64,000 bases of DNA, taken from NCBI RefSeq assembly GCF_003812745.1, contig NZ_CP033831.1, forward strand, positions 3,906,001 through 3,970,000, written 5' to 3'. How positions within the stretch are numbered: position 1 is the first letter of the stretch; every line of letters starts with the position of its first letter. This stretch comes from Serratia sp. FDAARGOS_506 (lineage in GTDB: Bacteria > Pseudomonadota > Gammaproteobacteria > Enterobacterales > Enterobacteriaceae). Below, piece by piece: positions 1 through 64,000 of this stretch. A model generated the notes under the pieces. That model saw only the letters and a program-made list of their open reading frames with translations. It ran no database searches and was not told the DNA's origin. A program made the translations under genes and the position numbers.

Positions 1-956
1 ACCTGCCGTTCCGCCTGAGCGTTCAACGTGGCCGCCGTTGCGCCCGCCGCCGTTTCAGGATGATAGCTGCGCAGATAAACGGCGAGCGCCTGCAGATCGG
101 CCTGCGGCAAACGGGACACCCCTTCTTCGATCACCGGCGCCATCGGGCCGGCGGCCACGCCGTGGTTGGCCGAGTAACCGGTACGCATGAAATCGACCAG
201 ATCCTGCTGCGTCCAATCGAGCGGAGCGGGTGAACGACCGGTCAACGCGGGCGCCGTCCAGCCCTCCGCTACGCCACCTGCCAGGTGGTCGCCACCGGTT
301 TTCTCGCCGAACAGCACGTTGCGCGGCGAGTGGCAGGCGCTGCAATGCCCAAGCCCTTCGGCCAGATAGGCGCCCCGGTTCCAGGCGGCGCTTTGGGCCG
401 GGTTTTCCTGCATCGCGCCCGGCGTCAGGAACAGCAGGTTCCAAGCGAAGATGCCCTGGCGGATATTGAACGGAAAGTGCAGATCGGTGGCCGGCGGCCG
501 GTAGTTGACCGGCGGCTGTGACATCAGGTAGGCGTACAGCGCCTGCAGATCGTCGTCGCGGGTGCGGGTAAAGGCGGTATAGGGAAACGCCGGATAGAGA
601 TAGCGGCCCTGGCGATCGACGCCGTGGCGCATGGCGCGTTCAAACGCCGCATAGCTCCAGCTGCCGATGCCCGTTTCCACGTCCGGCGTAATGTTGGTGG
701 TGTAAATGGTGCCGAAGGGGATCTCCATCGCCAACCCGCCGGCGTTGCGTTCGCCGCCCGAACGGGTGTGGCACACCGCGCAATCGCCGAGATCGGCCAG
801 CGTTTTGCCGCGGGCGATCTGCGCCTGGCTGAAGCTGTGCGTCGCATCGGCGGCGAGCGGCGCGATTTCCGGTTGCCAACTGGCGACAACGCCGGCCACC
901 ACAACGGCGAGCACCGTGACGCCGCCCCACCCGACGATTTTTTTCATCTTACTCAT
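1..956 (-). CDS. Membrane-anchored di/tri-haem cytochrome c, oxidoreductase electron acceptor (C-terminus off window)
   Basis: The frame stays open to the window edge, so the C-terminus is missing; about 318 residues are visible. After a basic start there is a hydrophobic segment (residues 7-25) acting as signal or anchor, then CXXCH haem sites CAVCH (59-63) and CSACH (205-209). A third site, usual in this family, would lie beyond position 1. Cytochromes of this type take electrons from periplasmic molybdenum dehydrogenases; here it is the last gene after the Mo and 2Fe-2S subunits, 28 bp downstream, which supports that role. The start at 956 has AAGGA eight bases upstream; an in-frame ATG at 947 is an alternative. 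Function as redox partner is inferred from family and context. Confidence 0.88.
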   Translation of the reverse strand, partial: MSKMKKIVGWGGVTVLAVVVAGVVASWQPEIAPLAADATHSFSQAQIARGKTLADLGDCAVCHTRSGGERNAGGLAMEIPFGTIYTTNITPDVETGIGSWSYAAFERAMRHGVDRQGRYLYPAFPYTAFTRTRDDDLQALYAYLMSQPPVNYRPPATDLHFPFNIRQGIFAWNLLFLTPGAMQENPAQSAAWNRGAYLAEGLGHCSACHSPRNVLFGEKTGGDHLAGGVAEGWTAPALTGRSPAPLDWTQQDLVDFMRTGYSANHGVAAGPMAPVIEEGVSRLPQADLQALAVYLRSYHPETAAGATAATLNAQAERQ

Positions 957-984
957 TATGGCTGTCCTTGTTCGTTACGGGGGG

Positions 985-3243
985 TTAATGGCCGGTCTGA
1001 GTGCGCAGCGCGGCGAGCACCCGCGCCGGCGTGAACGGCACTTCGCGCAGGCGTACGCCGAGCGCGTCAAACAGCGCGTTGCCGATCGCCGCGGCACTCG
1101 GCACCGAGGCGGATTCTCCGGCGCCCATCGGCGCTTCCTCCGGGCGATCGATCAGCTGGATATCGATCTGCGGCAGTTCGTCGAAGCGCAGGATCGGATA
1201 GCCGCCCCAGTCCAATGAGGTCACCCCCGTCTCGTTGAAGGTCACAAACTCTTTCAGCACCCGGCTGGCGGACTGGATAATGTTGCCGTGCACCTGATGG
1301 CGTACCCCGGCCGGGTTGATCATGCGGCCGCAGTCATGCGCCACGAAAATTTTATCGAGCGTGATCTGCCCGGAGCGGCGGTTGACGCTGAGATCGCACA
1401 CCCAGGCCGCCCAGGCGGCACCGAAGCCGGGGAACTTGCTGTGAAAATAGCGCGCATAGGCGAAACCGCGGCCGCTCACCACTTCGGCGCCGGCGGCGCG
1501 TGACCGGTGCGCCGGGCCGTCTTGCCAGTTAGCCTGCCGTTTCAGGGCTTCAATCAGGGCCACCGCACGCGGATCGTTCAGATAGCGCAGGCGAAACGCA
1601 ATCGGGTCCTCGCCGGCGCGCCAGGCCAGCTCATCGATCCAAGACTCATGGGCGAACACGTTGGGCAGAGCCGAAACGCCGCGCATCCACGAAGCCCGCA
1701 CGATCGGCGCGGCGTCCTGGCAGATCACCCGCATGTGCGGATACTCGTATTGCGGAATGGCGGTGCGATCGCCCATCTGCTGCACGTCGGCCCGGTTGGC
1801 CACTTTACCGGCCAACACCAGCGGCAAGGTCACGGCATTGTTGGAGGGATAGCTGGTTTTCAACTCGTAGGCCGCCACCCGGTTTTGCGCGTCGAGGCCG
1901 CCGCGCACCCGAATCAGTTGGCCGGTGCCCTTCGGCTCCCAGCCGGATTCCTGTTCCCGCATCAGCTGCACGCGTACCGGTCGGCCGGTGGCCTGAGCCA
2001 GCAGCGCCGCGTCCGCCGAGACGTCGTCGGCGCAGTTGCGGCCATAGCAGCCGGAGGCCTCCATGCGAGTAATGTGCACCTGTTCAGGCGGCAGCTCGAG
2101 CAACCTGGCGATATCCTTACGCAGATCGTGCGGGTTCTGCGTGCCGGACCACACCTGCGCCCGGCCGTTTTTGACATCCGCCACCGCGCAGGAAGGCCCG
2201 ATCGAGGCATGCTGATGGTAAGGCCAGACATAGTCTGCCTGCACTTCGCTATGCAGCGCCGCCAACGCAGCGTCCGTTCCCGCGTCGTCGCGCAGCACGC
2301 GGTCGGTTTTTGGGTTGGCCTCCAGTGCGGCAGGCAGTGCTTCCAGCGACAGATCCGGCAATCCGGTCCAGGGTTTCCAGGTCGTTTTCAGCCGACGCAT
2401 GGCGGCGATCGCCTGCTCCTCGCGTTCGGCCACGATGCCGATGAAATCGTTGATCACCACCAGTTTCACGATGCCTGGCAGGTGCGCAATCGAACTTTCA
2501 TCCACCGACAGCAGGCCCCCGCCCAACGGCGCGCTGCTGTCGGCGCCTACGTATGGCGGGCGCACCACACGGCCATGCAACATGCCTGGCAAGCGCAGAT
2601 CGTGCACATAGGTCAGCTCACCGCTGACCTTGGCCGGAATATCGACGCGGGCCACAGAGCGGCCCACATAGCGGCTCTGCCGTTCGCTATTCAGCGGTAC
2701 GTTTTTATCCAGCGCCACGTGCAGATTCTGCCCGCTTGCCAGCTGCGCATAGCTTAACGAGCGCCCCGGGTTCTGCGTCACGTACACGTGCCCCGCCATC
2801 GCCGTCAGCTGTTCGGCCGGCAGTTCGAAGGCTTTGGCCGCCAGCGCCGTGAGCATGTGGCGCACCTGCGCCGCCGCCTGCCGCAGCGGCACCGACGTCA
2901 CCTGAATGGTGGCACTGGCGATGGTCGGCCCTTGATCCGGCGTGCATTGCGTATCGCCGAGGATCATCGTGACATGATCAAACGGCACGGCGATTTCTTC
3001 GGCGACAATCTGCGCCAGTGCGGTGCGAATGCCGGTGCCCAGATCGACGTGGCCGTTGAACGCCGTCACCCGCCCATCGGCGGTGAGGCTGATAAAGCTG
3101 TCCACCCGATCCAACGGCAGATCGGCGAGCGATGTCACCGAATCGGCAGCGAAAACGCTAAACGGCACAGGCAACAGGCTGCTGACCATCACCACGCCGC
3201 CGGCCTGCAACAGTTGCCGGCGGGTCAGTTCGAGGCGGCTCAT
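985..3243 (-). CDS. Molybdopterin-binding large subunit of IorB-type aldehyde/isoquinoline oxidoreductase
   Basis: A 752-residue protein of the xanthine-oxidase superfamily, resembling the large subunit of isoquinoline 1-oxidoreductase and related periplasmic aldehyde dehydrogenases. The N-terminus has a twin-arginine signal (TRRQLLQ near residues 7-13, followed by a hydrophobic stretch), so the folded cofactor-loaded enzyme is probably exported by Tat. The C-terminal part has PMGAGESASVP, typical of the cofactor-binding end of this family, with a Glu expected at the active site. It overlaps the stop of the upstream 2Fe-2S gene by ATGA, indicating translational coupling, and precedes a cytochrome c gene. 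Substrate cannot be told from sequence; aldehydes or N-heterocycles are the known options. Confidence 0.88.
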   Translation of the reverse strand: MSRLELTRRQLLQAGGVVMVSSLLPVPFSVFAADSVTSLADLPLDRVDSFISLTADGRVTAFNGHVDLGTGIRTALAQIVAEEIAVPFDHVTMILGDTQCTPDQGPTIASATIQVTSVPLRQAAAQVRHMLTALAAKAFELPAEQLTAMAGHVYVTQNPGRSLSYAQLASGQNLHVALDKNVPLNSERQSRYVGRSVARVDIPAKVSGELTYVHDLRLPGMLHGRVVRPPYVGADSSAPLGGGLLSVDESSIAHLPGIVKLVVINDFIGIVAEREEQAIAAMRRLKTTWKPWTGLPDLSLEALPAALEANPKTDRVLRDDAGTDAALAALHSEVQADYVWPYHQHASIGPSCAVADVKNGRAQVWSGTQNPHDLRKDIARLLELPPEQVHITRMEASGCYGRNCADDVSADAALLAQATGRPVRVQLMREQESGWEPKGTGQLIRVRGGLDAQNRVAAYELKTSYPSNNAVTLPLVLAGKVANRADVQQMGDRTAIPQYEYPHMRVICQDAAPIVRASWMRGVSALPNVFAHESWIDELAWRAGEDPIAFRLRYLNDPRAVALIEALKRQANWQDGPAHRSRAAGAEVVSGRGFAYARYFHSKFPGFGAAWAAWVCDLSVNRRSGQITLDKIFVAHDCGRMINPAGVRHQVHGNIIQSASRVLKEFVTFNETGVTSLDWGGYPILRFDELPQIDIQLIDRPEEAPMGAGESASVPSAAAIGNALFDALGVRLREVPFTPARVLAALRTQTGH

Positions 3244-3713
3244 GCTTGCCTCCGTTCGGCCAGCAGAACGCGCGCGCGCGCGGCGGCCTGCAGGATCTCA
3301 ATGTGAGTACCGCAGCGGCACAGGTTGTAGGCCAGCTCTTTCTTGATGGTTTGTTCGTCCGCCTCCGGCTCACGTTCGAACAGCGCGACCAGTGTCATTA
3401 TCATGCCGTTGGTGCAGTAACCGCACTGCGCCGCCTGCGCATCGATAAACCCCTGCTGCACCGGATGCGGCGTTTCCGAGGTGCCCAAACCTTCCAGCGT
3501 GGTGACGGATTTGTTTCCTACGGCGGACAGCGGCATTGAGCAGGAGCGTGCGGCGACACCGTCGATCAGCACCGTGCAGGCGCCGCACTCTCCCAGGCCG
3601 CAGCCGTATTTGGGGCCGTTCAATTGCAGATCGTTGCGTAAAACGTACAGCAGCGGCGTTTCGGGCGCGATATCGCCGAGTGGAACCACCCGGCCATTAA
3701 CATTGATTTCCAT
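3240..3713 (-). CDS. 2Fe-2S small subunit of IorA-type oxidoreductase
   Basis: A 157-residue ferredoxin-like subunit with the two-cluster pattern of the xanthine-oxidase family: plant-type cluster Cys 38, 43, 46 and 58 (CGLGECGAC) and the second cluster Cys 97, 100, 132 and 134 (CGYC and CRC). It passes electrons from the molybdenum site towards the cytochrome c encoded downstream. No signal peptide is visible, consistent with piggyback Tat export with the large subunit. I chose the ATG at 3713 because it begins the conserved MEINVNG; the frame extends upstream to 3776 but that part does not resemble the family. AAGGGA lies about ten bases before the chosen start. First gene of a three-gene operon. 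Confidence 0.88.
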   Translation of the reverse strand: MEINVNGRVVPLGDIAPETPLLYVLRNDLQLNGPKYGCGLGECGACTVLIDGVAARSCSMPLSAVGNKSVTTLEGLGTSETPHPVQQGFIDAQAAQCGYCTNGMIMTLVALFEREPEADEQTIKKELAYNLCRCGTHIEILQAAARARVLLAERRQA

Positions 3714-4125
3714 GGTGAAACTATCCCTTAAACAAACGGATTTAATCCGTAACATCACTGTGATGAATAATTTCACAGCGTGCTAATAATTATCATCAAA
3801 AGACTTGGTAATGTTAAGGGAATGTGGCCGTCATGGCTTTAACGAAAAGTGGGTATTTTCTATATATTTCCTATAGATAAGCCCAGTTTTATGATTGCGT
3901 CCCGTGATTATTGTCGTTCGTCAATGCGGCCTCGCCGCCATTGAGCAGCAGACGGAGGCCGGCTTCGAACCGCGCGTTTGCGCCCTTCTCCTGCGGCTTT
4001 TCAGTTCCCACATGATGGCGTGCGCGCCGACGCCGTGAGCCTGGTGCTGTTGTCTGCCGCCATGTCCAGAGATGCAACGCCATAACTTTGCCGTTCTTTA
4101 ACTTTAGAAAGCAAAAACCGGCATT
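3714..4125. other. Intergenic region without a supported gene
   Basis: Upstream region of the oxidoreductase operon. It becomes AT-rich around 3780-3890, as expected for promoters. A 64-codon open frame on the minus strand (3889-4083) has no ribosome site and no recognisable product; I do not call it. Confidence 0.5.
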
Positions 4126-4153
4126 TTGCCGCCGGGATCCGCTGACCTATGCT
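4126..4153 (+). promoter_or_regulatory. Candidate sigma70 promoter for a small RNA
   Basis: TTGCCG at 4126-4131 and TATGCT at 4148-4153 are separated by 16 bp. Transcription would start near 4160, just before a hairpin and 100 nt before a strong terminator. Promoter assignment is by pattern only. Confidence 0.4.
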
Positions 4154-4159
4154 AACCCG

Positions 4160-4262
4160 GTGTGATGAAACGCGTTTTCATGGCATGTCTTCCGGAACGT
4201 TTTGTTTTACTTTGTTCGTCGTGAACCCTGGGCCGCGCCTGACTGGTGCGGCTTTTCTTTTT
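4160..4262 (+). ncRNA. Candidate small RNA of about 100 nt
   Basis: Between a promoter-like sequence and a rho-independent terminator lies a roughly 100-nt stretch with no ORF. It begins with a hairpin (ATGAAA 4165-4170 pairing with TTTCAT 4176-4181), has a U-rich single-stranded middle (around 4196-4216, GTTTTGTTTTACTTTG), and ends in the terminator at 4232-4262. This is the usual layout of an Hfq-dependent sRNA. It does not match any enterobacterial sRNA I can recall. It could instead be an independent terminator of an unseen transcript, or a leader upstream of the RpiR gene at 4343. Confidence 0.35.
4232..4262 (+). terminator. Rho-independent terminator
   Basis: GCCGCGCC (4232-4239) pairs with GGTGCGGC (4245-4252) over a five-base loop, eight pairs with one G-U, followed by TTTTCTTTTT. 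There is no plus-strand gene upstream for it to end, which is why I propose a small RNA. Confidence 0.75.
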
Positions 4263-4342
4263 GCCCGGCAGTGCCAGCGGCGGTGAATTTTGCTATGTTA
4301 ACCCGCAGATAAGCTTCCCGTTTTCAGCCGCCGGATCGACTC

Positions 4343-5077
4343 ATGTTTACCCATAAAGCAATCGCCGAGCTCAACGCCCTGGAGCTGATGGTTTATAACT
4401 ACGTCAGCAAACACAAGAATCAAGTGATGTATATGACCATCCGCGAGTTGGCCGAGGCCGCCGGCGTGTCCACCACCACCGTGCTGCGGTTTTGCAAGAA
4501 AATGGGCTGCGACGGCTATTCGGAATTTCGCATCCGTTTCAAGCTGTATCTCGAACAGAGCGATACGCCGCCGGTCGATTCCGGCATCGGTGAAATACTC
4601 AGCTTTTTTAAAAGCGTCAGCAACGAAGAGTTTAATCAGCTGATCGATCAGGCGGTGCAACATATCGCCGCCGCCGAGCGGATTATTTTCGTCGGCATCA
4701 GCACCTCAGGCGCATTAGGGAAATATGGTGCGCGTTTCTTTTCCAACGTTGGGAAATTCAGCACCCACATCGACGATCCTTATTATCCCGTCAACAGCGA
4801 CATGTATAAAAACGCGGTGGCGATCATGCTGTCGGTCACCGGCGAAACCGAAGAGATCCTGCGTCTGGCCAGCCAGTTCAGCCTGCACCACTGCAAGATT
4901 ATCAGCATCACCAACAACGAAACCTCTTCATTGGCGCGGCTGGCGGACTTCAATCTCTCCTACCACGTTCCGCAGCATTTGATCGGCGGGCATCACAATA
5001 TCACCACGCAGATCCCCGTGCTTTACATTATTGAAACCATCGGCAAACGGCTCGGGCATATTAATTCAGCGAAATAA
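4343..5077 (+). CDS. RpiR/MurR-family transcriptional regulator
   Basis: A 244-residue regulator with an N-terminal helix-turn-helix (about residues 1-75; TIRELAEAAGVSTTTVLRFC is the recognition region) and a C-terminal SIS sugar-phosphate sensing domain (about 100-235; contains IIFVGISTSGALG). Members bind phosphosugars and control sugar catabolic genes. It lies upstream of and in the same direction as bglA, with a perfect inverted repeat between them, so a role in beta-glucoside-phosphate control is likely but inferred. The ribosome site before the ATG at 4343 is weak. Confidence 0.88.
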   Translation: MFTHKAIAELNALELMVYNYVSKHKNQVMYMTIRELAEAAGVSTTTVLRFCKKMGCDGYSEFRIRFKLYLEQSDTPPVDSGIGEILSFFKSVSNEEFNQLIDQAVQHIAAAERIIFVGISTSGALGKYGARFFSNVGKFSTHIDDPYYPVNSDMYKNAVAIMLSVTGETEEILRLASQFSLHHCKIISITNNETSSLARLADFNLSYHVPQHLIGGHHNITTQIPVLYIIETIGKRLGHINSAK

Positions 5078-5099
5078 AACAGGCTGTTTTTTTATTGTG

Positions 5100-5125
5100 A
5101 CAAATCACTTTTCACGGTGATTTGT
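5100..5125 (+). promoter_or_regulatory. Inverted repeat between rpiR-type gene and bglA, possible operator
   Basis: ACAAATCAC (5100-5108) and GTGATTTGT (5117-5125) form a perfect nine-base inverted repeat with an eight-base spacer. No T-run follows directly, so an operator for the neighbouring RpiR protein is as likely as a transcript-end hairpin. Confidence 0.45.
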
Positions 5126-5195
5126 TATATCGTGACATTTCTTTCGGTCTTGCTACTCTATTCTCGACGCAGCGTTATTACCCTTCATTAAATAA

Positions 5196-6644
<1,449 letters not shown>

Positions 6645-6661
6645 CTGCGCAGCAGACAGTC

Positions 6662-6684
6662 AGGGGCGATTTTCGCCCCTTTTT
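6662..6684 (+). terminator. Rho-independent terminator of bglA
   Basis: AGGGGCG (6662-6668) pairs with CGCCCCT (6674-6680), loop ATTTT, followed by T-run. It stands between the convergent bglA and dsdA genes and could serve both. Confidence 0.85.
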
Positions 6685-6699
6685 ACTGCTTACTGCGTC

Positions 6700-8037
6700 T
6701 TATTCCGCCGCCTGCCCGGCGGCGAGATACTTCGCCATTTCCGCCGGCGGCACCATGCCGCCACCGGTCGCCCATACCAGATGCGTCGCCTGTGCCAGGT
6801 TCTCGGCGCTCACGCCTTGTTGACTCAACTGCCGCGCCTCGGCAACCACTCGCCACGGCCCGGCCATGCCCGCCAACGCGGACGGCTCCAGCTGGATATG
6901 CTCGTACTGGTCCAACAACCCGAGCAGCGCAAACATCTCTTCGTCGCGCAGGGTATAAAACGCGCTCAGCAGGCGCTCCATCGCCCGGCCGACAAAACCG
7001 GAAGCGCGCCCCACCGCCAATCCATCCGCCGCGGTGCGGTTGTCGATACCAAGATCTTGCACCGCAATGCCGTCATGCAGCCCGCTGTAGACGCCGAGCA
7101 GCATGCAGGGCGAATGGGTCGGCTCGGCGAAAATACAGTGAACGTGATCGCCGAACGCCAGCTTCAGGCCAAACGCCACGCCGCCCGGCCCGCCGCCGAC
7201 GCCGCACGGCAGATACACGAACAACGGGTGCTGCGCGTCCACCACGATGCCCTGTTCGGCGAACTGCCGCTTCAGACGGCCGCCGGCCACCGCGTAGCCG
7301 AGGAACAGGGTCTGCGAGTTTTCATCATCGATAAAGAAACAGCGCGGATCGTTCGCCGCCTGTTTACGCCCCTGCTCGACCGCCACGCCGTAATCTTCAG
7401 CGTATTCCACCACCGTTACGCCGTTGTCGCGCAGCTTTTGCTTCTTCCATGCCCGCGCATCCGCCGACATGTGCACGCTGACGTCAAACCCCAGCCGGGC
7501 GCTGATGATGCCGATGGATAACCCCAGATTACCGGTCGATCCAACGGCGATGCGGTACTGGCTGAAGAACTGACGAAACTCGTCGGAAAACAGCCGGGCG
7601 TAGTCGTCGCCGGTCTGCAGCAGCCCCGCCTCCAACGCCAGCTTCTCCGCGTGCGTCAGCACCTCGTAGATGCCGCCGCGCGCCTTGATTGAGCCGGAGA
7701 TCGGCAAATGGCTGTCCTTTTTCAGCAGCAGCTTCCCGCCAAGCCGCAGCCCGTAGCGCCGATCCAACGCCTGCTGCATGGCGGGGATCGCCACCAGCTC
7801 GGATTCGATGATCCCCCCAGTGGGCCGAGTTTCGGGAAAGGCTGCGGCAAGATAAGGTGCAAAGCGTGCCAGGCGCTGCTCCGCCTCGGCGACATCGGCG
7901 GCGGTCAGGCCGACATGGGGCAATCCGGCGACCAGCGTCGTCGCACGCGGATTGAACCAGGTGATGGGCTCGAGGGCGACCATTCGTTGCAACAAGGGAT
8001 GCTGCGCAACCCACGGTTGAATCTCTGATTTTTGCAT
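6700..8037 (-). CDS. dsdA: D-serine ammonia-lyase (D-serine dehydratase)
   Basis: A 445-residue PLP enzyme of the fold-type II family that converts D-serine to pyruvate and ammonia, detoxifying D-serine. The PLP lysine lies in SGSIKARGG (Lys near 116), the phosphate-binding loop is GSTGNLG and a second glycine-rich loop is [10 protein letters not shown]. Length matches E. coli DsdA (442). The ATG at 8037 has AGGGA five bases upstream; the frame extends 29 codons further but without family similarity. The usual partners dsdX (permease) and dsdC (LysR activator) are not adjacent, so this copy is an orphan locus and its regulation is not visible here. Confidence 0.95.
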
Positions 8038-8145
8038 AAATGTCCCTGACTGATTTGGCGTTGCCGTCACCATGCCGCGAACGCCGGCGGCTGACAAATG
8101 ATAAATACTGAACTTGGGGTGCAATAGATTGAAGCAAGCGCGACG

Positions 8146-8835
8146 CTACCCGGCCGCGACGCCAAACAGCATGCCGACGCCGGACGAAACCGCCATCGCC
8201 AGGGCGCTCCAGATCAGAATACGCGCCACGCCCGGCAAGATCGGCGCACCGCCGGTTTTCGCGGCGATGCCGCCGAGAATGCCGAGGGAAATCAGCGCCG
8301 ACGCCACCAGCGCCGGCCGCGTCCAGGCGACCGGCACCCACAGCGCCACCAGCAACGGCAACAGCGCGCCAAGGGAGAAGCTGAGGGCCGATGCCAACGC
8401 GGCCTGCAGCGGACGGGCGCGCGTGGCGGCGGAAATGCCCAGTTCATCACGCGCGTGGGCCTCCAGCGCATCATGCGCCATCAGCTTTTCCGCCACCTGC
8501 CGGGCCAACGCCGGGTCCAGCCCGCGATGCACATAGATAGATGTCAGTTCGCGGAACTCCCCCGGATAGTCTTCGAGCAGCTCCGCCTGTTCTTCCGCCA
8601 ACGCGGCCTTTTCGGTGTCCGCCTGCGACGACACCGACACGTACTCGCCGGTAGCCATCGACATCGCGCCCGCCACCCACCCGGCGACGCCGGCGATCAT
8701 CAGCGCGGAATGCGAGGCGCTGGCCGCCGCCACGCCCAGCAGCAGGCTGGCCGTTGAGACGATGCCGTCGTTGGCGCCGAGCACCGCCGCCCGCAACCAA
8801 CCGATGCGTTCAATACTGTGCCGCTCTCGATGCAT
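8146..8835 (-). CDS. VIT1/CCC1-family membrane transporter (Fe/Mn)
   Basis: A 229-residue integral membrane protein of the VIT family. It has an N-terminal helix with GANDGIVSTASLLLGVAAA, a second helix with GAMSMATGEYVSVSSQ, a long charged cytoplasmic loop (about 75-140, rich in Glu) that in relatives binds metal, and three more hydrophobic segments to the C-terminus. Relatives carry Fe2+ or Mn2+ out of the cytosol. The start at 8835 follows GGGAG; upstream codons in the same frame lack similarity. It is separate from its neighbours by more than 25 bp and no metal regulator site was recognised. Confidence 0.88.
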   Translation of the reverse strand: MHRERHSIERIGWLRAAVLGANDGIVSTASLLLGVAAASASHSALMIAGVAGWVAGAMSMATGEYVSVSSQADTEKAALAEEQAELLEDYPGEFRELTSIYVHRGLDPALARQVAEKLMAHDALEAHARDELGISAATRARPLQAALASALSFSLGALLPLLVALWVPVAWTRPALVASALISLGILGGIAAKTGGAPILPGVARILIWSALAMAVSSGVGMLFGVAAG

Positions 8836-8861
8836 CCTTTCTCTCCCTCGTTCTTTTTCCG

Positions 8862-9335
8862 CTAGCCCCGCGCCGCCGCTTCCAGGCCGGCAATGTCGAT
8901 TTTGCCCATCAGCAGCATCGCTTCCGTTACCCGCCGCACGCGCGCGGCGTCGGGATCGTTCATCAACTCGGTCAGGCGCCGCGGCACGATCTGCCAGCAC
9001 AGCCCCCAGCGATCGCGCAGCCAGCCGCACTGCTCCGCTTCGCCGCCCTCGCTCAACGCATCCCACAGCCGGTCAACCTCCGCCTGATCGTCGCATTCCA
9101 CCATCACGGAAAAGCTGTGATTGAATGGATCCAACGGCCCGGCTTCGATCGCCGCATAGCGCTGGTCGCCCAGGGTGAAGGAAGCCAGCTTCACGCTGCC
9201 GGCTGGGCCGCTCGGCGTATCCGCCGGCAGTTCGGAAAACCAGTTCACGGACGAACCGGGGATCAGCGCGACGTAGCAATTCAGCGCCGCTTCCATGTCT
9301 TTTTCAAACCACAGATGTTGCGTAATTCTGGCCAT
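8862..9335 (-). CDS. VOC/PhnB-like glyoxalase-fold protein
   Basis: A 157-residue protein of the 3-demethylubiquinone-9 3-methyltransferase-like (PhnB) branch of the VOC superfamily: ITQHLWFEKDMEAALNCY at the N-terminus and DRWGLCWQIVP near residue 115, both characteristic. Members often form homodimers with a pocket at the interface; the activity of this branch is mostly unassigned. GGAGG lies five bases before the ATG at 9335. It follows a DUF1428 gene by 11 bp and probably shares its transcript. Confidence 0.88.
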   Translation of the reverse strand: MARITQHLWFEKDMEAALNCYVALIPGSSVNWFSELPADTPSGPAGSVKLASFTLGDQRYAAIEAGPLDPFNHSFSVMVECDDQAEVDRLWDALSEGGEAEQCGWLRDRWGLCWQIVPRRLTELMNDPDAARVRRVTEAMLLMGKIDIAGLEAAARG

Positions 9336-9346
9336 CTGCGCCTCCT

Positions 9347-9697
9347 TCATGCATCCAGGATCGGCGCAAATCCGCCAAAGATCATGCGTTTGCCGTCAAA
9401 CGGCATCTCGCCCAGCGCCTTCATGCGCGGATCGTTCATCATTTTTTCGTTAGCGGCGTCGCGCACCGCCTTGGAGGGGTACTCTATCCAGCTGAACACC
9501 ACCACTTCACCCTCCTGCGCCTTCACCGCACCGCGAAAGTCGGTGAGATTGCCGTCGGGCACGTCATCGCCCCAACACTCCACGATGCGCGTGGCGCCAA
9601 ACTCTTTGAACAGCGGCGCAGCAGCAGCCGCCAGCCGGTGATAAGCCTCCTTGTTGGCGGCCGGCACCGCCACCACAAACCCGTCTACGTATTTCAT
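9347..9697 (-). CDS. DUF1428 family protein (YbaA-like)
   Basis: A 116-residue protein starting MKYVDGFVVAVP, with the family pattern VECWGDDVPDG and the C-terminal GKRMIFGGF. The family has a dimeric ferredoxin-like alpha/beta barrel fold and no established reaction; E. coli YbaA is a relative. First gene of a likely two-gene unit with the VOC protein downstream, an association that suggests a shared small-molecule role (inference). Confidence 0.9.
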   Translation of the reverse strand: MKYVDGFVVAVPAANKEAYHRLAAAAAPLFKEFGATRIVECWGDDVPDGNLTDFRGAVKAQEGEVVVFSWIEYPSKAVRDAANEKMMNDPRMKALGEMPFDGKRMIFGGFAPILDA

Positions 9698-9831
9698 CCT
9701 GGCATCCTCTTGTCTGATTAAGGACAGTCGGTTCAGCGCGGACGACGTTGCCCGTGCCCTCTACCAGTTTAGACGGCGGGCGCGCGGCCCGGATCGGAAG
9801 TTCAGCGCTCAGGATCGTTCGGTGGGTAAGA

Positions 9832-11244
9832 TTACGGCGTGGCGACCCGGTTACGGCCGGCGTTTTTCGCTTTGTATACCGCCAGATCCGCCAGTTTGAG
9901 CAGGTCAGCCAGGCTGTGGCCGGAACCGCTCGGGCAGGTCACCATGCCGATGCTGACGGTGATCTGCAGCGGATGGCCGGCCGGCATGGTGATCGACTCC
10001 GTCTCAATGCGTTGCCGCAGCCGTTCGGCCAGCTGCGCCCCATGCTGCGGCTGGCCGAGCGTCGAGACGATGGCGAACTCTTCGCCACCCATGCGGCCGA
10101 ACAGGTCATTGGCGTTCAGATCGGCGGCAATCGCGCGGGTAAAGGCCATCAGCGCCTGGTCGCCGCCGGCGTGGCCGAAACGGTCATTAATCGATTTGAA
10201 ATAGTCGATGTCGAGCATCATGACGCACACCAGCTCGCCTTTCTGGTCGATCACCCGCTCGCCGCGCTGCATAAACGCATTACGCGTCAACACGTGCGTC
10301 AACGCATCGTGATTCGCCACGTGCTCCAGCGTGCGCAGCAGCGCGTTGCGCGCATAGTTCATGCTGGCTACGGCGATGGGCCCCAGCGCCAGCAGCGCGA
10401 TGCCCAAACGCATCGATACCGCGTTCTGCAACACCTTCATGTCGAGCGTCGAGCTCAACAGCCCGAAATCGATCGCCATGTGGCACCACAGCACATAAAC
10501 CAGCACCGCAATCATGGTGCAGAACAGCGAAAAGGACATCGCCAGCCACAGCAGCACCGGCATCGGAAAGATCACCGCCCCGGGGCCGCCGATCAGCACG
10601 CTGCATAGCGCCGCCAGCGCCAGCAGAGCCAACACCGTGAGTTTTTGTCCTGCCTGCGGCCATTGGCTGCGCTGCATCAGCATGGAGCAGGCCGCGCGCA
10701 GGGGATGTCGCCAGTCGGCGGGAAACGCCAGAATGAACGGCATCAACGTGACGTAATTGGTGAATTCTGACGAGAACCACAGCGCCAGCGAGGTCAAATA
10801 AGGCCTGCCGAACAGCCACTGCGAGGTTGCAGCGCCCACCGCACCGGTAACGGCGGCGGCGGTCAGACAGATACCGAACAGGTACATGCTGGATGTGCCG
10901 CGCTGCAACATGCGCGCCTGAGGCGACAGCCGCATGAACCACAGATACCCTACCACCACGCCACTCAGATTGGCGGCGTTCAGCAGCAGCGTCTTTTGCA
11001 GCGAACTGCCGGTCAACAGATCCGCCGCCAGATACCCCAGCACCGCCATGCCCCATCCGGCACGCGTCGCCCATTTTGGGCGACGCACCAAAACGGCCAG
11101 CAGCACGGCGTTAACCGGCCAGAATAGCGCAAGAAAGCTGCCGGGACGACTCACGATGCCCAGCAGACACAGGACGAACACCAGCAAAAAAATGATGAGC
11201 GCGGGCCAGATTTTCCGGGTATCGGATAACGAGGTGGTTTGCAT
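9832..11244 (-). CDS. Membrane diguanylate cyclase (MASE1-like sensor + GGDEF)
   Basis: A protein of about 470 residues with roughly eight hydrophobic segments (residues 10-300; MASE1-like) and a C-terminal GGDEF domain (about 310-470) with the active-site motif GGEEF (in FGRMGGEEFAI) and DIDYFKSINDRFGH, so it should make cyclic-di-GMP. An allosteric I-site RxxD is not obvious at the expected position before GGEEF. The ligand of the membrane domain is unknown. The start is uncertain: ATG at 11244 has no good ribosome site, and the frame extends to 11295. Confidence 0.85.
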   Translation of the reverse strand: MQTTSLSDTRKIWPALIIFLLVFVLCLLGIVSRPGSFLALFWPVNAVLLAVLVRRPKWATRAGWGMAVLGYLAADLLTGSSLQKTLLLNAANLSGVVVGYLWFMRLSPQARMLQRGTSSMYLFGICLTAAAVTGAVGAATSQWLFGRPYLTSLALWFSSEFTNYVTLMPFILAFPADWRHPLRAACSMLMQRSQWPQAGQKLTVLALLALAALCSVLIGGPGAVIFPMPVLLWLAMSFSLFCTMIAVLVYVLWCHMAIDFGLLSSTLDMKVLQNAVSMRLGIALLALGPIAVASMNYARNALLRTLEHVANHDALTHVLTRNAFMQRGERVIDQKGELVCVMMLDIDYFKSINDRFGHAGGDQALMAFTRAIAADLNANDLFGRMGGEEFAIVSTLGQPQHGAQLAERLRQRIETESITMPAGHPLQITVSIGMVTCPSGSGHSLADLLKLADLAVYKAKNAGRNRVATP

Positions 11245-11579
11245 CTTGGGTCCAGAGACTTCCGCTAGCCTAAAGTGACAGTCTGTTCGCATCACAACCG
11301 TCGGCGGTGAGGCGAAAATAAACGGCCGACCCGCCTATTATTGCCAGTTTTGCCTGCCCGGACACCTGTTTATTCATCAAGGAAAAAATATTTGTGTATC
11401 AATATATTGACGGAATTCACCTCTCTGGCGCAGAAACTGCCAAGGCATTCCGGCCGTCTTGATCATTATGGTCAACTCAGCGGCTTTTTACCGGTAAAAA
11501 CGCCGTATTTTTCCTGAAAGACAAAATTAAATCGTGCAATGAGGGGATGTCCTCTTTTTCCTCTATTCAAAACCAATAA
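11245..11579. other. Intergenic region between divergent genes
   Basis: Moderately AT-rich divergent promoter region between the cyclase and the TonB receptor. Apart from the Fur sites at its right end I see no ORF, repeat or terminator I can support. Confidence 0.5.
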
Positions 11580-11580
11580 A

Positions 11581-11606
11581 TGATAATTATAATGATAATC
11601 GTTACT
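11581..11606 (+). promoter_or_regulatory. Overlapping Fur boxes
   Basis: TGATAATTATAATGATAAT followed directly by CGTTACTATT closely matches the Fur consensus (GATAATGATAATCATTATC) in at least two overlapping registers. It lies 26-50 bp before the TonB-receptor start, so iron-replete repression of that gene is expected. Confidence 0.85.
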
Positions 11607-11631
11607 ATTTATTGTTTTTCCATGGGATTAT

Positions 11632-13770
11632 ATGCACCAGTCAGTTCTTCACCACCCCACTAAAAGAAATAAAAATCACGTGCTTCGCACTCTGCCCCTG
11701 TTTGCCGGCCTGTTTCCCGCCCTGGCGATCGCCGCAGCCCCCGAAGCAAAAACAGAAGATGCCATTACGGTGACCGCCACCGCCCTGTCTGCCGGCAGCT
11801 ATAGCGCTGATACCGCCTCAACCGGCAGCAAAACCGCCACGCCGATCGGTGAACTGCCGCAATCGGTCAGCGTCGTCACCTCGCAGGTGATTGACGACTT
11901 TCAGGTCAAAAGCGTCAACGACGCGATGAAATTCGTCAGCGGCGTCACCCAAGGCAACACGCTCGGCGGTACCGAGGACGGCTTCGTCAAACGCGGCTTT
12001 GGGGTGAACTCCGACGGTTCGGTGTTCATCGACGGCGTACGCAGCAACCAGGGGCTGAGCATGGATGCTACGACCGAGCGCGTCGAGGTGCTCAAAGGCT
12101 CCGCATCGCTGCTCTACGGTATCCTCAGCCCCGGTGGCGTCATCAATCTGATCAGCAAAAAACCGCAGTATGACTGGAACACCCGCATCAGCGGCGCCAC
12201 CAACAGCTTTGGCGGCGGCAGCGGCAGCGTCGATGTGACCGGCCCACTGGGTGGCGGCTTCGCCTTTCGCCTGATCGCCGAACGCCAGCATGAGGATTAC
12301 TGGCGCAACTTCGGCAGCGACGAACACACGCTGCTTGCCCCGTCACTCAGCTGGTTCGGTGACAAGGCCTCCTTTAACATCGCCTACAGTGAATATAAGT
12401 ACGATATTCCTTACGATCGCGGCACCGCATTTATCGACGGCAAACCGGTCGATGTGCCCTACAACCGCCGGCTGGATGACTACGCCAACCGCGCCTGGGG
12501 CAAAAACAAACGCCTGAACGCCCATTACGAATATGCGCTGGATTCGATTTGGACCACCCGCCTCAACTACGCCTGGCTGCAACGCCGTTACGACAGCAAC
12601 GAAGTGCGCGCCACCGCGGTCGACACCACGACCGGGATCGTTTCGCGCCGCGCCGACGCCAACCGCGGCTTCAATCACCAGACCGACTATTACTCGTGGG
12701 ATCTGACCGGTTCGCCGCTGGTGTTCGGCATGCAGCACGATCTGCTGCTGGGCGTGGACTACGAGAAGAACCAGACTTATAAGGCCTATTCCTATCGCGG
12801 CAAGGTATCGAAGACGTTCAACATGTACGATCCGGCGTATGGCGAAGCGCCTGTCACCAACAGCACCACCTACAACGACGCGTTAAGCAACCTGCGCACC
12901 ACGCTGTTCAGCCGCTCCCTGTACGCCAAGGACAGCATTCATCTCACCGACCGGTGGATTGCGGTGCTGGGCGCACGCTATCAGTCGTATTACCAGAACA
13001 ACAGCAACGGGTTCCAGAAGCCGAAAAATACGCTCAATGACAAAGACGATCAGTTTTTGCCCCAGGCGGGGCTGGTGTATAAGCTGACGCCAAACCTGTC
13101 GCTGTACGGTAACTACAGCCGTTCCTTCACGCCATCCACCGCCATCGACGATAACGGCAACGTCGCCACGCCGGAAACCGGCACCACCTATGAGGTGGGC
13201 GGCAAATGGCAGATCACCCCGGCTTTCGACGCGACACTGGCGCTCTATCGTATCGATGAAAGCAATATGTCGATCTTTATCAACGGCGTAACCCGCAGCA
13301 TTCCCAAAGCGCGTTCCACCGGCGCGGAACTGGAGTTGAACGGCGAAGTGGCACCCAACTGGGATCTCACCGCCAACTACAGCTACGATAAAACCGAAAT
13401 CGTCGAAGACAACCTCAATCCGGCCAACGTCGGCAACCGGCTGGTCAACGCCCCGACCAATATGGGCGGCCTGTATCTCAGCCACCGCATGACGCTGCCG
13501 GTGGTGCCCGGCGAGGTGCGGGTCGGCGGCGGCGCACGCTATGTCGGCCGCCGCGCCGGCGATCCGGAGAACAGCTTCACCATGCCGGCCTACACCGTGG
13601 CGGATGCCTTTGTCGCCTGGGACAGCAAGCTGCTTGGCAAACATACTCAGCTGAAACTGAATGTGAAAAACCTGTTTAACCGCGAATACTATGCCTCCAG
13701 CGCCGGTAATCTGCGCGTGATTGAAGGCGAACCGCGCAGCCTCAGCCTGCAGGCGACGGTCGATTTCTAA
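11632..13770 (+). CDS. TonB-dependent ferric-siderophore receptor
   Basis: A 712-residue outer-membrane receptor. Signal peptide to about residue 35 (ends LAIAAAPEA), TonB box EDAITVTA just after it, plug domain (about 65-175; includes LPQSVSVVT and RVEVLKGSASLLYG) and a 22-stranded barrel ending with the canonical aromatic terminus SLQATVDF. This plug pattern is that of hydroxamate-type siderophore receptors such as FhuE/FoxA relatives, but the ligand cannot be named from sequence. No transport or synthesis genes adjoin it. Fur boxes upstream imply iron control. The ribosome site before the ATG at 11632 is poor (GGGATT), and a terminator follows at 13783. Confidence 0.93.
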   Translation: MHQSVLHHPTKRNKNHVLRTLPLFAGLFPALAIAAAPEAKTEDAITVTATALSAGSYSADTASTGSKTATPIGELPQSVSVVTSQVIDDFQVKSVNDAMKFVSGVTQGNTLGGTEDGFVKRGFGVNSDGSVFIDGVRSNQGLSMDATTERVEVLKGSASLLYGILSPGGVINLISKKPQYDWNTRISGATNSFGGGSGSVDVTGPLGGGFAFRLIAERQHEDYWRNFGSDEHTLLAPSLSWFGDKASFNIAYSEYKYDIPYDRGTAFIDGKPVDVPYNRRLDDYANRAWGKNKRLNAHYEYALDSIWTTRLNYAWLQRRYDSNEVRATAVDTTTGIVSRRADANRGFNHQTDYYSWDLTGSPLVFGMQHDLLLGVDYEKNQTYKAYSYRGKVSKTFNMYDPAYGEAPVTNSTTYNDALSNLRTTLFSRSLYAKDSIHLTDRWIAVLGARYQSYYQNNSNGFQKPKNTLNDKDDQFLPQAGLVYKLTPNLSLYGNYSRSFTPSTAIDDNGNVATPETGTTYEVGGKWQITPAFDATLALYRIDESNMSIFINGVTRSIPKARSTGAELELNGEVAPNWDLTANYSYDKTEIVEDNLNPANVGNRLVNAPTNMGGLYLSHRMTLPVVPGEVRVGGGARYVGRRAGDPENSFTMPAYTVADAFVAWDSKLLGKHTQLKLNVKNLFNREYYASSAGNLRVIEGEPRSLSLQATVDF

Positions 13771-13782
13771 CCCCCCATCTCC

Positions 13783-13811
13783 GGGCGCCGTTTGGCGCCC
13801 GTTTTCTTTTC
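13783..13811 (+). terminator. Rho-independent terminator
   Basis: GGGCGCC (13783-13789), loop GTTT, GGCGCCC (13794-13800), then GTTTTCTTTT. Ends the TonB-receptor transcript. Confidence 0.88.
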
Positions 13812-13819
13812 GCCCGGCG

Positions 13820-14281
13820 TCAAAGCGCCTTGCGGTACATCACGAAACCGGGGCGCTCCGCCACCTTGTCGTACAGCCGCATGGCGGTCTGGTTGCTTTC
13901 GTGGGTGTTCCAGTAAACACGCGGCAACCCCAGCTGCTGTGCGCGTTCATAGACCGCCGCGATCAGCGCCCTTGCCACCCCTTTACCGCGTACCGTCTCC
14001 GCGGTGAACAGATCCTGCAGATAACAGTTAGGCTGCAGCTGAGAGGTACTGCGGTGCAGGAGATAGTGCGTCAACCCGACCACCTGCCCCTGACGCTCAG
14101 CGACCAGGGCAAACATCGGTTCGTAGGCGTCAAAAAAACGCCGCCAGGTGGTCTGCGTCACCTCGTCGGGCAACGCCGTTGCCCCCTCACGGCCGTAAAA
14201 TGCGTTATACCCTCGCCATAGTGCCAGCCAGGCGGCGTAGTCCCGCGCTTCCAGCGGCCTGACCATGATGCTTTCACTCAT
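13820..14281 (-). CDS. GNAT-family N-acetyltransferase
   Basis: A 153-residue GNAT enzyme. The acetyl-CoA binding region is ETVRGKGVARALIAAVYERA (about residues 92-111), with the terminal pattern NTHESNQTAMRLYDKV..RPGFVMYRK usual for the family. Substrate unknown. GAGGAC lies just before the ATG at 14281; the longer frame to 14323 lacks similarity. Convergent with the TonB receptor, and 55 bp after the end of no other gene on its strand, so probably monocistronic. Confidence 0.88.
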   Translation of the reverse strand: MSESIMVRPLEARDYAAWLALWRGYNAFYGREGATALPDEVTQTTWRRFFDAYEPMFALVAERQGQVVGLTHYLLHRSTSQLQPNCYLQDLFTAETVRGKGVARALIAAVYERAQQLGLPRVYWNTHESNQTAMRLYDKVAERPGFVMYRKAL

Positions 14282-14336
14282 GATGTCCTCTTCGATGATG
14301 TCAAAATGCCCCGCCTCCAGCATAGAGCAGCGAGCG

Positions 14337-15152
14337 TCAGCGCGCAGGCGGCGGCATCACATTGGCGAGAAAATCCAGCAGCGCGCGGTTGAACAGCGCC
14401 GGCCGCTGCAGGGGCGCGAAATGGCTGACGCCCGGCAGCGTCACCAGACAGGCACCGGGAATGCTGGCACTTAGGTAAGCGGCATGCTCGGCGCGGATAA
14501 ACTCATCGTGTTCGCTGTGAACGACAGTCACCGGCACACGAATGGCCGCCAATTCCTGCGCGCTGTAGTTCGGCTGGCTGCTCATCATCAGGCTCACGGC
14601 GGCGACGAATTCATCGAACTCCTGCGGCGTCGGCGACAGCGCGGCATAGTCCTGCACGTGGCGCGCGAAGCAGCGCTCGACGACCGGGTTGGCGGCCGGC
14701 GGTTTCACACCGCTGGGATCCATATTGCAGCCGAAGAAAAAGACGCCGTCCACCCGCTGTGGCGCCCGATGGGCGGCGATAAGCGCGACGCAGGCGCCGT
14801 CGCTCCAGCCCGCCAGCGCGGCGTGCGGGATCCGCAGTGCGTCCATCACCGCCACCAGATCATCAGCCATTCGGTCGTAACGGTAAGGCCGGGCGTCGCG
14901 GGTGCTGCGCCCGTGCCCGCGGCTGTCGATGACCAGCACGCCATACCCGGCAGCCAGCAGCGCCGGCAGCTGATACCCCCAGTTGCCGCTGTGGCCCAGG
15001 CCGCCGTGCAGCAGGATCACCGTCGGCGCTGCGCCATGGGTGGCATACCAGATGCGCGCGCCGTCATGTTCGACAAATCCCTGACTGGACGCGGGCGGCA
15101 ACGGCGGCGCCCCCTGCGCAGCAAAGTGGGTCAACTCGTCGTCGGTTCGCAT
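14337..15152 (-). CDS. Alpha/beta-hydrolase fold protein
   Basis: A 271-residue cytoplasmic hydrolase. Oxyanion region VILLHGGLGHSGNWG (about 45-60), VLVIDSRGHGRS (about 75-86), nucleophile elbow GWSDGA (Ser near 118), and a C-terminal catalytic His in PGVSHFAPLQRP. This fits lactone/ester hydrolases of the MhpC/PcaD kind but the substrate cannot be assigned. AGGAGG precedes the ATG at 15152; the open frame continues 100 codons upstream without similarity. Likely monocistronic. Confidence 0.88.
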   Translation of the reverse strand: MRTDDELTHFAAQGAPPLPPASSQGFVEHDGARIWYATHGAAPTVILLHGGLGHSGNWGYQLPALLAAGYGVLVIDSRGHGRSTRDARPYRYDRMADDLVAVMDALRIPHAALAGWSDGACVALIAAHRAPQRVDGVFFFGCNMDPSGVKPPAANPVVERCFARHVQDYAALSPTPQEFDEFVAAVSLMMSSQPNYSAQELAAIRVPVTVVHSEHDEFIRAEHAAYLSASIPGACLVTLPGVSHFAPLQRPALFNRALLDFLANVMPPPAR

Positions 15153-15281
15153 CTTTTCCTCCTCATTCGCCGACGTTGTGCGCCAACAAGGCATCAAAGG
15201 AGTATAGATCGCACCGGCGAGCGGTGCCGTTCGCTTTCCCGACATATACTTAAGGGAGGAATCGCAATGGAGGACGGTGAG

Positions 15282-15449
15282 ATGAAGAAAATAATTCTCG
15301 TGTTTTTGATGCTGATGCTGAGCGGGTGTATCGGCGGAGGCGGCGGCCCGTCGAATGTGCCTTCGGCATCGCCGAATGAGCCTTATACCTGCACCAAATC
15401 CAGCGCCAACAGCGACTGCTCGCAATCGGTGGAACCGTCGATGTACTAG
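15282..15449 (+). CDS. Small lipoprotein, 55 residues
   Basis: Short signal MKKIILVFLMLMLSGC with a lipobox LSGC (Cys 16), then a Gly-rich linker (IGGGGG) and two further cysteines (37 and 46) that could form a disulphide in the mature 40-residue periplasmic lipoprotein. Function unknown. Two starts are possible: ATG 15282 with GGAGG eight bases upstream, or ATG 15267 with GGGAGGA six bases upstream, which would put acidic residues before the signal; I prefer 15282. A longer frame on this strand is a shadow of the hydrolase gene. Confidence 0.75.
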   Translation: MKKIILVFLMLMLSGCIGGGGGPSNVPSASPNEPYTCTKSSANSDCSQSVEPSMY

Positions 15450-15497
15450 CCGCATTCGGCGGGCCGTCACTTAACGGCCCGCCGCCTCAGGGCTGGA

Positions 15498-17948
15498 CTA
15501 GGAGGAGTGTTCCTCTTCGTTGGCCTGATATCGCGTCGCCTGCTGCTTCATAAACACCACTTCCTGCGGGCTGGACAGGCTCACTTCCTGCGCGCGCAGC
15601 AGCTTGAGGATATTGAACAGCAGTTCACTCTTGGTGGCGCCGACCATGCGCGGACTCGGCACGTAGCCGGTCACGCTCAGGATAATGCCGTCCGGCCCCA
15701 GCTGGCTGAAGCGCACGTAAGGCGCCGGCGTTTCCAGAATGGTTTCGTACTCGTTGTAGGCGCTGAGCAAGATATTGCGCACCTGCTCCGGATCGATTGA
15801 GGTCGGGAACGTCAGCGCGATGGTCACCACCCCTTGCGCATTACCCATAGTGGCGTTGCGCACGTTCTGCGAGATCAGCTGCGAGTTCGGTACGATCATG
15901 GTGGAACGGTCGCTGAGCTGGATTTCGGTGGCGCGCACGTTGATGCGCCGCACGTCGCCTTCCACGCCGCCAATGCCGATCATGTCTCCGACCTTCACCG
16001 GACGCTCGGTCAGCAGGATCAGGCCGGAAATAAAGTTCTTCACGATCTCCTGCAAACCGAAACCGATACCGACCGACAGGGCGCTGACGATCCACGCCAG
16101 GTTGCTCCACTGGATGCCCAGCGCCGCCAGGGTGATCAGAATCACCAACACATAGCCGATATTGCTGAACAATGTCACCAGAGAGGCGCGGATGCCGACG
16201 TCCGAGATGGTTTTTGGCAGCAGTTCCGATCCCAGCCAGCGCCGCACCGCACGCAGAATGTAGATGCCGATCGCCAGGCAGATCACGGCGTTGAGCAGGT
16301 TGCCGGGCACGATATTGAAACGCTGCAGCCCTTCGCCGGTCAGGATGGAGACGATTTTCTCCATCAGCGAGCCCGGCGTGGTGCTGCCGAACGAGCCGTT
16401 GAACAGCGCGACGATCATCAACAGCAACAGTGAACATTTGGCCAGCGCGGTGGTGATGATCGACATCTGCTCCAGATGGCGATCCTTGAAGCTAAGCGTT
16501 TTCTTCAGCATCTTGCCGCTGACGGTCTGCGGCGAAAACAGCGCGGCGCACAAGTCGGTGGCGAACAGCACCATAAAGTAGAACGCCATCAGCACCAGCA
16601 CCACCCAGATCAACTGGTAGGTCAGGAAGCGAGCGAAGGCGATGTAGCCGATGAGCAAGGAAAGCAGGATCACCACCGAGCAGACCAGGGTGACGAGGTG
16701 CACCAGTCCGCCGACCAGCGTGCGTTTTTCCAGGTGCGCGCCCTGCTGTTCCAAACGGCGACGAATGCGCTGGCCGCGCAGCGGCGCTGCCAGCAGCACC
16801 ATGCCGATCAGCCCCGCGACCAGGCCGTTGCCAAAGATGGTGGTGGCCAATGAGGCGCTGACGACGTTGTTGATCAGCTCCACGGTGCCGAACGCCAGCG
16901 CCAGGCCGGCCAGCAGCGGCGAGAAGTAACGCAGCCCGGCGGCCACGTCGTTATCCATGGAAGCCAAACGCCACGACGGGCGATTCAACGACAGCGCCGC
17001 ACGCCCCAGCCCGGCGATCAGCGCGCAGAAAATCCCCAGACGGTTGAAACCTTCGGCGAAATCCTCCAGCGTCACCGGCAGCGGCTGCACGCGCACAAAG
17101 ACGTAATACAGCAGGTTCAGCGCGATTGAGGTGGTGACCACCGTCACCGCCACGGTGACGATCGCCATGAAGCTGCGGCGCAGGCGCCCGTCCGGCAGGA
17201 AACGGATGCTGACCCAGGCGAGGAAACGCTCGGAGAAATAGCGCCCCCAGGACCAGACAATCACCGCCAGCGCCAGCAACGCCAGCGTGCCGTACCGCCA
17301 CTCCTCCTGCCAACTGGCGTCCCAGGCCGCTTTCATCTCGGCGTTGAACTGATCCAGCCGCTGCACGTCATCCGCGGACGGCTGCACCACCGGCGCCCAG
17401 AATTTGACGCCCAAAATGCTGCCGGTATTCAACGCCAGCTGGGTTTTAAACGCTACCCGGCGCAGATCGCCGATCTGTTGCCCCAGATCGAAGGCGCTGG
17501 TCTTGATGGCCTGCGCGCGTTTTACCGCATCATCCAGCTGTTTTTTGCTATTGTTCAGCGCGTTGCGCTGCTGGGCCACTGCGGGAGTTTCCGGCAGCGC
17601 GCCGGCAGCCGGGGCCGGCCCCAGGACGTCCAACTGCGCCTGCAGTTTCTCCTGCAGCGGCTGCAGATCGGTAGACAGTTTATCCATGCCGGCAACCAGA
17701 TCGTCGGTCGCCAACCGCAGTTTGCTGAGCTGGGTGTCGGTGGTCGCTTTGGAAACCAGCTGCTTCATGCTGTCCAACTGCTTTTGCGCGGCTTTCAGCT
17801 GCGTAGCGGGATCGGGCGCGCTTTCGGCGGCGGGATCATCCTCGGTGGCGGCGACGGCGCCGAGCGGCGTCAGCTGCAAACCAAACAGCAATAACAACAA
17901 CAGCAGGAACGGGCGAGGCTTTAACATAAATTCAGTGCTCAGCATCAT
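15498..17948 (-). CDS. MscS-family mechanosensitive channel with DUF3772 domain
   Basis: An approximately 810-residue inner-membrane channel. Signal-like hydrophobic N-terminus (LLLLLLFGLQLTPLGAVAA), a periplasmic coiled-coil-prone DUF3772 domain (about 45-200), around ten membrane segments (about 215-600) and the C-terminal MscS core (about 600-780; SVGIGFGLQEIVKNFISGL is the pore helix region, followed by the beta domain with IGGVEGDVRRINVRATEIQL). Such large MscS paralogues release solutes on hypo-osmotic stress. Start uncertain: 17948 is the outermost ATG and 17927 (MLKPRPF) is also plausible; neither has a good ribosome site. Confidence 0.9.
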   Translation of the reverse strand: MMLSTEFMLKPRPFLLLLLLLFGLQLTPLGAVAATEDDPAAESAPDPATQLKAAQKQLDSMKQLVSKATTDTQLSKLRLATDDLVAGMDKLSTDLQPLQEKLQAQLDVLGPAPAAGALPETPAVAQQRNALNNSKKQLDDAVKRAQAIKTSAFDLGQQIGDLRRVAFKTQLALNTGSILGVKFWAPVVQPSADDVQRLDQFNAEMKAAWDASWQEEWRYGTLALLALAVIVWSWGRYFSERFLAWVSIRFLPDGRLRRSFMAIVTVAVTVVTTSIALNLLYYVFVRVQPLPVTLEDFAEGFNRLGIFCALIAGLGRAALSLNRPSWRLASMDNDVAAGLRYFSPLLAGLALAFGTVELINNVVSASLATTIFGNGLVAGLIGMVLLAAPLRGQRIRRRLEQQGAHLEKRTLVGGLVHLVTLVCSVVILLSLLIGYIAFARFLTYQLIWVVLVLMAFYFMVLFATDLCAALFSPQTVSGKMLKKTLSFKDRHLEQMSIITTALAKCSLLLLMIVALFNGSFGSTTPGSLMEKIVSILTGEGLQRFNIVPGNLLNAVICLAIGIYILRAVRRWLGSELLPKTISDVGIRASLVTLFSNIGYVLVILITLAALGIQWSNLAWIVSALSVGIGFGLQEIVKNFISGLILLTERPVKVGDMIGIGGVEGDVRRINVRATEIQLSDRSTMIVPNSQLISQNVRNATMGNAQGVVTIALTFPTSIDPEQVRNILLSAYNEYETILETPAPYVRFSQLGPDGIILSVTGYVPSPRMVGATKSELLFNILKLLRAQEVSLSSPQEVVFMKQQATRYQANEEEHSS

Positions 17949-18110
17949 TATCTGATAGACAGACGAACAGGCGGCGGCAGAACCGTCGCTTAACCATAAA
18001 CGCTAATTATAATAGCTGCTTAATGTCGGCCGAAATACAGTAATTATTCCCATTGTGTGCCACACGCACCCGCCGTACTTAGCTTGCTGATTATTCAAGC
18101 ACTTTTACAC

Positions 18111-18139
18111 TGGCGGCGCGATAAAAAGCGCTCTATACT
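18111..18139 (+). promoter_or_regulatory. Candidate promoter of leader-ABC-F unit
   Basis: TATACT at 18134-18139 is a good -10; the -35 at the standard 17-bp distance (18111-18116, TGGCGG) is poor, suggesting help from an activator. A small palindrome GTGTG-C-CACAC sits at 18055-18065. Transcription would start near 18146. Confidence 0.4.
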
Positions 18140-18180
18140 CCTGCCACCGATTAACCTGCAACCAATAAAGGAGGATTACT

Positions 18181-18264
18181 ATGCTGACGTGTGAACTGTT
18201 TTTTCACTCACACTTCTTTGGTAATCGCCGCCGCTCAAGCATTACCGGTATCGTGCTGCGATAA
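18181..18264 (+). CDS. 27-residue leader peptide upstream of ABC-F gene
   Basis: A short ORF of 27 codons plus TAA with an ideal ribosome site (AAAGGAGG, seven bases before ATG), far better than that of the ABC-F gene it precedes by 112 bp. The peptide contains FFHSHFF (residues 7-13) and RRR (16-18, three CGC codons), the sort of aromatic and basic content seen in ribosome-stalling peptides. Its last third (18232-18240) is one arm of an RNA stem with sequence just after its stop. I infer a regulatory leader (translational attenuator). I do not recognise it as any named enterobacterial leader. It is too short for standard annotation. Confidence 0.72.
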   Translation: MLTCELFFHSHFFGNRRRSSITGIVLR

Positions 18265-18376
18265 CCCAGCTTGAGCGAAGCTTACTAAAATCCGAGATCT
18301 TCCCTCCGGCTTACCGGGTTGTCGTCAGCGATGTTTGACGATAGGCATTGTTATGCCTGTAACTCTTGAGTAAGCA
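18232..18376 (+). promoter_or_regulatory. Alternating RNA stems controlling ABC-F translation
   Basis: Stem A: CGCTCAAGC (18232-18240, inside the leader ORF) with GCTTGAGCG (18269-18277), perfect. Sequestering pair: GCTTACT (18280-18286) with AGTAAGC (18369-18375), which ends two bases before the ABC-F start and covers its weak GAG ribosome site. Competing hairpin if stem A is blocked: AGCTT (18268-18272) with AAGCT (18278-18282). Extra hairpins at 18305-18318, 18322-18341 and 18343-18358. No T-run follows, so control would be translational. The pairings are read from sequence; their use is inference. Confidence 0.55.
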
Positions 18377-20107
18377 ATGAGCACACTACTGTCTGCACAA
18401 TCTGTCGGTTACGACAACGCGTTCGGCACCCTGCTGAGCGAGATTTCCTTCAGCCTGAAAAAAGGCGATCGCATCGGTTTGATCGGCGACAACGGCTGCG
18501 GCAAAAGTACCCTGCTGCAACTGCTCAGCGGCGATCTGCCCACGCACGCCGGAACGGTGACATTGTCACACCAATGCCTGATGGCGCGCATCGAACAACA
18601 CCTGCCGCCCGAGCTGCACGCAAACACCCTGCTGGATGCGGTGCTGGCACGGCTGCCGACTGGACAACATCTCAGCGAACGCTGGCGCTGTGAAGCGCTG
18701 CTTGCCGAGCTGGGGTTTGAACCGGCGAGCTGGGCGTTGACCGCCGGCGCTCTCAGCGGCGGCCAGCACACCCGTCTGCTGCTGGCGCGCGCGCTGATCC
18801 GTCAGCCCGATCTGCTGCTGCTTGACGAGCCCAGCAACCACCTGGATCTGCCCACGCTGCTGTGGCTGGAGCAATTCCTGCGCAGCTGGAGCGGCAGCTT
18901 CGTGCTGGTGTCGCACGATCGCTATCTGCTCGATCAGGTGACCAACTGCACCTGGATCCTGCGCGACAAAACGCTGCAGTTCTTCCGCTTGCCCTGTTCC
19001 GCCGCACGCCACGCGCTGGCGGAACAGGACGCCGCAGACGAGCACCGTCGTCAGGCCGAGCAAAAAGAGATAGACCGGGTGGAGAAAAGCGCCAAACGCC
19101 TGGCGACCTGGGGCAAGGTCTATGACAACGAAGATCTGGCGCGCAAAGCCAAGCAAATGGAAAAGCGCGTCGATCGGTTGAAGGAGGAACAGACCACTCT
19201 GACTGCCGGCAGCCCGTGGCGGCTGCGATTACAGGGAGAGGCGCTGGACGCCGATCGCCTGCTGGCGCTACCGCAATGGGCCGTGCGCCCGGCGCCGGAT
19301 GCGCCGGTGCTGTTCAGCCTGGAACATCTGCGCGTGAAGAGCGGCGATCGCATCGCCATCGTCGGGCGCAACGGCTGCGGTAAATCGTCGCTGCTGCGCT
19401 TGCTGTGGCAAGCGTATCAGCAGCCCACGGAACGCGCGGCAATCTTCCATCCGCGCGTGCGCATCGGCTATTACGATCAAAGCCTGCAACAGCTGCGCGA
19501 TGAAGACACGTTGAACGAAGCGCTGGCGCAGTTTGCGCCGCTGACCGAGGAACAGCGAAAAATGGCGCTGATCGGCGCCGGTTTCCCTTACCTGCGCCAC
19601 CATCAGCAGATCCGTTCGCTGAGCGGCGGCGAGCGTTCGAGGTTGCTGTTCGTCGGCCTGACGCTGGCCAACCATTCGCTGCTGCTGTTGGACGAGCCCA
19701 CCAACCACCTGGACATGGCGGGCAAAGAAGAGCTGGCGGAAACGCTGCGCCAGTTCGCCGGCGCCGTCATGTTGGTCACCCACGATCGGATGCTGCTCGA
19801 ACAGAGCTGCAACCGCTTTTGGCTGATCGACCAGCAAAAACTGGAGGAGTGGCACGATCTGGCGCCGGTGTATCAGCGCCTGGGGGGCGAAGCGCCGGCG
19901 CTACCGACGGCGGACAAGGCCGACGCAGACGGCCCGACGCCGGACGAACGACGGGAAGGCGAAGAAGCGCTGTTGACCGCCCTGTTGGCCCTCGAAAGCA
20001 AACTGGAGGACGATCTGGCGCGCAAGCCGAAGCACCAGAAGCCGGCGCTTCAGGCGCGCTGGCGCCGCGAGATTGCCGACATCACCGCCCGGTTGAATCT
20101 GGGCTAA
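18377..20107 (+). CDS. ABC-F family translation factor / possible ribosome-protection ATPase
   Basis: A 576-residue protein with two ABC domains and no membrane segments. Walker A motifs GDNGCGKST (about 37-45) and GRNGCGKSS (about 330-338), signatures LSGGQ (about 130) and LSGGERSRLL (about 415), and Walker B LLLLDEPSNHLD and LLLLDEPTNHLD. The linker between domains (about 215-285) is helical and highly charged (RLATWGKVYDNEDLARKAK), the part that in ABC-F proteins reaches the P-site tRNA. C-terminal extension from about 490. It is clearly different from Uup, EttA, YbiT and YheS as I know them, so it is an additional ABC-F. The leader peptide and stems upstream suggest induction by ribosome stalling. 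Terminator at 20115. Confidence 0.9.
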   Translation: MSTLLSAQSVGYDNAFGTLLSEISFSLKKGDRIGLIGDNGCGKSTLLQLLSGDLPTHAGTVTLSHQCLMARIEQHLPPELHANTLLDAVLARLPTGQHLSERWRCEALLAELGFEPASWALTAGALSGGQHTRLLLARALIRQPDLLLLDEPSNHLDLPTLLWLEQFLRSWSGSFVLVSHDRYLLDQVTNCTWILRDKTLQFFRLPCSAARHALAEQDAADEHRRQAEQKEIDRVEKSAKRLATWGKVYDNEDLARKAKQMEKRVDRLKEEQTTLTAGSPWRLRLQGEALDADRLLALPQWAVRPAPDAPVLFSLEHLRVKSGDRIAIVGRNGCGKSSLLRLLWQAYQQPTERAAIFHPRVRIGYYDQSLQQLRDEDTLNEALAQFAPLTEEQRKMALIGAGFPYLRHHQQIRSLSGGERSRLLFVGLTLANHSLLLLDEPTNHLDMAGKEELAETLRQFAGAVMLVTHDRMLLEQSCNRFWLIDQQKLEEWHDLAPVYQRLGGEAPALPTADKADADGPTPDERREGEEALLTALLALESKLEDDLARKPKHQKPALQARWRREIADITARLNLG

Positions 20108-20114
20108 CCTTGAC

Positions 20115-20141
20115 AGGCCGCCATGCGGCGGCCTGTTTTTT
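20115..20141 (+). terminator. Rho-independent terminator of ABC-F gene
   Basis: AGGCCGCC (20115-20122), loop ATGC, GGCGGCCT (20127-20134), followed by GTTTTTT. It lies only 14 bp before the next start, so downstream translation may depend on read-through or an internal promoter. Confidence 0.85.
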
Positions 20142-20154
20142 GACGGAGTGCGAC

Positions 20155-20595
20155 ATGGCATTTTCCCTGGAACAAGCCTCACTCGCGCAGCGGCCACAGC
20201 TGGCGGCCATGCTGTCCGATTACCTTCGCGAACTGGGCGCCGATGAAGCTTACCCCTATCTGCCGCTCTACTGGCGTGAGGCCGGCCGCTACCCTTATTT
20301 GATTTTGAGCGATCGGCAAACGGCCGGTTTCGCATTGGTCAGGAGACTGGACAACGCTACCGTCGAAATGGCGGAGTTCTACATCAAGCCCGAATGGCGC
20401 CGCACCGGGATGGGACAACGGGCCGCGCGCGCCTTGTTCGCGCAGCATCCCGGCGGCTGGTTGCTGTCGGTCAGCCAGGATAATCCGCGCGGGCTGGCGT
20501 TTTGGCGCTCGGCAATACCGGTCAGGGCCACGACCGAACCGCGTTCGGCCTTCGACGCCACGATACTGCTACGTTTTTATTACTCGCCGCGCTGA
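20155..20595 (+). CDS. GNAT-family acetyltransferase
   Basis: A 146-residue GNAT protein: IKPEWRRTGMGQRAARALFA (about residues 79-98) is the acetyl-CoA binding loop and helix. The region SLEQASLAQRPQLAAMLSDY and DNPRGLAFWRSA are typical of small enterobacterial acetyltransferases. Substrate unknown. GGAG is six bases before the ATG at 20155; the longer frame from 19819 is a shadow inside the ABC-F gene. It directly follows the ABC-F terminator. Confidence 0.85.
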   Translation: MAFSLEQASLAQRPQLAAMLSDYLRELGADEAYPYLPLYWREAGRYPYLILSDRQTAGFALVRRLDNATVEMAEFYIKPEWRRTGMGQRAARALFAQHPGGWLLSVSQDNPRGLAFWRSAIPVRATTEPRSAFDATILLRFYYSPR

Positions 20596-20661
20596 GCGAC
20601 ACATTACTTTCATCCTTTTATGGCAGGGTAAACCGATTCGTTCTTTGCTATCGAGTCTACC

Positions 20662-21507
20662 ATGACTTCACTTTCCCCACGAGACATCGAGGCGCGCTAC
20701 CGCTTTGCGCGTGAGATCGCCCGTGTCGCCGCCGATCTCGCCTTCAGCTTTTATCAACGGCGGCAAAGCCTGGCTGTCGACTTCAAACAGGGGCTGCAGG
20801 ACGTCGTCAGCGAGGCCGACCGCCGCGTCGAAGCGCTGATCCGCCGTATGATCAGTCGCCGCTTTCCCCAGGACGGGTTTCTCGGTGAAGAGAGCGGCAG
20901 CAGCGGCGAGAACGCCACCTGCGTTTGGGTCGTCGATCCGATTGACGGCACCGCTTGCTTCCTGAACGGATTGCATACCTGGTGTATCGCGATAGGCGTG
21001 GTGATCGACGGCGAGCCGACGATCGGCGTGGTCTACGATCCCAACCACCGCGAGATGTTCCGCGCCTGCCGCGGCGGCGGCGCCTTCCTCAACGGGGAAC
21101 CGATAGGCGTGCATGCCGGGCGCAGCGTCGCGGATGGCGTGATGGGCGTCGGAATTTCACCGCGCGCTTCGGCGGCGGAATTCAGCGGCTTTCTCTGTCG
21201 CCTGCTGCAGGCGGGAGGGATGTTTGTGCGCAGCGGCTCCGGCGCGTTGATGACCGCTCAGGTGGCCGCCGGACGACTGTTGGGCTATTACGAACCACAC
21301 ATGAACGCCTGGGACAGCCTGCCTGGGTGGGTGTTGACGCGCGAAGCCGGCGGCGTAGCGAATGACTTTATGCACAACGACGGGTTGCGGCGCGGCAACC
21401 CGCTGCTGCTGGCCAACGCGGCGCTCTATCCGCAGTTGGCCGAGCTGATTCAAATGCCGGGCTTGATCGGCTCGACGTGCCCTATCGCGCGCGTGATCGC
21501 CGGATAA
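20662..21507 (+). CDS. Inositol-monophosphatase family phosphatase
   Basis: A 281-residue Mg-dependent phosphatase of the IMPase/CysQ/HisN superfamily. Metal site residues: EE in FLGEESG (about 76-79), DPIDGT (about 93-98) and the C-terminal MNAWDSLPG, where Asp is the third metal ligand. Physiological substrate is not clear; histidinol phosphate, inositol phosphate and nucleotide phosphates are all known in the family. The extended N-terminal helix and the C-terminal tail (about 20 residues) differ from SuhB. Its last 58 bp overlap the 3' end of the convergent cation-efflux gene. Confidence 0.88.
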   Translation: MTSLSPRDIEARYRFAREIARVAADLAFSFYQRRQSLAVDFKQGLQDVVSEADRRVEALIRRMISRRFPQDGFLGEESGSSGENATCVWVVDPIDGTACFLNGLHTWCIAIGVVIDGEPTIGVVYDPNHREMFRACRGGGAFLNGEPIGVHAGRSVADGVMGVGISPRASAAEFSGFLCRLLQAGGMFVRSGSGALMTAQVAAGRLLGYYEPHMNAWDSLPGWVLTREAGGVANDFMHNDGLRRGNPLLLANAALYPQLAELIQMPGLIGSTCPIARVIAG

Positions 21508-22826
21508 AGCGCGCGTAGCCGGCGCTCGACCCGATCGACCGCGTCGTGTGCGGTGGCGATGGTTACCGCCGGCGACACCCGACAGTGGAAGTTGACGATG
21601 ATGCCACCGTCGGTCTTGCGCGCACGGACGTTGTGTACGTCTTGCACGCTATCCTCCTGCTCCAGAGCCGATTGCAGGATCCGCCGAATGTCGGCCAGTT
21701 CCGTCGCATCGACATCCTCGCTGGTCAGCCAATGCGGCGTATGCGGCTCCAGGTGCGTTTCTATCTCGGTGTCTTCACCGATCGCCTGGCGCAGGATCCC
21801 CTCTATCTCCGTAGCGATGTCATGCGCCTGCGCCACGCTGGCGTTGGCCGGCACCGCCAAATCCATGCCGATCGCCATGCGCGTCGGCAGCTGCTGCAAG
21901 GTCACATTCTGCACCTGCGCGCCGTGGTTGGCGGCGATCGCCCGAATGCGCGTCGCCATGTCTTCATCGCTGCGGGTCTGCGGTACCGCGATGACGGTGA
22001 ATTCCGCGCTGGCATACTGCTCCCGCAGCCGCTCGACGATTTCTCGCTTCAGCGCGTCGATGCGTTCCAGCGGCAAGGTGCGGCACACCGCCACCGTGAT
22101 TTCGACGAACAGCACCGCACCGGCGTTGCGAATGCGTACGCTGTCACAAGCCAGCACCGCCGGAAAACTTGCCAGCGTGCCGCGGATCGTCTCGGTCGCC
22201 CCGGCGGGCGCAGCATCCATCAGCGAGTCGAAGGAGCGTTTACCCAGTTTGATCGCAGCGACAAAGATAAAGCCGGCGACGATCAGCGCGGCAATAGCGT
22301 CCGCACGGCCAAAGCCCAGCAGCACAAACACCATGCCCAGCAGCACCACGCCGGACGAAAGCATATCGGAGAAGAAATGCAACGCATCCGCTTCCAACGC
22401 TGCGCTGTCGGTCGCTTTAGCGACGCGGTTGAGCGCACGCACGCGGAAGAAATCGACGCAGATGGAAATCAGCAGCACCGCGATCACCGCCGGTGCGGCG
22501 ACGATCTCATGCGGCTGCCCGAGCAGGCTGCTGCCCGCTTCGTAAACGATCCAGCCCGCGGCGCCCAGCAACAGCAGCACCTCGAACAGCGCCGCCAGGT
22601 TTTCTACCTTGCCGTGGCCGAAGTGGTGATCGTCATCGGCGGGCTTATCGCTGATGCGCACCGCCAGCCAGGTGATGCTGGTGGCGATAAAATCGGTAAA
22701 AGAGTGAATGCCTTCGGATATCAGGCCAATACTGCCGGTAAAAATGCCGGCGACGAACTTGCCCGTAGCCAGTAACCCGCTGGCGATCATCGAGTTTCTG
22801 GCCACGGCCTGTTTTTCATTCTGCAT
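21450..22826 (-). CDS. Cation diffusion facilitator with three tandem C-terminal domains
   Basis: About 458 residues. Six membrane segments (about 10-205) with the two metal-site motifs EGIHSFTDF and EADALHFFSDM (HxxxD each, the zinc/cobalt-type arrangement). The cytoplasmic part is about 250 residues instead of the usual 80-90 and reads as three successive ferredoxin-like dimerisation units (about 208-280, 288-362, 377-455), each with the betaalpha-beta pattern; this is unusual. Probably an efflux antiporter for Zn2+ or a related divalent ion. I chose ATG 22826; a GTG at 22838 is an alternative, both with weak ribosome sites. Convergent overlap with the phosphatase gene. Confidence 0.88.
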   Translation of the reverse strand: MQNEKQAVARNSMIASGLLATGKFVAGIFTGSIGLISEGIHSFTDFIATSITWLAVRISDKPADDDHHFGHGKVENLAALFEVLLLLGAAGWIVYEAGSSLLGQPHEIVAAPAVIAVLLISICVDFFRVRALNRVAKATDSAALEADALHFFSDMLSSGVVLLGMVFVLLGFGRADAIAALIVAGFIFVAAIKLGKRSFDSLMDAAPAGATETIRGTLASFPAVLACDSVRIRNAGAVLFVEITVAVCRTLPLERIDALKREIVERLREQYASAEFTVIAVPQTRSDEDMATRIRAIAANHGAQVQNVTLQQLPTRMAIGMDLAVPANASVAQAHDIATEIEGILRQAIGEDTEIETHLEPHTPHWLTSEDVDATELADIRRILQSALEQEDSVQDVHNVRARKTDGGIIVNFHCRVSPAVTIATAHDAVDRVERRLRALYPAITRAIGHVEPIKPGI

Positions 22827-22852
22827 TATGCTGCTCACATTCGGACGGTGAT

Positions 22853-23032
22853 TTATTTTTTTACTTTAGAGGATAATTGCCAGACAAAGGCGATCAGCAG
22901 CATACTGCCAGAAAATGTCAGCATGAGGCTAGTAAGAAAATTGGATTTTCCGGTGGAATAAAAATAAATCTCATTAACGCCCACCGAGATCATTAAAATG
23001 GCGTAGAGCAATCCCAGAATAAGAATCGTCAT
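22853..23032 (-). CDS. 59-residue two-helix membrane protein in magnesium operon
   Basis: Two hydrophobic segments (about residues 2-20 and 36-54) separated by a short polar hinge with NEIYFYSTGKSN, and a basic tail SSKVKK, so a hairpin protein with both ends probably cytoplasmic. GGGAG lies nine bases before the ATG at 23032; the frame extends only to a TTG at 23041. It is the last gene after mgtE and the mgtS-like gene, on the same strand, which suggests a role in magnesium transport or membrane homeostasis under low Mg2+ (inference). I do not recognise a named family. Confidence 0.7.
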   Translation of the reverse strand: MTILILGLLYAILMISVGVNEIYFYSTGKSNFLTSLMLTFSGSMLLIAFVWQLSSKVKK

Positions 23033-23141
23033 TATTATCAACTCCCGTATCAGGCCGCGCGTTCGGCGTGCCGCTAAAAATCCTCCCCATAAAAATGAGC
23101 GGTTACGGGGAGGATGCGTCTAGGCGGATCTTTTGCGTTCA

Positions 23142-23234
23142 TCAATCATCCCATTTGGTGCTCATATAGGCCGCCAACAGGCCCAGTGAGCTGATCATTG
23201 CCAGGAATCCCATAAAAATAGTCATGTTTCCCAT
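23142..23234 (-). CDS. mgtS: MgtS-like 30-residue membrane protein
   Basis: A 30-codon ORF whose product starts MGNMTIFMG and ends LLAAYMSTKWDD. E. coli MgtS (31 residues) has GNM..FM near the start and the same LAAY.S.KWDD end, so homology is clear by eye. MgtS is a single-pass inner-membrane protein that stabilises the magnesium ATPase MgtA and affects phosphate uptake by PitA at low Mg2+. GAGGAC lies eight bases before the ATG at 23234. Here the gene lies downstream of an M-box and mgtE rather than standing alone, so MgtE may be its partner (inference). It is too short for ordinary gene finders. Confidence 0.85.
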   Translation of the reverse strand: MGNMTIFMGFLAMISSLGLLAAYMSTKWDD

Positions 23235-23249
23235 TATTTTGTCCTCAGG

Positions 23250-23306
23250 TTAAATGTTATCGATAAAAGCCCCTTGCGTTAAATATCGGGGTTGGTCGGC
23301 ATTCAT
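23250..23306 (-). CDS. Possible 18-codon small ORF between mgtE and mgtS-like gene
   Basis: ATG at 23306 to TAA at 23250, product 18 residues, hydrophilic (contains DQPRYLTQGAF). AGGAGG lies about 12 bases upstream, rather far. The stop is 16 bp before the mgtS-like start. It may be translated to couple ribosomes to mgtS, or be chance. Confidence 0.3.
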   Translation of the reverse strand: MNADQPRYLTQGAFIDNI

Positions 23307-23340
23307 GTTTTTTAACGCCCTCCTCATTAATGATTTACAT

Positions 23341-23364
23341 CTCCGCCCGCAAGATCGGGCGGAG
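23341..23364 (-). terminator. Strong hairpin after mgtE
   Basis: CTCCGCCCG (23341-23349) and CGGGCGGAG (23356-23364) form a perfect nine-base stem with a six-base loop, four bases after the mgtE stop. No T-run follows on the minus strand, so it may protect the mgtE mRNA end or attenuate rather than fully terminate transcription into the small genes. Confidence 0.5.
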
Positions 23365-23368
23365 GCGG

Positions 23369-24391
23369 TTAAATACCCAATACCTGCTGGGCAATTTTGA
23401 AATAAATAATCAGGCCGGTGCCGTCGATAAAGGTGGCGATAAACGGCGCAGACACCACCGCCGGATCGATGCCGAGCCGTTTCAACAGCATCGGAATGAT
23501 CGACGAGACAATCGCGCTCCACACGGTGATCGCTACCAGCGACAGGCTGACCACCAACGTCACCTCCATGCCGACGCCCATGATCCAGGCGCGTACCCAG
23601 GCCGCCAGGCCGATGGTGACGGCGATCAGCAGCGAGGTCGTCACTTCTTTGCGGATCACCGCGCCCAGATTGCGCAGGCTGACCTCACCCAGCGCCATGG
23701 CGCGCACCAGCGTCGAGGTGATCTGGGTGCCACTGTTGCCGCCGGTGCCGATCAGCAGCGGGATGAAGAACGCCAACGCAATCGCCGCTTCGAGCTGATC
23801 TTCAAACGCCTTCAGCACGTTGCCGGTGTAAGCTTCGGCGACGAACAGCATCAGCAGCCACACCGAACGTTTACGCCACAGCGCCCACGGGCTGGTCTCC
23901 AGATAAGGCTTGTCCAGCGGCAGGCTCGCGCCCTGGCGCTGCGCGTCTTCGGTGTTTTCATCCTCGACCAGGCGGGCGATCTCTCGCTCCCCCAACACGC
24001 CGACCAGCGTGTTGTTCGCCACGACCGGCACCACGTCCAGGCCGCCCTTGCCGAGCAGGTGCGCTACATCGTTGCGATCGTCGTCGGGCGAAACCTGAAA
24101 ATAGCTGTGATCCATCATCACGCCGACCGCTTTATCCTGCTCATCGCACTGCAGCAGTTTTTTTACCGACAGCGTGCCGCGCAGATGATAATCGTCCGCG
24201 GTAATAAATACCCGGGTGGGAATTTCGTCCGTTTTAAGCTGTGAAAGTAAATATTCCCGGGCATGATTGACCGTCATCGTTGCGGGAACAGTAATAAAAT
24301 CGGCGTTCATATAACCGGCGACCGATGTTTCGTCGAGAGTTTCGGTCGCGCTCAGCGCCGGAGAAGAATAGTGTTGATGTGACTTAATCAT
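23369..24391 (-). CDS. mgtE: MgtE-family magnesium transporter, short form
   Basis: A 340-residue magnesium channel. It has a CBS-domain pair (about residues 25-150; VPVVANNTLVGVLGEREIARL is the second) and five membrane segments (about 170-340) with the conserved core WLLMLFVAEAYTG, IGTGGNSGTQ and GLIIYFKIA. Typical MgtE is about 450 residues and begins with a 130-residue superhelical N domain that helps close the pore when Mg2+ is high; that domain is absent here. Start at 24391 chosen because AGGGA lies eight bases upstream. The transcript carries an M-box riboswitch, so expression should rise at low Mg2+. Confidence 0.93.
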   Translation of the reverse strand: MIKSHQHYSSPALSATETLDETSVAGYMNADFITVPATMTVNHAREYLLSQLKTDEIPTRVFITADDYHLRGTLSVKKLLQCDEQDKAVGVMMDHSYFQVSPDDDRNDVAHLLGKGGLDVVPVVANNTLVGVLGEREIARLVEDENTEDAQRQGASLPLDKPYLETSPWALWRKRSVWLLMLFVAEAYTGNVLKAFEDQLEAAIALAFFIPLLIGTGGNSGTQITSTLVRAMALGEVSLRNLGAVIRKEVTTSLLIAVTIGLAAWVRAWIMGVGMEVTLVVSLSLVAITVWSAIVSSIIPMLLKRLGIDPAVVSAPFIATFIDGTGLIIYFKIAQQVLGI

Positions 24392-24470
24392 TTTGTCAGT
24401 CCCTATTTCTGTTTTGAACTTCAACAGCGAATCGCATAGGGGCGTAACCACAGAGGGAGTGCAGACTGCC

Positions 24471-24640
24471 TATCTCCGCGTCCAGGTTTTAGCACTATAC
24501 AACGTATCCGAGCTGTTACTCGGAAGTTACTTTGGGCTGAACCTTAATCCGATAAAGCCTGTCTTAACCTTGGGCATCTCTCGATGTCGTCAGATCAGTA
24601 ACCTGTGTTTGTATAGGAGCCTCGCCAAACGAGATACTGC
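24471..24640 (-). ncRNA. M-box (ykoK leader) magnesium riboswitch
   Basis: On the minus strand the conserved M-box landmarks appear in order: closing stem TATCTC (24631-24636 as complement) with GAGATA (24471-24476 as complement), GGCGAGGCTCC then TATAC, a central ATGCCCAAGG region, and the 3' signature GTATAGTGCTAAAAC. This matches the ykoK/M-box consensus used by Mg2+ riboswitches. It ends about 80 nt before the mgtE start, leaving room for an expression platform. Bound Mg2+ is expected to turn the operon off. A TATACT -10-like sequence lies upstream near 24651-24656 on the same strand. Confidence 0.88.
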
Positions 24641-24742
24641 ATATAAACTACCGGCGCAGTATAGGCGGTGTTTTCTTCAGCAGGAAGAAAAGATTGTCCG
24701 TCGTTTATGGAGTATTTAGGATAATGTTATTAAACGCGAATC

Positions 24743-24778
24743 TATAAAAGCGACTGATATAAATCAGCCGCCTTTTTT
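24743..24778. terminator. Terminator between oppA-like gene and mgtE unit
   Basis: GCGACTGAT (24750-24758) pairs with ATCAGCCGC (24763-24771), with one G-U in the minus-strand RNA. T-runs are present on both sides, so it can act in either direction; it ends the oppA-like transcript on the minus strand. Confidence 0.75.
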
Positions 24779-24783
24779 ATTTC

Positions 24784-26415
24784 TCAGTGTTCGAGAAGGT
24801 AGACGTTCTTATCGTACAAGGCGCCCTGAGGGGTAAAGTCGATCCCCTTCACGTAGGGTTTAATGAGCGTGGCGTTGGCCTCGTAGTACACCGGAGCCAC
24901 CGGCGTATCGGCGGCCAGCACCGTCTCGGCCTGCTGGAAGTATTGCTGCACTTGCTGCGGCGTCTGCGCCGCCGTTGCCTGATGCAGAATGCGGTCGTAG
25001 TCCGGGTTATGGTATTTGGGGCTGTTCTCGCTGCTGTCGGAGCGGAACACGTTCAGGAAAGTGGAGGGATCGTTGTAATCCGCCAGCCAGCGGGTAAAGG
25101 CCACGCTGTACTGCCCGCGATTGATATTATCCAGCGTCACTTTACGCTCCTGGCTTTGCAAGGTGGCCTCTACCCCGAGGTTCTTTTTCCACATGGCGGC
25201 GGCGGCGATGACGATCTTCTTGATGGTGGCGTCGTTGCTGTACAACACGGTAAAGCGCAGCGGATTCTCGGCGTTGAAACCGGCCTGCGCCAGCAGTTGC
25301 TTCGCCTGAGCGTGCCGTTGTTCCGGCGTCCAGCCGGCCGCAGCGCCGGGCTGCAGGCTATAGCCGCCCGCCCCCGGTGGGGTAAAGGTCCAGGCCGGTT
25401 GTTGGCCATATCCCAGTACCTTGCCGGCGATAATCTCTTTGTCCAGCGCCAAATTCAGCGCCTGGCGCACCCGCAGGTCGTTAAACGGTGCCTGGCGGTT
25501 GTTGAAGGCAAAATAACTGGTGGAGAGCAGCGGATAGGTCACCAGCTGTTGCTCGCCGAGCGTTTTTCTCAGCTGCTGATACAGCTCCGGCGGCGTGGTA
25601 TACCCCAACTCAACCTCGCCGGCGCGAAAACGCGCCACTTCCGGGAAGCCCTGTATTGGCAAGAACGTCACCTTGTTGAGCACGGTGTTGGCGTTGTCCC
25701 AATACTGCGGGTTACGTTCCACCACCACCTTTTCGTTCACCACCCACTGGCTGAGGCGGAATGCGCCGTTACCGACAAAATGCGCCGGTTGAGTCCAGTT
25801 CTTGCCGTACTGCTCCACCACCTTGCGGTTAACCGGCAAGACCGGAAAATGCACCAGCTGCTTGAGCAGGTAGGAATTGGGCTCCGACAGCGTCACCTGC
25901 AGGGTATGCACGTCCAGCGCCTTGACGCCCAGCTCGCTCGGCGGTTTGCTGCCGGCATTGATCGCCGCGGCATTCAACACATAGGCCGAAGCCAGATAGC
26001 TGCCGTAAGGCGACGCGGTTTTCGGATCGGTGAGGCGCCGCCAGCTGTAGACGAAATCGTCGGCGGTCACCGGATCGCCGTTCGACCATTTGGCCTGCGG
26101 CCGCAGATGGAAGGTCCAGACGTTGCCCTGATGCTCCCATTTCTGCGCCAACGCCGGGATCGCTTCACCGTCTTTCCCGACGCGCAGCAGGCCTTCGAAC
26201 AGATCGTTGAAGATGTAGAATTCCACGTTGCTCTCGGCCAGGTTCGGATCCAGCGTCGCCGGCTCATACCCGTTGGCGCGCACCAATTCCTGTACCGGCG
26301 CCAATTTAGCGCCCGCCGGTACGTCGGCCGCCTGAGCGATCGCAGCGTTAAAAGCCAGGAGGATTAAACCAGTCAGTTTCTTGCCATTAAATGAATATTT
26401 CACGTCGACATCCAT
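24784..26415 (-). CDS. OppA-family periplasmic oligopeptide-binding protein
   Basis: A 543-residue extracytoplasmic binding protein of the SBP family 5, the same length as E. coli OppA. Signal peptide from KKLTGLILLAFNAAIAQA; mature part starts near ADVPAG. Family motifs: EPATLDPNLAES near the N-terminus, WSNGDPVTADDFVYSWRR (about 95) and FRSDSSENSPKYHNPDYDRI near the C-terminus. It would deliver peptides (possibly murein peptides, as MppA does) to an Opp-type transporter. No permease or ATPase genes are adjacent, so it is an orphan copy. Start uncertain: ATG 26415 taken; GTG 26403 and TTG 26445 are possible. Confidence 0.92.
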   Translation of the reverse strand: MDVDVKYSFNGKKLTGLILLAFNAAIAQAADVPAGAKLAPVQELVRANGYEPATLDPNLAESNVEFYIFNDLFEGLLRVGKDGEAIPALAQKWEHQGNVWTFHLRPQAKWSNGDPVTADDFVYSWRRLTDPKTASPYGSYLASAYVLNAAAINAGSKPPSELGVKALDVHTLQVTLSEPNSYLLKQLVHFPVLPVNRKVVEQYGKNWTQPAHFVGNGAFRLSQWVVNEKVVVERNPQYWDNANTVLNKVTFLPIQGFPEVARFRAGEVELGYTTPPELYQQLRKTLGEQQLVTYPLLSTSYFAFNNRQAPFNDLRVRQALNLALDKEIIAGKVLGYGQQPAWTFTPPGAGGYSLQPGAAAGWTPEQRHAQAKQLLAQAGFNAENPLRFTVLYSNDATIKKIVIAAAAMWKKNLGVEATLQSQERKVTLDNINRGQYSVAFTRWLADYNDPSTFLNVFRSDSSENSPKYHNPDYDRILHQATAAQTPQQVQQYFQQAETVLAADTPVAPVYYEANATLIKPYVKGIDFTPQGALYDKNVYLLEH

Positions 26416-26578
26416 GGTTAGTGTTTTATCGCGTTTAATATGCAATGAGGCAGTGAAATAAATTAAATCATTAATCGCTATGAGTCATAACCAAAAGCGG
26501 TGTTGAATTTCTTTCATTATCAAAGGAATATTCCTCACCGCTCAGTCGACGCCCAGCGCAAACGCGTGCTGCCGGCTT

Positions 26579-26848
26579 CTACTTGATGTTCACGGTCGTG
26601 ATACCGAACAGCGGCAGGCCTTTAGCCGGTTTCGGGCCGGGTTCCCCCCACACCATTAACGGTTTGCCGCTCGCCTGCGCCTGGATCGCCAGACTCACCA
26701 GCAGTTTCGGATAAGCTTCATTGGCCGCTACCGACAGTGGGAATACGTTTTCGTATAGCCCTCCATCGATCGCCATCTCCACATGTACGCAGTCATTGAC
26801 CACATCGATGACTACGATCGGATTGGTATAAAATGGTCCATTAGACAT
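26579..26848 (-). CDS. Unrecognised 89-residue protein, part of AT-rich divergent pair
   Basis: I do not recognise this gene. The product is 89 residues, starts MSNGPFYTNPIVVIDVV, has one cysteine, no signal peptide or membrane helix, and ends GLPLFGITTVNIK; the alternation of hydrophobic residues suggests a mostly beta fold. GAGAGG precedes the ATG at 26848 by five bases, a good ribosome site, and codon use matches the GC-rich genome. It points away from the Cys-rich gene at 27593 across 744 bp of AT-rich DNA, so both may be controlled from that spacer. Confidence 0.7.
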   Translation of the reverse strand: MSNGPFYTNPIVVIDVVNDCVHVEMAIDGGLYENVFPLSVAANEAYPKLLVSLAIQAQASGKPLMVWGEPGPKPAKGLPLFGITTVNIK

Positions 26849-27592
26849 AGGCACCTCTCTCGATATTTTTACTGAGCATGAGTCTTAATTCGCGTCGGCA
26901 GGTATGGCCGCGAGCACATGTTATTAACGCCTTAGCGAAATCCAGACGGAAAGAATGAAATGACGGGAGAAAAATATCTCCAGCCGATAACAAAACGTCA
27001 ACATTGCAACGGACAAACCTCCATTACAGGTTTGCCAAAGAACCGATATTAGTCAAATACAAAACCAATCTTAATTGTCATACTGATGAATACACTGAAA
27101 ATATCCAATAAAAACAAACAAAGTAATGAAAGCCGCCACATAAAAATACAAGCACCTCAACCACTTACAGAAAGGAAAATAATTTAAATTATGCAAATCA
27201 AACAATTGCAAAAAACAAAAAGAAGATTAACAGCAAAATAATAGACTAAAGAAATCAATAGCATTTCAATTTAAAAATAACGTTAAAAAACCATCTTGCT
27301 ATTTCCATGACGCCTAACTACCTTTAAATGGCTTCTGATCCCGCATGAAGCCATCGCCGGTAAAAACAATAACTGGCGAATGATTGAATAAACAATGATT
27401 ATCAAAAGAGCAAAACGGAAATAAGATTCATTGGCGTAAAAATATGACGTTAATGGCCTGTTTGCCATAGCGTTTCTCTGTCGATGATAAATGACTATTT
27501 CCATTCGGATGCAATTACCTGTCTGGTTGCTAACCGGATTCAGCGTGATATGCATTTCAGACTGACTCAGCAAAAATCACAGGAGTTTACCT
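26849..27592. other. AT-rich intergenic region
   Basis: About 740 bp, visibly AT-rich (A-rich on the plus strand, especially 27050-27300), in sharp contrast with flanking genes. It separates two divergent unrecognised genes. A 96-codon frame on the minus strand (27283-27573) has a hydrophobic stretch but no ribosome site or similarity. The composition suggests foreign origin or an H-NS-bound regulatory region; no transposon ends were found. Confidence 0.6.
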
Positions 27593-28168
27593 ATGCCTTC
27601 ATTGCAAGATATTACGCCTGAACAGGCTAACGCATTGAATAAACAATCACGTGACGCTTATAACGCGGAAGTACAGAGCCGTCAGGCGCTGCTCAACCAA
27701 CATCCGCAATTGAAACCGGCGTTCAACCAGCAAGTGCATCCACAATCCTTGTGTGGATGCGGGTGCCAACAAAATATCTGCGGCTACTTCAGCTTCCAAG
27801 GCTGTGGATGCGGATGTGGCTGCGCGCCACATGCGGAGACCGTGCAAATTTCCGCACAGCTCGCCAATATTGGTCCCAATGCCCCATTAAGCGGTACATC
27901 GGTGCGTTTTATCGGCCAGGCCACCGGCACCGGCTCAGGCGGTAACATCAATATCCCGACGATCTATTTACAAGGCACCGTGCCCGATGCCGAAAATCTG
28001 ATCGGCGTTCCGTTAACCCTGCAATTGGCCATTAACCCCGGTTCGATCGTTCTGACGCTGCTGGAGAATGGCCGGGTGCTGACCTCTTTGGTTCATCCGC
28101 CGCAGTACGCTGCCAGCATCAACGGGCAATTCTTCGGCTTCGGCAACGGTGAGTTCGTGCCGGCCTGA
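27593..28168 (+). CDS. Unrecognised Cys-rich protein with CGCGC motifs
   Basis: I do not recognise this gene. The 191-residue product has three parts: a polar helical N-terminus (1-50, many Gln and Asn), a Cys-Gly cluster with cysteines at 54, 56, 58, 63, 71, 73, 75 and 77, and a C-terminal beta-rich domain (about 83-191; includes SVRFIGQATG and NGQFFGFGNGEF). No signal peptide or membrane helix is evident. The cluster could bind metal or carry multiple disulphides if exported by another route. AGGAG is seven bases before the ATG. A nine-base inverted repeat (27736-27744 with 27752-27760) sits in the DNA of the Cys cluster. The gene is likely expressed from the AT-rich spacer. Confidence 0.82.
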   Translation: MPSLQDITPEQANALNKQSRDAYNAEVQSRQALLNQHPQLKPAFNQQVHPQSLCGCGCQQNICGYFSFQGCGCGCGCAPHAETVQISAQLANIGPNAPLSGTSVRFIGQATGTGSGGNINIPTIYLQGTVPDAENLIGVPLTLQLAINPGSIVLTLLENGRVLTSLVHPPQYAASINGQFFGFGNGEFVPA

Positions 28169-28187
28169 CAAGAAGCAAGCCTGACGG

Positions 28188-28216
28188 GCGGCCGCCTGCG
28201 ATGGCAGGTTGGCCGC
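28188..28216 (+). terminator. Hairpin after Cys-rich gene
   Basis: GCGGCC (28188-28193) pairs with GGCCGC (28211-28216) and inside it GCCTGC (28194-28199) with GCAGGT (28204-28209). Strong stem but no T-run; may be a weak terminator or mRNA-end structure. Confidence 0.4.
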
Positions 28217-28337
28217 TCACTGTGAGATAACACGCCCCAATTCCATTCAGGCAATCAATACAGATTATCCCAGCCGAAACTTAACTTATCCTTAGGGCGA
28301 TTCATTTTGTGAGCGATCGTCAAAAATAATTTAATAC

Positions 28338-28364
28338 GAATCGTTTTCACTATCATTATTGATG
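28338..28364 (+). promoter_or_regulatory. Fur box of sfuABC
   Basis: GAATCGTTTTCACTATCATT continuing into ATTGATG; read on the other strand this gives AATAATGATAGTGA, close to the Fur consensus. About 80 bp before sfuA. Iron repression of sfuABC is established for S. marcescens. Confidence 0.75.
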
Positions 28365-28443
28365 TTCTTGGCTAAAATCGGGCTGCTTGCGCTTGCCAGG
28401 CGATATTCGTTTTCCTCATTCGAACGCTAAAAAGGATAACTGC

Positions 28444-29460
28444 ATGAAGCTGCGTATTTCATCTCTCGGCCCTGTCGCCCTGCTCGCCTCCTCGATGATG
28501 CTGGCCTTCGGCGCTCAGGCGGCCTCCGCCGATCAGGGCATCGTTATTTACAACGCCCAGCATGAAAATCTGGTGAAGTCCTGGGTCGACGGTTTTACCA
28601 AAGACACCGGCATCAAGGTCACGCTGCGCAACGGCGGCGACAGCGAGCTGGGCAATCAGCTGGTGCAGGAAGGCAGCGCTTCGCCTGCCGACGTCTTCCT
28701 GACGGAAAACTCCCCGGCGATGGTGTTGGTGGATAACGCCAAGCTGTTCGCCCCGCTGGACGCCGCGACGCTGGCCCAGGTGGAACCGCAGTATCGCCCA
28801 AGCCACGGCCGCTGGACCGGCATCGCTGCCCGCTCCACCGTGTTCGTCTACAACCCGGCCAAATTGACCGAAGCGCAGTTGCCGAAGTCGCTGCTGGATC
28901 TGGCCAAACCGGAATGGAAAGGCCGCTGGGCCGCCTCGCCGTCGGGCGCCGATTTCCAGGCGATCGTCAGCGCGCTGCTGGAGCTGAAAGGCGAGAAAGC
29001 GACGCTGGAGTGGCTGAAAGCGATGAAAACCAACTTCACCGCCTATAAGGGCAACAGCACGGTGATGAAAGCGGTCAATGCCGGCCAGGTCGACAGCGGC
29101 GTGATCTATCACTACTACCCGTTCGTGGATGGCGCTAAAACCGGCGAAAACAGCAATAACATCAAGCTGTACTACTTCAAACATCAGGATCCGGGCGCGT
29201 TCGTCAGCATCTCCGGCGGCGGCGTGCTGGCTTCCAGCAAGCATCAGCAGCAGGCGCAGGCGTTCATCAAGTGGATCACCGGCAAACAGGGCCAGGATAT
29301 CCTGCGCACCAACAACGCCTTCGAATACGCCGTCGGCGTCGGCGCGGCCTCCAACCCGAAACTGGTGCCGCTGAAAGATCTGGACGCACCGAAAGTAGAC
29401 GCCGCGCAGCTGAACAGTAAAAAAGTTGTCGAACTGATGACCGAAGCCGGCCTGCTGTAA
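28444..29460 (+). CDS. sfuA: Ferric-iron-binding periplasmic protein SfuA
   Basis: A 338-residue Fe3+-binding protein of the FbpA/SfuA family. Signal peptide to about residue 26 (AFGAQA), mature protein begins with the family pattern IVIYNAQHENLVKSWVDGF. The adjacent tyrosines that ligate iron lie in VIYHYYPF (about 217-223). It captures Fe3+ in the periplasm without a siderophore and hands it to SfuB/SfuC. AAGGAT is six bases before the ATG at 28444; the frame extends upstream to 28387 without a signal. First gene of sfuABC, with a Fur box upstream. It fits the S. marcescens gene in length and context. Confidence 0.96.
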   Translation: MKLRISSLGPVALLASSMMLAFGAQAASADQGIVIYNAQHENLVKSWVDGFTKDTGIKVTLRNGGDSELGNQLVQEGSASPADVFLTENSPAMVLVDNAKLFAPLDAATLAQVEPQYRPSHGRWTGIAARSTVFVYNPAKLTEAQLPKSLLDLAKPEWKGRWAASPSGADFQAIVSALLELKGEKATLEWLKAMKTNFTAYKGNSTVMKAVNAGQVDSGVIYHYYPFVDGAKTGENSNNIKLYYFKHQDPGAFVSISGGGVLASSKHQQQAQAFIKWITGKQGQDILRTNNAFEYAVGVGAASNPKLVPLKDLDAPKVDAAQLNSKKVVELMTEAGLL

Positions 29461-29493
29461 AACCCGCCGGCAAACCGAGAGTTTTTGATCGTT

Positions 29494-31077
29494 ATGTCAA
29501 ACCTGAGTACCCACGCCGCGCAGACCGCGCGGCGTTATTCTGTTGTCCCCCGTCACCAGCGGCCGGGGGCGATCGTGGTGGCTAGCGCCGTATTGCTGTC
29601 GCTGCTGGCGCTGTTGCCGCTGGGATTCGTTATCGGCGTGGCGTTTGAAACCGGCTGGCAAACGGTCAAAGCTCTGGTTTTCCGCCCGCGCGTGGCGGAA
29701 CTGCTGTTGAACACCCTGCTGTTGGTGGTGCTGACGCTGCCGATCTGCGCCGTGCTGGGCGTGGCCCTGGCCTGGTTGACCGAGCGCACCACGCTGCCGG
29801 GCCGCCGTTTCTGGGCGGTGTTGGCCACCGCCCCGCTGGCGGTGCCGGCCTTTGTGCAAAGCTATGCCTGGATCAGCCTGGTGCCGTCGATGCGCGGCCT
29901 GGGCGCCGGGGTTTTCATCTCGGTGCTCGCCTATTTCCCGTTCATTTACTTACCGGCCGCCGCCGTGCTGCGCCGGCTGGATCCCGGTATCGAAGACGTC
30001 GCCACCTCGCTCGGTTCCCGCCCGCTGGCGGTCTTTTTCCGCGTAGTGCTGCCGCAGCTGAAGCTGGCGGTCTGGGGCGGATCCCTGCTGATCGCATTGC
30101 ACCTGCTGGCGGAGTATGGCTTGTATGCCATGATCCGTTTCGATACCTTCACCACCGCGATCTTCGATCAGTTCCAGTCGACCTTTAACGGCCCGGCGGC
30201 CAACATGCTGGCCGGCGTATTGGTGCTGTGCTGCCTCGGGTTACTGTTGCTTGAGGCTCTCAGCCGCGGCCGCGCGCGCTATGCCCGTGTCGGTTCCGGC
30301 AGCGCACGCAGCCAAACGCCGCGTCGCCTTTCGCTGCCGCTCGCCGCGCTGGCGCTGCTGCTGCCGATTTCGCTGACCGCGCTGGCGCTGGGCGTGCCTT
30401 TCATTACCCTGGCCCGCTGGCTGTGGCTGGGCGGATTCGAGGTGTGGCGCAACGCCGAACTGTGGCCCGCGCTGTGGCAAACGCTGTCGCTGTCCGCCGT
30501 CGGCGCTTTGCTGATCACGCTGTGCGCCATTCCGATGGCCTGGCTGTCGGTGCGCTATCCGGCCCGTCTGTACCGAGTGCTGGAGGGCTGCAACTACGTC
30601 ACCAGCTCGCTACCCGGCATCGTGGTGGCGCTGGCCCTGGTGACCATCACCATTCACAGCTTCCGGCCGATTTACCAAACCGAAATCACCCTGCTGCTGG
30701 CGTATCTGCTGATGTTTATGCCGCGAGCGCTGATCAATCTGCGCGCCGGCATCGCGCAGGCGCCGGTGGAATTGGAAAACGTGGCGCGCAGCCTCGGCAA
30801 ATCGCCGGCGCAGGCGCTGTGGAGCACCACGCTGCGGCTGGCGGCACCGGGTGCCGCGGCAGGCGCGGCGCTGGTGTTCCTGGCGATCGCCAATGAACTG
30901 ACCGCCACGCTGTTGCTGGCGCCGAACGGCACCCGCACGCTGGCCACCGGATTTTGGGCGCTGACCAGCGAGATAGACTACGTCGCCGCCGCGCCTTATG
31001 CGCTGATTATGGTAGCGCTGTCATTGCCGCTCACCTGGCTTCTTTATTCTCAATCTAAACGCACGGCGGGACTATGA
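29494..31077 (+). CDS. sfuB: Ferric-iron ABC transporter permease SfuB
   Basis: A 527-residue inner-membrane permease made of two homologous halves, about 12 membrane segments in all. Each half has the EAA loop that contacts the ATPase ([20 protein letters not shown] in the first; [20 protein letters not shown] in the second). It forms the channel for Fe3+ from SfuA. Start at ATG 29494, 33 bp after sfuA; a TTG at 29485 is possible and the ribosome site is weak, so translation may be coupled to sfuA. The stop overlaps the sfuC start (ATGA). Confidence 0.96.
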
Positions 31078-32111
31078 GCACGCTCGAACTGCACGGTATC
31101 GAAAAATCTTACAACGCCATCAGGGTGCTGGAACACATCGATCTGCAGGTTGCCGCCGGCAGCCGTACGGCGATCGTCGGCCCTTCCGGCTCCGGCAAAA
31201 CCACCCTGCTGCGCATCATCGCCGGCTTTGAAATTCCGGACGGCGGCCAGATCCTGCTGCAGGGGCAAGCCATGGGCAACGGTGGCGGCTGGGTGCCGGC
31301 ACATCTGCGCGGCATCGGCTTCGTCCCGCAGGATGGCGCGCTGTTCCCGCACTTCACCGTCGCCGGCAACATCGGTTTTGGCCTTAAAGGCAGCAAGCGT
31401 GAGAAACAGCGGCGCATCGAGGCGCTGATGGAGATGGTGGCGCTGGATCGCCGTCTGGCCGCGCTGTGGCCGCATGAGCTGTCCGGCGGGCAGCAACAGC
31501 GGGTGGCGTTGGCGCGCGCCCTGTCGCAGCAACCCCGGTTGATGCTGCTGGACGAACCGTTCTCGGCGCTGGATACCGGCCTGCGCGCTGCCACCCGCAA
31601 AGCGGTCGCCGAACTACTGACGGAGGCCAAAGTGGCGTCGATCCTGGTCACCCACGATCAGAGCGAAGCGCTGTCGTTCGCCGATCAGGTGGCAGTGATG
31701 CGCAACGGCCGGCTGGCGCAGGTGGGTGCGCCGCAAGATCTCTATCTGCGGCCGGTCGATGAGCCGACCGCCAGCTTCCTTGGCGAAACGCTGGTGTTGA
31801 CCGCCGAACTGGCGCACGGCTGGGCCGACTGCGCATTGGGGCGCATCGCCGTCGACGATCGGCAACGCAGCGGCCCGGCGCGCATCATGCTGCGCCCTGA
31901 GCAGATTCAAATCGGTTTGTCAGATCCGGCGCAGCGCGGCCAGGCAGTGATCACCGGCATCGATTTCGCCGGCTTCGTATCTACGCTCAACCTGCAAATG
32001 GCCGCCGGCGGCGCGCAAATCGAGATCAAAACCGTCAGCCGCGAAGGCCTGCAGCCCGGTTCTCAGGTCAATCTCAACGTGATGGGTCAGGCGCATATTT
32101 TCGCCGGCTGA
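31074..32111 (+). CDS. sfuC: Ferric-iron ABC transporter ATPase SfuC
   Basis: A 345-residue ATPase energising ferric uptake. Walker [10 protein letters not shown] (about 37-45), Q-loop in [12 protein letters not shown], signature LSGGQQQR (about 137), Walker [14 protein letters not shown]-loop in LVTHDQ. The C-terminal ~110 residues form the OB-like (TOBE) regulatory domain of the FbpC/PotA class. Overlaps sfuB by four bases, so translationally coupled. A hairpin at 32119 ends the operon. Confidence 0.96.
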
Positions 32112-32118
32112 CTCACTT

Positions 32119-32142
32119 AAGGCCGGGCTTCCGCCCGGCCTT
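32119..32142. terminator. Bidirectional hairpin between sfuC and the convergent hydrolase
   Basis: AAGGCCGGGC (32119-32128), loop TTCC, GCCCGGCCTT (32133-32142): ten perfect pairs. The T-tail is short in both directions. Confidence 0.7.
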
Positions 32143-32143
32143 C

Positions 32144-33640
32144 TCAACGGCAAGTCTTGTCGTGGCGCGGCTTTTTCGGCGCCAGCAGATAATCCACCAC
32201 GCTTTCGTCAACGCAGCTGTCGATGCCGTTCAGCGCCAGCGTATGCCCGTCGCGTTCGCGAGTGATCAACGGGCTTTTAAAGGCGGCGGCCATCACCTGC
32301 GCGTTGCGGTACGGCGTGGTCGGATCGTAGCGCTGCGCGACGAACAGCAGCGGCGGCAACGCGGCAGACGCCACCGGCGTATGCGGCCGATCTTTGCCGC
32401 GGTACGGCCACAGATCGCACATTTCCAGCGGGTATTCGTGCAGCGGCAGATAGTGGGCATACATAGCGGCGGTATTGATCTCCTGCCGCTGCCGGCGCAA
32501 CAGTTGCGGATCGGCCGTCGGGTTGGCGACGTCGGCGCAGGTGATGACGTTCAGGGCGTCATCGGCATCCGGCGAATAGCTTTCGTCGATCAGATCGGAA
32601 ACCTGCTGTCCGGCGATCCCGGCATCGAGCTGGCGCAGCACGGTCGCCAGCTCGTGCCAACGCTCCGGCCACAGCAGCAGCGAACGCGTGACCGTCAGCA
32701 CGTCGTCGGCGGAGATTTCATAACCCGCCGCGGTGACGAACGGCTGCTCATGCAGCTTGCGCAGCAAGGCGTGATAGCGCTGTAGCGCCTGATTGGCGCC
32801 GCCGCCCAGCTGGCAGCTGTCGGTTTTACCGCAGTAGGCGGCGAAACGCAGGAAGCTTTGCTGGAAGCCCCGCTCCTGGTTCAGCCGCTGGGTGAAATCG
32901 TCCTCCGCCAGATCCACCACCCCGTCAAGCACCAGCGCACGCGTTTTCTTCGGAAAACGCTCGGCATACAGTGCCGCCACCTTAGTGCCGTAAGAGTACG
33001 CCACCGCCGTCAGCCCCGGTTCGCCCAGCGCGTGGCGGATCGCGTTCAGATCGTTGACCGCTTCGTCGGTGCCGATATGTTGCAGCACGTCCGCGCCGGT
33101 CTGTTTAATGCAGGCGGAAATCAGGGTGCGCGTCTGGTTCTCCGCACCGGCCACGTCGTTGTCGTCCGGCGTCGGGATTTCGTCGCCTTCGGCCACCTGG
33201 CAGGAGATTTTCGGCGTCGATTGGCCGACGCCGCGCGGATCGTAACCGATGATATCGTAGGATTTTCGCAATCTGGCAACGTGAGCGTCATTACCCAAAT
33301 AAGGGTTGATGCCCGGCAAGCCCGGCCCGCCGCTGATCATCACCACGCTGCCCTTTTTCGGCCCGGTAGCGGGCAACAGGGTCAGCGCCAAACGCACGGT
33401 CTGCTCGCCCGCCTGCGCAGCATGGGCAGGCGGCGTGGCGTAGGCTAACGGCACCTCGAGGTAACCGCAACGCAGCCCCGGCGGCGGCGCCTCATCGAAC
33501 CAGCGCTGAAAACCGCTGTTGAGACAAGATTGCCATCGGATGCCGTTCTCGACCGCCGCGCCGTGAGCCGCAGGTTTGGCCAGGGCGGGCAACGCGGCGG
33601 CGGTCGCGGCGAACAGCGCCAGAATACGCAGTACTGACAT
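32144..33640 (-). CDS. Secreted alpha/beta hydrolase, TAP-like peptidase family
   Basis: A 498-residue serine hydrolase resembling tripeptidyl aminopeptidases (peptidase family S33 with C-terminal TAP-like domain). Signal peptide to about residue 22 (AAALPALA). Oxyanion motif VMISGGPGLPG (about 98-108), YDPRGVGQS, nucleophile in AVAYSYGTK (Ser near 218), catalytic Asp in VAQRYDPTTPY and His in RERDGHTLA near the C-terminus. Four or more Cys pairs fit a periplasmic or secreted enzyme. Substrate (N-terminal peptides or esters) is not certain. AAAGGA is six bases before the ATG at 33640. Confidence 0.9.
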   Translation of the reverse strand: MSVLRILALFAATAAALPALAKPAAHGAAVENGIRWQSCLNSGFQRWFDEAPPPGLRCGYLEVPLAYATPPAHAAQAGEQTVRLALTLLPATGPKKGSVVMISGGPGLPGINPYLGNDAHVARLRKSYDIIGYDPRGVGQSTPKISCQVAEGDEIPTPDDNDVAGAENQTRTLISACIKQTGADVLQHIGTDEAVNDLNAIRHALGEPGLTAVAYSYGTKVAALYAERFPKKTRALVLDGVVDLAEDDFTQRLNQERGFQQSFLRFAAYCGKTDSCQLGGGANQALQRYHALLRKLHEQPFVTAAGYEISADDVLTVTRSLLLWPERWHELATVLRQLDAGIAGQQVSDLIDESYSPDADDALNVITCADVANPTADPQLLRRQRQEINTAAMYAHYLPLHEYPLEMCDLWPYRGKDRPHTPVASAALPPLLFVAQRYDPTTPYRNAQVMAAAFKSPLITRERDGHTLALNGIDSCVDESVVDYLLAPKKPRHDKTCR

Positions 33641-33860
33641 GGGGAGTCCTTTCAACTCAACGAATCGGTCAAAGGTTAACGATACCCGGTTAAACAGCTA
33701 GCCAATAGAACACAAAAAGCCACGCGGGTGAAGCCGTCACCGCCCATCGGCAAGACTTTTCTCTGCTCGGATTGCTCTTATAACGCACAGAATGCTGCAA
33801 AAAACGTCACCCACCTGCTAGGCTTAGGGTTCGTTAACCCACAAGGATCAGGAGAGCAGC

Positions 33861-34109
33861 ATGTTTGGAAAAGCGGAAGACAAAGCCAATGAAGCCGCAG
33901 GCGCGGTAGAAGAAGCGTTCGGCAAAGCCGTCGATTCGCCGGAGCATCAGGTGCGCGGTGCGGCGCGCAAATACGCCTCCCAGGCCAGCTATGCCGCCCG
34001 AGACGCCGCAGACAGCGTAAGAACCCAGGTGGAAGCCAACCCGCTGGCCGGCGTGGCCGTTGCGGCGGCGGTGGGCATCGTTTTCGGCTTCTTGCTGGGA
34101 CGTAAATAA
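33861..34109 (+). CDS. CsbD/ElaB-like small membrane-anchored stress protein
   Basis: An 82-residue protein. The N-terminal half (GKAEDKANEAAGAVEEAFGK) looks like the CsbD stress family, while the C-terminal third has the DUF883 (ElaB/YqjD) pattern: a VEANPLAGVAVAAAVGIVFG glycine-rich helix ending in LLGRK, which anchors such proteins to the inner membrane and lets them bind ribosomes. Relatives are induced in stationary phase. AGGAGA precedes the ATG by five bases. Own terminator at 34134. The stationary-phase role is by family only. Confidence 0.85.
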   Translation: MFGKAEDKANEAAGAVEEAFGKAVDSPEHQVRGAARKYASQASYAARDAADSVRTQVEANPLAGVAVAAAVGIVFGFLLGRK

Positions 34110-34133
34110 GCGGCGAATGCGCCGCTCGACAAC

Positions 34134-34157
34134 AGGCCCGTTACGGGCCTTTTTTTC
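34134..34157 (+). terminator. Rho-independent terminator
   Basis: AGGCCCG (34134-34140), loop TTA, CGGGCCT (34144-34150), then seven T. Ends the CsbD/ElaB-like gene. Confidence 0.9.
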
Positions 34158-34278
34158 GTCCTTTCTCCACCTGTGCGCAAACTTTCATCTATCACAGCCA
34201 TCGCTTAAAAAAACCAACGCCTTCAACTACGATTAGTTTGTGACCAGAGCGAGGCTCTGCGATCCGGCAGATAACCCT

Positions 34279-34311
34279 ATGAGGATTATCACCATTATCC
34301 ATGCTGTTTAA
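34279..34311 (+). CDS. Possible 10-codon leader ORF before EF-G paralogue
   Basis: ATG 34279 to TAA 34311 gives MRIITIIHAV. Its stop overlaps a hairpin (AGCCGC 34311-34316 with GCGGCT 34327-34332) whose loop contains CTCCTT, complementary to the AAAGG ribosome site of the EF-G gene. No clear ribosome site for the leader itself, so it may be chance. Confidence 0.3.
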   Translation: MRIITIIHAV

Positions 34312-34346
34312 GCCGCTCTCCTTCACGCGGCTAAGAAAGGTTGATT

Positions 34347-36452
34347 ATGGCTCGCACCACCCCTATCGAACGTTACCGCAATATCGGCATCTCCGCGCAT
34401 ATCGATGCCGGCAAGACCACCACCACCGAGCGGATTCTGTTTTACACCGGGGTCAGCCACAAGCTGGGTGAAGTACATGACGGCGCGGCGACCATGGACT
34501 GGATGGCGCAGGAACAGGAGCGCGGCATCACCATCACCTCGGCGGCCACCACCTGCTTTTGGAACGGCATGCAGCATAATTATCCGCAGCACCGCATCAA
34601 TATCATCGACACCCCCGGGCACGTCGATTTCACCATTGAAGTGGAACGCTCGATGCGCGTGCTGGACGGCGCCGTGATGGTCTATGACTCGGTGGGCGGC
34701 GTGCAGCCGCAGTCGGAAACCGTCTGGCGCCAGGCCAACAAATATAAGGTGCCGCGGCTGGCGTTCGTCAACAAGATGGACCGCATCGGCGCGGACTTTT
34801 TCCGCGTGCGTAAAATGATGATCGAGCGTCTGAAAGCCAATCCGGTGCCCATCGTTATTCCGATCGGTGCCGAAGACCACTTCAGCGGCGTGGTGGATCT
34901 GGTGCGGATGAAGGCCATCCTGTGGGACGAAGCCTCGCAGGGCATGAACTTCAGCTTCGAAGAGATCCCGGCCGAGCTGCGCGATTCGGCGCAGGAGTGG
35001 CGCGAAAACATGATAGAAGCCGCCGCCGAAGCCTCGGAAGAGCTGATGGAGAAATATCTCAACCAGGTGCCGCTGAGCGAAGAGGAGATCGTCCACGGGC
35101 TGCGGGTGCGCACCGTCGCCGGCGAAATCCAGCCGATGCTGTGCGGATCGGCGTTCCGCAACAAAGGGGTGCAGCGCATGCTGGATGCGGTGATCGAACT
35201 GATGCCCTCGCCGCTCGACGTGCCACCGATGGAGGGCCACGGCGAACACGATGAAATCATCACCCGCAAAGCCGACGACAACGAAAAATTCTCGGCGCTG
35301 GCGTTCAAGCTGATGACCGACCCCTTCGTCGGCCAGCTGACCTTCGTGCGCGTCTACTCCGGGGTGCTGGCCAAAGGCAGCAGCGTTTACAACCCGATCA
35401 AGGGCAAAAAGGAGCGCATCGGCCGCATTGTTCAGATGCACGCCAACGATCGTAAGGACATCGACGAGCTGCACGCCGGCGACATCGCCGCCTGCGTCGG
35501 TCTGAAGGACGTCACTACCGGCGATACGCTGTGCGACCCCGGCGCCATCATCACGCTGGAGCGCATGACCTTCCCAGAACCGGTGATCGCCCAGGCGATC
35601 GAACCGAAAACCAAGGGCGACCAGGAGAAAATGGGCATCGCGCTTCAGCGCCTTTCTTCGGAAGATCCGTCGTTCCGCGTGCGCACCGATGAAGAATCCG
35701 GCCAGACCATTATCTACGGCATGGGCGAGCTGCACCTGGAGATCATCGTCGATCGCATGCGCCGCGAATTCGGGGTGGAGACCACCACCGGCAAACCGCA
35801 GGTGTCGTACCGCGAAACCATCCGCAAGCGGGTGGCCGACGTGGAAGGCAAGTTCGTGCGCCAGTCCGGCGGTAAAGGGCAATACGGCCACGTGGTGCTG
35901 ACCGTCGAACCCAACGAACCCGGCAAAGGCTTCGAATTCTTCGATGAGATCAAGGGCGGCGTCATTCCGGGCGAATTTATCCCGGCGGTGAAAAAAGGCG
36001 TGCTCGAGGCGCTGAACAACGGCGTGCTGGCCGGTTATCAGGTGGTGGACGTCAAGGTGCACCTGACCTTCGGTTCTTACCATGACGTCGACTCGTCGGA
36101 ACAGGCGTTCCGCATGGCGGCGATTTTCGGCTTCAAGGAGGCCTGCCGCCTGGCGGATCCGGTGATCCTTGAGCCGATCATGTCGGTGGAGGTGGAAACG
36201 CCGGAAGATTACGCCGGCAACGTGATGGGCGACCTCTCCTCACGCCGCGGTCTGGTGCAGGGCATGGAAGAGATCCCGGGCGGCGGCGGCAAGGAGATCC
36301 GCGCCAAGGTGCCGCTGTCCGAGATGTTCGGTTATTCGACCACCCTGCGGTCGATGTCGCAGGGCCGCGCCACCTACACCATGGAATTCAGCCACTACGC
36401 CGAAGCGCCGCGCAACGTGGCCGAAGAGATCATTCACCACAGCAAGCGTTAA
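34347..36452 (+). CDS. Elongation factor G paralogue
   Basis: A 701-residue translational GTPase. G1 [12 protein letters not shown] (about 17-28), switch [12 protein letters not shown]4 [10 protein letters not shown] and the complete set of five EF-G domains, ending [10 protein letters not shown]. Domain IV (about 490-610; [15 protein letters not shown]) is intact, so translocase activity is plausible. Compared with E. coli FusA there are many substitutions (for example [10 protein letters not shown] in place of MVYCAVGGVQ) and the str-operon neighbours rpsL, rpsG and tuf are absent, so this is a second EF-G rather than the housekeeping gene. AAAGG is six bases before the ATG at 34347. Possible special-condition or fusidic-acid-related factor (inference). 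Confidence 0.93.
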
Positions 36453-36458
36453 CCCTCG

Positions 36459-36479
36459 CGCCCGCCTTCGCGGCGGGCG
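36459..36479. terminator. Hairpin between convergent EF-G paralogue and DMT gene
   Basis: CGCCCGCC (36459-36466), loop TTCGC, GGCGGGCG (36472-36479). Eight perfect pairs, no T-run in either direction. Confidence 0.5.
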
Positions 36480-37448
36480 TCACCCCTGCTTGTCCTCCAG
36501 CGCTACCACCACCGGCTGTGGCTTGATGCGCATGGCATACACCACGCCGGCGATCAGGCAGACGATGCCGGCCAGCGTCAGCAGCGGCGGCCAGGCCTGA
36601 CGCAGCAGAAAGGTATAGGCCAACCCCGCCAGAATTTCGAACACGATGAGCGGCCCCACCAACACCGTCGGCAGCCGCTGGCTGGCTTCATTCCAGCACA
36701 GCGCCCCCAGCCAGGAGCAGAACACGCCGATGATCAGCATCAGCGGGATAAATACCTCGGGGCGCGGGCCGAACGGCAAGGCGAACGCCGGTTCGCTCAA
36801 CGCCAATTGGCCACAGACCGCCAGATAGCCCAGCAGCGCCAGCGGCAGCGTCACCAGCCCTTGCGCCGTGGCCCAGGTAGCCGGCCGCTGCGTCGGGTTC
36901 TCACGCAGCCAGCGCGAGTTGCGCAGCGGGAACCAGGTCCAGCACGCCACCGCCAACAATGCCAACCCCAGGCCGCTGAGATAGCACCAGCCGTCGACCT
37001 GCAGCGCGTTGCCACGCAGCTCGGCGACGTTCACGCACGCCAACCCGCAGACGATCAGCAGCAGCGCCGGCGCCAGCTTGCCCCAGGCCAGCCGCCCGTC
37101 GTGCCGGCCGTAAAACAGATTGGCGCAGATAGCGATCACCACCGGCAAGGTGCCGATGATCATGGTCGATACCGGTGCGCCGGTGCGTTGAATGGCACTG
37201 GCCAGGCACAGGTAGTACAGCAGGTTGCCGATGGCCGTCAGCTTGAGCGCCTCCAGCCAATCCTGGCGCCGCAGCTTGCGCAGGCGGCGGCGATCGAGCC
37301 AGGCCAGCGGCAAGGTGATCAGCCCGAAGGCCAGATAGCGCCCGGTGGACTGCAGCGCGGCGGGATAATCCGGCACCAGCAGCGGGCCGACGAAGATCAA
37401 TCCCCACATCAGCCCGGCGGCCAGGGCAAACACAACGCCAATAAACAT
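36480..37448 (-). CDS. DMT-superfamily (EamA) membrane transporter
   Basis: A 322-residue inner-membrane protein with ten hydrophobic segments in two EamA repeats. N-terminus MFIGVVFALAAGLMWGLIF and TGAPVSTMIIGTLPVVIAIC at the end of the first repeat are typical. Members export amino acids, metabolites or drugs; substrate unknown. GGAG is five bases before the ATG at 37448; the open frame continues upstream into the AraC gene but without similarity. It follows the AraC-family gene on the same strand by 98 bp, which may control it. Confidence 0.9.
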   Translation of the reverse strand: MFIGVVFALAAGLMWGLIFVGPLLVPDYPAALQSTGRYLAFGLITLPLAWLDRRRLRKLRRQDWLEALKLTAIGNLLYYLCLASAIQRTGAPVSTMIIGTLPVVIAICANLFYGRHDGRLAWGKLAPALLLIVCGLACVNVAELRGNALQVDGWCYLSGLGLALLAVACWTWFPLRNSRWLRENPTQRPATWATAQGLVTLPLALLGYLAVCGQLALSEPAFALPFGPRPEVFIPLMLIIGVFCSWLGALCWNEASQRLPTVLVGPLIVFEILAGLAYTFLLRQAWPPLLTLAGIVCLIAGVVYAMRIKPQPVVVALEDKQG

Positions 37449-37546
37449 AACGACTCCGACAAACGGCCGGTGCGGCCAACCCGCCCGACAAGACAGCGGC
37501 AGAGTAGCGAAAACGCGGGGAGGAATTATTGTAGCAGGTTGCTGTT

Positions 37547-38374
37547 TTAGCCCAATTTCACCTGTTTCTGGAAACGCACTGGCGTGACACCGTAGCGGTT
37601 GGCGAAGGCGCGCGTCAGGTGCGCCTGATCGGTCAGCCCCGCCGCCGCCGCCACCTGTGCGGCGGGCATGCCGCGCTCCAACATGCGTTTGGCCTGCGAC
37701 AGCCGGATCGCCATCAGCATCTGCTGCGGCGAAACATGGCATTCGGCCTTGAACTTGCGCAGGAAATGGTATGGGCTGAGCGACACCAACTCGGCCAGCT
37801 GATTGAGGGTCACCGCCTCGGCGAAGTTGTCGTGCAGGTAGCTTTTTACCACCTCGAAACGGTGCGCCGCCTCGGCTTTTTCCCGCTGCCCGGTGCGGAT
37901 ATGCGGCTGCAACAGCTCGACCGCCTCCAACAGCAACCCGTCGAGCGTAAGCGGATCGTCGGTTTGCCACAGCGTGGCGAGAATGGCGGACAGGCGCTGC
38001 GCCGCTCGCGGATCGTGGCGCACCGCATCGGTGAACCACTGGCTCCGATCGCCGGACAGCTGCTCCAGCGCCTCAGGCGCCAGATAGAGCATGCGGTAAC
38101 ACCAGCCGCCCGGCGTTTCGGCTTCGCCGGTATGCAGCTCGTCGGGGTTCATCAGCACCAGCGCGCCCGGCGCCGCCAGATGCTGCGCGCCGCGATAACG
38201 GAAACGCTCCGCCCCGGTGTCTACGGTGCCGATAGCGAAGGCGTCGTGGGTATGCGGCTCGAAGGCATAGCGCTCGATATGCGCCTGATAGAGTTCGACG
38301 CCCGGCAGATGCGACAAATGCCGGAACTGCGCGCAATCCTTCTCGAACGGAAACTGTTGTGGTACCCCTTGCAC
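37547..38374 (-). CDS. AraC-family transcriptional regulator
   Basis: A 275-residue regulator with an N-terminal cupin sensing domain (about 20-105; YAFEPHTHDAFAIGTVDTG) and a C-terminal double helix-turn-helix (about 165-270; LNQLAELVSLSPYHFLRKFK and AAAAGLTDQAHLTRAFANRY). This arrangement is common in activators of exporter genes of the neighbouring EamA type. Start codon GTG at 38374 with GAGGAGG five bases upstream. Divergent from the aldehyde dehydrogenase gene at 38571, so it could act on either side. Confidence 0.9.
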   Translation of the reverse strand: MQGVPQQFPFEKDCAQFRHLSHLPGVELYQAHIERYAFEPHTHDAFAIGTVDTGAERFRYRGAQHLAAPGALVLMNPDELHTGEAETPGGWCYRMLYLAPEALEQLSGDRSQWFTDAVRHDPRAAQRLSAILATLWQTDDPLTLDGLLLEAVELLQPHIRTGQREKAEAAHRFEVVKSYLHDNFAEAVTLNQLAELVSLSPYHFLRKFKAECHVSPQQMLMAIRLSQAKRMLERGMPAAQVAAAAGLTDQAHLTRAFANRYGVTPVRFQKQVKLG

Positions 38375-38570
38375 CCGACCTCCTCGTCCGTGCTGACAAT
38401 CTGCTCAGCATAGCCAAAACATCGCCGGTTGAGTAGCCGCCCTGGCGCTTTCGTGCCCCTCGCCTGGACGATCGCCGCCATTCGGCGTAGGGTAAAGGTC
38501 CCTGTCCCTTTCAGGCGCGCCGCATCGCGAAGCTCATCGGCCCCTGACACTCCGCAAACAAGAGGCAACA

Positions 38571-40004
38571 ATGTATCCGGATACTCAACTGTATATCGAT
38601 GGACAATGGCGCAACGCGCTGGCCGGGAAAACCCTGCCGGTCACCAACCCCGCCACCGACGAGATAATCGGTCAAGTGGCGCACGCCGCCACAGAGGATC
38701 TCGATCTGGCGCTGGCCGCCACCGAGCGCGGATTTAACGTCTGGCGCGACACTGCCGCGCATCAGCGCGCCAACCTGATGCGCAAAGCGGCGGCGCTGCT
38801 GCGCGAACGCGCCAACGCCATCGCCGCCGTCATGACGCAGGAACAGGGCAAACCGGTGGCGCAGGCCAAAATCGAAATTCTCAACGCCGCCGACGTCATC
38901 GACTGGTTCGCCGGCGAAGCCACCCGTACCTACGGGCAGATCATCCCGTCCCGCGCCCGCGACGTGCAGCAGCAAACCCTCAAGCTGCCGGTCGGCCCGG
39001 TGGCCGCCTTCACGCCGTGGAACTTCCCGATCAACCAGATCGTGCGCAAGCTGTCCGCCGCGCTGGCGGCGGGGTGTTCCATCATCGTCAAAGGCCCGGA
39101 AGAAACGCCGGCCTCGCCGGCTGAGCTGATCAAAGCCTTCGCCGACGCTGGGATCCCGGCCGGGGTGATCGCGCTGGTGTACGGCACCCCGGCGGAAATC
39201 TCGGAATACCTGATCCCGCATCCGACCATTCGCAAGATCTCCTTCACCGGCTCCACCCGCGTGGGCAAGCATCTGGCGGCGTTGGCCGGCCAGCATATGA
39301 AAAAGGCCACCATGGAGCTGGGCGGCCACGCGCCGGTGCTGATCTTCGACGACGCCGATCTCGACGCGGCGGCCAAAGAGCTGGCGCAGTCCAAGTTCCG
39401 CAACGCCGGCCAGGTCTGTATCGCCCCGACCCGCTTCCTGATCCAGCAAGGCGTTTATGAGGCCTTCGTGGAGAAATTCACCGCCGCCGTGCGTGAGCTC
39501 AAGCTCGGCAACGGGCTGGAAGATGGCGTGACCATGGGGCCGATGGTGCTGGGCCGCAGCGTCGACAATATCGAGGCGCTGGTGCAGGACGCCATCGCCC
39601 ACGGGGCGAAAGCCTGCACCGGCGGCAAGCGCGTGGCGGGCAAAGGCAACTTCTTCGAGCCGACGGTGCTGCGTGACGTGCCGCTGAGCGCGCGTGCCAT
39701 GTCGGAAGAGCCGTTTGGTCCGGTCGCCCTGCTACGCCCGTTCGCCACCTATGACGAGGCGATCGCCGAAGCCAACCGCCTGCCGTACGGGCTGGCTGCC
39801 TACGCTTACAGCCGCAACATCGCCACCGTCAATGCGCTGGGGCGCGACGTGGAGAGCGGCATGCTGAGCATCAACCACATCGGTTTCGGCCTGCCGGAAA
39901 CGCCGTTTGGCGGCGTGAAAGACTCCGGTCACGGCACCGAAGGCGGCAGCGAAGCGATCGAGTCCTACCTGGAAACCCGCTTCGTCACCGTCGCCGGCCG
40001 TTAA
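38571..40004 (+). CDS. NAD(P)-dependent aldehyde dehydrogenase, succinate-semialdehyde type
   Basis: A 477-residue ALDH of the GabD/Sad group. Cofactor loop [12 protein letters not shown] (about 145), FTGSTRVGK (about 226), catalytic Glu in MELGGHAP (about 248) and catalytic Cys in [11 protein letters not shown] (about 282). The residue set and C-terminal [12 protein letters not shown] fit succinate semialdehyde dehydrogenase, but alpha-ketoglutaric or other semialdehydes are possible. GAGG is upstream of the ATG. Its original terminator was split by the mobile element at 40045. Confidence 0.9.
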
Positions 40005-40033
40005 TCGCGCGTCGGATGAATAGCCAAAAGCCC

Positions 40034-40044
40034 CGCAGTGCGGG
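40034..40044 (+). repeat. Left copy of 11-bp target-site duplication
   Basis: CGCAGTGCGGG, directly before the left end of the IS4-like element. With the preceding AAAAGCCC it forms the left half of the former terminator hairpin of the aldehyde dehydrogenase gene. Confidence 0.75.
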
Positions 40045-40816
40045 TAATGCTGGTCAGTTAGCGTTTTTCTGAACGTATTTGTGCAGTTTTCGGTCGATAA
40101 AAGCGAGATGTCCCATGTGGCTCCTGCACCTCGACCGAGCCAGGGGCCGAAGGCGCGGCCCCTGGCAACCCGCGCCTTTGCCCTATCAGACGGTTGGCTT
40201 TGCCAACTTTACTCAGCCCATCCCTGGGCCTCGCCCCTTCGGGGCCGCTGCAAGCAGCGTTCAAATCTGCTCCAGGCAGATTTGTCCTCTCTCCGCCATA
40301 GCGCATTGAGGCCGGTTGCGACAGGCGTCCCTGCCTGTCTCACCTGAAACCGCCGTCCATGGCGGTTTCTCCTAATGCGCTATGCTTGCGTTCGGCGTCT
40401 TCAAGGGCGCCTTACACTGTGCTCATCTCCAACTTCTCTTCTCTGCCATAACCTCATAAAGGACGGGTTGCCCGGTAGCCACCAGCTCGGGTGTTGACCT
40501 TTGGCGCGCATCACCGGCTGCCGAGCAAGACGGCATTGTCAGGGGCAACCGGCCAGGGAAGGCCGGTTGAGGCGAGACTAACAGGGACGTTTGTCGCATC
40601 CGACCCGCCCGACAATGCAGACGCGGCGAGGGTATCCGCAAAGCGGACAGACGGTGTTAAGCAAGGGCGCGGGTGGAGGGGCCGCGCCTTCGGCCCCTCC
40701 AATTGCCGTTCATTGTAGTAACAGAGAAATTCTGGGCATTTACGGCAATTCATCCTGCACGCCACGTACAGAGACTGAATAAAAAAATGCCAGTCAGGCT
40801 TAAGTGACCAGCATTA
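40045..40816. mobile_element. Non-autonomous IS4-like element (MITE-type), 772 bp
   Basis: The left end TAATGCTGGTCAGTTA (40045-40060) and the complement of the right end, TAATGCTGGTCACTTA (40801-40816), are 16-bp terminal inverted repeats with one mismatch, resembling the ends of IS4 as I remember them (TAATGCCGATCAGTTA). An 11-bp direct repeat flanks the element. There is no transposase, only short shadow frames. The interior is a chain of perfect short hairpins, and a 42-bp block (40141-40182) recurs inverted at 40659-40700 with few changes. It interrupts a rho-independent terminator. Confidence 0.75.
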
Positions 40817-40827
40817 CGCAGTACGGG
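40817..40827 (+). repeat. Right copy of 11-bp target-site duplication
   Basis: CGCAGTACGGG, ten of eleven bases identical to 40034-40044. The following GCTTTTTTTT is the right arm and T-run of the split terminator. Confidence 0.75.
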
Positions 40828-40836
40828 GCTTTTTTT

Positions 40837-40975
40837 TTACTCGCGAGCCAGTTCGAACTGCCGCCGCGCCGCCGGGGTCAGCCCCAGCATGTGAATGCAG
40901 GCATGCACCATGCCCGGCAACCGTTCGCAGCGCACCGGCACGCCCGCCTCGCGCAGCCACCCGATCGCGCCGATA
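40837..40975 (-). pseudogene. Remnant: C-terminal end of an Aes-like esterase
   Basis: On the minus strand one frame reads GWLREAGVPVRCERLPGM then VHACIHMLGLTPAARRQFEL and stops at 40837. This is the C-terminus of hormone-sensitive-lipase/acetyl-esterase family hydrolases, including the catalytic His region. The rest of that gene is missing; upstream the sequence switches frame and family near 40975. Confidence 0.65.
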
Positions 40976-41297
40976 GGACCAGCGATTGAAGATATAGCCA
41001 AGATATTCCCGCTCACGCCCCTGGATCAGGGGCTCCGGCAAATCCGCCAGCTGGTTGAACATGAAATGCCACAGGAAGATGTTCTCCTCCGGCGCGACGA
41101 AAATCGGCGGCGCCAGCCCGGGGATCACCTCCTCTGTCAGCACCAGACGTTCCACCGCCTGCGGGAAATCGCTCGCCATGGCGTAACCGATCCACATGCC
41201 AATGTCGTGGCCAACCAGTTGGTAACGTTCATGGCCCAGCTGCGCCATCATCGCGTGCAACACCGCACCAATGCTGCCGGTGTCGTAGCCGCCAGCG
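40976..41297 (-). pseudogene. Remnant: middle part of an epoxide-hydrolase-like alpha/beta hydrolase
   Basis: The minus-strand frame contains GGYDTGSIGAVLHAMMAQLG, YQLVGHDIGMWIGYAMAS (nucleophile Asp in GHDIG) and YLGYIFNRWS, characteristic of the epoxide hydrolase/haloalkane dehalogenase family. The N-terminus (about 70 residues) and C-terminus are missing: it is joined to the TetR fragment at about 41297 and to the esterase fragment near 40975, in a different frame. Confidence 0.7.
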
Positions 41298-41548
41298 TCA
41301 GTGCGGAGAACGACGGGCTCAAAACCTGGCTGGCTGAGCATCGGTTGCAGCGCACCCAGCAGATCGTCGAACGGCTGCGGCAGGCGGTGCAAGCCGGCGA
41401 ACTGCCGGCCGGCACCGACGCCGACAGCCTGGGGGACTTTTTCGCCGTCTTCCTGCACGGCCTGTCGATTCAGGCGCGTGACGGCGTCACTGAAACGCGA
41501 CTATTGGCGGCGGTAAAGGTGGCGCTCACCGCCCTGGGCGACGCTTAA
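41291..41548 (+). pseudogene. Remnant: C-terminal part of a TetR-family regulator
   Basis: The plus-strand frame from 41291 reads SVSAENDGLKTWLAEHR, then ERLRQAVQAGELPAGTDADS and LHGLSIQARDGVT, the ligand-binding C-terminal domain of a TetR regulator, stopping at 41548. The DNA-binding N-terminal ~110 residues are gone. Together with the hydrolase remnant it looks like a former divergent hydrolase-tetR pair joined by one deletion. Confidence 0.7.
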
Positions 41549-41847
41549 TCTTCCGGCAGATCGAAAATCACCAGCGTGCCTTCGCTGCCCGGCAACACGC
41601 GGTGCGGCACGCCGGCCGTGGCCTGATACAGCTGGCCGGCCTGCACCACAATCGTTTCCCCCGCCACCTGCAGCCGCAGCTGCCCGCGGATCACCAGCAG
41701 CCCTTCGCTGTAATCATGCACTTCATCCGCAATGCTGCGCTCATCCATGCGCAGCACTTTGATATTGGCCGCACCGACGCGGCCCAGCACGGTAGAACGC
41801 CAGGCCTCAGGCAGTTCGGCCGCCTGCAGGTTTAAATCGAACAGCAT
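41545..41847 (-). CDS. Cupin-domain protein, 100 residues
   Basis: A single small beta-barrel of the cupin-2 type: VHDYSEGLLVIRGQLRLQVAG (about 43-63) and AGVPHRVLPGSEGTLVIFDL at the C-terminus. The usual metal ligands are reduced (His 44 and His 81 remain). Function unknown; such proteins often bind small sugars or act as accessory sensors. Its stop overlaps the end of the TetR remnant, convergent. Confidence 0.82.
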   Translation of the reverse strand: MLFDLNLQAAELPEAWRSTVLGRVGAANIKVLRMDERSIADEVHDYSEGLLVIRGQLRLQVAGETIVVQAGQLYQATAGVPHRVLPGSEGTLVIFDLPED

Positions 41848-41941
41848 CGGTATTCCCTGTAGTTATCGAACGTAGCGGCACTCTACGCCGACTGCGGCCG
41901 GCGTGGAAAGAATCCCGGGTTGTAGCTTATGCCCGCCAGGC

Positions 41942-43822
41942 CTATACCGGCACCCGGCGGCTGATCTCCACCACCTGATCGCTGGGCAGGTAATAATAAT
42001 CCGTGACGTGCATACCGTTGCGCACCATCAGCGCGAACAGGTTGCGCTGCCAGGACGGCAACCGGTCGTTCGCCTCGCGGCGCACCACGGTTTCATGGCC
42101 GAGATAATAAGTGGCCTCGTCGAAGTTCAGGCCGCATTTTTGCGCCTCGACGTGCAGCAGCAGATGCGGGATGTTCGGCCGCTCCATAAAGCCGTAGCTG
42201 GCCACGCCGCACCAAAACCCCGGCGCCAGTTCGCGCATCACCAGGCGTTCGGCATTAGATACCCGCGGTTCATTGACGATGGCAATGGTCAGCGCCAGCA
42301 CGTTTGCATGCAACGAACCGTTGCGTTTGACGTGCCATTTCATTACCGGCGGTGTGCCTTGCAGGCTGCGGGTGAGAAATACCGCGGTGCCCGGCACGCG
42401 CGGCACGGATTCACGCTGGATTTTCGCCAGGAAATCCGCTATCGGCACCGTCGTTTCACCGAGGGTACGCGCGGCCGCCAGCACCCCGCGATGCCAGATC
42501 AGCATCACGGTATAGACCGCGGCGGCCAGCAGCAGCGGGATGTAACCGCCCTGCAACACCTTGGTCAGGTTGGCCGTCAGGAAGCTCAGATCGACCACGA
42601 AGAAACACCCCGCCACCAACAGGCTGGCGGCCAGCCCCCAGCGCCACACCTCGCGCATCGCCACGAACAGCAAGCCGGTGGTCATGATCATGGTCAGCGA
42701 GACGGCGATGCCGTAGGCGGCGGCCAAATTGTCCGAGGATTTGAAGAACACCGTCAGAAACAGCGTCACCACCATCAGCAGCCAGTTGATGGCGCCGATA
42801 TAGATCTGCCCGTAGCTTTCCTCGGTGGTTTGTTTAACCCGCAGCCGCGGCAGCCACCCCAGCTGGATTGCCTGTCGGGTCATGGAAAACGCGCCGCTGA
42901 TGATCGCCTGGCTGGCGATGATCGTCGCCAGCGTGGCCAGGATCACCAACGGGATCAGCAGCGCCGGCGGGCACAGGCGGAAGAAGATGTTTTGCGTGAC
43001 GTCGGCGCCGCTCAGGATCAGCGCGGCCTGGCCGGCGTAGTTAAGCAACAGGCTGGGAAAAACGATGCCGAACCAGGCCAGCCAAATCGGCCGTTTGCCG
43101 AAGTGCCCCATGTCGGCGTACAGCGCTTCGGCGCCGGTGACGCACAGAAACACGCCGCCCAGCACCAGGAAGCTGGTCAACCCGTTGGAGAACAGGAAAT
43201 GAATGCCGTACAGCGGGTTCAGCGCCAGTAGCACCGCCGGATGCTGGATAATGCCCCACATGCCCAGCGCAGCGATCGACAGAAACCACAGCGCCATGAT
43301 CGGCCCGAACACGCGGCCGATGCGTGCGGTACCCAACGGCTGAATGGCGAACAGACTGAGCAAAATCACCACCGCCGCCGGCAGAATATAAGGTTGCGAC
43401 GCCGGCAGCACGATGTTCAGCCCCTCGAGGGCGGAGAGCACCGAGATAGCCGGCGTGATGGCGCCGTCGCCGTAGATCAACGCCGCACCGAACAGGCCGG
43501 CGAACAGCACCAGCGGCCGGGATTTCCGCCTGCTGACCAGCAGCGACATCAGCGCCATGATGCCGCCCTCGCCGCGGTTGCCGATGCGCATGGCGAACAT
43601 GGCGTATTTGAGCGAGGTGACAATTACCAGCGTCCAGAAAATCAGCGACAGCAGGCCAAGGATCACCGGTGCCGACGGCGCATCGCCGGAGAGAAACAGC
43701 ACGGTTTTCAGGGTGTACAACGGGCTGGTGCCGATATCGCCGAACACCACGCCCAAAGCACCCAGCGCCAACGGCGCCAGGCCGGTCTTGTTCGAGGTTT
43801 CCGTATCATTGCCGACAGACAT
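41942..43822 (-). CDS. kup: Low-affinity potassium transporter Kup
   Basis: A 626-residue K+/H+ symporter of the KUP/HAK family with 12 membrane segments (about 15-455) and a cytoplasmic C-terminal domain. Signature near the N-terminus: GALGVVFGDIGTSPLYTLKT, then NRGEGGIMALMSL and YGDGAITPAISVLSALEGL. E. coli Kup is 622 residues. AAGGAG is seven bases before the ATG at 43822; the frame extends 28 codons upstream without similarity. Monocistronic. Confidence 0.95.
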   Translation of the reverse strand: MSVGNDTETSNKTGLAPLALGALGVVFGDIGTSPLYTLKTVLFLSGDAPSAPVILGLLSLIFWTLVIVTSLKYAMFAMRIGNRGEGGIMALMSLLVSRRKSRPLVLFAGLFGAALIYGDGAITPAISVLSALEGLNIVLPASQPYILPAAVVILLSLFAIQPLGTARIGRVFGPIMALWFLSIAALGMWGIIQHPAVLLALNPLYGIHFLFSNGLTSFLVLGGVFLCVTGAEALYADMGHFGKRPIWLAWFGIVFPSLLLNYAGQAALILSGADVTQNIFFRLCPPALLIPLVILATLATIIASQAIISGAFSMTRQAIQLGWLPRLRVKQTTEESYGQIYIGAINWLLMVVTLFLTVFFKSSDNLAAAYGIAVSLTMIMTTGLLFVAMREVWRWGLAASLLVAGCFFVVDLSFLTANLTKVLQGGYIPLLLAAAVYTVMLIWHRGVLAAARTLGETTVPIADFLAKIQRESVPRVPGTAVFLTRSLQGTPPVMKWHVKRNGSLHANVLALTIAIVNEPRVSNAERLVMRELAPGFWCGVASYGFMERPNIPHLLLHVEAQKCGLNFDEATYYLGHETVVRREANDRLPSWQRNLFALMVRNGMHVTDYYYLPSDQVVEISRRVPV

Positions 43823-44061
43823 CTGCTTGCTCCTTAGCGTTGCACTGCGAATTGGAATTATTGTCACTTTATTGCCGCCGCGCCACTCGCTCGGCAGGAT
43901 AAGCATAACTTAACCGTCATCTTCACAGGTTACAGTATCGCCCGTTTGCGGCACAGAAACCGCCGCCGGTGAGCAACGGTTTAGAATCGCCCGCGCCGGA
44001 TGGTCTATAGTCCTTATGCGATTGTCACTTTCTTGTTTGCGCCCGCCGTGGGAGAAGTGAA

Positions 44062-45801
44062 ATGAACGTCCGGCTCAACACCCATGTTTCCGCCCGGCGC
44101 CTGCTGCCCAATGGCTGGGACGTCATCGCCTTTCCGCTGATCATCGGCCTGATCGCCATGATGGCCATTGGCCTGCACCAAACCCTGCAACCGATCGTCA
44201 CGCTGAAAACGCAGGCGATATCGCTCGATCCCGTCAACCTGCCGGAATACGCCCTGCGCACCACGCTGCGCATGCTGGTGGCGATGGTGGCCGCGCTGGC
44301 GTTTTCGCTGGTCTACGGTACTCTGGCAGCCAAGAGCCGACGCGCCGAAAAGGTGCTGGTGCCGATCCTCGACATCCTGCAGTCGGTGCCGGTACTCGGC
44401 TACATTTCCTTCACCGTCACCTTTTTCATCGCGCTGTTCCCCGGCCGGGTGCTGGGGGTCGAGCTGGCGGCGATGTTCGCCATCTTCACCAGCCAGGCGT
44501 GGAATATGACCTTCAGCTTCTACCAGTCGCTGCGCACCGTGCCGCGCGATCTGCAAGAAGTGGCGCGCGGATTTCACCTTAGCCCGTGGCAGCGTTTCTG
44601 GAAGCTGGATGCGCCGTTCGCCATGCCGGGACTGATCTGGAACATGATGATGTCGATGTCCGGCGGCTGGTTCTTTATCGTGGCATCGGAAGCGATCACC
44701 GTCGGCAACAACACCTTTACGCTGCCGGGCATCGGCGCGTATCTCGCGCAGGCGATCCTCAGCAAGGATCTGCAGGCGATCGGCTGGGTGCTGCTCGCCA
44801 TGACGGCGGTGATCCTGGCCTACGATCAGCTGCTGTTCCGGCCATTGGTGGCATGGGCGGACAAATTCCGCATGGAAACCACCCGCTCGGCGAGCGCCCC
44901 TACTTCCTGGCTGTTGAACCTGATGCGCCGCACACGCCTGATCCACCTGCTGCTGACGCCGCTGGGCGCGCTGCTGGCCAAAACCGCGCGCCTGAAACTG
45001 AGCCTGCCCACCCGGCCGTTACGCCGCGGCAATAGCGCCCAACGGCAGCGGCGTTCGCGCATGATCGATCGGGGTTGGAGCGCCATCGTCATCCTGCTGA
45101 CGCTGGCGATCGCCTGGCGCGTCATTCTCTATGTACAGACCGGCGTGACGCTCAATGACGTGGGCCATGTGATGCTGCTGGGGCTGATCACGCTGCTGCG
45201 CGTGGCGGCGCTTATCGCCCTGTCGTCGCTGATCTGGGTGCCGCTCGGCGTGCTGATCGGCTTGCGCCCGGCGCTGGCCGGGAAGATCCAGCCGATCGCC
45301 CAATTTCTGGCCGCGTTTCCGGCCAACCTGCTGTTCCCGGTGTTCGTCATCACCATCGTCCACTTCCGGCTGAACCCCGATATCTGGCTGTCGCCGCTGA
45401 TCGTGTTGGGCACCCAGTGGTACATCTTGTTCAACGTGGTGGCGGGCGCCACCGCGTTGCCCAACGACTATCGCGAGGCCGCCGACAATTTTCACATTCG
45501 CGGTTGGCAATGGTGGCGCCAGGTGATGCTGCCGGGCATCTTCCCCTATTACATCACCGGCGCCATCACCGCATCGGGCGGCGCCTGGAACGCCAGCATC
45601 GTGGCGGAGTTCGTGCAATGGGGAAGCACCCAGGTGAAGGCGCACGGGCTGGGTGCCTATATCGCCGAAACCACCGCCGCCGGCGATTTCCCCAAGATCA
45701 TTTTGGGCATTGCCGTGATGTCACTGTTCGTTACGCTGTTCAACCGTCTGTTGTGGCGACCGCTTTACGCCTACGCCGAATCCCGCTTCCGCATCGATTA
45801 A
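44062..45801 (+). CDS. Two-domain ABC transporter permease, NitT/TauT type
   Basis: A 579-residue inner-membrane protein with two permease units joined by a basic linker (about 285-335), around 12 membrane segments. The EAA loops are LQEVARGFHLSPWQRFWKLD in the first half and YREAADNFHIRGWQWWRQVM in the second. The family carries nitrate, sulfonates, bicarbonate or related anions. No periplasmic binding protein is encoded nearby, so substrate is open. GGAGAAG precedes the ATG. It is followed 12 bp later by its ATPase gene. Confidence 0.9.
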   Translation: MNVRLNTHVSARRLLPNGWDVIAFPLIIGLIAMMAIGLHQTLQPIVTLKTQAISLDPVNLPEYALRTTLRMLVAMVAALAFSLVYGTLAAKSRRAEKVLVPILDILQSVPVLGYISFTVTFFIALFPGRVLGVELAAMFAIFTSQAWNMTFSFYQSLRTVPRDLQEVARGFHLSPWQRFWKLDAPFAMPGLIWNMMMSMSGGWFFIVASEAITVGNNTFTLPGIGAYLAQAILSKDLQAIGWVLLAMTAVILAYDQLLFRPLVAWADKFRMETTRSASAPTSWLLNLMRRTRLIHLLLTPLGALLAKTARLKLSLPTRPLRRGNSAQRQRRSRMIDRGWSAIVILLTLAIAWRVILYVQTGVTLNDVGHVMLLGLITLLRVAALIALSSLIWVPLGVLIGLRPALAGKIQPIAQFLAAFPANLLFPVFVITIVHFRLNPDIWLSPLIVLGTQWYILFNVVAGATALPNDYREAADNFHIRGWQWWRQVMLPGIFPYYITGAITASGGAWNASIVAEFVQWGSTQVKAHGLGAYIAETTAAGDFPKIILGIAVMSLFVTLFNRLLWRPLYAYAESRFRID

Positions 45802-45813
45802 GGAGCCGTTCAG

Positions 45814-47133
45814 ATGTCAGACCTTCACCTAACGCAGGCGACGCACTCGCCCGGCGAGGAAATTTTAGCGGTCAACGCGGTCAGCCATGGCTATGACAAG
45901 GCACACGGCGAGCTGTTGATCCTCGACGGGGTCAATCTGTCGCTGCGCGCGGGCGAGATCGTCGGGTTACTGGGCCGCTCCGGCTCGGGAAAATCGACGC
46001 TGCTGCGCATCATCGCCGGCCTGGTTACCCCCACCGCCGGGGCGGTGAACTACCTGGGACAGCCCTTGAGCGGCCCCGCCAAAGGCGTCGCCATGGTGTT
46101 TCAAACCTTCGCACTGTTCCCCTGGCTGACGGTGCTGCAAAACGTTGAGGCCGGGCTCGAGGCGCTGGGCGTCGCCCCTGCCGAACGGCGCGAGCGGGCG
46201 CTGGCGGCCATCGATCTTATCGGCCTGGACGGTTTTGAAAACGCCTACCCGCGCGAGCTATCCGGCGGCATGCGCCAGCGCGTAGGCTTCGCACGCGCTT
46301 TGGTGGTGGATCCGACGCTGCTGCTGATGGATGAGCCGTTCTCGGCGCTGGATGTATTGACCGCCGAAACGCTGCGTACCGATTTGCTGGATCTGTGGAC
46401 CGAGGGACGAATGCCGATCAAATCGGTGCTGATCGTCACGCACAACATCGAGGAAGCGGTCTTCATGTGCGATCGCATCCTGCTGCTCTCCTCCAACCCC
46501 GGCCGGGTAATCGCCGAAATCAAGGTGCCGTTCAGCCACCCGCGCAACCGGCTGGATCCGCAGTTCCGCCGCCTGGTGGACGACGTGTACGCCAAGATGA
46601 CCGCCCGCCCGACCGATGGCAACGTCAAAAAGGGGCTGAAGCTCGGCACCCGGCTGCCGCACGTTTCCACCAACCTGATCGCCGGCCTGATCGAAACCCT
46701 GGCCGCCGCGCCCTATTTCGGCCGCGCCGACATGCCGGAGATCGCCCTCTCGCTGCATCTGGAGGTCGATGAGCTGTTCCCCATCGCCGAAGTGCTGCAG
46801 TCGCTGGGCTTCGCCGACGTACGCGAGGGCGACATCTTCCTGACGCCACCGGCGCGCGCCTTCGCCGACGGCGACGTTCAGGCACGCAAAGTGCTGTTCG
46901 CGGAGCATCTGCTGCGCTATGTGCCGCTGGCTGCGCTGATTAAAAACGTGTTGGACGAACGGCCGGGACATCGCGCGCCACGCGTGCGTTTCGAGCAAGA
47001 ACTGGAGGATTCGCTGTCGGACAGCGCCGCCAAAGAGACGCTGGATACGGTCATCAACTGGGGCCGTTACGGCGAAATCTTCTCCTACAACGATCAAACG
47101 GCGTTCTTCAGCCTGGAGGACGTCGAGTTTTAA
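45814..47133 (+). CDS. ABC transporter ATPase with C-terminal AAA-associated domain
   Basis: A 439-residue protein: ATPase domain (about 20-255) with Walker A GRSGSGKST, Q-loop VFQTFALFPW, signature LSGGMRQR and Walker [13 protein letters not shown]; then an AAA-associated C-terminal domain (about 290-430) found in this subgroup, perhaps sensing ligand or regulating turnover. Pairs with the double permease upstream (12 bp gap). AGGAG precedes the ATG at 45814. A GC-rich hairpin without T-run follows near 47141-47158. Confidence 0.92.
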   Translation: MSDLHLTQATHSPGEEILAVNAVSHGYDKAHGELLILDGVNLSLRAGEIVGLLGRSGSGKSTLLRIIAGLVTPTAGAVNYLGQPLSGPAKGVAMVFQTFALFPWLTVLQNVEAGLEALGVAPAERRERALAAIDLIGLDGFENAYPRELSGGMRQRVGFARALVVDPTLLLMDEPFSALDVLTAETLRTDLLDLWTEGRMPIKSVLIVTHNIEEAVFMCDRILLLSSNPGRVIAEIKVPFSHPRNRLDPQFRRLVDDVYAKMTARPTDGNVKKGLKLGTRLPHVSTNLIAGLIETLAAAPYFGRADMPEIALSLHLEVDELFPIAEVLQSLGFADVREGDIFLTPPARAFADGDVQARKVLFAEHLLRYVPLAALIKNVLDERPGHRAPRVRFEQELEDSLSDSAAKETLDTVINWGRYGEIFSYNDQTAFFSLEDVEF

Positions 47134-47176
47134 CCCGCAAAGCCCGCCCTGGCGGGCGTGTGTGCCGTGGAGCAAA

Positions 47177-47238
47177 AATATTCAACAAAACGGTTGAATA
47201 TTAGCCCGCCTGTTCTATATTCAACCATATGGTTGAAT
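47177..47238 (+). promoter_or_regulatory. Two palindromic operators and promoter of the ArsR gene
   Basis: Operator 1: AATATTCAAC (47177-47186) and GTTGAATATT (47193-47202), perfect ten-base arms. Operator 2: ATTCAACCATATGGTTGAAT (47219-47238), a perfect 20-bp palindrome that includes the start codon. Both share ATTCAAC/GTTGAAT half-sites; centres are 39 bp apart. The likely promoter TTGAAT (47194-47199), 16 bp, TATATT (47216-47221) lies across both, so binding would shut transcription. Autorepression by the ArsR protein is inferred. Confidence 0.78.
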
Positions 47239-47576
47239 TATCTTCCTCACAGCTGGACGCCATTTTTCATGCGCTGGCCGATCCGACCCGCCGCTCGATG
47301 TTGCGCGCGCTGGCCGGCGGTGAACGCAGCATCGGCGAACTGGCCGCGCCGTTGCAGATGTCGTTTGCCGGCGCCTCCAAGCACGTGAAAGCACTGGAAC
47401 ATGCGGGCCTGGTGCAACGCACCGTGCAAGGAAGAAACCATATCTGCCGGCTCGAACCCGAGCCTATGGCGCAGGCCATGCAATGGCTGCAAACCTATGA
47501 ACATTTCTGGACTGAACGGCTGGCTGCGCTCGAACAAGCGCTGCTGCAGCCTGAACAGCTTCCTCCCAAGGAGTGA
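47229..47576 (+). CDS. ArsR-family winged-helix regulator
   Basis: A 115-residue dimeric repressor. Helix-turn-helix in LADPTRRSMLRALAGGERSI and ELAAPLQMSFAGASKHVKAL (about 15-60), followed by the wing (LVQRTVQGRNHICRLEP). No metal-binding Cys pair, so it belongs to the branch that pairs with SRPBCC proteins (as in SdpR/ YczG-like pairs). Predicted transcription start is within a base or two of the ATG and no ribosome site is present, so the mRNA may be leaderless. The ATG lies inside operator 2. Cotranscribed with the SRPBCC gene 3 bp downstream. Confidence 0.9.
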   Translation: MVELSSSQLDAIFHALADPTRRSMLRALAGGERSIGELAAPLQMSFAGASKHVKALEHAGLVQRTVQGRNHICRLEPEPMAQAMQWLQTYEHFWTERLAALEQALLQPEQLPPKE

Positions 47577-47579
47577 ACC

Positions 47580-48113
47580 ATGAATGATTACGGCATGATT
47601 ATCGAACCCGGCACGCTGCGCATCCAGCGGCTGCTGCCCGGCCCCATCGAGCGGGTATGGGCTTACCTGACCGAATCCGACAAGCGCGCCACCTGGCTGG
47701 CGGCCGGCGCCATGAAGTTGGAAAACGGTGCGCCGCTGGAGCTGGAGTTTCGCAACTCCGATCTGGCGGGCGAGCACGAACAGCCGCCGGCCAAGTACAA
47801 ACAGCATGGCGGCTGCGTCAGCAACCGCGGCCACATCACCTGCCTGTTCCCGCCGCGCCTGTTGAGCTTTACCTGGGCCGAGCAGGATCAGGGCCGCCCT
47901 TCCGAGGTGACCTTCGAGCTGACGGAACAGGGAGATGCCGTACTGCTGACGGTGACCCACCGTCGCTTGGCCAACCGCGACGAGATGCTCAGCGTCGCCG
48001 GCGGCTGGCACACCCATCTGGATATTCTGCTGGATCGCCTGCACGATCGGGCGCCGCAGCCTTTCTGGAGCACCCATGCCCGGTTGGAAGAAGAGTACCG
48101 CGCCCGCCTGTAA
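47580..48113 (+). CDS. SRPBCC (AHSA1-like) ligand-binding protein
   Basis: A 177-residue START/Bet v1-like protein of the AHSA1 group: RLLPGPIERVWAYLTESDKR at the N-terminus, FTWAEQDQGRPSEVTFELT in the middle and GGWHTHLDILLDRLHDR at the C-terminus. Such proteins bind hydrophobic small molecules. It starts three bases after the ArsR stop, and ends directly against the convergent CorA-type gene at 48114. The pair may respond to the same ligand (inference). Confidence 0.88.
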   Translation: MNDYGMIIEPGTLRIQRLLPGPIERVWAYLTESDKRATWLAAGAMKLENGAPLELEFRNSDLAGEHEQPPAKYKQHGGCVSNRGHITCLFPPRLLSFTWAEQDQGRPSEVTFELTEQGDAVLLTVTHRRLANRDEMLSVAGGWHTHLDILLDRLHDRAPQPFWSTHARLEEEYRARL

Positions 48114-49142
48114 TTACGTCTCATCCCTGCGCCTGAACGCCAGATAACCGGCGACCAGCGTAAAACTGCCGACCAGCAACACCAGCAGGATAAAACCGTG
48201 GTGATTGCTGGCCAGCGGGATCCCCCCAACGTTCATGCCGAAGAAACCGGCGACGATATTGATCGGCAATGCCAGCACGGTGATCACCGTCAGCGTGTAG
48301 AGCGTGCGGTTATTCTGCTCCATCAACTTGGCGCCCAACTCCTCTTGCAGCAGCCGGATGCGTTCGGTCAGGCTGGCGAGATCGTTCAACACCACGGTGA
48401 ACTCTTCGGTAAACTGTCGAAGATCCTGCACCACTTCGCGGCTCAGCCAGGTCGGCGGCCGGTTCAAGAGGCGAAACAGCGCGGCCGGCTCGGGCGCCAA
48501 CAGGCGCTGAAAGCGTAATAACATGCGGCGCATGCGTCCCAGCTCGGCACGGTTGCGTTTGACGCGGCTGGTCAGCAGGCGATCCTCAATGGTATCGACA
48601 TACTGGTTGGCCTGCCGCACCACCTGTTCCAGCACGTCCTCCTGCTCTTCCAGCAGATGTGCCAGCAGTTCGGTGGATGAGGCCAGCTGCAGCGCCGTCA
48701 GGCGGCCGAGCAGCCGTTCAATGAGCCGCACCGGTTTGTGCCGCACGGTGACTACCAGCCCTCGGCAGCAATAGAGCCACAGCGTCGCCGTCTCCGGGTT
48801 GCTTTCCTCGGGGTGGAAGATCACGTCGTTGAGCACCGCGAACAGATCGTCGCCCTGGCGCTCGATGCGCGTGGTGTGGGAGCCGTGGCGAATTTCGTGA
48901 AAGAAAAAATCGGAAATGGCGAAATGGTTTTTCAGCCACTTCTCCGCCGCCGCGTGGTTCAGATTAAGGTGTAGCCAGATAAAACCGTCGCCGGGCGGCA
49001 ATGCCTGGTAGGCCTGGCAAATCTGCTGCGAGTTCAGGCGCGCCGGCGGCTCACCGGAACGAAACACATGGCCGTAGATCAGCCCGGTCACTTCATCGTC
49101 AAAATCCAGTTTGTGCATCTTTTCCGCTAACCGTTGCACCAT
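48114..49142 (-). CDS. CorA/ZntB-family divalent cation transporter
   Basis: A 342-residue protein with a long cytoplasmic alpha/beta N-terminal domain (1-265), a long stalk helix and two C-terminal membrane helices with the signature GMNVGGIP (about 297-304) in the pore loop. The family conducts Mg2+, Co2+ or Zn2+. Sequence and length (E. coli ZntB 327) place it closer to ZntB than to housekeeping CorA, but the ion is not determined. ATG at 49142 has AAGG close by; 49118 (MHKLDF) is a possible alternative start. Confidence 0.88.
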   Translation of the reverse strand: MVQRLAEKMHKLDFDDEVTGLIYGHVFRSGEPPARLNSQQICQAYQALPPGDGFIWLHLNLNHAAAEKWLKNHFAISDFFFHEIRHGSHTTRIERQGDDLFAVLNDVIFHPEESNPETATLWLYCCRGLVVTVRHKPVRLIERLLGRLTALQLASSTELLAHLLEEQEDVLEQVVRQANQYVDTIEDRLLTSRVKRNRAELGRMRRMLLRFQRLLAPEPAALFRLLNRPPTWLSREVVQDLRQFTEEFTVVLNDLASLTERIRLLQEELGAKLMEQNNRTLYTLTVITVLALPINIVAGFFGMNVGGIPLASNHHGFILLVLLVGSFTLVAGYLAFRRRDET

Positions 49143-49328
49143 AACGCCTTATCCCGCCTATTGCCGTTAACTCAAGACCGTTCCCGCTGTTATAGCAATC
49201 TTTATTTATCGGCGTTAATGATTTTCACCGTTCGCGATGATTAATATTTTCGTCATAAAAAAGCCACATTAATTCAGAATACTTTTCAGGCGACAGCTAC
49301 CGCATTCAACCCTCTCAGGAAGGTCATT

Positions 49329-50939
49329 ATGAGCGATAACAGCGCCGTTCAAACGGGCGTACCGGCCGCATCCAGCCTGCCCAAGCTGCATCAAAAGAAC
49401 AGTCGACTCACTGTTCTTTTTTTTGTGTTTTTATTAATTCTGGGGATCGCCTTCGCCGGAGTGAATTTATTTAACGACGTCAACGACGCCGGTGCCGTTT
49501 ACACCAGCTACATTCCATTTTTATTATTGGGGCTGGCGCTGCTGATCGCGCTGGGCTTTGAATTCGTCAACGGTTTCCACGACACCGCCAATGCGGTGGC
49601 GACGGTGATTTACACCCACTCACTGTCGCCGATGGTCGCCGTGGTATGGTCAGGTTTCTTCAACTTTCTCGGCGTGTTGCTTTCCAGCGGCGTGGTGGCC
49701 TTCGGCATCATTTCACTGCTGCCGGTCGAGCTGATCCTGCAGGCCGGCACCGGCAACGGCTTCGCCATGGTGTACGCCCTGCTGTTCTCCGCCATCATCT
49801 GGAACCTTGGCACCTGGTGGCTCGGGCTGCCCGCCTCGTCATCGCATACGCTGATCGGCTCGATTATCGGCGTCGGCGTGGCCAACGCGCTGATCCACGG
49901 CCGCACCGGCACCAGCGGCGTGGACTGGGGCCAGGCGATCAAGGTGGGTTATGCTCTGCTGCTGTCGCCGGTGATCGGCTTCGTTTTCGCCGGCCTGCTG
50001 CTGCTGGCGCTGAAACTGTTCGTCAAGAACCGCCAGCTGTACAGTGCTCCCAAAGGCAATACTCCGCCACCGCTGTGGATCCGCGGACTGCTGATCCTCA
50101 CCTGTACCGGCGTTTCCTTCGCCCACGGCTCCAACGACGGTCAGAAAGGCATGGGTCTTATCATGCTGATCCTGGTGGGCACCATGCCGATCGCTTACGC
50201 CCTGAACCGCTCGATGCCGCCGGAGCAAATTCCCCGGGTGGCCGCGCTGGCGGAGGTCACCAAAAACGCGCTGCTGCGCCAGTTCCCGCTCGGCGGCCAA
50301 ACGCCGCCGCGCGAGGTGCTGACCGGCTATGTGCGCACCAGCGAACTGACGCCGGAAGTCGTACCCGCGTTGGCGCAACTGACCGGCGCGATCGGCGATC
50401 AAATCCGGCAATACGGCTCGGTCGATAAGATCCCGGCGCAGGCGGTGTCCAACACCCGCAACGACATGTATCTGGCGTCCGAGACCATCAAGCACCTGAA
50501 GGCGGAGCATCAGCTGCAGATCAATCCCGACGCGCAGCGCAACCTCGACGCACTGAAGGGAGAACTCGACAGCGCCACCCGCTTCATTCCCTTCTGGGTG
50601 AAAGTGGTGGTGGCGATTGCGCTGGGGCTCGGCACCATGGTCGGCTGGCGCCGCATCGTGGTGACGGTGGGCGAAAAGATCGGTAAATCGCACCTGACCT
50701 ACGCCCAGGGCGCCAGTGCCGAACTGGTAGCGATGACCACCATCGGCGCGGCCGATGCCTTCGGCTTGCCGGTTTCGACCACCCACGTACTGTCGTCCGG
50801 CATCGCCGGCACCATGGCGGCCAACCGCTCTGGCCTGCAGATGGCCACCCTGCGCAATCTGCTGATGGCCTGGGTGCTGACGCTGCCGGCCTCGGTGCTG
50901 CTGTCGGCGGTGCTGTACTGGATATTCAACCATTTCTAA
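49329..50939 (+). CDS. Inorganic phosphate transporter, PitA family
   Basis: A 536-residue low-affinity phosphate symporter with about ten membrane segments. Family repeats: FEFVNGFHDTANAVATVIYT (about 77-96) near the N-terminus and ADAFGLPVSTTHVLSSG in the C-terminal repeat. A large hydrophilic insert (about 300-420) precedes the second half. It transports metal-phosphate complexes driven by the proton gradient. It is followed 26 bp downstream by a polyphosphate kinase 2 gene, suggesting uptake coupled to polyphosphate metabolism. AGGAAGG lies before the ATG. Confidence 0.92.
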   Translation: MSDNSAVQTGVPAASSLPKLHQKNSRLTVLFFVFLLILGIAFAGVNLFNDVNDAGAVYTSYIPFLLLGLALLIALGFEFVNGFHDTANAVATVIYTHSLSPMVAVVWSGFFNFLGVLLSSGVVAFGIISLLPVELILQAGTGNGFAMVYALLFSAIIWNLGTWWLGLPASSSHTLIGSIIGVGVANALIHGRTGTSGVDWGQAIKVGYALLLSPVIGFVFAGLLLLALKLFVKNRQLYSAPKGNTPPPLWIRGLLILTCTGVSFAHGSNDGQKGMGLIMLILVGTMPIAYALNRSMPPEQIPRVAALAEVTKNALLRQFPLGGQTPPREVLTGYVRTSELTPEVVPALAQLTGAIGDQIRQYGSVDKIPAQAVSNTRNDMYLASETIKHLKAEHQLQINPDAQRNLDALKGELDSATRFIPFWVKVVVAIALGLGTMVGWRRIVVTVGEKIGKSHLTYAQGASAELVAMTTIGAADAFGLPVSTTHVLSSGIAGTMAANRSGLQMATLRNLLMAWVLTLPASVLLSAVLYWIFNHF

Positions 50940-50965
50940 TACCGGGCTGACACGGAGAACATCTG

Positions 50966-51880
50966 ATGACCATGCATGAAGTCAACCGCGACGACGGTTT
51001 CAACCAGCGCCTGCTGCAAGAGTTTTACGACAGCTACGACGAAGAGCTGGAAATGGAGCTGGACGACCTGCGCTTCGACGCGGCGGAAGTGGACAGCGAC
51101 CAGAAAAAGGCCTGGCGCAAGCAATACTTCCGCGAGCTGCTGCGCCTGCAGGGCGAACTGGTGAAGCTGCAGGATTGGGTGATGCGTACCGGCCACCGGC
51201 TGGTGATCATCTTCGAAGGCCGCGACGCCGCCGGCAAGGGCGGCGTGATCAAGCGCATCACCCAGCGCCTCAACCCGCGTACCTGCCGCGTGGCGGCGCT
51301 GCCGGCGCCGAACGATCGCGAACGCACCCAGTGGTATTTTCAGCGCTATATCGCGCATTTGCCCGCCGCCGGCGAAATGGTGCTATTCGACCGCAGCTGG
51401 TATAACCGCGCCGGTGTGGAGCGCGTGATGGGATTTTGCAACGACGACGAGTACGAAGAGTTTTTCCGCAGCGTGCCGGAATTCGAAAAAATGCTGACGC
51501 GCAGCGGCATTCAAATCGTCAAATATTGGTTCTCGATCACCGATGAGGAGCAGGAGCTGCGTTTCCTCAGCCGCATTCACGATCCGCTTAAACAGTGGAA
51601 GCTCAGCCCGATGGATTTGGAAAGCCGCCGCCGCTGGGAAGACTACACCGAGGCCAAAGAGATCATGTTAGCGCGCACTAACATTTCCGAGGCCCCCTGG
51701 TGGGTGGTTCAGGGCGTCGACAAGAAAAAGGCCCGGCTGAACTGCATCACCCATTTGCTGCAACAGGTGCCTTATGAGGAAGCCGAAGGCAACGTCATCA
51801 CGCTGCCGCAGCGCAAACGCAGTCCGGAATATCACCGTAGCCCGGTGCCGGACAATATGGTGGTGCCGGAAATCTACTGA
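50966..51880 (+). CDS. ppk2: Polyphosphate kinase 2 (PPK2)
   Basis: A 304-residue PPK2-family enzyme. Walker A FEGRDAAGKGGVIKR (about 86-100), Walker B region MVLFDRSWYNRAGVERVMGF (about 138-157) and the lid module ITDEEQELRF. PPK2 enzymes use polyphosphate to phosphorylate GDP/ADP or the reverse; this single-domain class 1 form usually prefers diphosphates. E. coli lacks PPK2. It follows a Pit phosphate transporter by 26 bp and is probably cotranscribed. Start at 50966; ATG 50972 is an in-frame alternative. Terminator at 51889. Confidence 0.92.
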   Translation: MTMHEVNRDDGFNQRLLQEFYDSYDEELEMELDDLRFDAAEVDSDQKKAWRKQYFRELLRLQGELVKLQDWVMRTGHRLVIIFEGRDAAGKGGVIKRITQRLNPRTCRVAALPAPNDRERTQWYFQRYIAHLPAAGEMVLFDRSWYNRAGVERVMGFCNDDEYEEFFRSVPEFEKMLTRSGIQIVKYWFSITDEEQELRFLSRIHDPLKQWKLSPMDLESRRRWEDYTEAKEIMLARTNISEAPWWVVQGVDKKKARLNCITHLLQQVPYEEAEGNVITLPQRKRSPEYHRSPVPDNMVVPEIY

Positions 51881-51888
51881 CGCCGACG

Positions 51889-51913
51889 CAGAGGCGCACC
51901 GCGCCTCTGTTTT
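51889..51913 (+). terminator. Rho-independent terminator
   Basis: CAGAGGCGC (51889-51897), loop ACC, GCGCCTCTG (51901-51909), then TTTT. Ends the pit-ppk2 unit; overlaps the last base of the convergent gene. Confidence 0.85.
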
Positions 51914-52500
51914 CACCATGCCAACAGACGATCCAGCGCCGCCATCGTCCCTTTACGGCCGTTAAACGCCGCCCGATACCAGACCGTGTCATGTGCAGTG
52001 ATCAGCCGCTCGCTGACCCAGCTTTGCCGGGCCACTTCGCGCAAAGCGCACGTACCGTCGACGGATCTGTAAACCAGCCAGGCGCCAAACAATGCACCGG
52101 CCGAGGCGATCCACGGATTAACCACCGCCGCCAGCTGCGCGATCAACAGCAGCAACAGCGCCATCTGCAGCACCGCTTTCCCGGCAAAAGCGCGCAGAAA
52201 AAAGGTCCGCATCTGATTTTCCAAGGCAAAACAGGGATTGGTTAACACCTGACGGGTCTCCCGTACCGGAATACCCTGCACATAGACCATCCACTGTGAA
52301 GCCAGCCGGGGATTCATCGCCAAGCCCTTTTCCACCAGCTGATGCAGCCGCATCGAAACGGCGACCGGCCAGACGACCCCGAACAGCAGGCAGTAAAAAA
52401 TCGCCGCATTGACGCCACACAGCCCCAATCCGATTGCGGCCAGCACCGCCAGCAGAGCCTTGCCGGAGTAAAACCAAAACGGCACCACCTGATAATTCAT
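51913..52500 (-). CDS. Inner-membrane protein of unknown function
   Basis: A 195-residue protein that I do not recognise by name. It has hydrophobic segments at about residues 12-32, 33-52, 110-128 and 131-148, with polar N- and C-terminal parts (ITAHDTVWYRAAFNGRKGT at the end). AGAGGG is six bases before the ATG at 52500. Conserved hypothetical; convergent with ppk2 and divergent from nudI. Confidence 0.75.
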   Translation of the reverse strand: MNYQVVPFWFYSGKALLAVLAAIGLGLCGVNAAIFYCLLFGVVWPVAVSMRLHQLVEKGLAMNPRLASQWMVYVQGIPVRETRQVLTNPCFALENQMRTFFLRAFAGKAVLQMALLLLLIAQLAAVVNPWIASAGALFGAWLVYRSVDGTCALREVARQSWVSERLITAHDTVWYRAAFNGRKGTMAALDRLLAW

Positions 52501-52670
52501 AAAGTTCCCTCTTAAGTGAATTTGCGGCCCTGCCAGATTACCCCCATATCAAGGTGTTAAGCATTGGGGAAACAAAAAAATTTTGCTGTCGCGCAGAACG
52601 CGATCCGGCTGTCTGTTCTGCGCCGCCAAACCTGCTACCCTGCAGGTTTGTTTTTTGACAGGAGTCTTCC

Positions 52671-53096
52671 ATGCGCCAACGCATCATTGTCTGCCCGCTG
52701 ATTGAAAACGATAACGCCTTCCTGTTGTGCAAGATGGCCGCGCACAAAGGCGTATTCCCCGGCCAGTGGGCGCTGTCCGGCGGCGGCGTCGAGCCGGGTG
52801 AGCAAATAGAACAGGCGCTGCGACGCGAAGTGCGCGAAGAGCTGGGTGCCGCGCTGATCCTCGACAGCATCACACCCTGGACCTTCCGCGACGACGTACG
52901 CATCAAAACCTACGCCGACGGCAGCCGCGAGCAAATCTATATGATTTACCTGATTTTCGACTGCCGTGCCGCCAACCGCGACGTGACGATCAACGACGAG
53001 TTTGACGACTACGCCTGGGTGCCGCGCGAGCGTCTGGGGGACTATGATTTGAACGAGGCCACCCGCTTCACGCTGCGACAAAAGGGATTGTTGTAA
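52671..53096 (+). CDS. nudI: Nucleoside triphosphatase NudI
   Basis: A 141-residue NUDIX hydrolase that follows E. coli NudI along its whole length (MRQR.IVCPLI start, RQKGLL-type end). The Nudix box is [20 protein letters not shown] plus ELG (about 37-59), with the REXXEE core (REVREE) binding Mg2+. NudI hydrolyses pyrimidine deoxynucleoside triphosphates. GGAG lies nine bases before the ATG. Confidence 0.95.
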
Positions 53097-53189
53097 CAGT
53101 TTGAGCAATTATCGCCCTATTTCCTTCACATTTGCCGGGCAGACTCTTTTGATATTTTTTAATCGCTTAGGGTCACTATTGCCGCCGTT

Positions 53190-54026
53190 ATGCTTTTATC
53201 TCACGCTTTTCTCCGTCTGCCTGCCCGGCGCTTCGGCGACGCCTTCCTGTTCAGCCTGTTGTTCGTTTTGGCGCCCGTGCATGCCGCTGCGCCGCCGCTG
53301 GTGCTGAATGCCAAATCGGCGCTGGTCGTCAATCAACGCACCGGAAAAACGCTCTATCAGAAGCAGCCGAACCGCGTACTGCCGATCGCCTCACTCACCA
53401 AGCTGATGACCGCCATGGTCGCCCTGGACAGCAAACGCCCGATGGGCAGCAAGCTTAAAGTCACCGCCGCCGATCGCGATCTGTTGAAAAAAACCCATTC
53501 ACGCCTGACCATCGGCTCGGTGCTCAGCCGCCGCGACATGCTGCACATCGCCCTGATGTCTTCGGAGAATCGCGCCGCCGCGGCGCTGAGCCGCAGCTAT
53601 CCCGGCGGGCGCAAGGCCTTCGTGGCGAAAATGAATCAGAAGGCGCGCGCCATCGGCATGAAACGCACCCGCTTCTACGATCCGACCGGGCTGACGCCGC
53701 GCAATGTGGCGACCGCCAACGATCTGCTGAAAATGGTCAATCACGCCTATCGCTATCAATCGATTCGCCGCTTCAGCACCGACAAGCAGCAGATCGTGCG
53801 CCCCGGTCGCGGCCAATTGGTCTACCGCAGCTCCAACGGTCTAATCAACAACCCCGCCTGGAAGATCCAACTGCAGAAAACCGGCTTTACCGACGAGGCC
53901 GGTCACTGCCTGGTGATGCGCACCACCATCAAAGGGCAGCCGGTGGTGATGATCCTGCTTGGCGCGCAGCCGCGCTACGGTCACTACCGGGACGCCATGC
54001 GTCTGAAAGCTTGGCTCGAGGGATAA
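53190..54026 (+). CDS. pbpG: D-alanyl-D-alanine endopeptidase PbpG (PBP7)
   Basis: A 278-residue periplasmic penicillin-binding protein of the S11 family. Signal peptide ends about residue 33 (APVHAAA). Active-site motifs: SLTK (Ser near 68), SEN (about 125) and KTGFT (about 230). It cleaves DD-crosslinks in peptidoglycan. E. coli PbpG is 310 residues; this one lacks part of the C-terminal tail. The start is taken at ATG 53190, with a poor ribosome site. Confidence 0.93.
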   Translation: MLLSHAFLRLPARRFGDAFLFSLLFVLAPVHAAAPPLVLNAKSALVVNQRTGKTLYQKQPNRVLPIASLTKLMTAMVALDSKRPMGSKLKVTAADRDLLKKTHSRLTIGSVLSRRDMLHIALMSSENRAAAALSRSYPGGRKAFVAKMNQKARAIGMKRTRFYDPTGLTPRNVATANDLLKMVNHAYRYQSIRRFSTDKQQIVRPGRGQLVYRSSNGLINNPAWKIQLQKTGFTDEAGHCLVMRTTIKGQPVVMILLGAQPRYGHYRDAMRLKAWLEG

Positions 54027-54164
54027 CATCACGGCACTTTACCGTTCTGCGCATATCCAAATCCGTTTTGGATCAATGGAATATCCTATCGCCAATCAGT
54101 ATTAAGGCGCGCGCCGCCCGCATGGTATTTGTCAGGCATATCTGATGAGGAAAGGAGCGGGAAA

Positions 54165-55151
54165 ATGGCTTATGCCTTGAGCATATTGGAAAAGAGTCCG
54201 ATCGCCGACGGGGAAAACGCCGCGCAGGCGCTGGCGCGCACGCTGCATCTGGCGCAACAGGCGGAACGCTGGGGCTATCGGCGCTTCTGGCTGGCGGAGC
54301 ACCACAACACGCCGCAGCTCGCCTGCCCATCGCCGGAAGTGCTGATCGGCTACCTGCTCGGCCAGACGTCGCGCATTCGCATCGGCTCCGGTGGCGTGAT
54401 GCTGCAACACTACAGCGCCTACAAGGTGGCCGAAAACTTTAACCTGCTGGCGGCGTTGGCGCCGGGGCGTGTCGATCTCGGGGTAGGCAAAGCGCCCGGC
54501 GGGCTACCGCTCGCCACCCAGGCGCTGCAGGCTGCCCATGATCGACAAAATAAACCGGCCTTCCCGCAACAGCTGTCGCAACTTACCACCTATCTGAACG
54601 ACGACGCCGAGCCGGGCCTGAGCGCCACACCGCTGCCGCCGCATGCCGCCCAGCGCTTTCTGCTCGGCGCGAGTAAAGAGAGCGCGACGCTGGCGGCTGA
54701 ATCCGGCTGGGCCTTCGTGTTCGCCGCACATCTGAACGGCAATCCGCAAGATATCCGCGAGGCGCTGGCGCACTACACCGCACTGAGTGGCGGCCGCAAG
54801 GCGCTGCTGGCGGTGGCGGCGATCGCGGCGCCGAGCACGGAACAGGCAGCAGCGCTGGCAGCGGATATTCAGCAATACCGCGTCCACGTTGCCGGTGAGC
54901 AGAGCGTGACCGTCGGCAGCCTGGCGCAGGCCGAGAGTTTCGTGCAGCAGGCCGGCGCCGCCGACTATCGCATCGAACCGCGAGAAAGCCATATTCTGCT
55001 CGGCACCGCGCCGCAGGTGCATCAGCAACTGGCGCAGCTGCAGCAGCGATACGGCGTGGACGAGTTCATCATCGACACGCCGATCGGCGAACCAAGCGCC
55101 CGACTCACCTCACTGCAGCTGCTGGCGGAGGAGAGCCTGACGCCGGCCTAG
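54165..55151 (+). CDS. LLM-class flavin-dependent oxidoreductase
   Basis: A 328-residue TIM-barrel protein of the bacterial luciferase-like family (MsnO8 type). N-terminal ALSILEKSPIADGENAAQAL, RFWLAEHHNTPQLACPSPEV (about 46-65) and ALAPGRVDLGVGKAPGG (about 100-116) are family hallmarks. Uses reduced FMN or F420; in enterobacteria the substrate is unknown. AAAGGAG precedes the ATG at 54165. Its end overlaps that of the convergent MocR gene by four bases. Confidence 0.92.
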   Translation: MAYALSILEKSPIADGENAAQALARTLHLAQQAERWGYRRFWLAEHHNTPQLACPSPEVLIGYLLGQTSRIRIGSGGVMLQHYSAYKVAENFNLLAALAPGRVDLGVGKAPGGLPLATQALQAAHDRQNKPAFPQQLSQLTTYLNDDAEPGLSATPLPPHAAQRFLLGASKESATLAAESGWAFVFAAHLNGNPQDIREALAHYTALSGGRKALLAVAAIAAPSTEQAAALAADIQQYRVHVAGEQSVTVGSLAQAESFVQQAGAADYRIEPRESHILLGTAPQVHQQLAQLQQRYGVDEFIIDTPIGEPSARLTSLQLLAEESLTPA

Positions 55152-56452
55152 TTGATCGCCGCGCTGGCACGCATGGCGTCGGCCAGATCCTGCGCCAGCG
55201 GCGCCAGCTGCGCCGGCACGACGTTGGCCAGGCTGATGCGGATCGCAGGATCGCCCTTCAGGCGGAAAGGTTCGCCGCCCTGCACCAGCCACCCCCGCTG
55301 CGCCATCAGCTGCGCGGCGGCGGTTTCCGACCGCACCGGCAACCACAGATGCAGCCCTTCCCCCACCGCCAACGCCGTGTGATTCAGTGCGTTGAGCCGC
55401 CGCACCAGTTCATCCCGTCTGGCTTGATACGCCTGTTGCGCCCGCTGCAGCTGCCCTTCCTGCAAGGCCTTTCCCCACAATCTGGCGGCTATCTGCTGCA
55501 AGATATGGCTGACCCAACGTTCGCTGATGTACTGATCGGCGCGCATCGCCTGCAGCAACGTCGGGTTGCCGCAGGCCAGCGCGATACGCAGGTCCGGGCT
55601 GAGAAACTTGCTCAGCGACAGCACGTACAGGCCGCGATCGCCGTCAAAGGGCAGATGCAGTGGCTGCTGCGACAGCGGCCCCCAGAAATCGTCGACGATC
55701 GCTAAACACTGCGGATTTTCGCTGAGAAAACGCCGCCACTGCTGCGCGCGTTGCGCAGAGAGCGAAGCGCCGGTCGGATTGTGGGCGCGCGGCGTCAGGA
55801 TCACCGCGCCCGCAGCTCCGTTTTCCGGCAACCGGCATCCCTGTTCATCCATCGCCAGCGGCAGCGGCCGCAAACGCAGGTGGCGCAACAGCGTCAATAG
55901 CGGCGGCCAGCAGGGATCTTCCACCCACACCGCCGCGCCCGGCTGCATATGGCAACGCAACGCCTTTTCCATCGCGTCCAGCGCGCCGGAAAACACCGCA
56001 GGTTCCCCCAGGGTAACGCCCTGTTGACCAAGCCACTCACGCCCCAGGCCGGTCAATACCGGCAGATCGCCGCTGATGTCATAACCGTTTTGTTGCGGGA
56101 ACACCTCCGCCGCGCCGAGCGCCAACGCCGGCAACAGGGCGGCATCCAGGTTGCCGCTGGCCAGATCGCACATCCCCGCCGGCACCTGACGCGGCATATA
56201 GGCCGCACTCACCGCCGCCAGCGGCGGTTCCAGTACCACCGTTCCCGCCCGCCCCCGCGTCGCCACCAGACCGGCATCGCGCAATCGGGCATATGCGCTG
56301 GCGACGGTATTCGGATTGACCTCCAGATCCACCGCCAACTGGCGCACCGGGGGTAACAGCTCGCCCGGCCTCAGCCCGCCATCTTTGATCCGAGCGGCTA
56401 TCTGCTCGGCAATCTGGACAGCGCCGCCGCCTTTTGCATACAATGAAGTCAT
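55148..56452 (-). CDS. MocR-type regulator (GntR HTH + aminotransferase domain)
   Basis: A 434-residue PLP-dependent regulator: winged helix (about 1-75; IAARIKDGGLRPGELLPPVR and LAVDLEVNPNTVASAYARLR) joined to a fold-type I aminotransferase domain (about 90-430), with the PLP lysine in VLSLSKFLSP (about residue 281) and the Asp of IVDDFWG. MocR proteins such as PdxR, GabR and PtsJ use the domain to sense PLP or amino compounds. It is divergent from a three-gene unit ending in a pyridoxal kinase, so regulation of vitamin B6 salvage is likely. AAAGGA is eight bases before the ATG at 56452. Confidence 0.92.
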   Translation of the reverse strand: MTSLYAKGGGAVQIAEQIAARIKDGGLRPGELLPPVRQLAVDLEVNPNTVASAYARLRDAGLVATRGRAGTVVLEPPLAAVSAAYMPRQVPAGMCDLASGNLDAALLPALALGAAEVFPQQNGYDISGDLPVLTGLGREWLGQQGVTLGEPAVFSGALDAMEKALRCHMQPGAAVWVEDPCWPPLLTLLRHLRLRPLPLAMDEQGCRLPENGAAGAVILTPRAHNPTGASLSAQRAQQWRRFLSENPQCLAIVDDFWGPLSQQPLHLPFDGDRGLYVLSLSKFLSPDLRIALACGNPTLLQAMRADQYISERWVSHILQQIAARLWGKALQEGQLQRAQQAYQARRDELVRRLNALNHTALAVGEGLHLWLPVRSETAAAQLMAQRGWLVQGGEPFRLKGDPAIRISLANVVPAQLAPLAQDLADAMRASAAIN

Positions 56453-56463
56453 ACATAAATCCT

Positions 56464-56479
56464 TTTGTACTAGTTCAAA
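56464..56479. promoter_or_regulatory. Palindrome in the mocR-pdx divergent promoter
   Basis: TTTG-T-ACTAGT-T-CAAA, a 16-bp palindrome with one non-pairing position per arm, in the 66-bp gap between the regulator and the small gene. Candidate operator for the MocR protein; no experimental basis. Confidence 0.4.
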
Positions 56480-56518
56480 CAAGATTAGCAGCTTCTGCAG
56501 CCAAAAGTAAGGGGTTCC

Positions 56519-56773
56519 ATGGATAAACATTATGTGCTCGACATTCAGTATGCAGGGAAAGCCTTTGCCCGCCTGCAGATGTTCACCCCCTGGGCTGCCG
56601 AGCAGTTGGAGCAGGCGTGTGCGCTGTTCCCGACTGCGCAAGGCTATCAGGTACAGCTCAACCAGGTCAGCGAACGCCACATCGTTTATCAAAGCGGCGC
56701 GCAAGGCATCACCGTGCTGGGCGAATCGCTGGCGCTGACGCCGTTCACCCACGCACACGAGGTTAAACGATGA
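56519..56773 (+). CDS. Small protein of unknown function in pyridoxal-kinase operon
   Basis: An 84-residue soluble protein (MDKHYVLDIQYAGKAFARLQ start) with no recognised domain. AAGGGG lies four to five bases before the ATG. Its stop overlaps the start of the amidotransferase gene (ATGA), so the two are translationally coupled. I have no function for it; neighbours suggest a link to vitamin B6 or nitrogen metabolism. Confidence 0.78.
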   Translation: MDKHYVLDIQYAGKAFARLQMFTPWAAEQLEQACALFPTAQGYQVQLNQVSERHIVYQSGAQGITVLGESLALTPFTHAHEVKR

Positions 56774-57486
56774 AAAAAGCCGTCGCTATTCGACACGTCA
56801 ATTTTGAAAACCTGGGCATCCTCGGTTCCCTGCTCTCGCTGCGTGGCTATCAGATCGACTATTACGACGCCGGCCGCGATGATATTCGTGCTATCAATAA
56901 TGAAGAGACCGATCTGTTGGTGGTGCTCGGCGGGCCGATCAGCGCCGCCCAGCATTTTTCCGGTGAACAGCGCTATGATTTTCTCGACCATGAATTGGCG
57001 CTGGTCACACAGCGCCTGGCGCAACGGCGGCCGACCCTTGGGGTTTGTCTCGGCGCGCAGGTGATCGCCCAGGCGCTCGGCGCCGACGTGGTCTCGCTCG
57101 GCGTCAAAGAGATCGGCTTCACCCCGTTGACCACGCTGGCAGCGGAAGACGACTCGGTGCTGGCACCGCTGGCCAACACGCCGGTGCTGCACTGGCACGG
57201 CGATATGTTCATGATTCCGGAGGGCGCCCGCTGCCTGGCCGGCACGGCGGTTTGTCCGCATCAGGCCTTTGACTATCAGGGTTTTGCGCTCGGCCTGCAG
57301 TTCCATCTGGAGGCAGATCATCGCGATATCGAACGCTGGCTGATTGGTCATGCCTGCGAACTGGAACTGGCCGGCATCGCGCCCCAGACCCTGCGCGACC
57401 AGGCAGCGCGCCACGGCGCACAGCTGGAACAACGCGCGCGGCAGGTGTTCGCCCGCTGGCTGGATAATAACGAACCAAGGATGTAA
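56770..57486 (+). CDS. Class I glutamine amidotransferase-like protein
   Basis: A 238-residue protein. Catalytic triad visible: Cys in GVCLGAQVIA (about 94), and the QFHLEADH stretch carrying His and Glu (about 178-180). The family includes free-standing glutaminases such as GMP synthase-like proteins and PuuD-type hydrolases. No synthase domain is attached. It overlaps the small gene upstream by four bases and is followed by the kinase gene three bases later. Confidence 0.9.
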   Translation: MKKAVAIRHVNFENLGILGSLLSLRGYQIDYYDAGRDDIRAINNEETDLLVVLGGPISAAQHFSGEQRYDFLDHELALVTQRLAQRRPTLGVCLGAQVIAQALGADVVSLGVKEIGFTPLTTLAAEDDSVLAPLANTPVLHWHGDMFMIPEGARCLAGTAVCPHQAFDYQGFALGLQFHLEADHRDIERWLIGHACELELAGIAPQTLRDQAARHGAQLEQRARQVFARWLDNNEPRM

Positions 57487-57489
57487 CTG

Positions 57490-58332
57490 ATGCAACAGAC
57501 TTCACCCTTGCGGTCACCGTCCATCGACGTGATCAGCATTCAATCTCAGGTGGTCTACGGCAGCGTCGGCAACGGTATCGCCTACCGTGCCCTGCTGAAA
57601 AAGGGGCTGGAAGCGCTGCAGGTGCCCAGCGTGCTGTTCGGCTGCCCGCCCTATTACGGCAAGCCGCATGGCGGCGTCATCTCCGGCGAGTGGTTCGGCG
57701 GCTTTCTCGACGATCTGATCGCCCGTGGCGTAATGAAGCGTGCCCGGGCGGTGATCGTCGGTTACCTGGGCGACGTGATGCAGTGCCATATTCTGGCCAA
57801 CTGGCTGCAGCGCGTGCGCGCCCTCAACCCGCAGATAAAAATCTATATCGATCCGGTGATGGGCGATTACGGTGAGGGAGTCTACGTGGATGAACGCATC
57901 GTCAACTGCTATCGTTCGCCGTTCCTGCGGCTGGCCAACGGCCTGACGCCGAACGGTTTCGAACTGGAGCAGCTGTGCGGCCGCGCTCTGAGCAGTCGGG
58001 AACAGACGCAACACGCCGCGCAGGCGCTGTTGAACGACACCACCGAATGGGTGCTGGTCACCAGCGCGCCGGGCGTGGCGCAGCACGAAGACGAGGTGGG
58101 ATTGATGCTGGCCACCCGGCAGGAAACTCAGTGCTTTACCCATCCGAAGGTCAAGTCGGCGGTCAAAGGCACCGGCGATCTGTTCACCGCGTTGCTGGTC
58201 AGCCATCTGCTGCACGGCGCCGCGCTCGACGTAGCCGTGGCCGCAGCCGGCGGTGAGGTGTGCGACGTACTGGCCGAAGCGGCGCATTTGGGATGGGAAG
58301 AGATCGGCAGCCTGCGGGCATTAAAACCGTAA
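57490..58332 (+). CDS. pdxK: Pyridoxal/pyridoxine kinase, PdxK/PdxY family
   Basis: A 280-residue ribokinase-fold kinase making pyridoxal 5'-phosphate from B6 vitamers. Seen: ISIQSQVVYGSVGN (about 15-28), GDVMQCH, DPVMGDYGEGVYV (about 119-131), the phosphate-binding motif VKGTGDLFTALL (about 218-229). It is closer to E. coli PdxK than PdxY in the N-terminal QSQVVYGSVGN region. Starts three bases after the amidotransferase stop. The divergent MocR regulator probably controls it. Confidence 0.9.
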   Translation: MQQTSPLRSPSIDVISIQSQVVYGSVGNGIAYRALLKKGLEALQVPSVLFGCPPYYGKPHGGVISGEWFGGFLDDLIARGVMKRARAVIVGYLGDVMQCHILANWLQRVRALNPQIKIYIDPVMGDYGEGVYVDERIVNCYRSPFLRLANGLTPNGFELEQLCGRALSSREQTQHAAQALLNDTTEWVLVTSAPGVAQHEDEVGLMLATRQETQCFTHPKVKSAVKGTGDLFTALLVSHLLHGAALDVAVAAAGGEVCDVLAEAAHLGWEEIGSLRALKP

Positions 58333-58345
58333 GATCCGTAGAGCG

Positions 58346-58370
58346 TCAGGGGGCAGCGCACTGCCCCTGA
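58346..58370. terminator. Hairpin between pdxK and ycgR
   Basis: TCAGGGGGCAG and CTGCCCCTGA pair with one bulged G, loop CGCA. No T-run; likely separates the convergent transcripts. Confidence 0.5.
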
Positions 58371-58376
58371 TAAATA

Positions 58377-59090
58377 TCAGCGTTTTTTCTTTTTGTTGAA
58401 ATCCAGCTCGAAGGCAAACACCGCACTTTGAATTTTGCGTTCCATCGCCAGCCCCAACTTGAGAAAACGGCATGACAGGCGCGAGAAATGCACCACCTGG
58501 TCATTGTCGTCGGTTTCCTGATCGTCGTTGACCACCACCAGCTCCATGTTGACCTTGAAGCTGCCGTAGCTGCCCAGATCCAGCAGCGCTTTCTTGAACT
58601 GCAAGCCCGGCTGGAAGAATTCCGGCAGCGGACCATCGAAGCGCAAACCGACGCCGCCGGCAGAGAGGTCGTGGATCCGCAGCTCATAAGGCGTACCGTC
58701 CGGGTATTCGCCGGTGCAGAAGAATTGGCGCCAGTGCGGCGTGGTGATGCGGAACTGGCGACGGCGCTGAATGTAGACCAGCTCCTGCGGCAGACGGGTC
58801 GAGCAGGCCTGAACGCCCTGATGTTCGGTCAGCTCCGCCTGGCCGACGGAAAACTCGATCTTGGCGTCGTTGCTTTCAATCACGATGGTGCAGGCGCCGT
58901 CGATGGCGCTCGCGGCTTCCTCACCGCTAAACACGATATTGTCCGGCCCGACGCTCAATAACAGACTTTGAAACCGGTGCTGCTGATTTTCTACGCGCAG
59001 CGGCGTGCGTTGTTTGCAAATTTCACGCAGAATCGCCAGAACTTCAAAACGCTCCCGTTTGATAAACAGTCCGTTATCGCTGTGCTCCAC
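58377..59090 (-). CDS. ycgR: Flagellar brake protein YcgR (PilZ)
   Basis: A 237-residue c-di-GMP receptor that slows the flagellar motor. N-terminal YcgR domain (about 10-105) and C-terminal PilZ domain (about 110-230). c-di-GMP ligands: RRRQFR (about 109-114) and DLSAGGVG (about 143-150). E. coli YcgR is 244 residues. Start codon is GTG at 59090 with GGAGAG before it. This window also encodes a diguanylate cyclase (9832-11244), a possible source of the ligand. Confidence 0.93.
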   Translation of the reverse strand: MEHSDNGLFIKRERFEVLAILREICKQRTPLRVENQQHRFQSLLLSVGPDNIVFSGEEAASAIDGACTIVIESNDAKIEFSVGQAELTEHQGVQACSTRLPQELVYIQRRRQFRITTPHWRQFFCTGEYPDGTPYELRIHDLSAGGVGLRFDGPLPEFFQPGLQFKKALLDLGSYGSFKVNMELVVVNDDQETDDNDQVVHFSRLSCRFLKLGLAMERKIQSAVFAFELDFNKKKKR

Positions 59091-59167
59091 ACGTCTCTCC
59101 TGACTTTTTTTCTAATTGACGTCTTACGTATTCCTTACGGTTATCATCTCTGGGAATATTCCTAAAG

Positions 59168-59950
59168 TCAAATTTGCCAGCGTTGCCAGGCCTGCGGCAA
59201 CAGGCGCGCGAAACGTTTTGCCCACGCCTGCTGCCCGCGTTCGTCGGCGATCAAATCCTGGCGAATTTCGATGCCGACATAAGGCAAACCGCGGCGTTCC
59301 GCATGAACCGGCAGCGTATAGTCGGTAGCGTCCGTCATCGCATAAGGTTCGTTGATGCCCACCTGCAAATCCCCCTCTTCGCGCAGCAGCTCGGCCAGCA
59401 GATGCGCAAACTCCGGGTAGCGGTTAAACAGCAGCCCCACCTGCCAGGGGCGCGATTCCCCTTTGAACACCGGTGTGAAACTGTGCATGGCGATCACCGC
59501 CGTCGGCAGTTCACGCAGCTGGCGCTGCCCCAGATGATCGTCGATGGCGTGGTGATACGGCAAAAACACCTCGCGCTCACGCGCCAGCGCGTGTTCGGCG
59601 TCGATACCGATATTGCCGGGGATCGGTGTCAGCTCGGACAAATGCGGGATCGAGCTGGCGATACCGGGTGCTCGGTTGCAGTCGATCACCAGCCGCGAAT
59701 AGCGCTGGTGAATCAGCGTCGCGTCCAGCTGGCGGCTCAGATGGCGCGACACGCTCAGCGCGCCGATATCCCAACCGATGTGGCGTTCGATCTCCCCCGG
59801 CGGTAAACCGAGATCGCCGAGGGATTGCGGTATCGCCTTGCCGGCGTGATCGCACAGCAGCAAAAATGGCGCTTTGCCATGCGGGATTTCAACGGCGGCG
59901 GCAGAGGGTTCATCGGCGGACAATAACGGCGGGATAAACGAGTGAGGCAT
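59168..59950 (-). CDS. N-formylglutamate amidohydrolase family protein
   Basis: A 260-residue metal-dependent hydrolase. The zinc-site pattern CDHAGKAIP (about 33-41), HIGWDIGAL (about 57-65), IDCNRAPG and AMHSFTPV are family features. HutG-type members release glutamate from N-formylglutamate at the end of histidine breakdown; no hut genes adjoin, so other N-acyl substrates are possible. Start at 59950 with GGAG upstream. Confidence 0.9.
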   Translation of the reverse strand: MPHSFIPPLLSADEPSAAAVEIPHGKAPFLLLCDHAGKAIPQSLGDLGLPPGEIERHIGWDIGALSVSRHLSRQLDATLIHQRYSRLVIDCNRAPGIASSIPHLSELTPIPGNIGIDAEHALAREREVFLPYHHAIDDHLGQRQLRELPTAVIAMHSFTPVFKGESRPWQVGLLFNRYPEFAHLLAELLREEGDLQVGINEPYAMTDATDYTLPVHAERRGLPYVGIEIRQDLIADERGQQAWAKRFARLLPQAWQRWQI

Positions 59951-60051
59951 GCAAGGCTCCGGCGGTGGAAAGCGAAACGTTTATCGTAGCGCTATCCCTT
60001 CGCCGGCCCCAAGGTCGTGCTTAGATCAAAAAGGCATGAGTCAGACTGTAA

Positions 60052-61773
60052 TCATGCCGTCTCGGCTGGCTGCGGCTGATGCACCGCGATATAACGCTGA
60101 TACCGCGACGGCTTGAGCCGCGTGGTGTCCACCAACACCAGGCCGTCGATGCAGTTGTTGAACGCCGGATCGGTGCCGAAGTCGATAAACTGCACACCGC
60201 CCGGTTCGCACAGTTCGGTGTACTGCTTGTACAGCGTCGGGATCGAGCAGCCGATGTTGCTGAGCAGGCTCTTCAGCCGCACCAGATCTTCCTGGTAGTT
60301 ATCCCCGGCAAACTGCGCCAGCACCTGCGGCAGCGAGGCCGGATAAGGCCGGCGCGACTGCGCGAAGGCATGATCCGGCGAGAAGTAGAGCCGATAGAAG
60401 GCGATCAGCAGATCGCGCGCCGCCAGCGGCATGCCGCCGGAGATCGACACCGGGCCGAACAGATAGCGGTACTGCGGGTATTTCGACAGATAGGCACCGA
60501 TGCCCAGCCACAAATAGTCCAGCCCGCGTTTGCCCCAATAGGCGGGTTGAATGAAACTGCGCCCCAGCTCGATGCCCTGCGCCAGGATCGGTTCCATATC
60601 GCGGTCGTAGTGGAACAGGCTGTTGCTGTAGATGCTTTCCAGCCCTTTGCGTTCAATTTGTTCGGCGGTGGGAATAAAGCGATAGGCACCGACGATCTCC
60701 AGCTCCTCCTCATCCCACAGCACCAAGTGGTAATAATCGTCGTCGTAGCTGTCCAGATCGCGGCGGCGGCCGGAGCCTTCCCCTACCGCACGGAAGGCGA
60801 TCTCGCGCAGGCGACCCAGCTCGCGCAGGATGGGCGTTCGTGCTTCGTCGTGGCGGCGATAGAGGTAGATGGTTTTACCGTCCGGCGTCACCCCCAACTT
60901 TTCGCAGTTCGCCAGCGCCTTTTTCAGCTCCAAACGCTCTTCCGGCAGCGCGATCGGCGATTCGCTGGCGAACAGCCCCGGTTTGCCCTGGCCCAGTCGA
61001 TACACATGGCGGCGAAAACGCTCCGCCAGATCCTTGGCGCTGGTGTGGCCGTCGTGCCAGTTGGCGAACGGCACGCGGCCGCCGATGCGGATCTTGATGC
61101 GCCCGCCCCGCTGCTGGAACATTTCGCGCACCAGCAGCAGCGTCGACAGCGGCCGGTAGACCAGCGAGGTAAAGTAGAACAGGTTGCTGTTGCGCGCGCT
61201 GATGTGGATCGGCACGATCGGCGCGCGCGCCTTGGCGGCCAGGCGCAGAAAGCCGGTATGCCAGTGGCCGTCGCGGATACCTTTCGGGCTCATGCGCGAC
61301 ACTTCGCCGGCCGGGAACAGGATCAGCGCGCCCTGATTGTCCAATTGCTGCTGCATACCTTCAATCTGCTTGCGGCTGGTTTTATAAGCGACGTTATCCA
61401 CCGGCACGAACAGGTTGCGCAGCGGTTCGATGTAGGTCAGCAGCTGGCTGGCCACCACTTTCACGTCCGGGCGCACTGCCGCGACGGCGCGCAGCAGCAC
61501 CAGGCCGTCGAGCGAACCGATCGGGTGATTGGCCACGAGCACCACCGGCCCCTGGCTCGGAATGTTTTCCAGGTCGCCGTCCACCAGCTCGCAGCTGAGG
61601 TTGAAGTAGTCCACCACCTGCTCGATCAGATCGAGCCCTTTCAGGTGGGGATAGTCGGCGGCGAACTGTTTGAATTCTTTTTCGAAGAGAAGGGTTCTTA
61701 GCAGGCTGCGCTGCCAGGCAGGGGTATTGCGGTGTGGAAATGCATCTTGCAACAGAGAATCCAGGCTGAACAT
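60052..61773 (-). CDS. olsF: Bifunctional ornithine-lipid acyltransferase OlsF-like
   Basis: A 573-residue fusion: N-terminal PlsC/LPLAT acyltransferase (about 1-265; NHPIGSLDGL acyl-transfer motif and FPAGEVSR) and C-terminal GNAT-like OlsB domain (about 320-550; ELGRSFIQPAYWGKRGLDYL). This is the architecture of OlsF, shown in Serratia proteamaculans to make ornithine lipids, the C-terminal half N-acylating ornithine and the N-terminal half O-acylating the product. AGGAG is eight bases before the ATG at 61773. Likely important for membrane adaptation under phosphate limitation; no Pho box was identified. Confidence 0.88.
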   Translation of the reverse strand: MFSLDSLLQDAFPHRNTPAWQRSLLRTLLFEKEFKQFAADYPHLKGLDLIEQVVDYFNLSCELVDGDLENIPSQGPVVLVANHPIGSLDGLVLLRAVAAVRPDVKVVASQLLTYIEPLRNLFVPVDNVAYKTSRKQIEGMQQQLDNQGALILFPAGEVSRMSPKGIRDGHWHTGFLRLAAKARAPIVPIHISARNSNLFYFTSLVYRPLSTLLLVREMFQQRGGRIKIRIGGRVPFANWHDGHTSAKDLAERFRRHVYRLGQGKPGLFASESPIALPEERLELKKALANCEKLGVTPDGKTIYLYRRHDEARTPILRELGRLREIAFRAVGEGSGRRRDLDSYDDDYYHLVLWDEEELEIVGAYRFIPTAEQIERKGLESIYSNSLFHYDRDMEPILAQGIELGRSFIQPAYWGKRGLDYLWLGIGAYLSKYPQYRYLFGPVSISGGMPLAARDLLIAFYRLYFSPDHAFAQSRRPYPASLPQVLAQFAGDNYQEDLVRLKSLLSNIGCSIPTLYKQYTELCEPGGVQFIDFGTDPAFNNCIDGLVLVDTTRLKPSRYQRYIAVHQPQPAETA

Positions 61774-61893
61774 CGCGTTATCTCCTGACGTAGTCGCTGC
61801 AAACTTAAGCCAGAGCCGTGACTCTGACGTGTCAGTTACATGACAATAAAATGAATCCATCGACTATCAGGTATAGCAAAGTAATGGCGATCT

Positions 61894-61920
61894 GGGAGCG
61901 AAAGACGCCTTTTCGCTCCC
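61894..61920. terminator. Hairpin after DUF4091 gene
   Basis: GGGAGCGAAA (61894-61903) and TTTCGCTCCC (61911-61920), ten perfect pairs with a seven-base loop, eight bases past the DUF4091 stop on the minus strand. T-run absent on that side, so termination is probable but not certain. Confidence 0.6.
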
Positions 61921-61928
61921 ATTTACCC

Positions 61929-63599
61929 TCACATCGGTGCCAGCAACGCTTCGATACTGCGGTTCACCGCTTCTCGCAGGCGCAGCAGTGGCCCGGCCTG
62001 GTGTGGATAGCGTTTGAATGTGATGCGCATGCCCAGCTCGCGCTCGATCAGCGCCTCCACCGTCGCTCGATCGCTCAAACTCTCCAGCAGCTGCAGCGCG
62101 CGCATATCCTGCAGCCCCTGGTGCAGTACCCGCAGGCGCAGCGACTCCACCGGCTGCAGATCCTCGCCCGGATAAACCACGAACGGATCGCCGGAGGGAA
62201 ACGCATGGCCGCTGTCGGTCACCGCGTACGGATTGATGCGTTCGCGCGAATGGGCGCTGTTATAGAAGTTGAATCCCCAATGCAGGAAGCCGGCGATGCG
62301 GTACAGATACAGCTGTACGCCCAATATGCGGTTGCGCGCCGACGGTTGGGCAAAGAACCGGTTGGCGACCTCGATCTTCTGCACGCAGCAATAATAGGCC
62401 CACAGGCCGGGCACCCGGTGTTCGATAAAAGGCTCGATATGATCGGTCGCGGCGACCGGGGTTTCCACCAGGCCTTGCTGATAGAAAGCGAAATCCGACA
62501 GCGCGTCGAAGGTGCGGAAGCCGTCCAGCAGCGGCCGCAGCACGGCGCTGGCGCGCCGGTAGGCCGCCAGGTTGTCCAGCGTCGGCTCATCGGAAATGTG
62601 GAACCACACCTGCCGTTCCAGCCCCCGTTCGCGGAACCAGGCGGTCAATTCGGGCAGCAGCGCCTGCAGGAAACGCTGATACGGTTCGCCCTGCGCATCG
62701 GTGTGCCAGCCGAAAAGCGGTCGCGCCTCGCCCTGCTCCTCCACCACGATCTTAGGCGCATGCGCCGCCCCCCATTGGGTAAACAGCGGCGCGATTTCGA
62801 AGTGCTCGATGCCCTCTTCCTGCGCCAGCGCCACCCATTGCGCCAGGTGGCTGAAATCGAAGCGATACCCTCGCGCCGAACGCGTCACCCTCACCAACTG
62901 CACCGTGGTGCGTTCGCCGCCGACGGCGGTATCCAGCGGCGGCGTAAACAGCGGCGTCAGCAGCATATTGACCCCGGCGCGCACCGCACAGCGCACAAAG
63001 TGGCGCACTGCGCGCCAGTAATCCGCGCTGAACACCGCCAGACGGTAGTAATCTACCAGGCAGTCGGTGTGCAGCCACTCGGTGTGCAACAGCGTTTGCG
63101 GCGGCAACGCCGCCGGCACCAGATGCAGCGTCAGCGTAGCCTCGGCCAGCGCCTCGCCGCTCTGGGCATCCAGCAGCCGCAGGGTCAACGGAAAGTCGCC
63201 AGCCAGTTGCGCGTCGGCCGGCGGCGTCAGGGTCAGCCACAGGCTGCCATAATAGCGGCAGGCGGCGAAAAAACGCCGTTGCGGCAGCGGCATCAGCGGG
63301 TCGGGAAATAACCCCGGCTCGGTCGTCAGATAATTCTCGTCGGTCTCGCGATAGCAGGTAAACCCGCTCGGCACCGATTGCACCTGGCGCACGCTGATAT
63401 ACTCCGCCAGCGGCCCGTCGAGTTGATAACACAACTCATGGCGGGTTTCGTTGCCCGGCGTTTGCAAACAGTACACTGCCTGCCAGGAAAGCACCTCGTT
63501 ATTTAACCCGCTCAGCCTTTCCTCTATAGAAATAGGCGGCACACTGTGGCGATGAAATACTTTCTCCAGGCAATGGGTAAATACCAGAGACAGGCGCAT
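61929..63599 (-). CDS. DUF4091 glycoside-hydrolase-like protein
   Basis: A 556-residue protein. The C-terminal half carries the DUF4091 pattern (GLWAYYCCVQKIEVANRFFA, RIAGFLHWGFNFYNSAHS, DPFVVYPGE) with a predicted TIM barrel in the centre (about 170-390; WFHISDEPT contains Asp-Glu that could be catalytic). No signal peptide, so cytoplasmic. The family is thought to act on glycans but no activity is assigned. ATG 63599 starts MRLSLVFTH. Neighbours do not reveal a pathway. Confidence 0.85.
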   Translation of the reverse strand: MRLSLVFTHCLEKVFHRHSVPPISIEERLSGLNNEVLSWQAVYCLQTPGNETRHELCYQLDGPLAEYISVRQVQSVPSGFTCYRETDENYLTTEPGLFPDPLMPLPQRRFFAACRYYGSLWLTLTPPADAQLAGDFPLTLRLLDAQSGEALAEATLTLHLVPAALPPQTLLHTEWLHTDCLVDYYRLAVFSADYWRAVRHFVRCAVRAGVNMLLTPLFTPPLDTAVGGERTTVQLVRVTRSARGYRFDFSHLAQWVALAQEEGIEHFEIAPLFTQWGAAHAPKIVVEEQGEARPLFGWHTDAQGEPYQRFLQALLPELTAWFRERGLERQVWFHISDEPTLDNLAAYRRASAVLRPLLDGFRTFDALSDFAFYQQGLVETPVAATDHIEPFIEHRVPGLWAYYCCVQKIEVANRFFAQPSARNRILGVQLYLYRIAGFLHWGFNFYNSAHSRERINPYAVTDSGHAFPSGDPFVVYPGEDLQPVESLRLRVLHQGLQDMRALQLLESLSDRATVEALIERELGMRITFKRYPHQAGPLLRLREAVNRSIEALLAPM

Positions 63600-64000
63600 G
63601 ATATTCTGGCCTCTTTATTTTAAATGAATAAACACGGTGAAATTCAGGCTAGCGCCTTTTATCACCACTGACAATAGCCGGTAATAAAAATCGCTCCCAC
63701 GCCCTTCTCTGGCTACCGCAAACCGTTTTTTTTGTTTATTTGCATCACAAAAATGAAAGAAGCTGGCGCTTGCACAATAAAAATATTTTTAATCCCCATT
63801 ATGGTGCAGGGGTTATCAGTTATTCCTATGCCTGCAAGGGCCGCTAACTGCCGCGACAGCAGGAGGAAAACCCACCAAAAGGTTAGCGAAGTGTAAACAA
63901 ACCCACCTTTCACTTGGCCATAAAAGGCTTTCGATTTTAACAACAACGAAACATTGGCGCCCCATTTTTGGGCATCCCGGGGTGTATTGACACATTGAAA
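63600..64000. other. Intergenic region to window end
   Basis: AT-richer DNA upstream of the DUF4091 gene. A 77-codon minus-strand frame (63713-63946) has no ribosome site and is not called. I see no repeat, terminator or RNA gene here; the next gene lies beyond the window. Confidence 0.5.

What the first reader, a model, noticed from the sequence alone, without database searches (positions are those of the whole stretch)
18134..20107. ABC-F translation factor under a leader peptide: probable ribosome-stalling induction system
Seen: a 27-codon ORF with a near-perfect ribosome site (AAAGGAGG) ends 112 bp before an ABC-F gene whose own site is only GAG. The ORF's last codons (18232-18240) pair perfectly with 18269-18277, and GCTTACT (18280-18286) pairs perfectly with AGTAAGC (18369-18375) at the ABC-F start. 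A third hairpin (18268-18272 with 18278-18282) would break the second pairing if the first is prevented. Known: resistance ABC-F genes (Vga, Msr, Lsa) and erm genes in Gram-positives are induced when an antibiotic stalls the ribosome on such a leader. Inference: a stalled ribosome covering 18232-18240 frees the ABC-F start. The ABC-F differs from Uup, EttA, YbiT and YheS. The peptide (FFHSHFF then RRR) does not match a leader I know.
Basis: partly seen in the sequence, partly recalled or inferred. Interest (0 to 1): 0.85.

Follow-up and report, generated by a model that had tools for sequence, protein, structure and literature searches.

The report
Leader-peptide RNA switch controlling ABC-F gene
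A short leader in front of a ribosome-associated ATPase gene, kept in many Gram-negative bacteria, looks like a switch that turns the gene on when a ribosome gets stuck partway through the leader, as known antibiotic-resistance switches do; the trigger is unknown.

Summary
The leader ORF (18181-18264) and ABC-F gene (18377-20107) are real. A leader of 26-28 codons precedes 95 of 96 ABC-F loci examined (window included, 4 repeats). Most were found through the region's own DNA, but all 27 found by protein alone (4 of them repeats) have it too. The first pairing (18234-18240 with 18269-18275) is conserved with compensatory changes; the second (18280-18286 with 18369-18375) is not (47% of cells). 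Instead segment 18234-18239 alternatively pairs with the ABC-F ribosome site (18365-18370), and the leader's end with 18317-18324. Constrained folding of 67 sequences predicts that a ribosome halted around codons 14-24 opens the ABC-F start (median gain 1.7-3.0 kcal/mol) and one at the stop codon does not; shuffled controls show no such effect. In the window itself the gain is at most 1.8. In-frame peptide constraint lies at codons 11-16, overlapping the start of that zone. The ABC-F is very likely PAF1, a predicted, untested resistance subfamily. A sister ABC-F clade (Rhizobium and others) carries an unrelated leader (mostly RGP...LQG) with the same predicted logic. Stalling, inducer and resistance are not shown.

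The parts
18134..18139 (+). TATACT, -10-like promoter element (tentative)
   Evidence: TATACT or TATAAT at this place in the same-genus loci that were in the right orientation; the promoter scan found no full match here, only one at 17921-17948
18167..18174 (+). leader ribosome-binding site AAAGGAGG
   Evidence: longest match to TAAGGAGGT is 6-9 nt in 93 of 93 kept leaders against 3-4 nt for the ABC-F site (the ORF finder already asked for 5 nt)
18181..18264 (+). leader ORF, 27 codons
   Evidence: 26-28 codons in 95 of 96 loci
18189..18213 (+). hairpin inside the first half of the leader ORF (GTGTGA 18189-18194 with TCACAC 18208-18213)
   Evidence: MFE; 233 of 255 cells paired in alignment A1 for the corresponding six columns
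18211..18228 (+). codons 11-16, begin with the motif [HR]-x-[FYL]-[GS]
   Evidence: 52 syn, 82 nonsyn, 33.0 syn expected, p=2e-4 in frame (segment chosen after looking); the two wrong frames give 45 against 44.1 and 20 against 28.3
18234..18240 (+). segment A (CTCAAGC, Ser19-Ser20 codons): pairs with B or with E
18259..18266 (+). segment S (CGATAACC: last codon, stop, two bases): pairs with D'
   Evidence: 520 of 536 cells paired in 67 sequences; fewer double changes than the other two helices
18269..18275 (+). segment B (GCTTGAG): partner of A
   Evidence: 449 of 469 cells; only 5 of 7 pairs in the five Aeromonas-type sequences
18299..18306 (+). segment C (CTTCCCTC), pairs with GAGCGAAG 18273-18280
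   Evidence: 289 of 308 cells; weak: slid controls score as high or higher on covariation
18317..18324 (+). segment D' (GGTTGTCG): partner of S
18344..18357 (+). hairpin GGCAT-TGTT-ATGCC
   Evidence: four of five pairs with double changes, 88.4% of cells paired
18365..18370 (+). segment E (CTTGAG), contains the ABC-F ribosome site GAG 18368-18370
   Evidence: A:E 392 of 402 cells
18377..20107 (+). ABC-F ATPase, 576 aa, very likely subfamily PAF1
   Evidence: PMC6723617 passages
   Evidence: 120 of 258 cells paired

Best explanation
A ribosome-operated translational switch. The leader ORF has a strong ribosome site, the ABC-F a weak one. In free RNA the ABC-F site is mostly paired: with segment A of the leader (18234-18239 with 18365-18370, backed by the leader's last codons pairing with D', 18317-18324) or, when A is taken by its local partner B, with other strands. 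A ribosome that halts with its P site at about codons 14-24 covers A, so A:E cannot form and the ABC-F start opens; S:D' then keeps the second masking strand off E, a small contribution. A ribosome at the stop codon covers S and B and leaves A free for E, so ordinary translation keeps the gene low. Peptide constraint at codons 11-16, overlapping the start of that zone, fits a nascent peptide that helps the ribosome halt there. Shown here: conservation, covariation, the folding prediction, the in-frame peptide constraint. Inferred: that leader ribosomes halt there, that a ribosome-targeting drug is the cause, and that the ABC-F then protects or rescues ribosomes.
For: Leader in 95 of 96 loci, window included, 4 repeats. 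Of these 68 were found through DNA that included the leader; the 17 orthologs found by protein in whole genomes and the 10 plasmid-collection loci fetched of 40 records all have it. Neighbour genes differ between the annotated loci. Tree-based null, paired cells: A:B 449/469, A:E 392/402, S:D' 520/536, each 0 of 400 simulations; same-branch double changes A:B 4 (0 of 400 simulations reach this), A:E 2 (2 of 400). Aeromonas-type A is CTCTTGC and E changes with it; Burkholderia the same, RNA model 68.9 bits. Stall scan: median opening cost 7.16 kcal/mol free, 4.0-5.2 with the P site at codons 14-24 (lower in 53-65 of 67), 7.5 at the last codon. Codon-18 effect over 1 kcal in 51 of 67 real and 39 of 335 shuffled; Vibrio-type 10/11, Aeromonas-type 5/5, enterics 36/51. 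Peptide constraint in frame only. Sister ABC-F clade with an unrelated leader: 16 of 23 real, 16 of 115 shuffled.
Against: No experiment. Over all codons of 50 enteric leaders there is no excess of synonymous change (92 against 95.3 expected; a wrong frame gives 110 against 97.9), so much of the conservation is RNA-level; the codon 11-16 window was chosen after looking. At codon 18, 16 of 67 sequences do not gain 1 kcal and 5 of them lose more than 1. In the window free RNA prefers A:B (0.91) over A:E (0.05), the free cost is only 4.2, and the gain is 1.8 at best (codon 17), 0.6 at codon 15 and none at codon 14. In free RNA A:B exceeds 0.5 in 26 and A:E in 33 of 67. For S:D' double changes are not beyond the null (1 event, 63 of 400 reach it; 198 of 500 shuffles), and removing S on top of A costs only 0.4 kcal. 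For A:B the number of pairs with double changes is not above shuffles (445 of 500). L037's leader ends in another frame. Equilibrium folding ignores co-transcriptional order, Rho and mRNA decay.
Confidence: 0.72

Rival explanations
1. Termination-arrest switch: the conserved Leu-Arg-stop end of the peptide makes the ribosome halt at the stop codon (as in SpeFL, recalled, and MsrDL), and that halt turns the ABC-F on.
For: Leu-Arg ends 89 of 93 leaders and UAA is the stop in 88 of 93. MsrDL stalls at its UAA with erythromycin and ToiL probably does (passages).
Against: A ribosome at the last codon leaves the ABC-F site as closed as in free RNA (7.5 against 7.2 kcal/mol; lower by over 1 in 10 of 67, higher in 27). 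Codons 17-26 show fewer synonymous changes than expected (38 against 49.2). L100 ends Leu-Gln and S:D' still pairs in 7 of 8 places. S:D' pairing can explain the conserved end.
Confidence: 0.12
2. Broad stress sensor like E. coli toiL: slowing of a ribosome in the leader unmasks the ABC-F site whatever the peptide sequence.
For: The leader ORF itself masks the site, as in toiL (PMC12121999 passages); peptide weakly constrained overall.
Against: Codons 1-13 and the last codon are not predicted to open the site (median change within about 0.4 kcal in 27-codon leaders). Peptide constraint at codons 11-16.
Confidence: 0.2
3. Structured 5' leader that works without leader translation (metabolite, protein or temperature-sensing RNA), the ORF being incidental.
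For: Very high nucleotide conservation and RNA covariation.
Against: ORF frame, length and ribosome site kept in 95 of 96 loci; in-frame peptide signal at codons 11-16; no Rfam match.
Confidence: 0.06
4. Transcription attenuation (intrinsic or Rho) is the main output rather than translation of the ABC-F.
For: MsrD and VmlR use it; Rho acts within topAI under toiL. One terminator-like match lies between leader and gene (18319-18344).
Against: That match has 3 G-C pairs and an interrupted tail (GCATTGTTAT); two matches were found where shuffles give 0.9. The conserved A:E pairing hides a ribosome site.
Confidence: 0.12

Closest known systems
vmlR uORF and leader, Bacillus subtilis (PMC9226507; passages)
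   Same: leader ORF, alternative RNA structures, ABC-F product, ribosome site of the ABC-F masked
   Different: three-codon uORF, intrinsic terminator, RNA polymerase pausing
msrD / MsrDL, streptococci (PMC10314930; passages)
   Same: ABC-F gene under a leader peptide
   Different: six-residue leader, stall at the stop codon, terminator read-through
toiL-topAI, E. coli (PMC12121999; passages)
   Same: leader ORF pairs with the downstream ribosome site; Gram-negative; translational output
   Different: controls a toxin-antitoxin operon; stalling anywhere is proposed to be enough; here only codons 14-24 are predicted to work
erm leaders such as ermC (recalled)
   Same: stall masks one stem arm and re-pairing frees a ribosome site
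   Different: methyltransferase target, Gram-positive, different arms
PAF1 subfamily of ABC-F (PMC6723617; passages)
   Same: genera named there include Vibrio, Klebsiella, Serratia and exclude Escherichia, which fits the distribution found here
   Different: the main text holds 0 occurrences of leader, uORF, attenuation or upstream open reading

Membership tests
stall-controlled leader switches of ABC-F/erm genes | short ORF upstream with a ribosome site, conserved in frame and position | tested here: met
   95 of 96 loci; 27 of 27 of those found by protein. Translation itself not shown
stall-controlled leader switches of ABC-F/erm genes | mutually exclusive RNA pairings supported by compensatory change | tested here: met
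   A:B and A:E; S:D' weaker
stall-controlled leader switches of ABC-F/erm genes | ribosome position on the leader changes access to the downstream ribosome site | tested here: met
   by folding only; shuffles
stall-controlled leader switches of ABC-F/erm genes | drug-dependent stalling and induction | not testable with these tools
   needs toeprint and reporter
transcription-attenuation leaders (vmlR, msrD type) | intrinsic terminator between leader and gene | tested here: inconclusive
   one weak terminator-like match at 18319-18344 without an uninterrupted T run; two matches in the scanned stretch, shuffles mean 0.9, sd 0.9
PAF1 | separate proteobacterial ABC-F subfamily, present in Vibrio, Klebsiella, Serratia, absent from Escherichia | tested here: met
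   no DNA match for the leader or the first 604 bases of the gene in the E. coli collection (20,395 records). Rival candidate L111: no Vibrio among 15 plasmid records
PAF1 | placement in the published PAF1 clade | not testable with these tools
   the paper's sequence table was not at hand
NCBIfam NF000355 ribosomal protection-like ABC-F | score at or above the curated cut-off of 380 | tested here: not met
   339 bits for the window protein
antibiotic-resistance (ARE) ABC-F | lowers drug susceptibility by acting on the ribosome | not testable with these tools
   fold model about equally near VmlR2, PoxtA, YheS and EttA
known Rfam element | match to a family model at gathering score | tested here: not met
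   only an M-box elsewhere in the window

The most novel reading that the evidence does not exclude
PAF1 and its sister clade in Rhizobium and relatives are drug-inducible ribosome-protection factors of Gram-negative bacteria, each run by a leader switch in which the leader competes with the ABC-F ribosome site, but with two unrelated arrest peptides ([HR]x[FYL][GS] and RGP) placed where a halted ribosome opens the switch. The gamma leader may sense peptidyl-transferase inhibitors of the chloramphenicol type (linezolid by recall): the residue 14 places from the end is Gly, Ser or Ala in 66 of 67 leaders, residues that chloramphenicol favours in the E site (PMC13410324 passage), and a halt with it there gains over 1 kcal in 44 of 67, though only 0.6 in the window.
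Probability: 0.25. Interest if true: 0.85.

Novelty: new variant of a known kind. Interest (0 to 1): 0.72.

Why it matters
Inducible ABC-F resistance under a leader is known from Gram-positives (MsrD, VmlR). PAF1 was predicted in 2019 as a resistance subfamily in Klebsiella, Enterobacter, Serratia, Citrobacter and Vibrio, with no inducer or regulation in the passages seen. A conserved ribosome-operated switch gives that gene a testable inducer screen, would explain silence in ordinary assays, and supplies two new leader peptides for the study of ribosome arrest.

Tried and rejected
Stop-codon arrest as the ON signal, which was my own first model (note): not supported by the stall scan. Known RNA family: no Rfam match at gathering score. 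Phages: no tblastn match at 1e-80. RNA model R1 in 274 class-level genomes: only the window's own (strict filters, few same-order genomes in the sample), a weak statement of absence since Burkholderia has it. Second copy in the same genome: none. Other unassigned ABC-F in the genome, L111: no leader ORF with a ribosome site found by the filter. ABC-F fold model (mean pLDDT 83): nearest solved folds mix resistance and housekeeping ABC-Fs. B:C pairing: kept as weak. Literature: nine searches listed nothing on a leader upstream of PAF1 or its sister group; listings are capped and the library is open-access only. The first ABC-F tree used wrong-strand ORFs for some loci and was replaced.

Rows dropped: L037 (leader ends in another frame), L042 (ABC-F start not readable; genome 49% complete) and L045 (ABC-F start uncertain) before the folding, tree and codon sets, leaving 93; near-identical sequences then removed, leaving 67. 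The finder accepted only ATG starts, 24-30 codons and an upstream purine-rich site of 5 nt, so these traits in the set of 93 are partly by construction; one search used a looser filter. Four of the 17 protein-found loci repeat places already held (genomes G030, G048, G172, G193). In the sister-clade set 28 loci were examined; 23 had an ORF containing Gly-Pro (Gly-Pro was the filter); L209, L213, L214, L216, L217 had none; L211 and L212 have the same leader peptide.
Full report
What is there. The window holds a 27-codon ORF (18181-18264) behind AAAGGAGG, 112 nt before an ABC-F gene (18377-20107) whose own ribosome site is only GAG. The search of the window's genome returned this gene and four more ABC-F matches: three score as YheS-, YbiT- and Uup-type and one (L111) as none of these; no EttA was among them. 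The window protein scores 339 bits against 380 required for NCBI's ribosomal-protection ABC-F model. Its fold model is about equally near VmlR2, PoxtA, YheS and EttA (TM-scores 0.65-0.68).

Conservation of the leader. Same genus: 26 of 30 genomes have the region, own included; the four without it are 1.5-3.6 Mb genomes. Family: 48 of 198 genomes match the leader DNA, two of them by stretches of about 28-40 nt only. Order, by ABC-F protein: 18 of 197 genomes, and each of the 17 besides the window's own has the leader. Plasmid collection, by protein: 40 records, 10 fetched, 10 with the leader (Klebsiella, Proteus, Morganella, two Vibrio, Photobacterium, Aeromonas, Pantoea, Ewingella, Rahnella). 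In total 95 of 96 loci, window included, carry an ORF of 26-28 codons; four are repeats of the same place, and L037 is the exception. Note the selection: 68 of the 96 were found with DNA that contains the leader; the 27 found by protein are the unbiased part. Of the 93 kept for analysis 88 stop with TAA and 5 with TAG, and 89 end in Leu-Arg; the longest anti-SD match is 6-9 nt for the leader and 3-4 nt for the ABC-F (a match of 5 was asked for in choosing the ORF). Gene neighbours differ between the annotated loci. Burkholderia lata has the same kind of leader and RNA, and its ABC-F groups with the two Aeromonas-type ones in the tree.

RNA pairings. The second stem, GCTTACT with AGTAAGC, forms in only 120 of 258 cells of a 44-sequence alignment. 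RNAalifold on that alignment proposed a long-range fold in which A pairs with E at the ABC-F ribosome site and the leader's end S pairs with D'. In 67 non-redundant sequences A:B forms in 449 of 469 cells, A:E in 392 of 402 and S:D' in 520 of 536; when the same number of changes per column is scattered on the ABC-F tree, 0 of 400 simulations reach any of these. Same-branch double changes that keep the pair: A:B 4 (0 of 400), A:E 2 (2 of 400), S:D' 1 (63 of 400), so S:D' is the weakest on that measure. The simulation is simple and the columns are partly coding. Column shuffles on 44 sequences: paired cells and score 0 of 500 for A:B and A:E, 33 and 16 of 500 for S:D'; the number of pairs with double changes is unremarkable for A:B (445 of 500) and S:D' (198 of 500) and better for A:E (21 of 500). 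Telling cases: A changes to CTCTTGC in Aeromonas-type and Burkholderia sequences with matching E, while A:B in the Aeromonas-type ones has only 5 of 7 pairs; A and B change together in L039, and A, B and E together in L053; in L100 the last codon is Gln instead of Arg and S:D' still has 7 of 8 pairs.

Which ribosome position matters. For each of the 67 sequences the cost of opening the ABC-F ribosome site was computed with a ribosome footprint (14 nt before to 15 nt after the first P-site base) at each leader codon. Free RNA: median 7.16 kcal/mol. P site at codons 14-24 of 27 (counted from the end in leaders of other length): medians 4.0-5.2, lower than free in 53-65 of 67, median gain 1.7-3.0. 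Codons 1-13: median change within about 0.4 kcal. Last sense codon: 7.5. Blocking A alone gives 3.9; blocking S as well 4.3, so S:D' adds little. With upstream sequence shuffled the codon-18 effect vanishes (mean -0.07; below -1 in 39 of 335; real 51 of 67, with 5 of 67 above +1). The effect holds in Vibrio-type (10 of 11), Aeromonas-type (5 of 5) and enteric (36 of 51) sequences. In the window itself the cost is 4.2 free and 2.4-2.9 at codons 17-20 and 2.5-2.8 at 23-24, but 4.5 at 14, 3.6 at 15, 3.9 at 16, 4.1 at 21, 3.5 at 22 and 5.2-5.3 at 25-27; its free RNA prefers A:B (0.91) to A:E (0.05), with the ribosome site still 89% paired. Across the 67, A:E exceeds 0.5 in 33 and A:B in 26.

Peptide. 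Within 50 enteric leaders the whole ORF shows no excess of synonymous change (92 against 95.3 expected; wrong frames 110 against 97.9 and 78 against 90.6); codons 9-16 show 37 against 28.3 (p=0.039) and codons 17-26 show 21 against 33.4. Anchored at the C terminus in all 67, positions -17 to -12 (codons 11-16) show 52 against 33.0 (p=2e-4), the Gly/Ser position -14 alone 14 against 6.2 (p=4e-4), and -11 to -2 show 38 against 49.2. These windows were set after the first result. The two wrong frames over the same stretch give 45 against 44.1 and 20 against 28.3, so the signal is in frame. The peptide thus matters, if anywhere, up to about codon 16, and the rest is conserved as RNA; this stretch overlaps the start of the zone in which a halt opens the switch. 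Position -14 is Gly, Ser or Ala in 66 of 67; chloramphenicol favours Ala, then Ser, Gly, Thr in the E site (PMC13410324 passage). A halt with that residue in the E site gives a median gain of 2.2 kcal/mol, over 1 kcal in 44 of 67, but 0.6 in the window. This is a lead, not a test.

A second leader family. Of 28 such loci 23 carry a different leader of 20-27 codons behind a purine-rich site and containing Gly-Pro, which was the filter; 16 of the 23 have RGP and 20 end in LQG. A ribosome with the Gly of GP in the P site is predicted to open the ABC-F site (median -3.1 kcal/mol, over 1 in 16 of 23; shuffled 16 of 115), and one at the stop codon to close it further (over 1 in 14 of 23; shuffled 14 of 115). 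GACCA, mostly as GACCAG, stands both at the leader stop and near the ABC-F start in many of them. RAPP and RGPP are known arrest motifs (PMC12992588 passages); here RGP is followed by Val or Ile.

Identity with PAF1. Murina et al. [quoted passage not shown] The window's ABC-F fits that distribution; no DNA match for the leader or the first 604 bases of the gene was found in the E. coli collection. The other unassigned ABC-F, L111, has plasmid-collection relatives in Klebsiella, Enterobacter, Cupriavidus, Escherichia, Pseudomonas and Azotobacter and none in Vibrio (15 records). The published clade itself could not be compared.

Verdict. A conserved leader switch, not described in the nine searches made, on a predicted resistance ABC-F of Gram-negative bacteria. 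The mechanism rests on comparative and thermodynamic evidence; stalling, inducer and protection remain to be tested.

Noticed in passing
L115-L118, L194-L215 (sister-clade loci): A second, unrelated leader peptide (mostly RGP...LQG) upstream of the sister ABC-F clade in 23 of 28 loci, with the same predicted stall-opens-site logic.
   Followed up: partly
window 24467-24640, minus strand: M-box magnesium riboswitch (142.9 bits), just upstream of the ORF 23369-24451 on the same strand.
   Followed up: no
window genome 871488-873104 (L111, L113): Another unassigned ABC-F, 539 aa; relatives at 40.6% identity sit on Klebsiella and E. coli plasmid records. No leader ORF with a ribosome site found upstream.
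   Followed up: partly
window 18189-18213; L070, L071: Hairpin within the first half of the leader ORF; in L070 and L071 both sides of one pair change together.
   Followed up: partly
L100: Leader ends Leu-Gln instead of Leu-Arg while the pairing with D' is kept.
   Followed up: partly
L114, Burkholderia lata: The ABC-F groups with Aeromonas-type ones and has the same kind of leader, which may mean transfer between lineages.
   Followed up: partly
L037: The only locus whose leader ends in a different frame; not known whether real or an assembly error.
   Followed up: no
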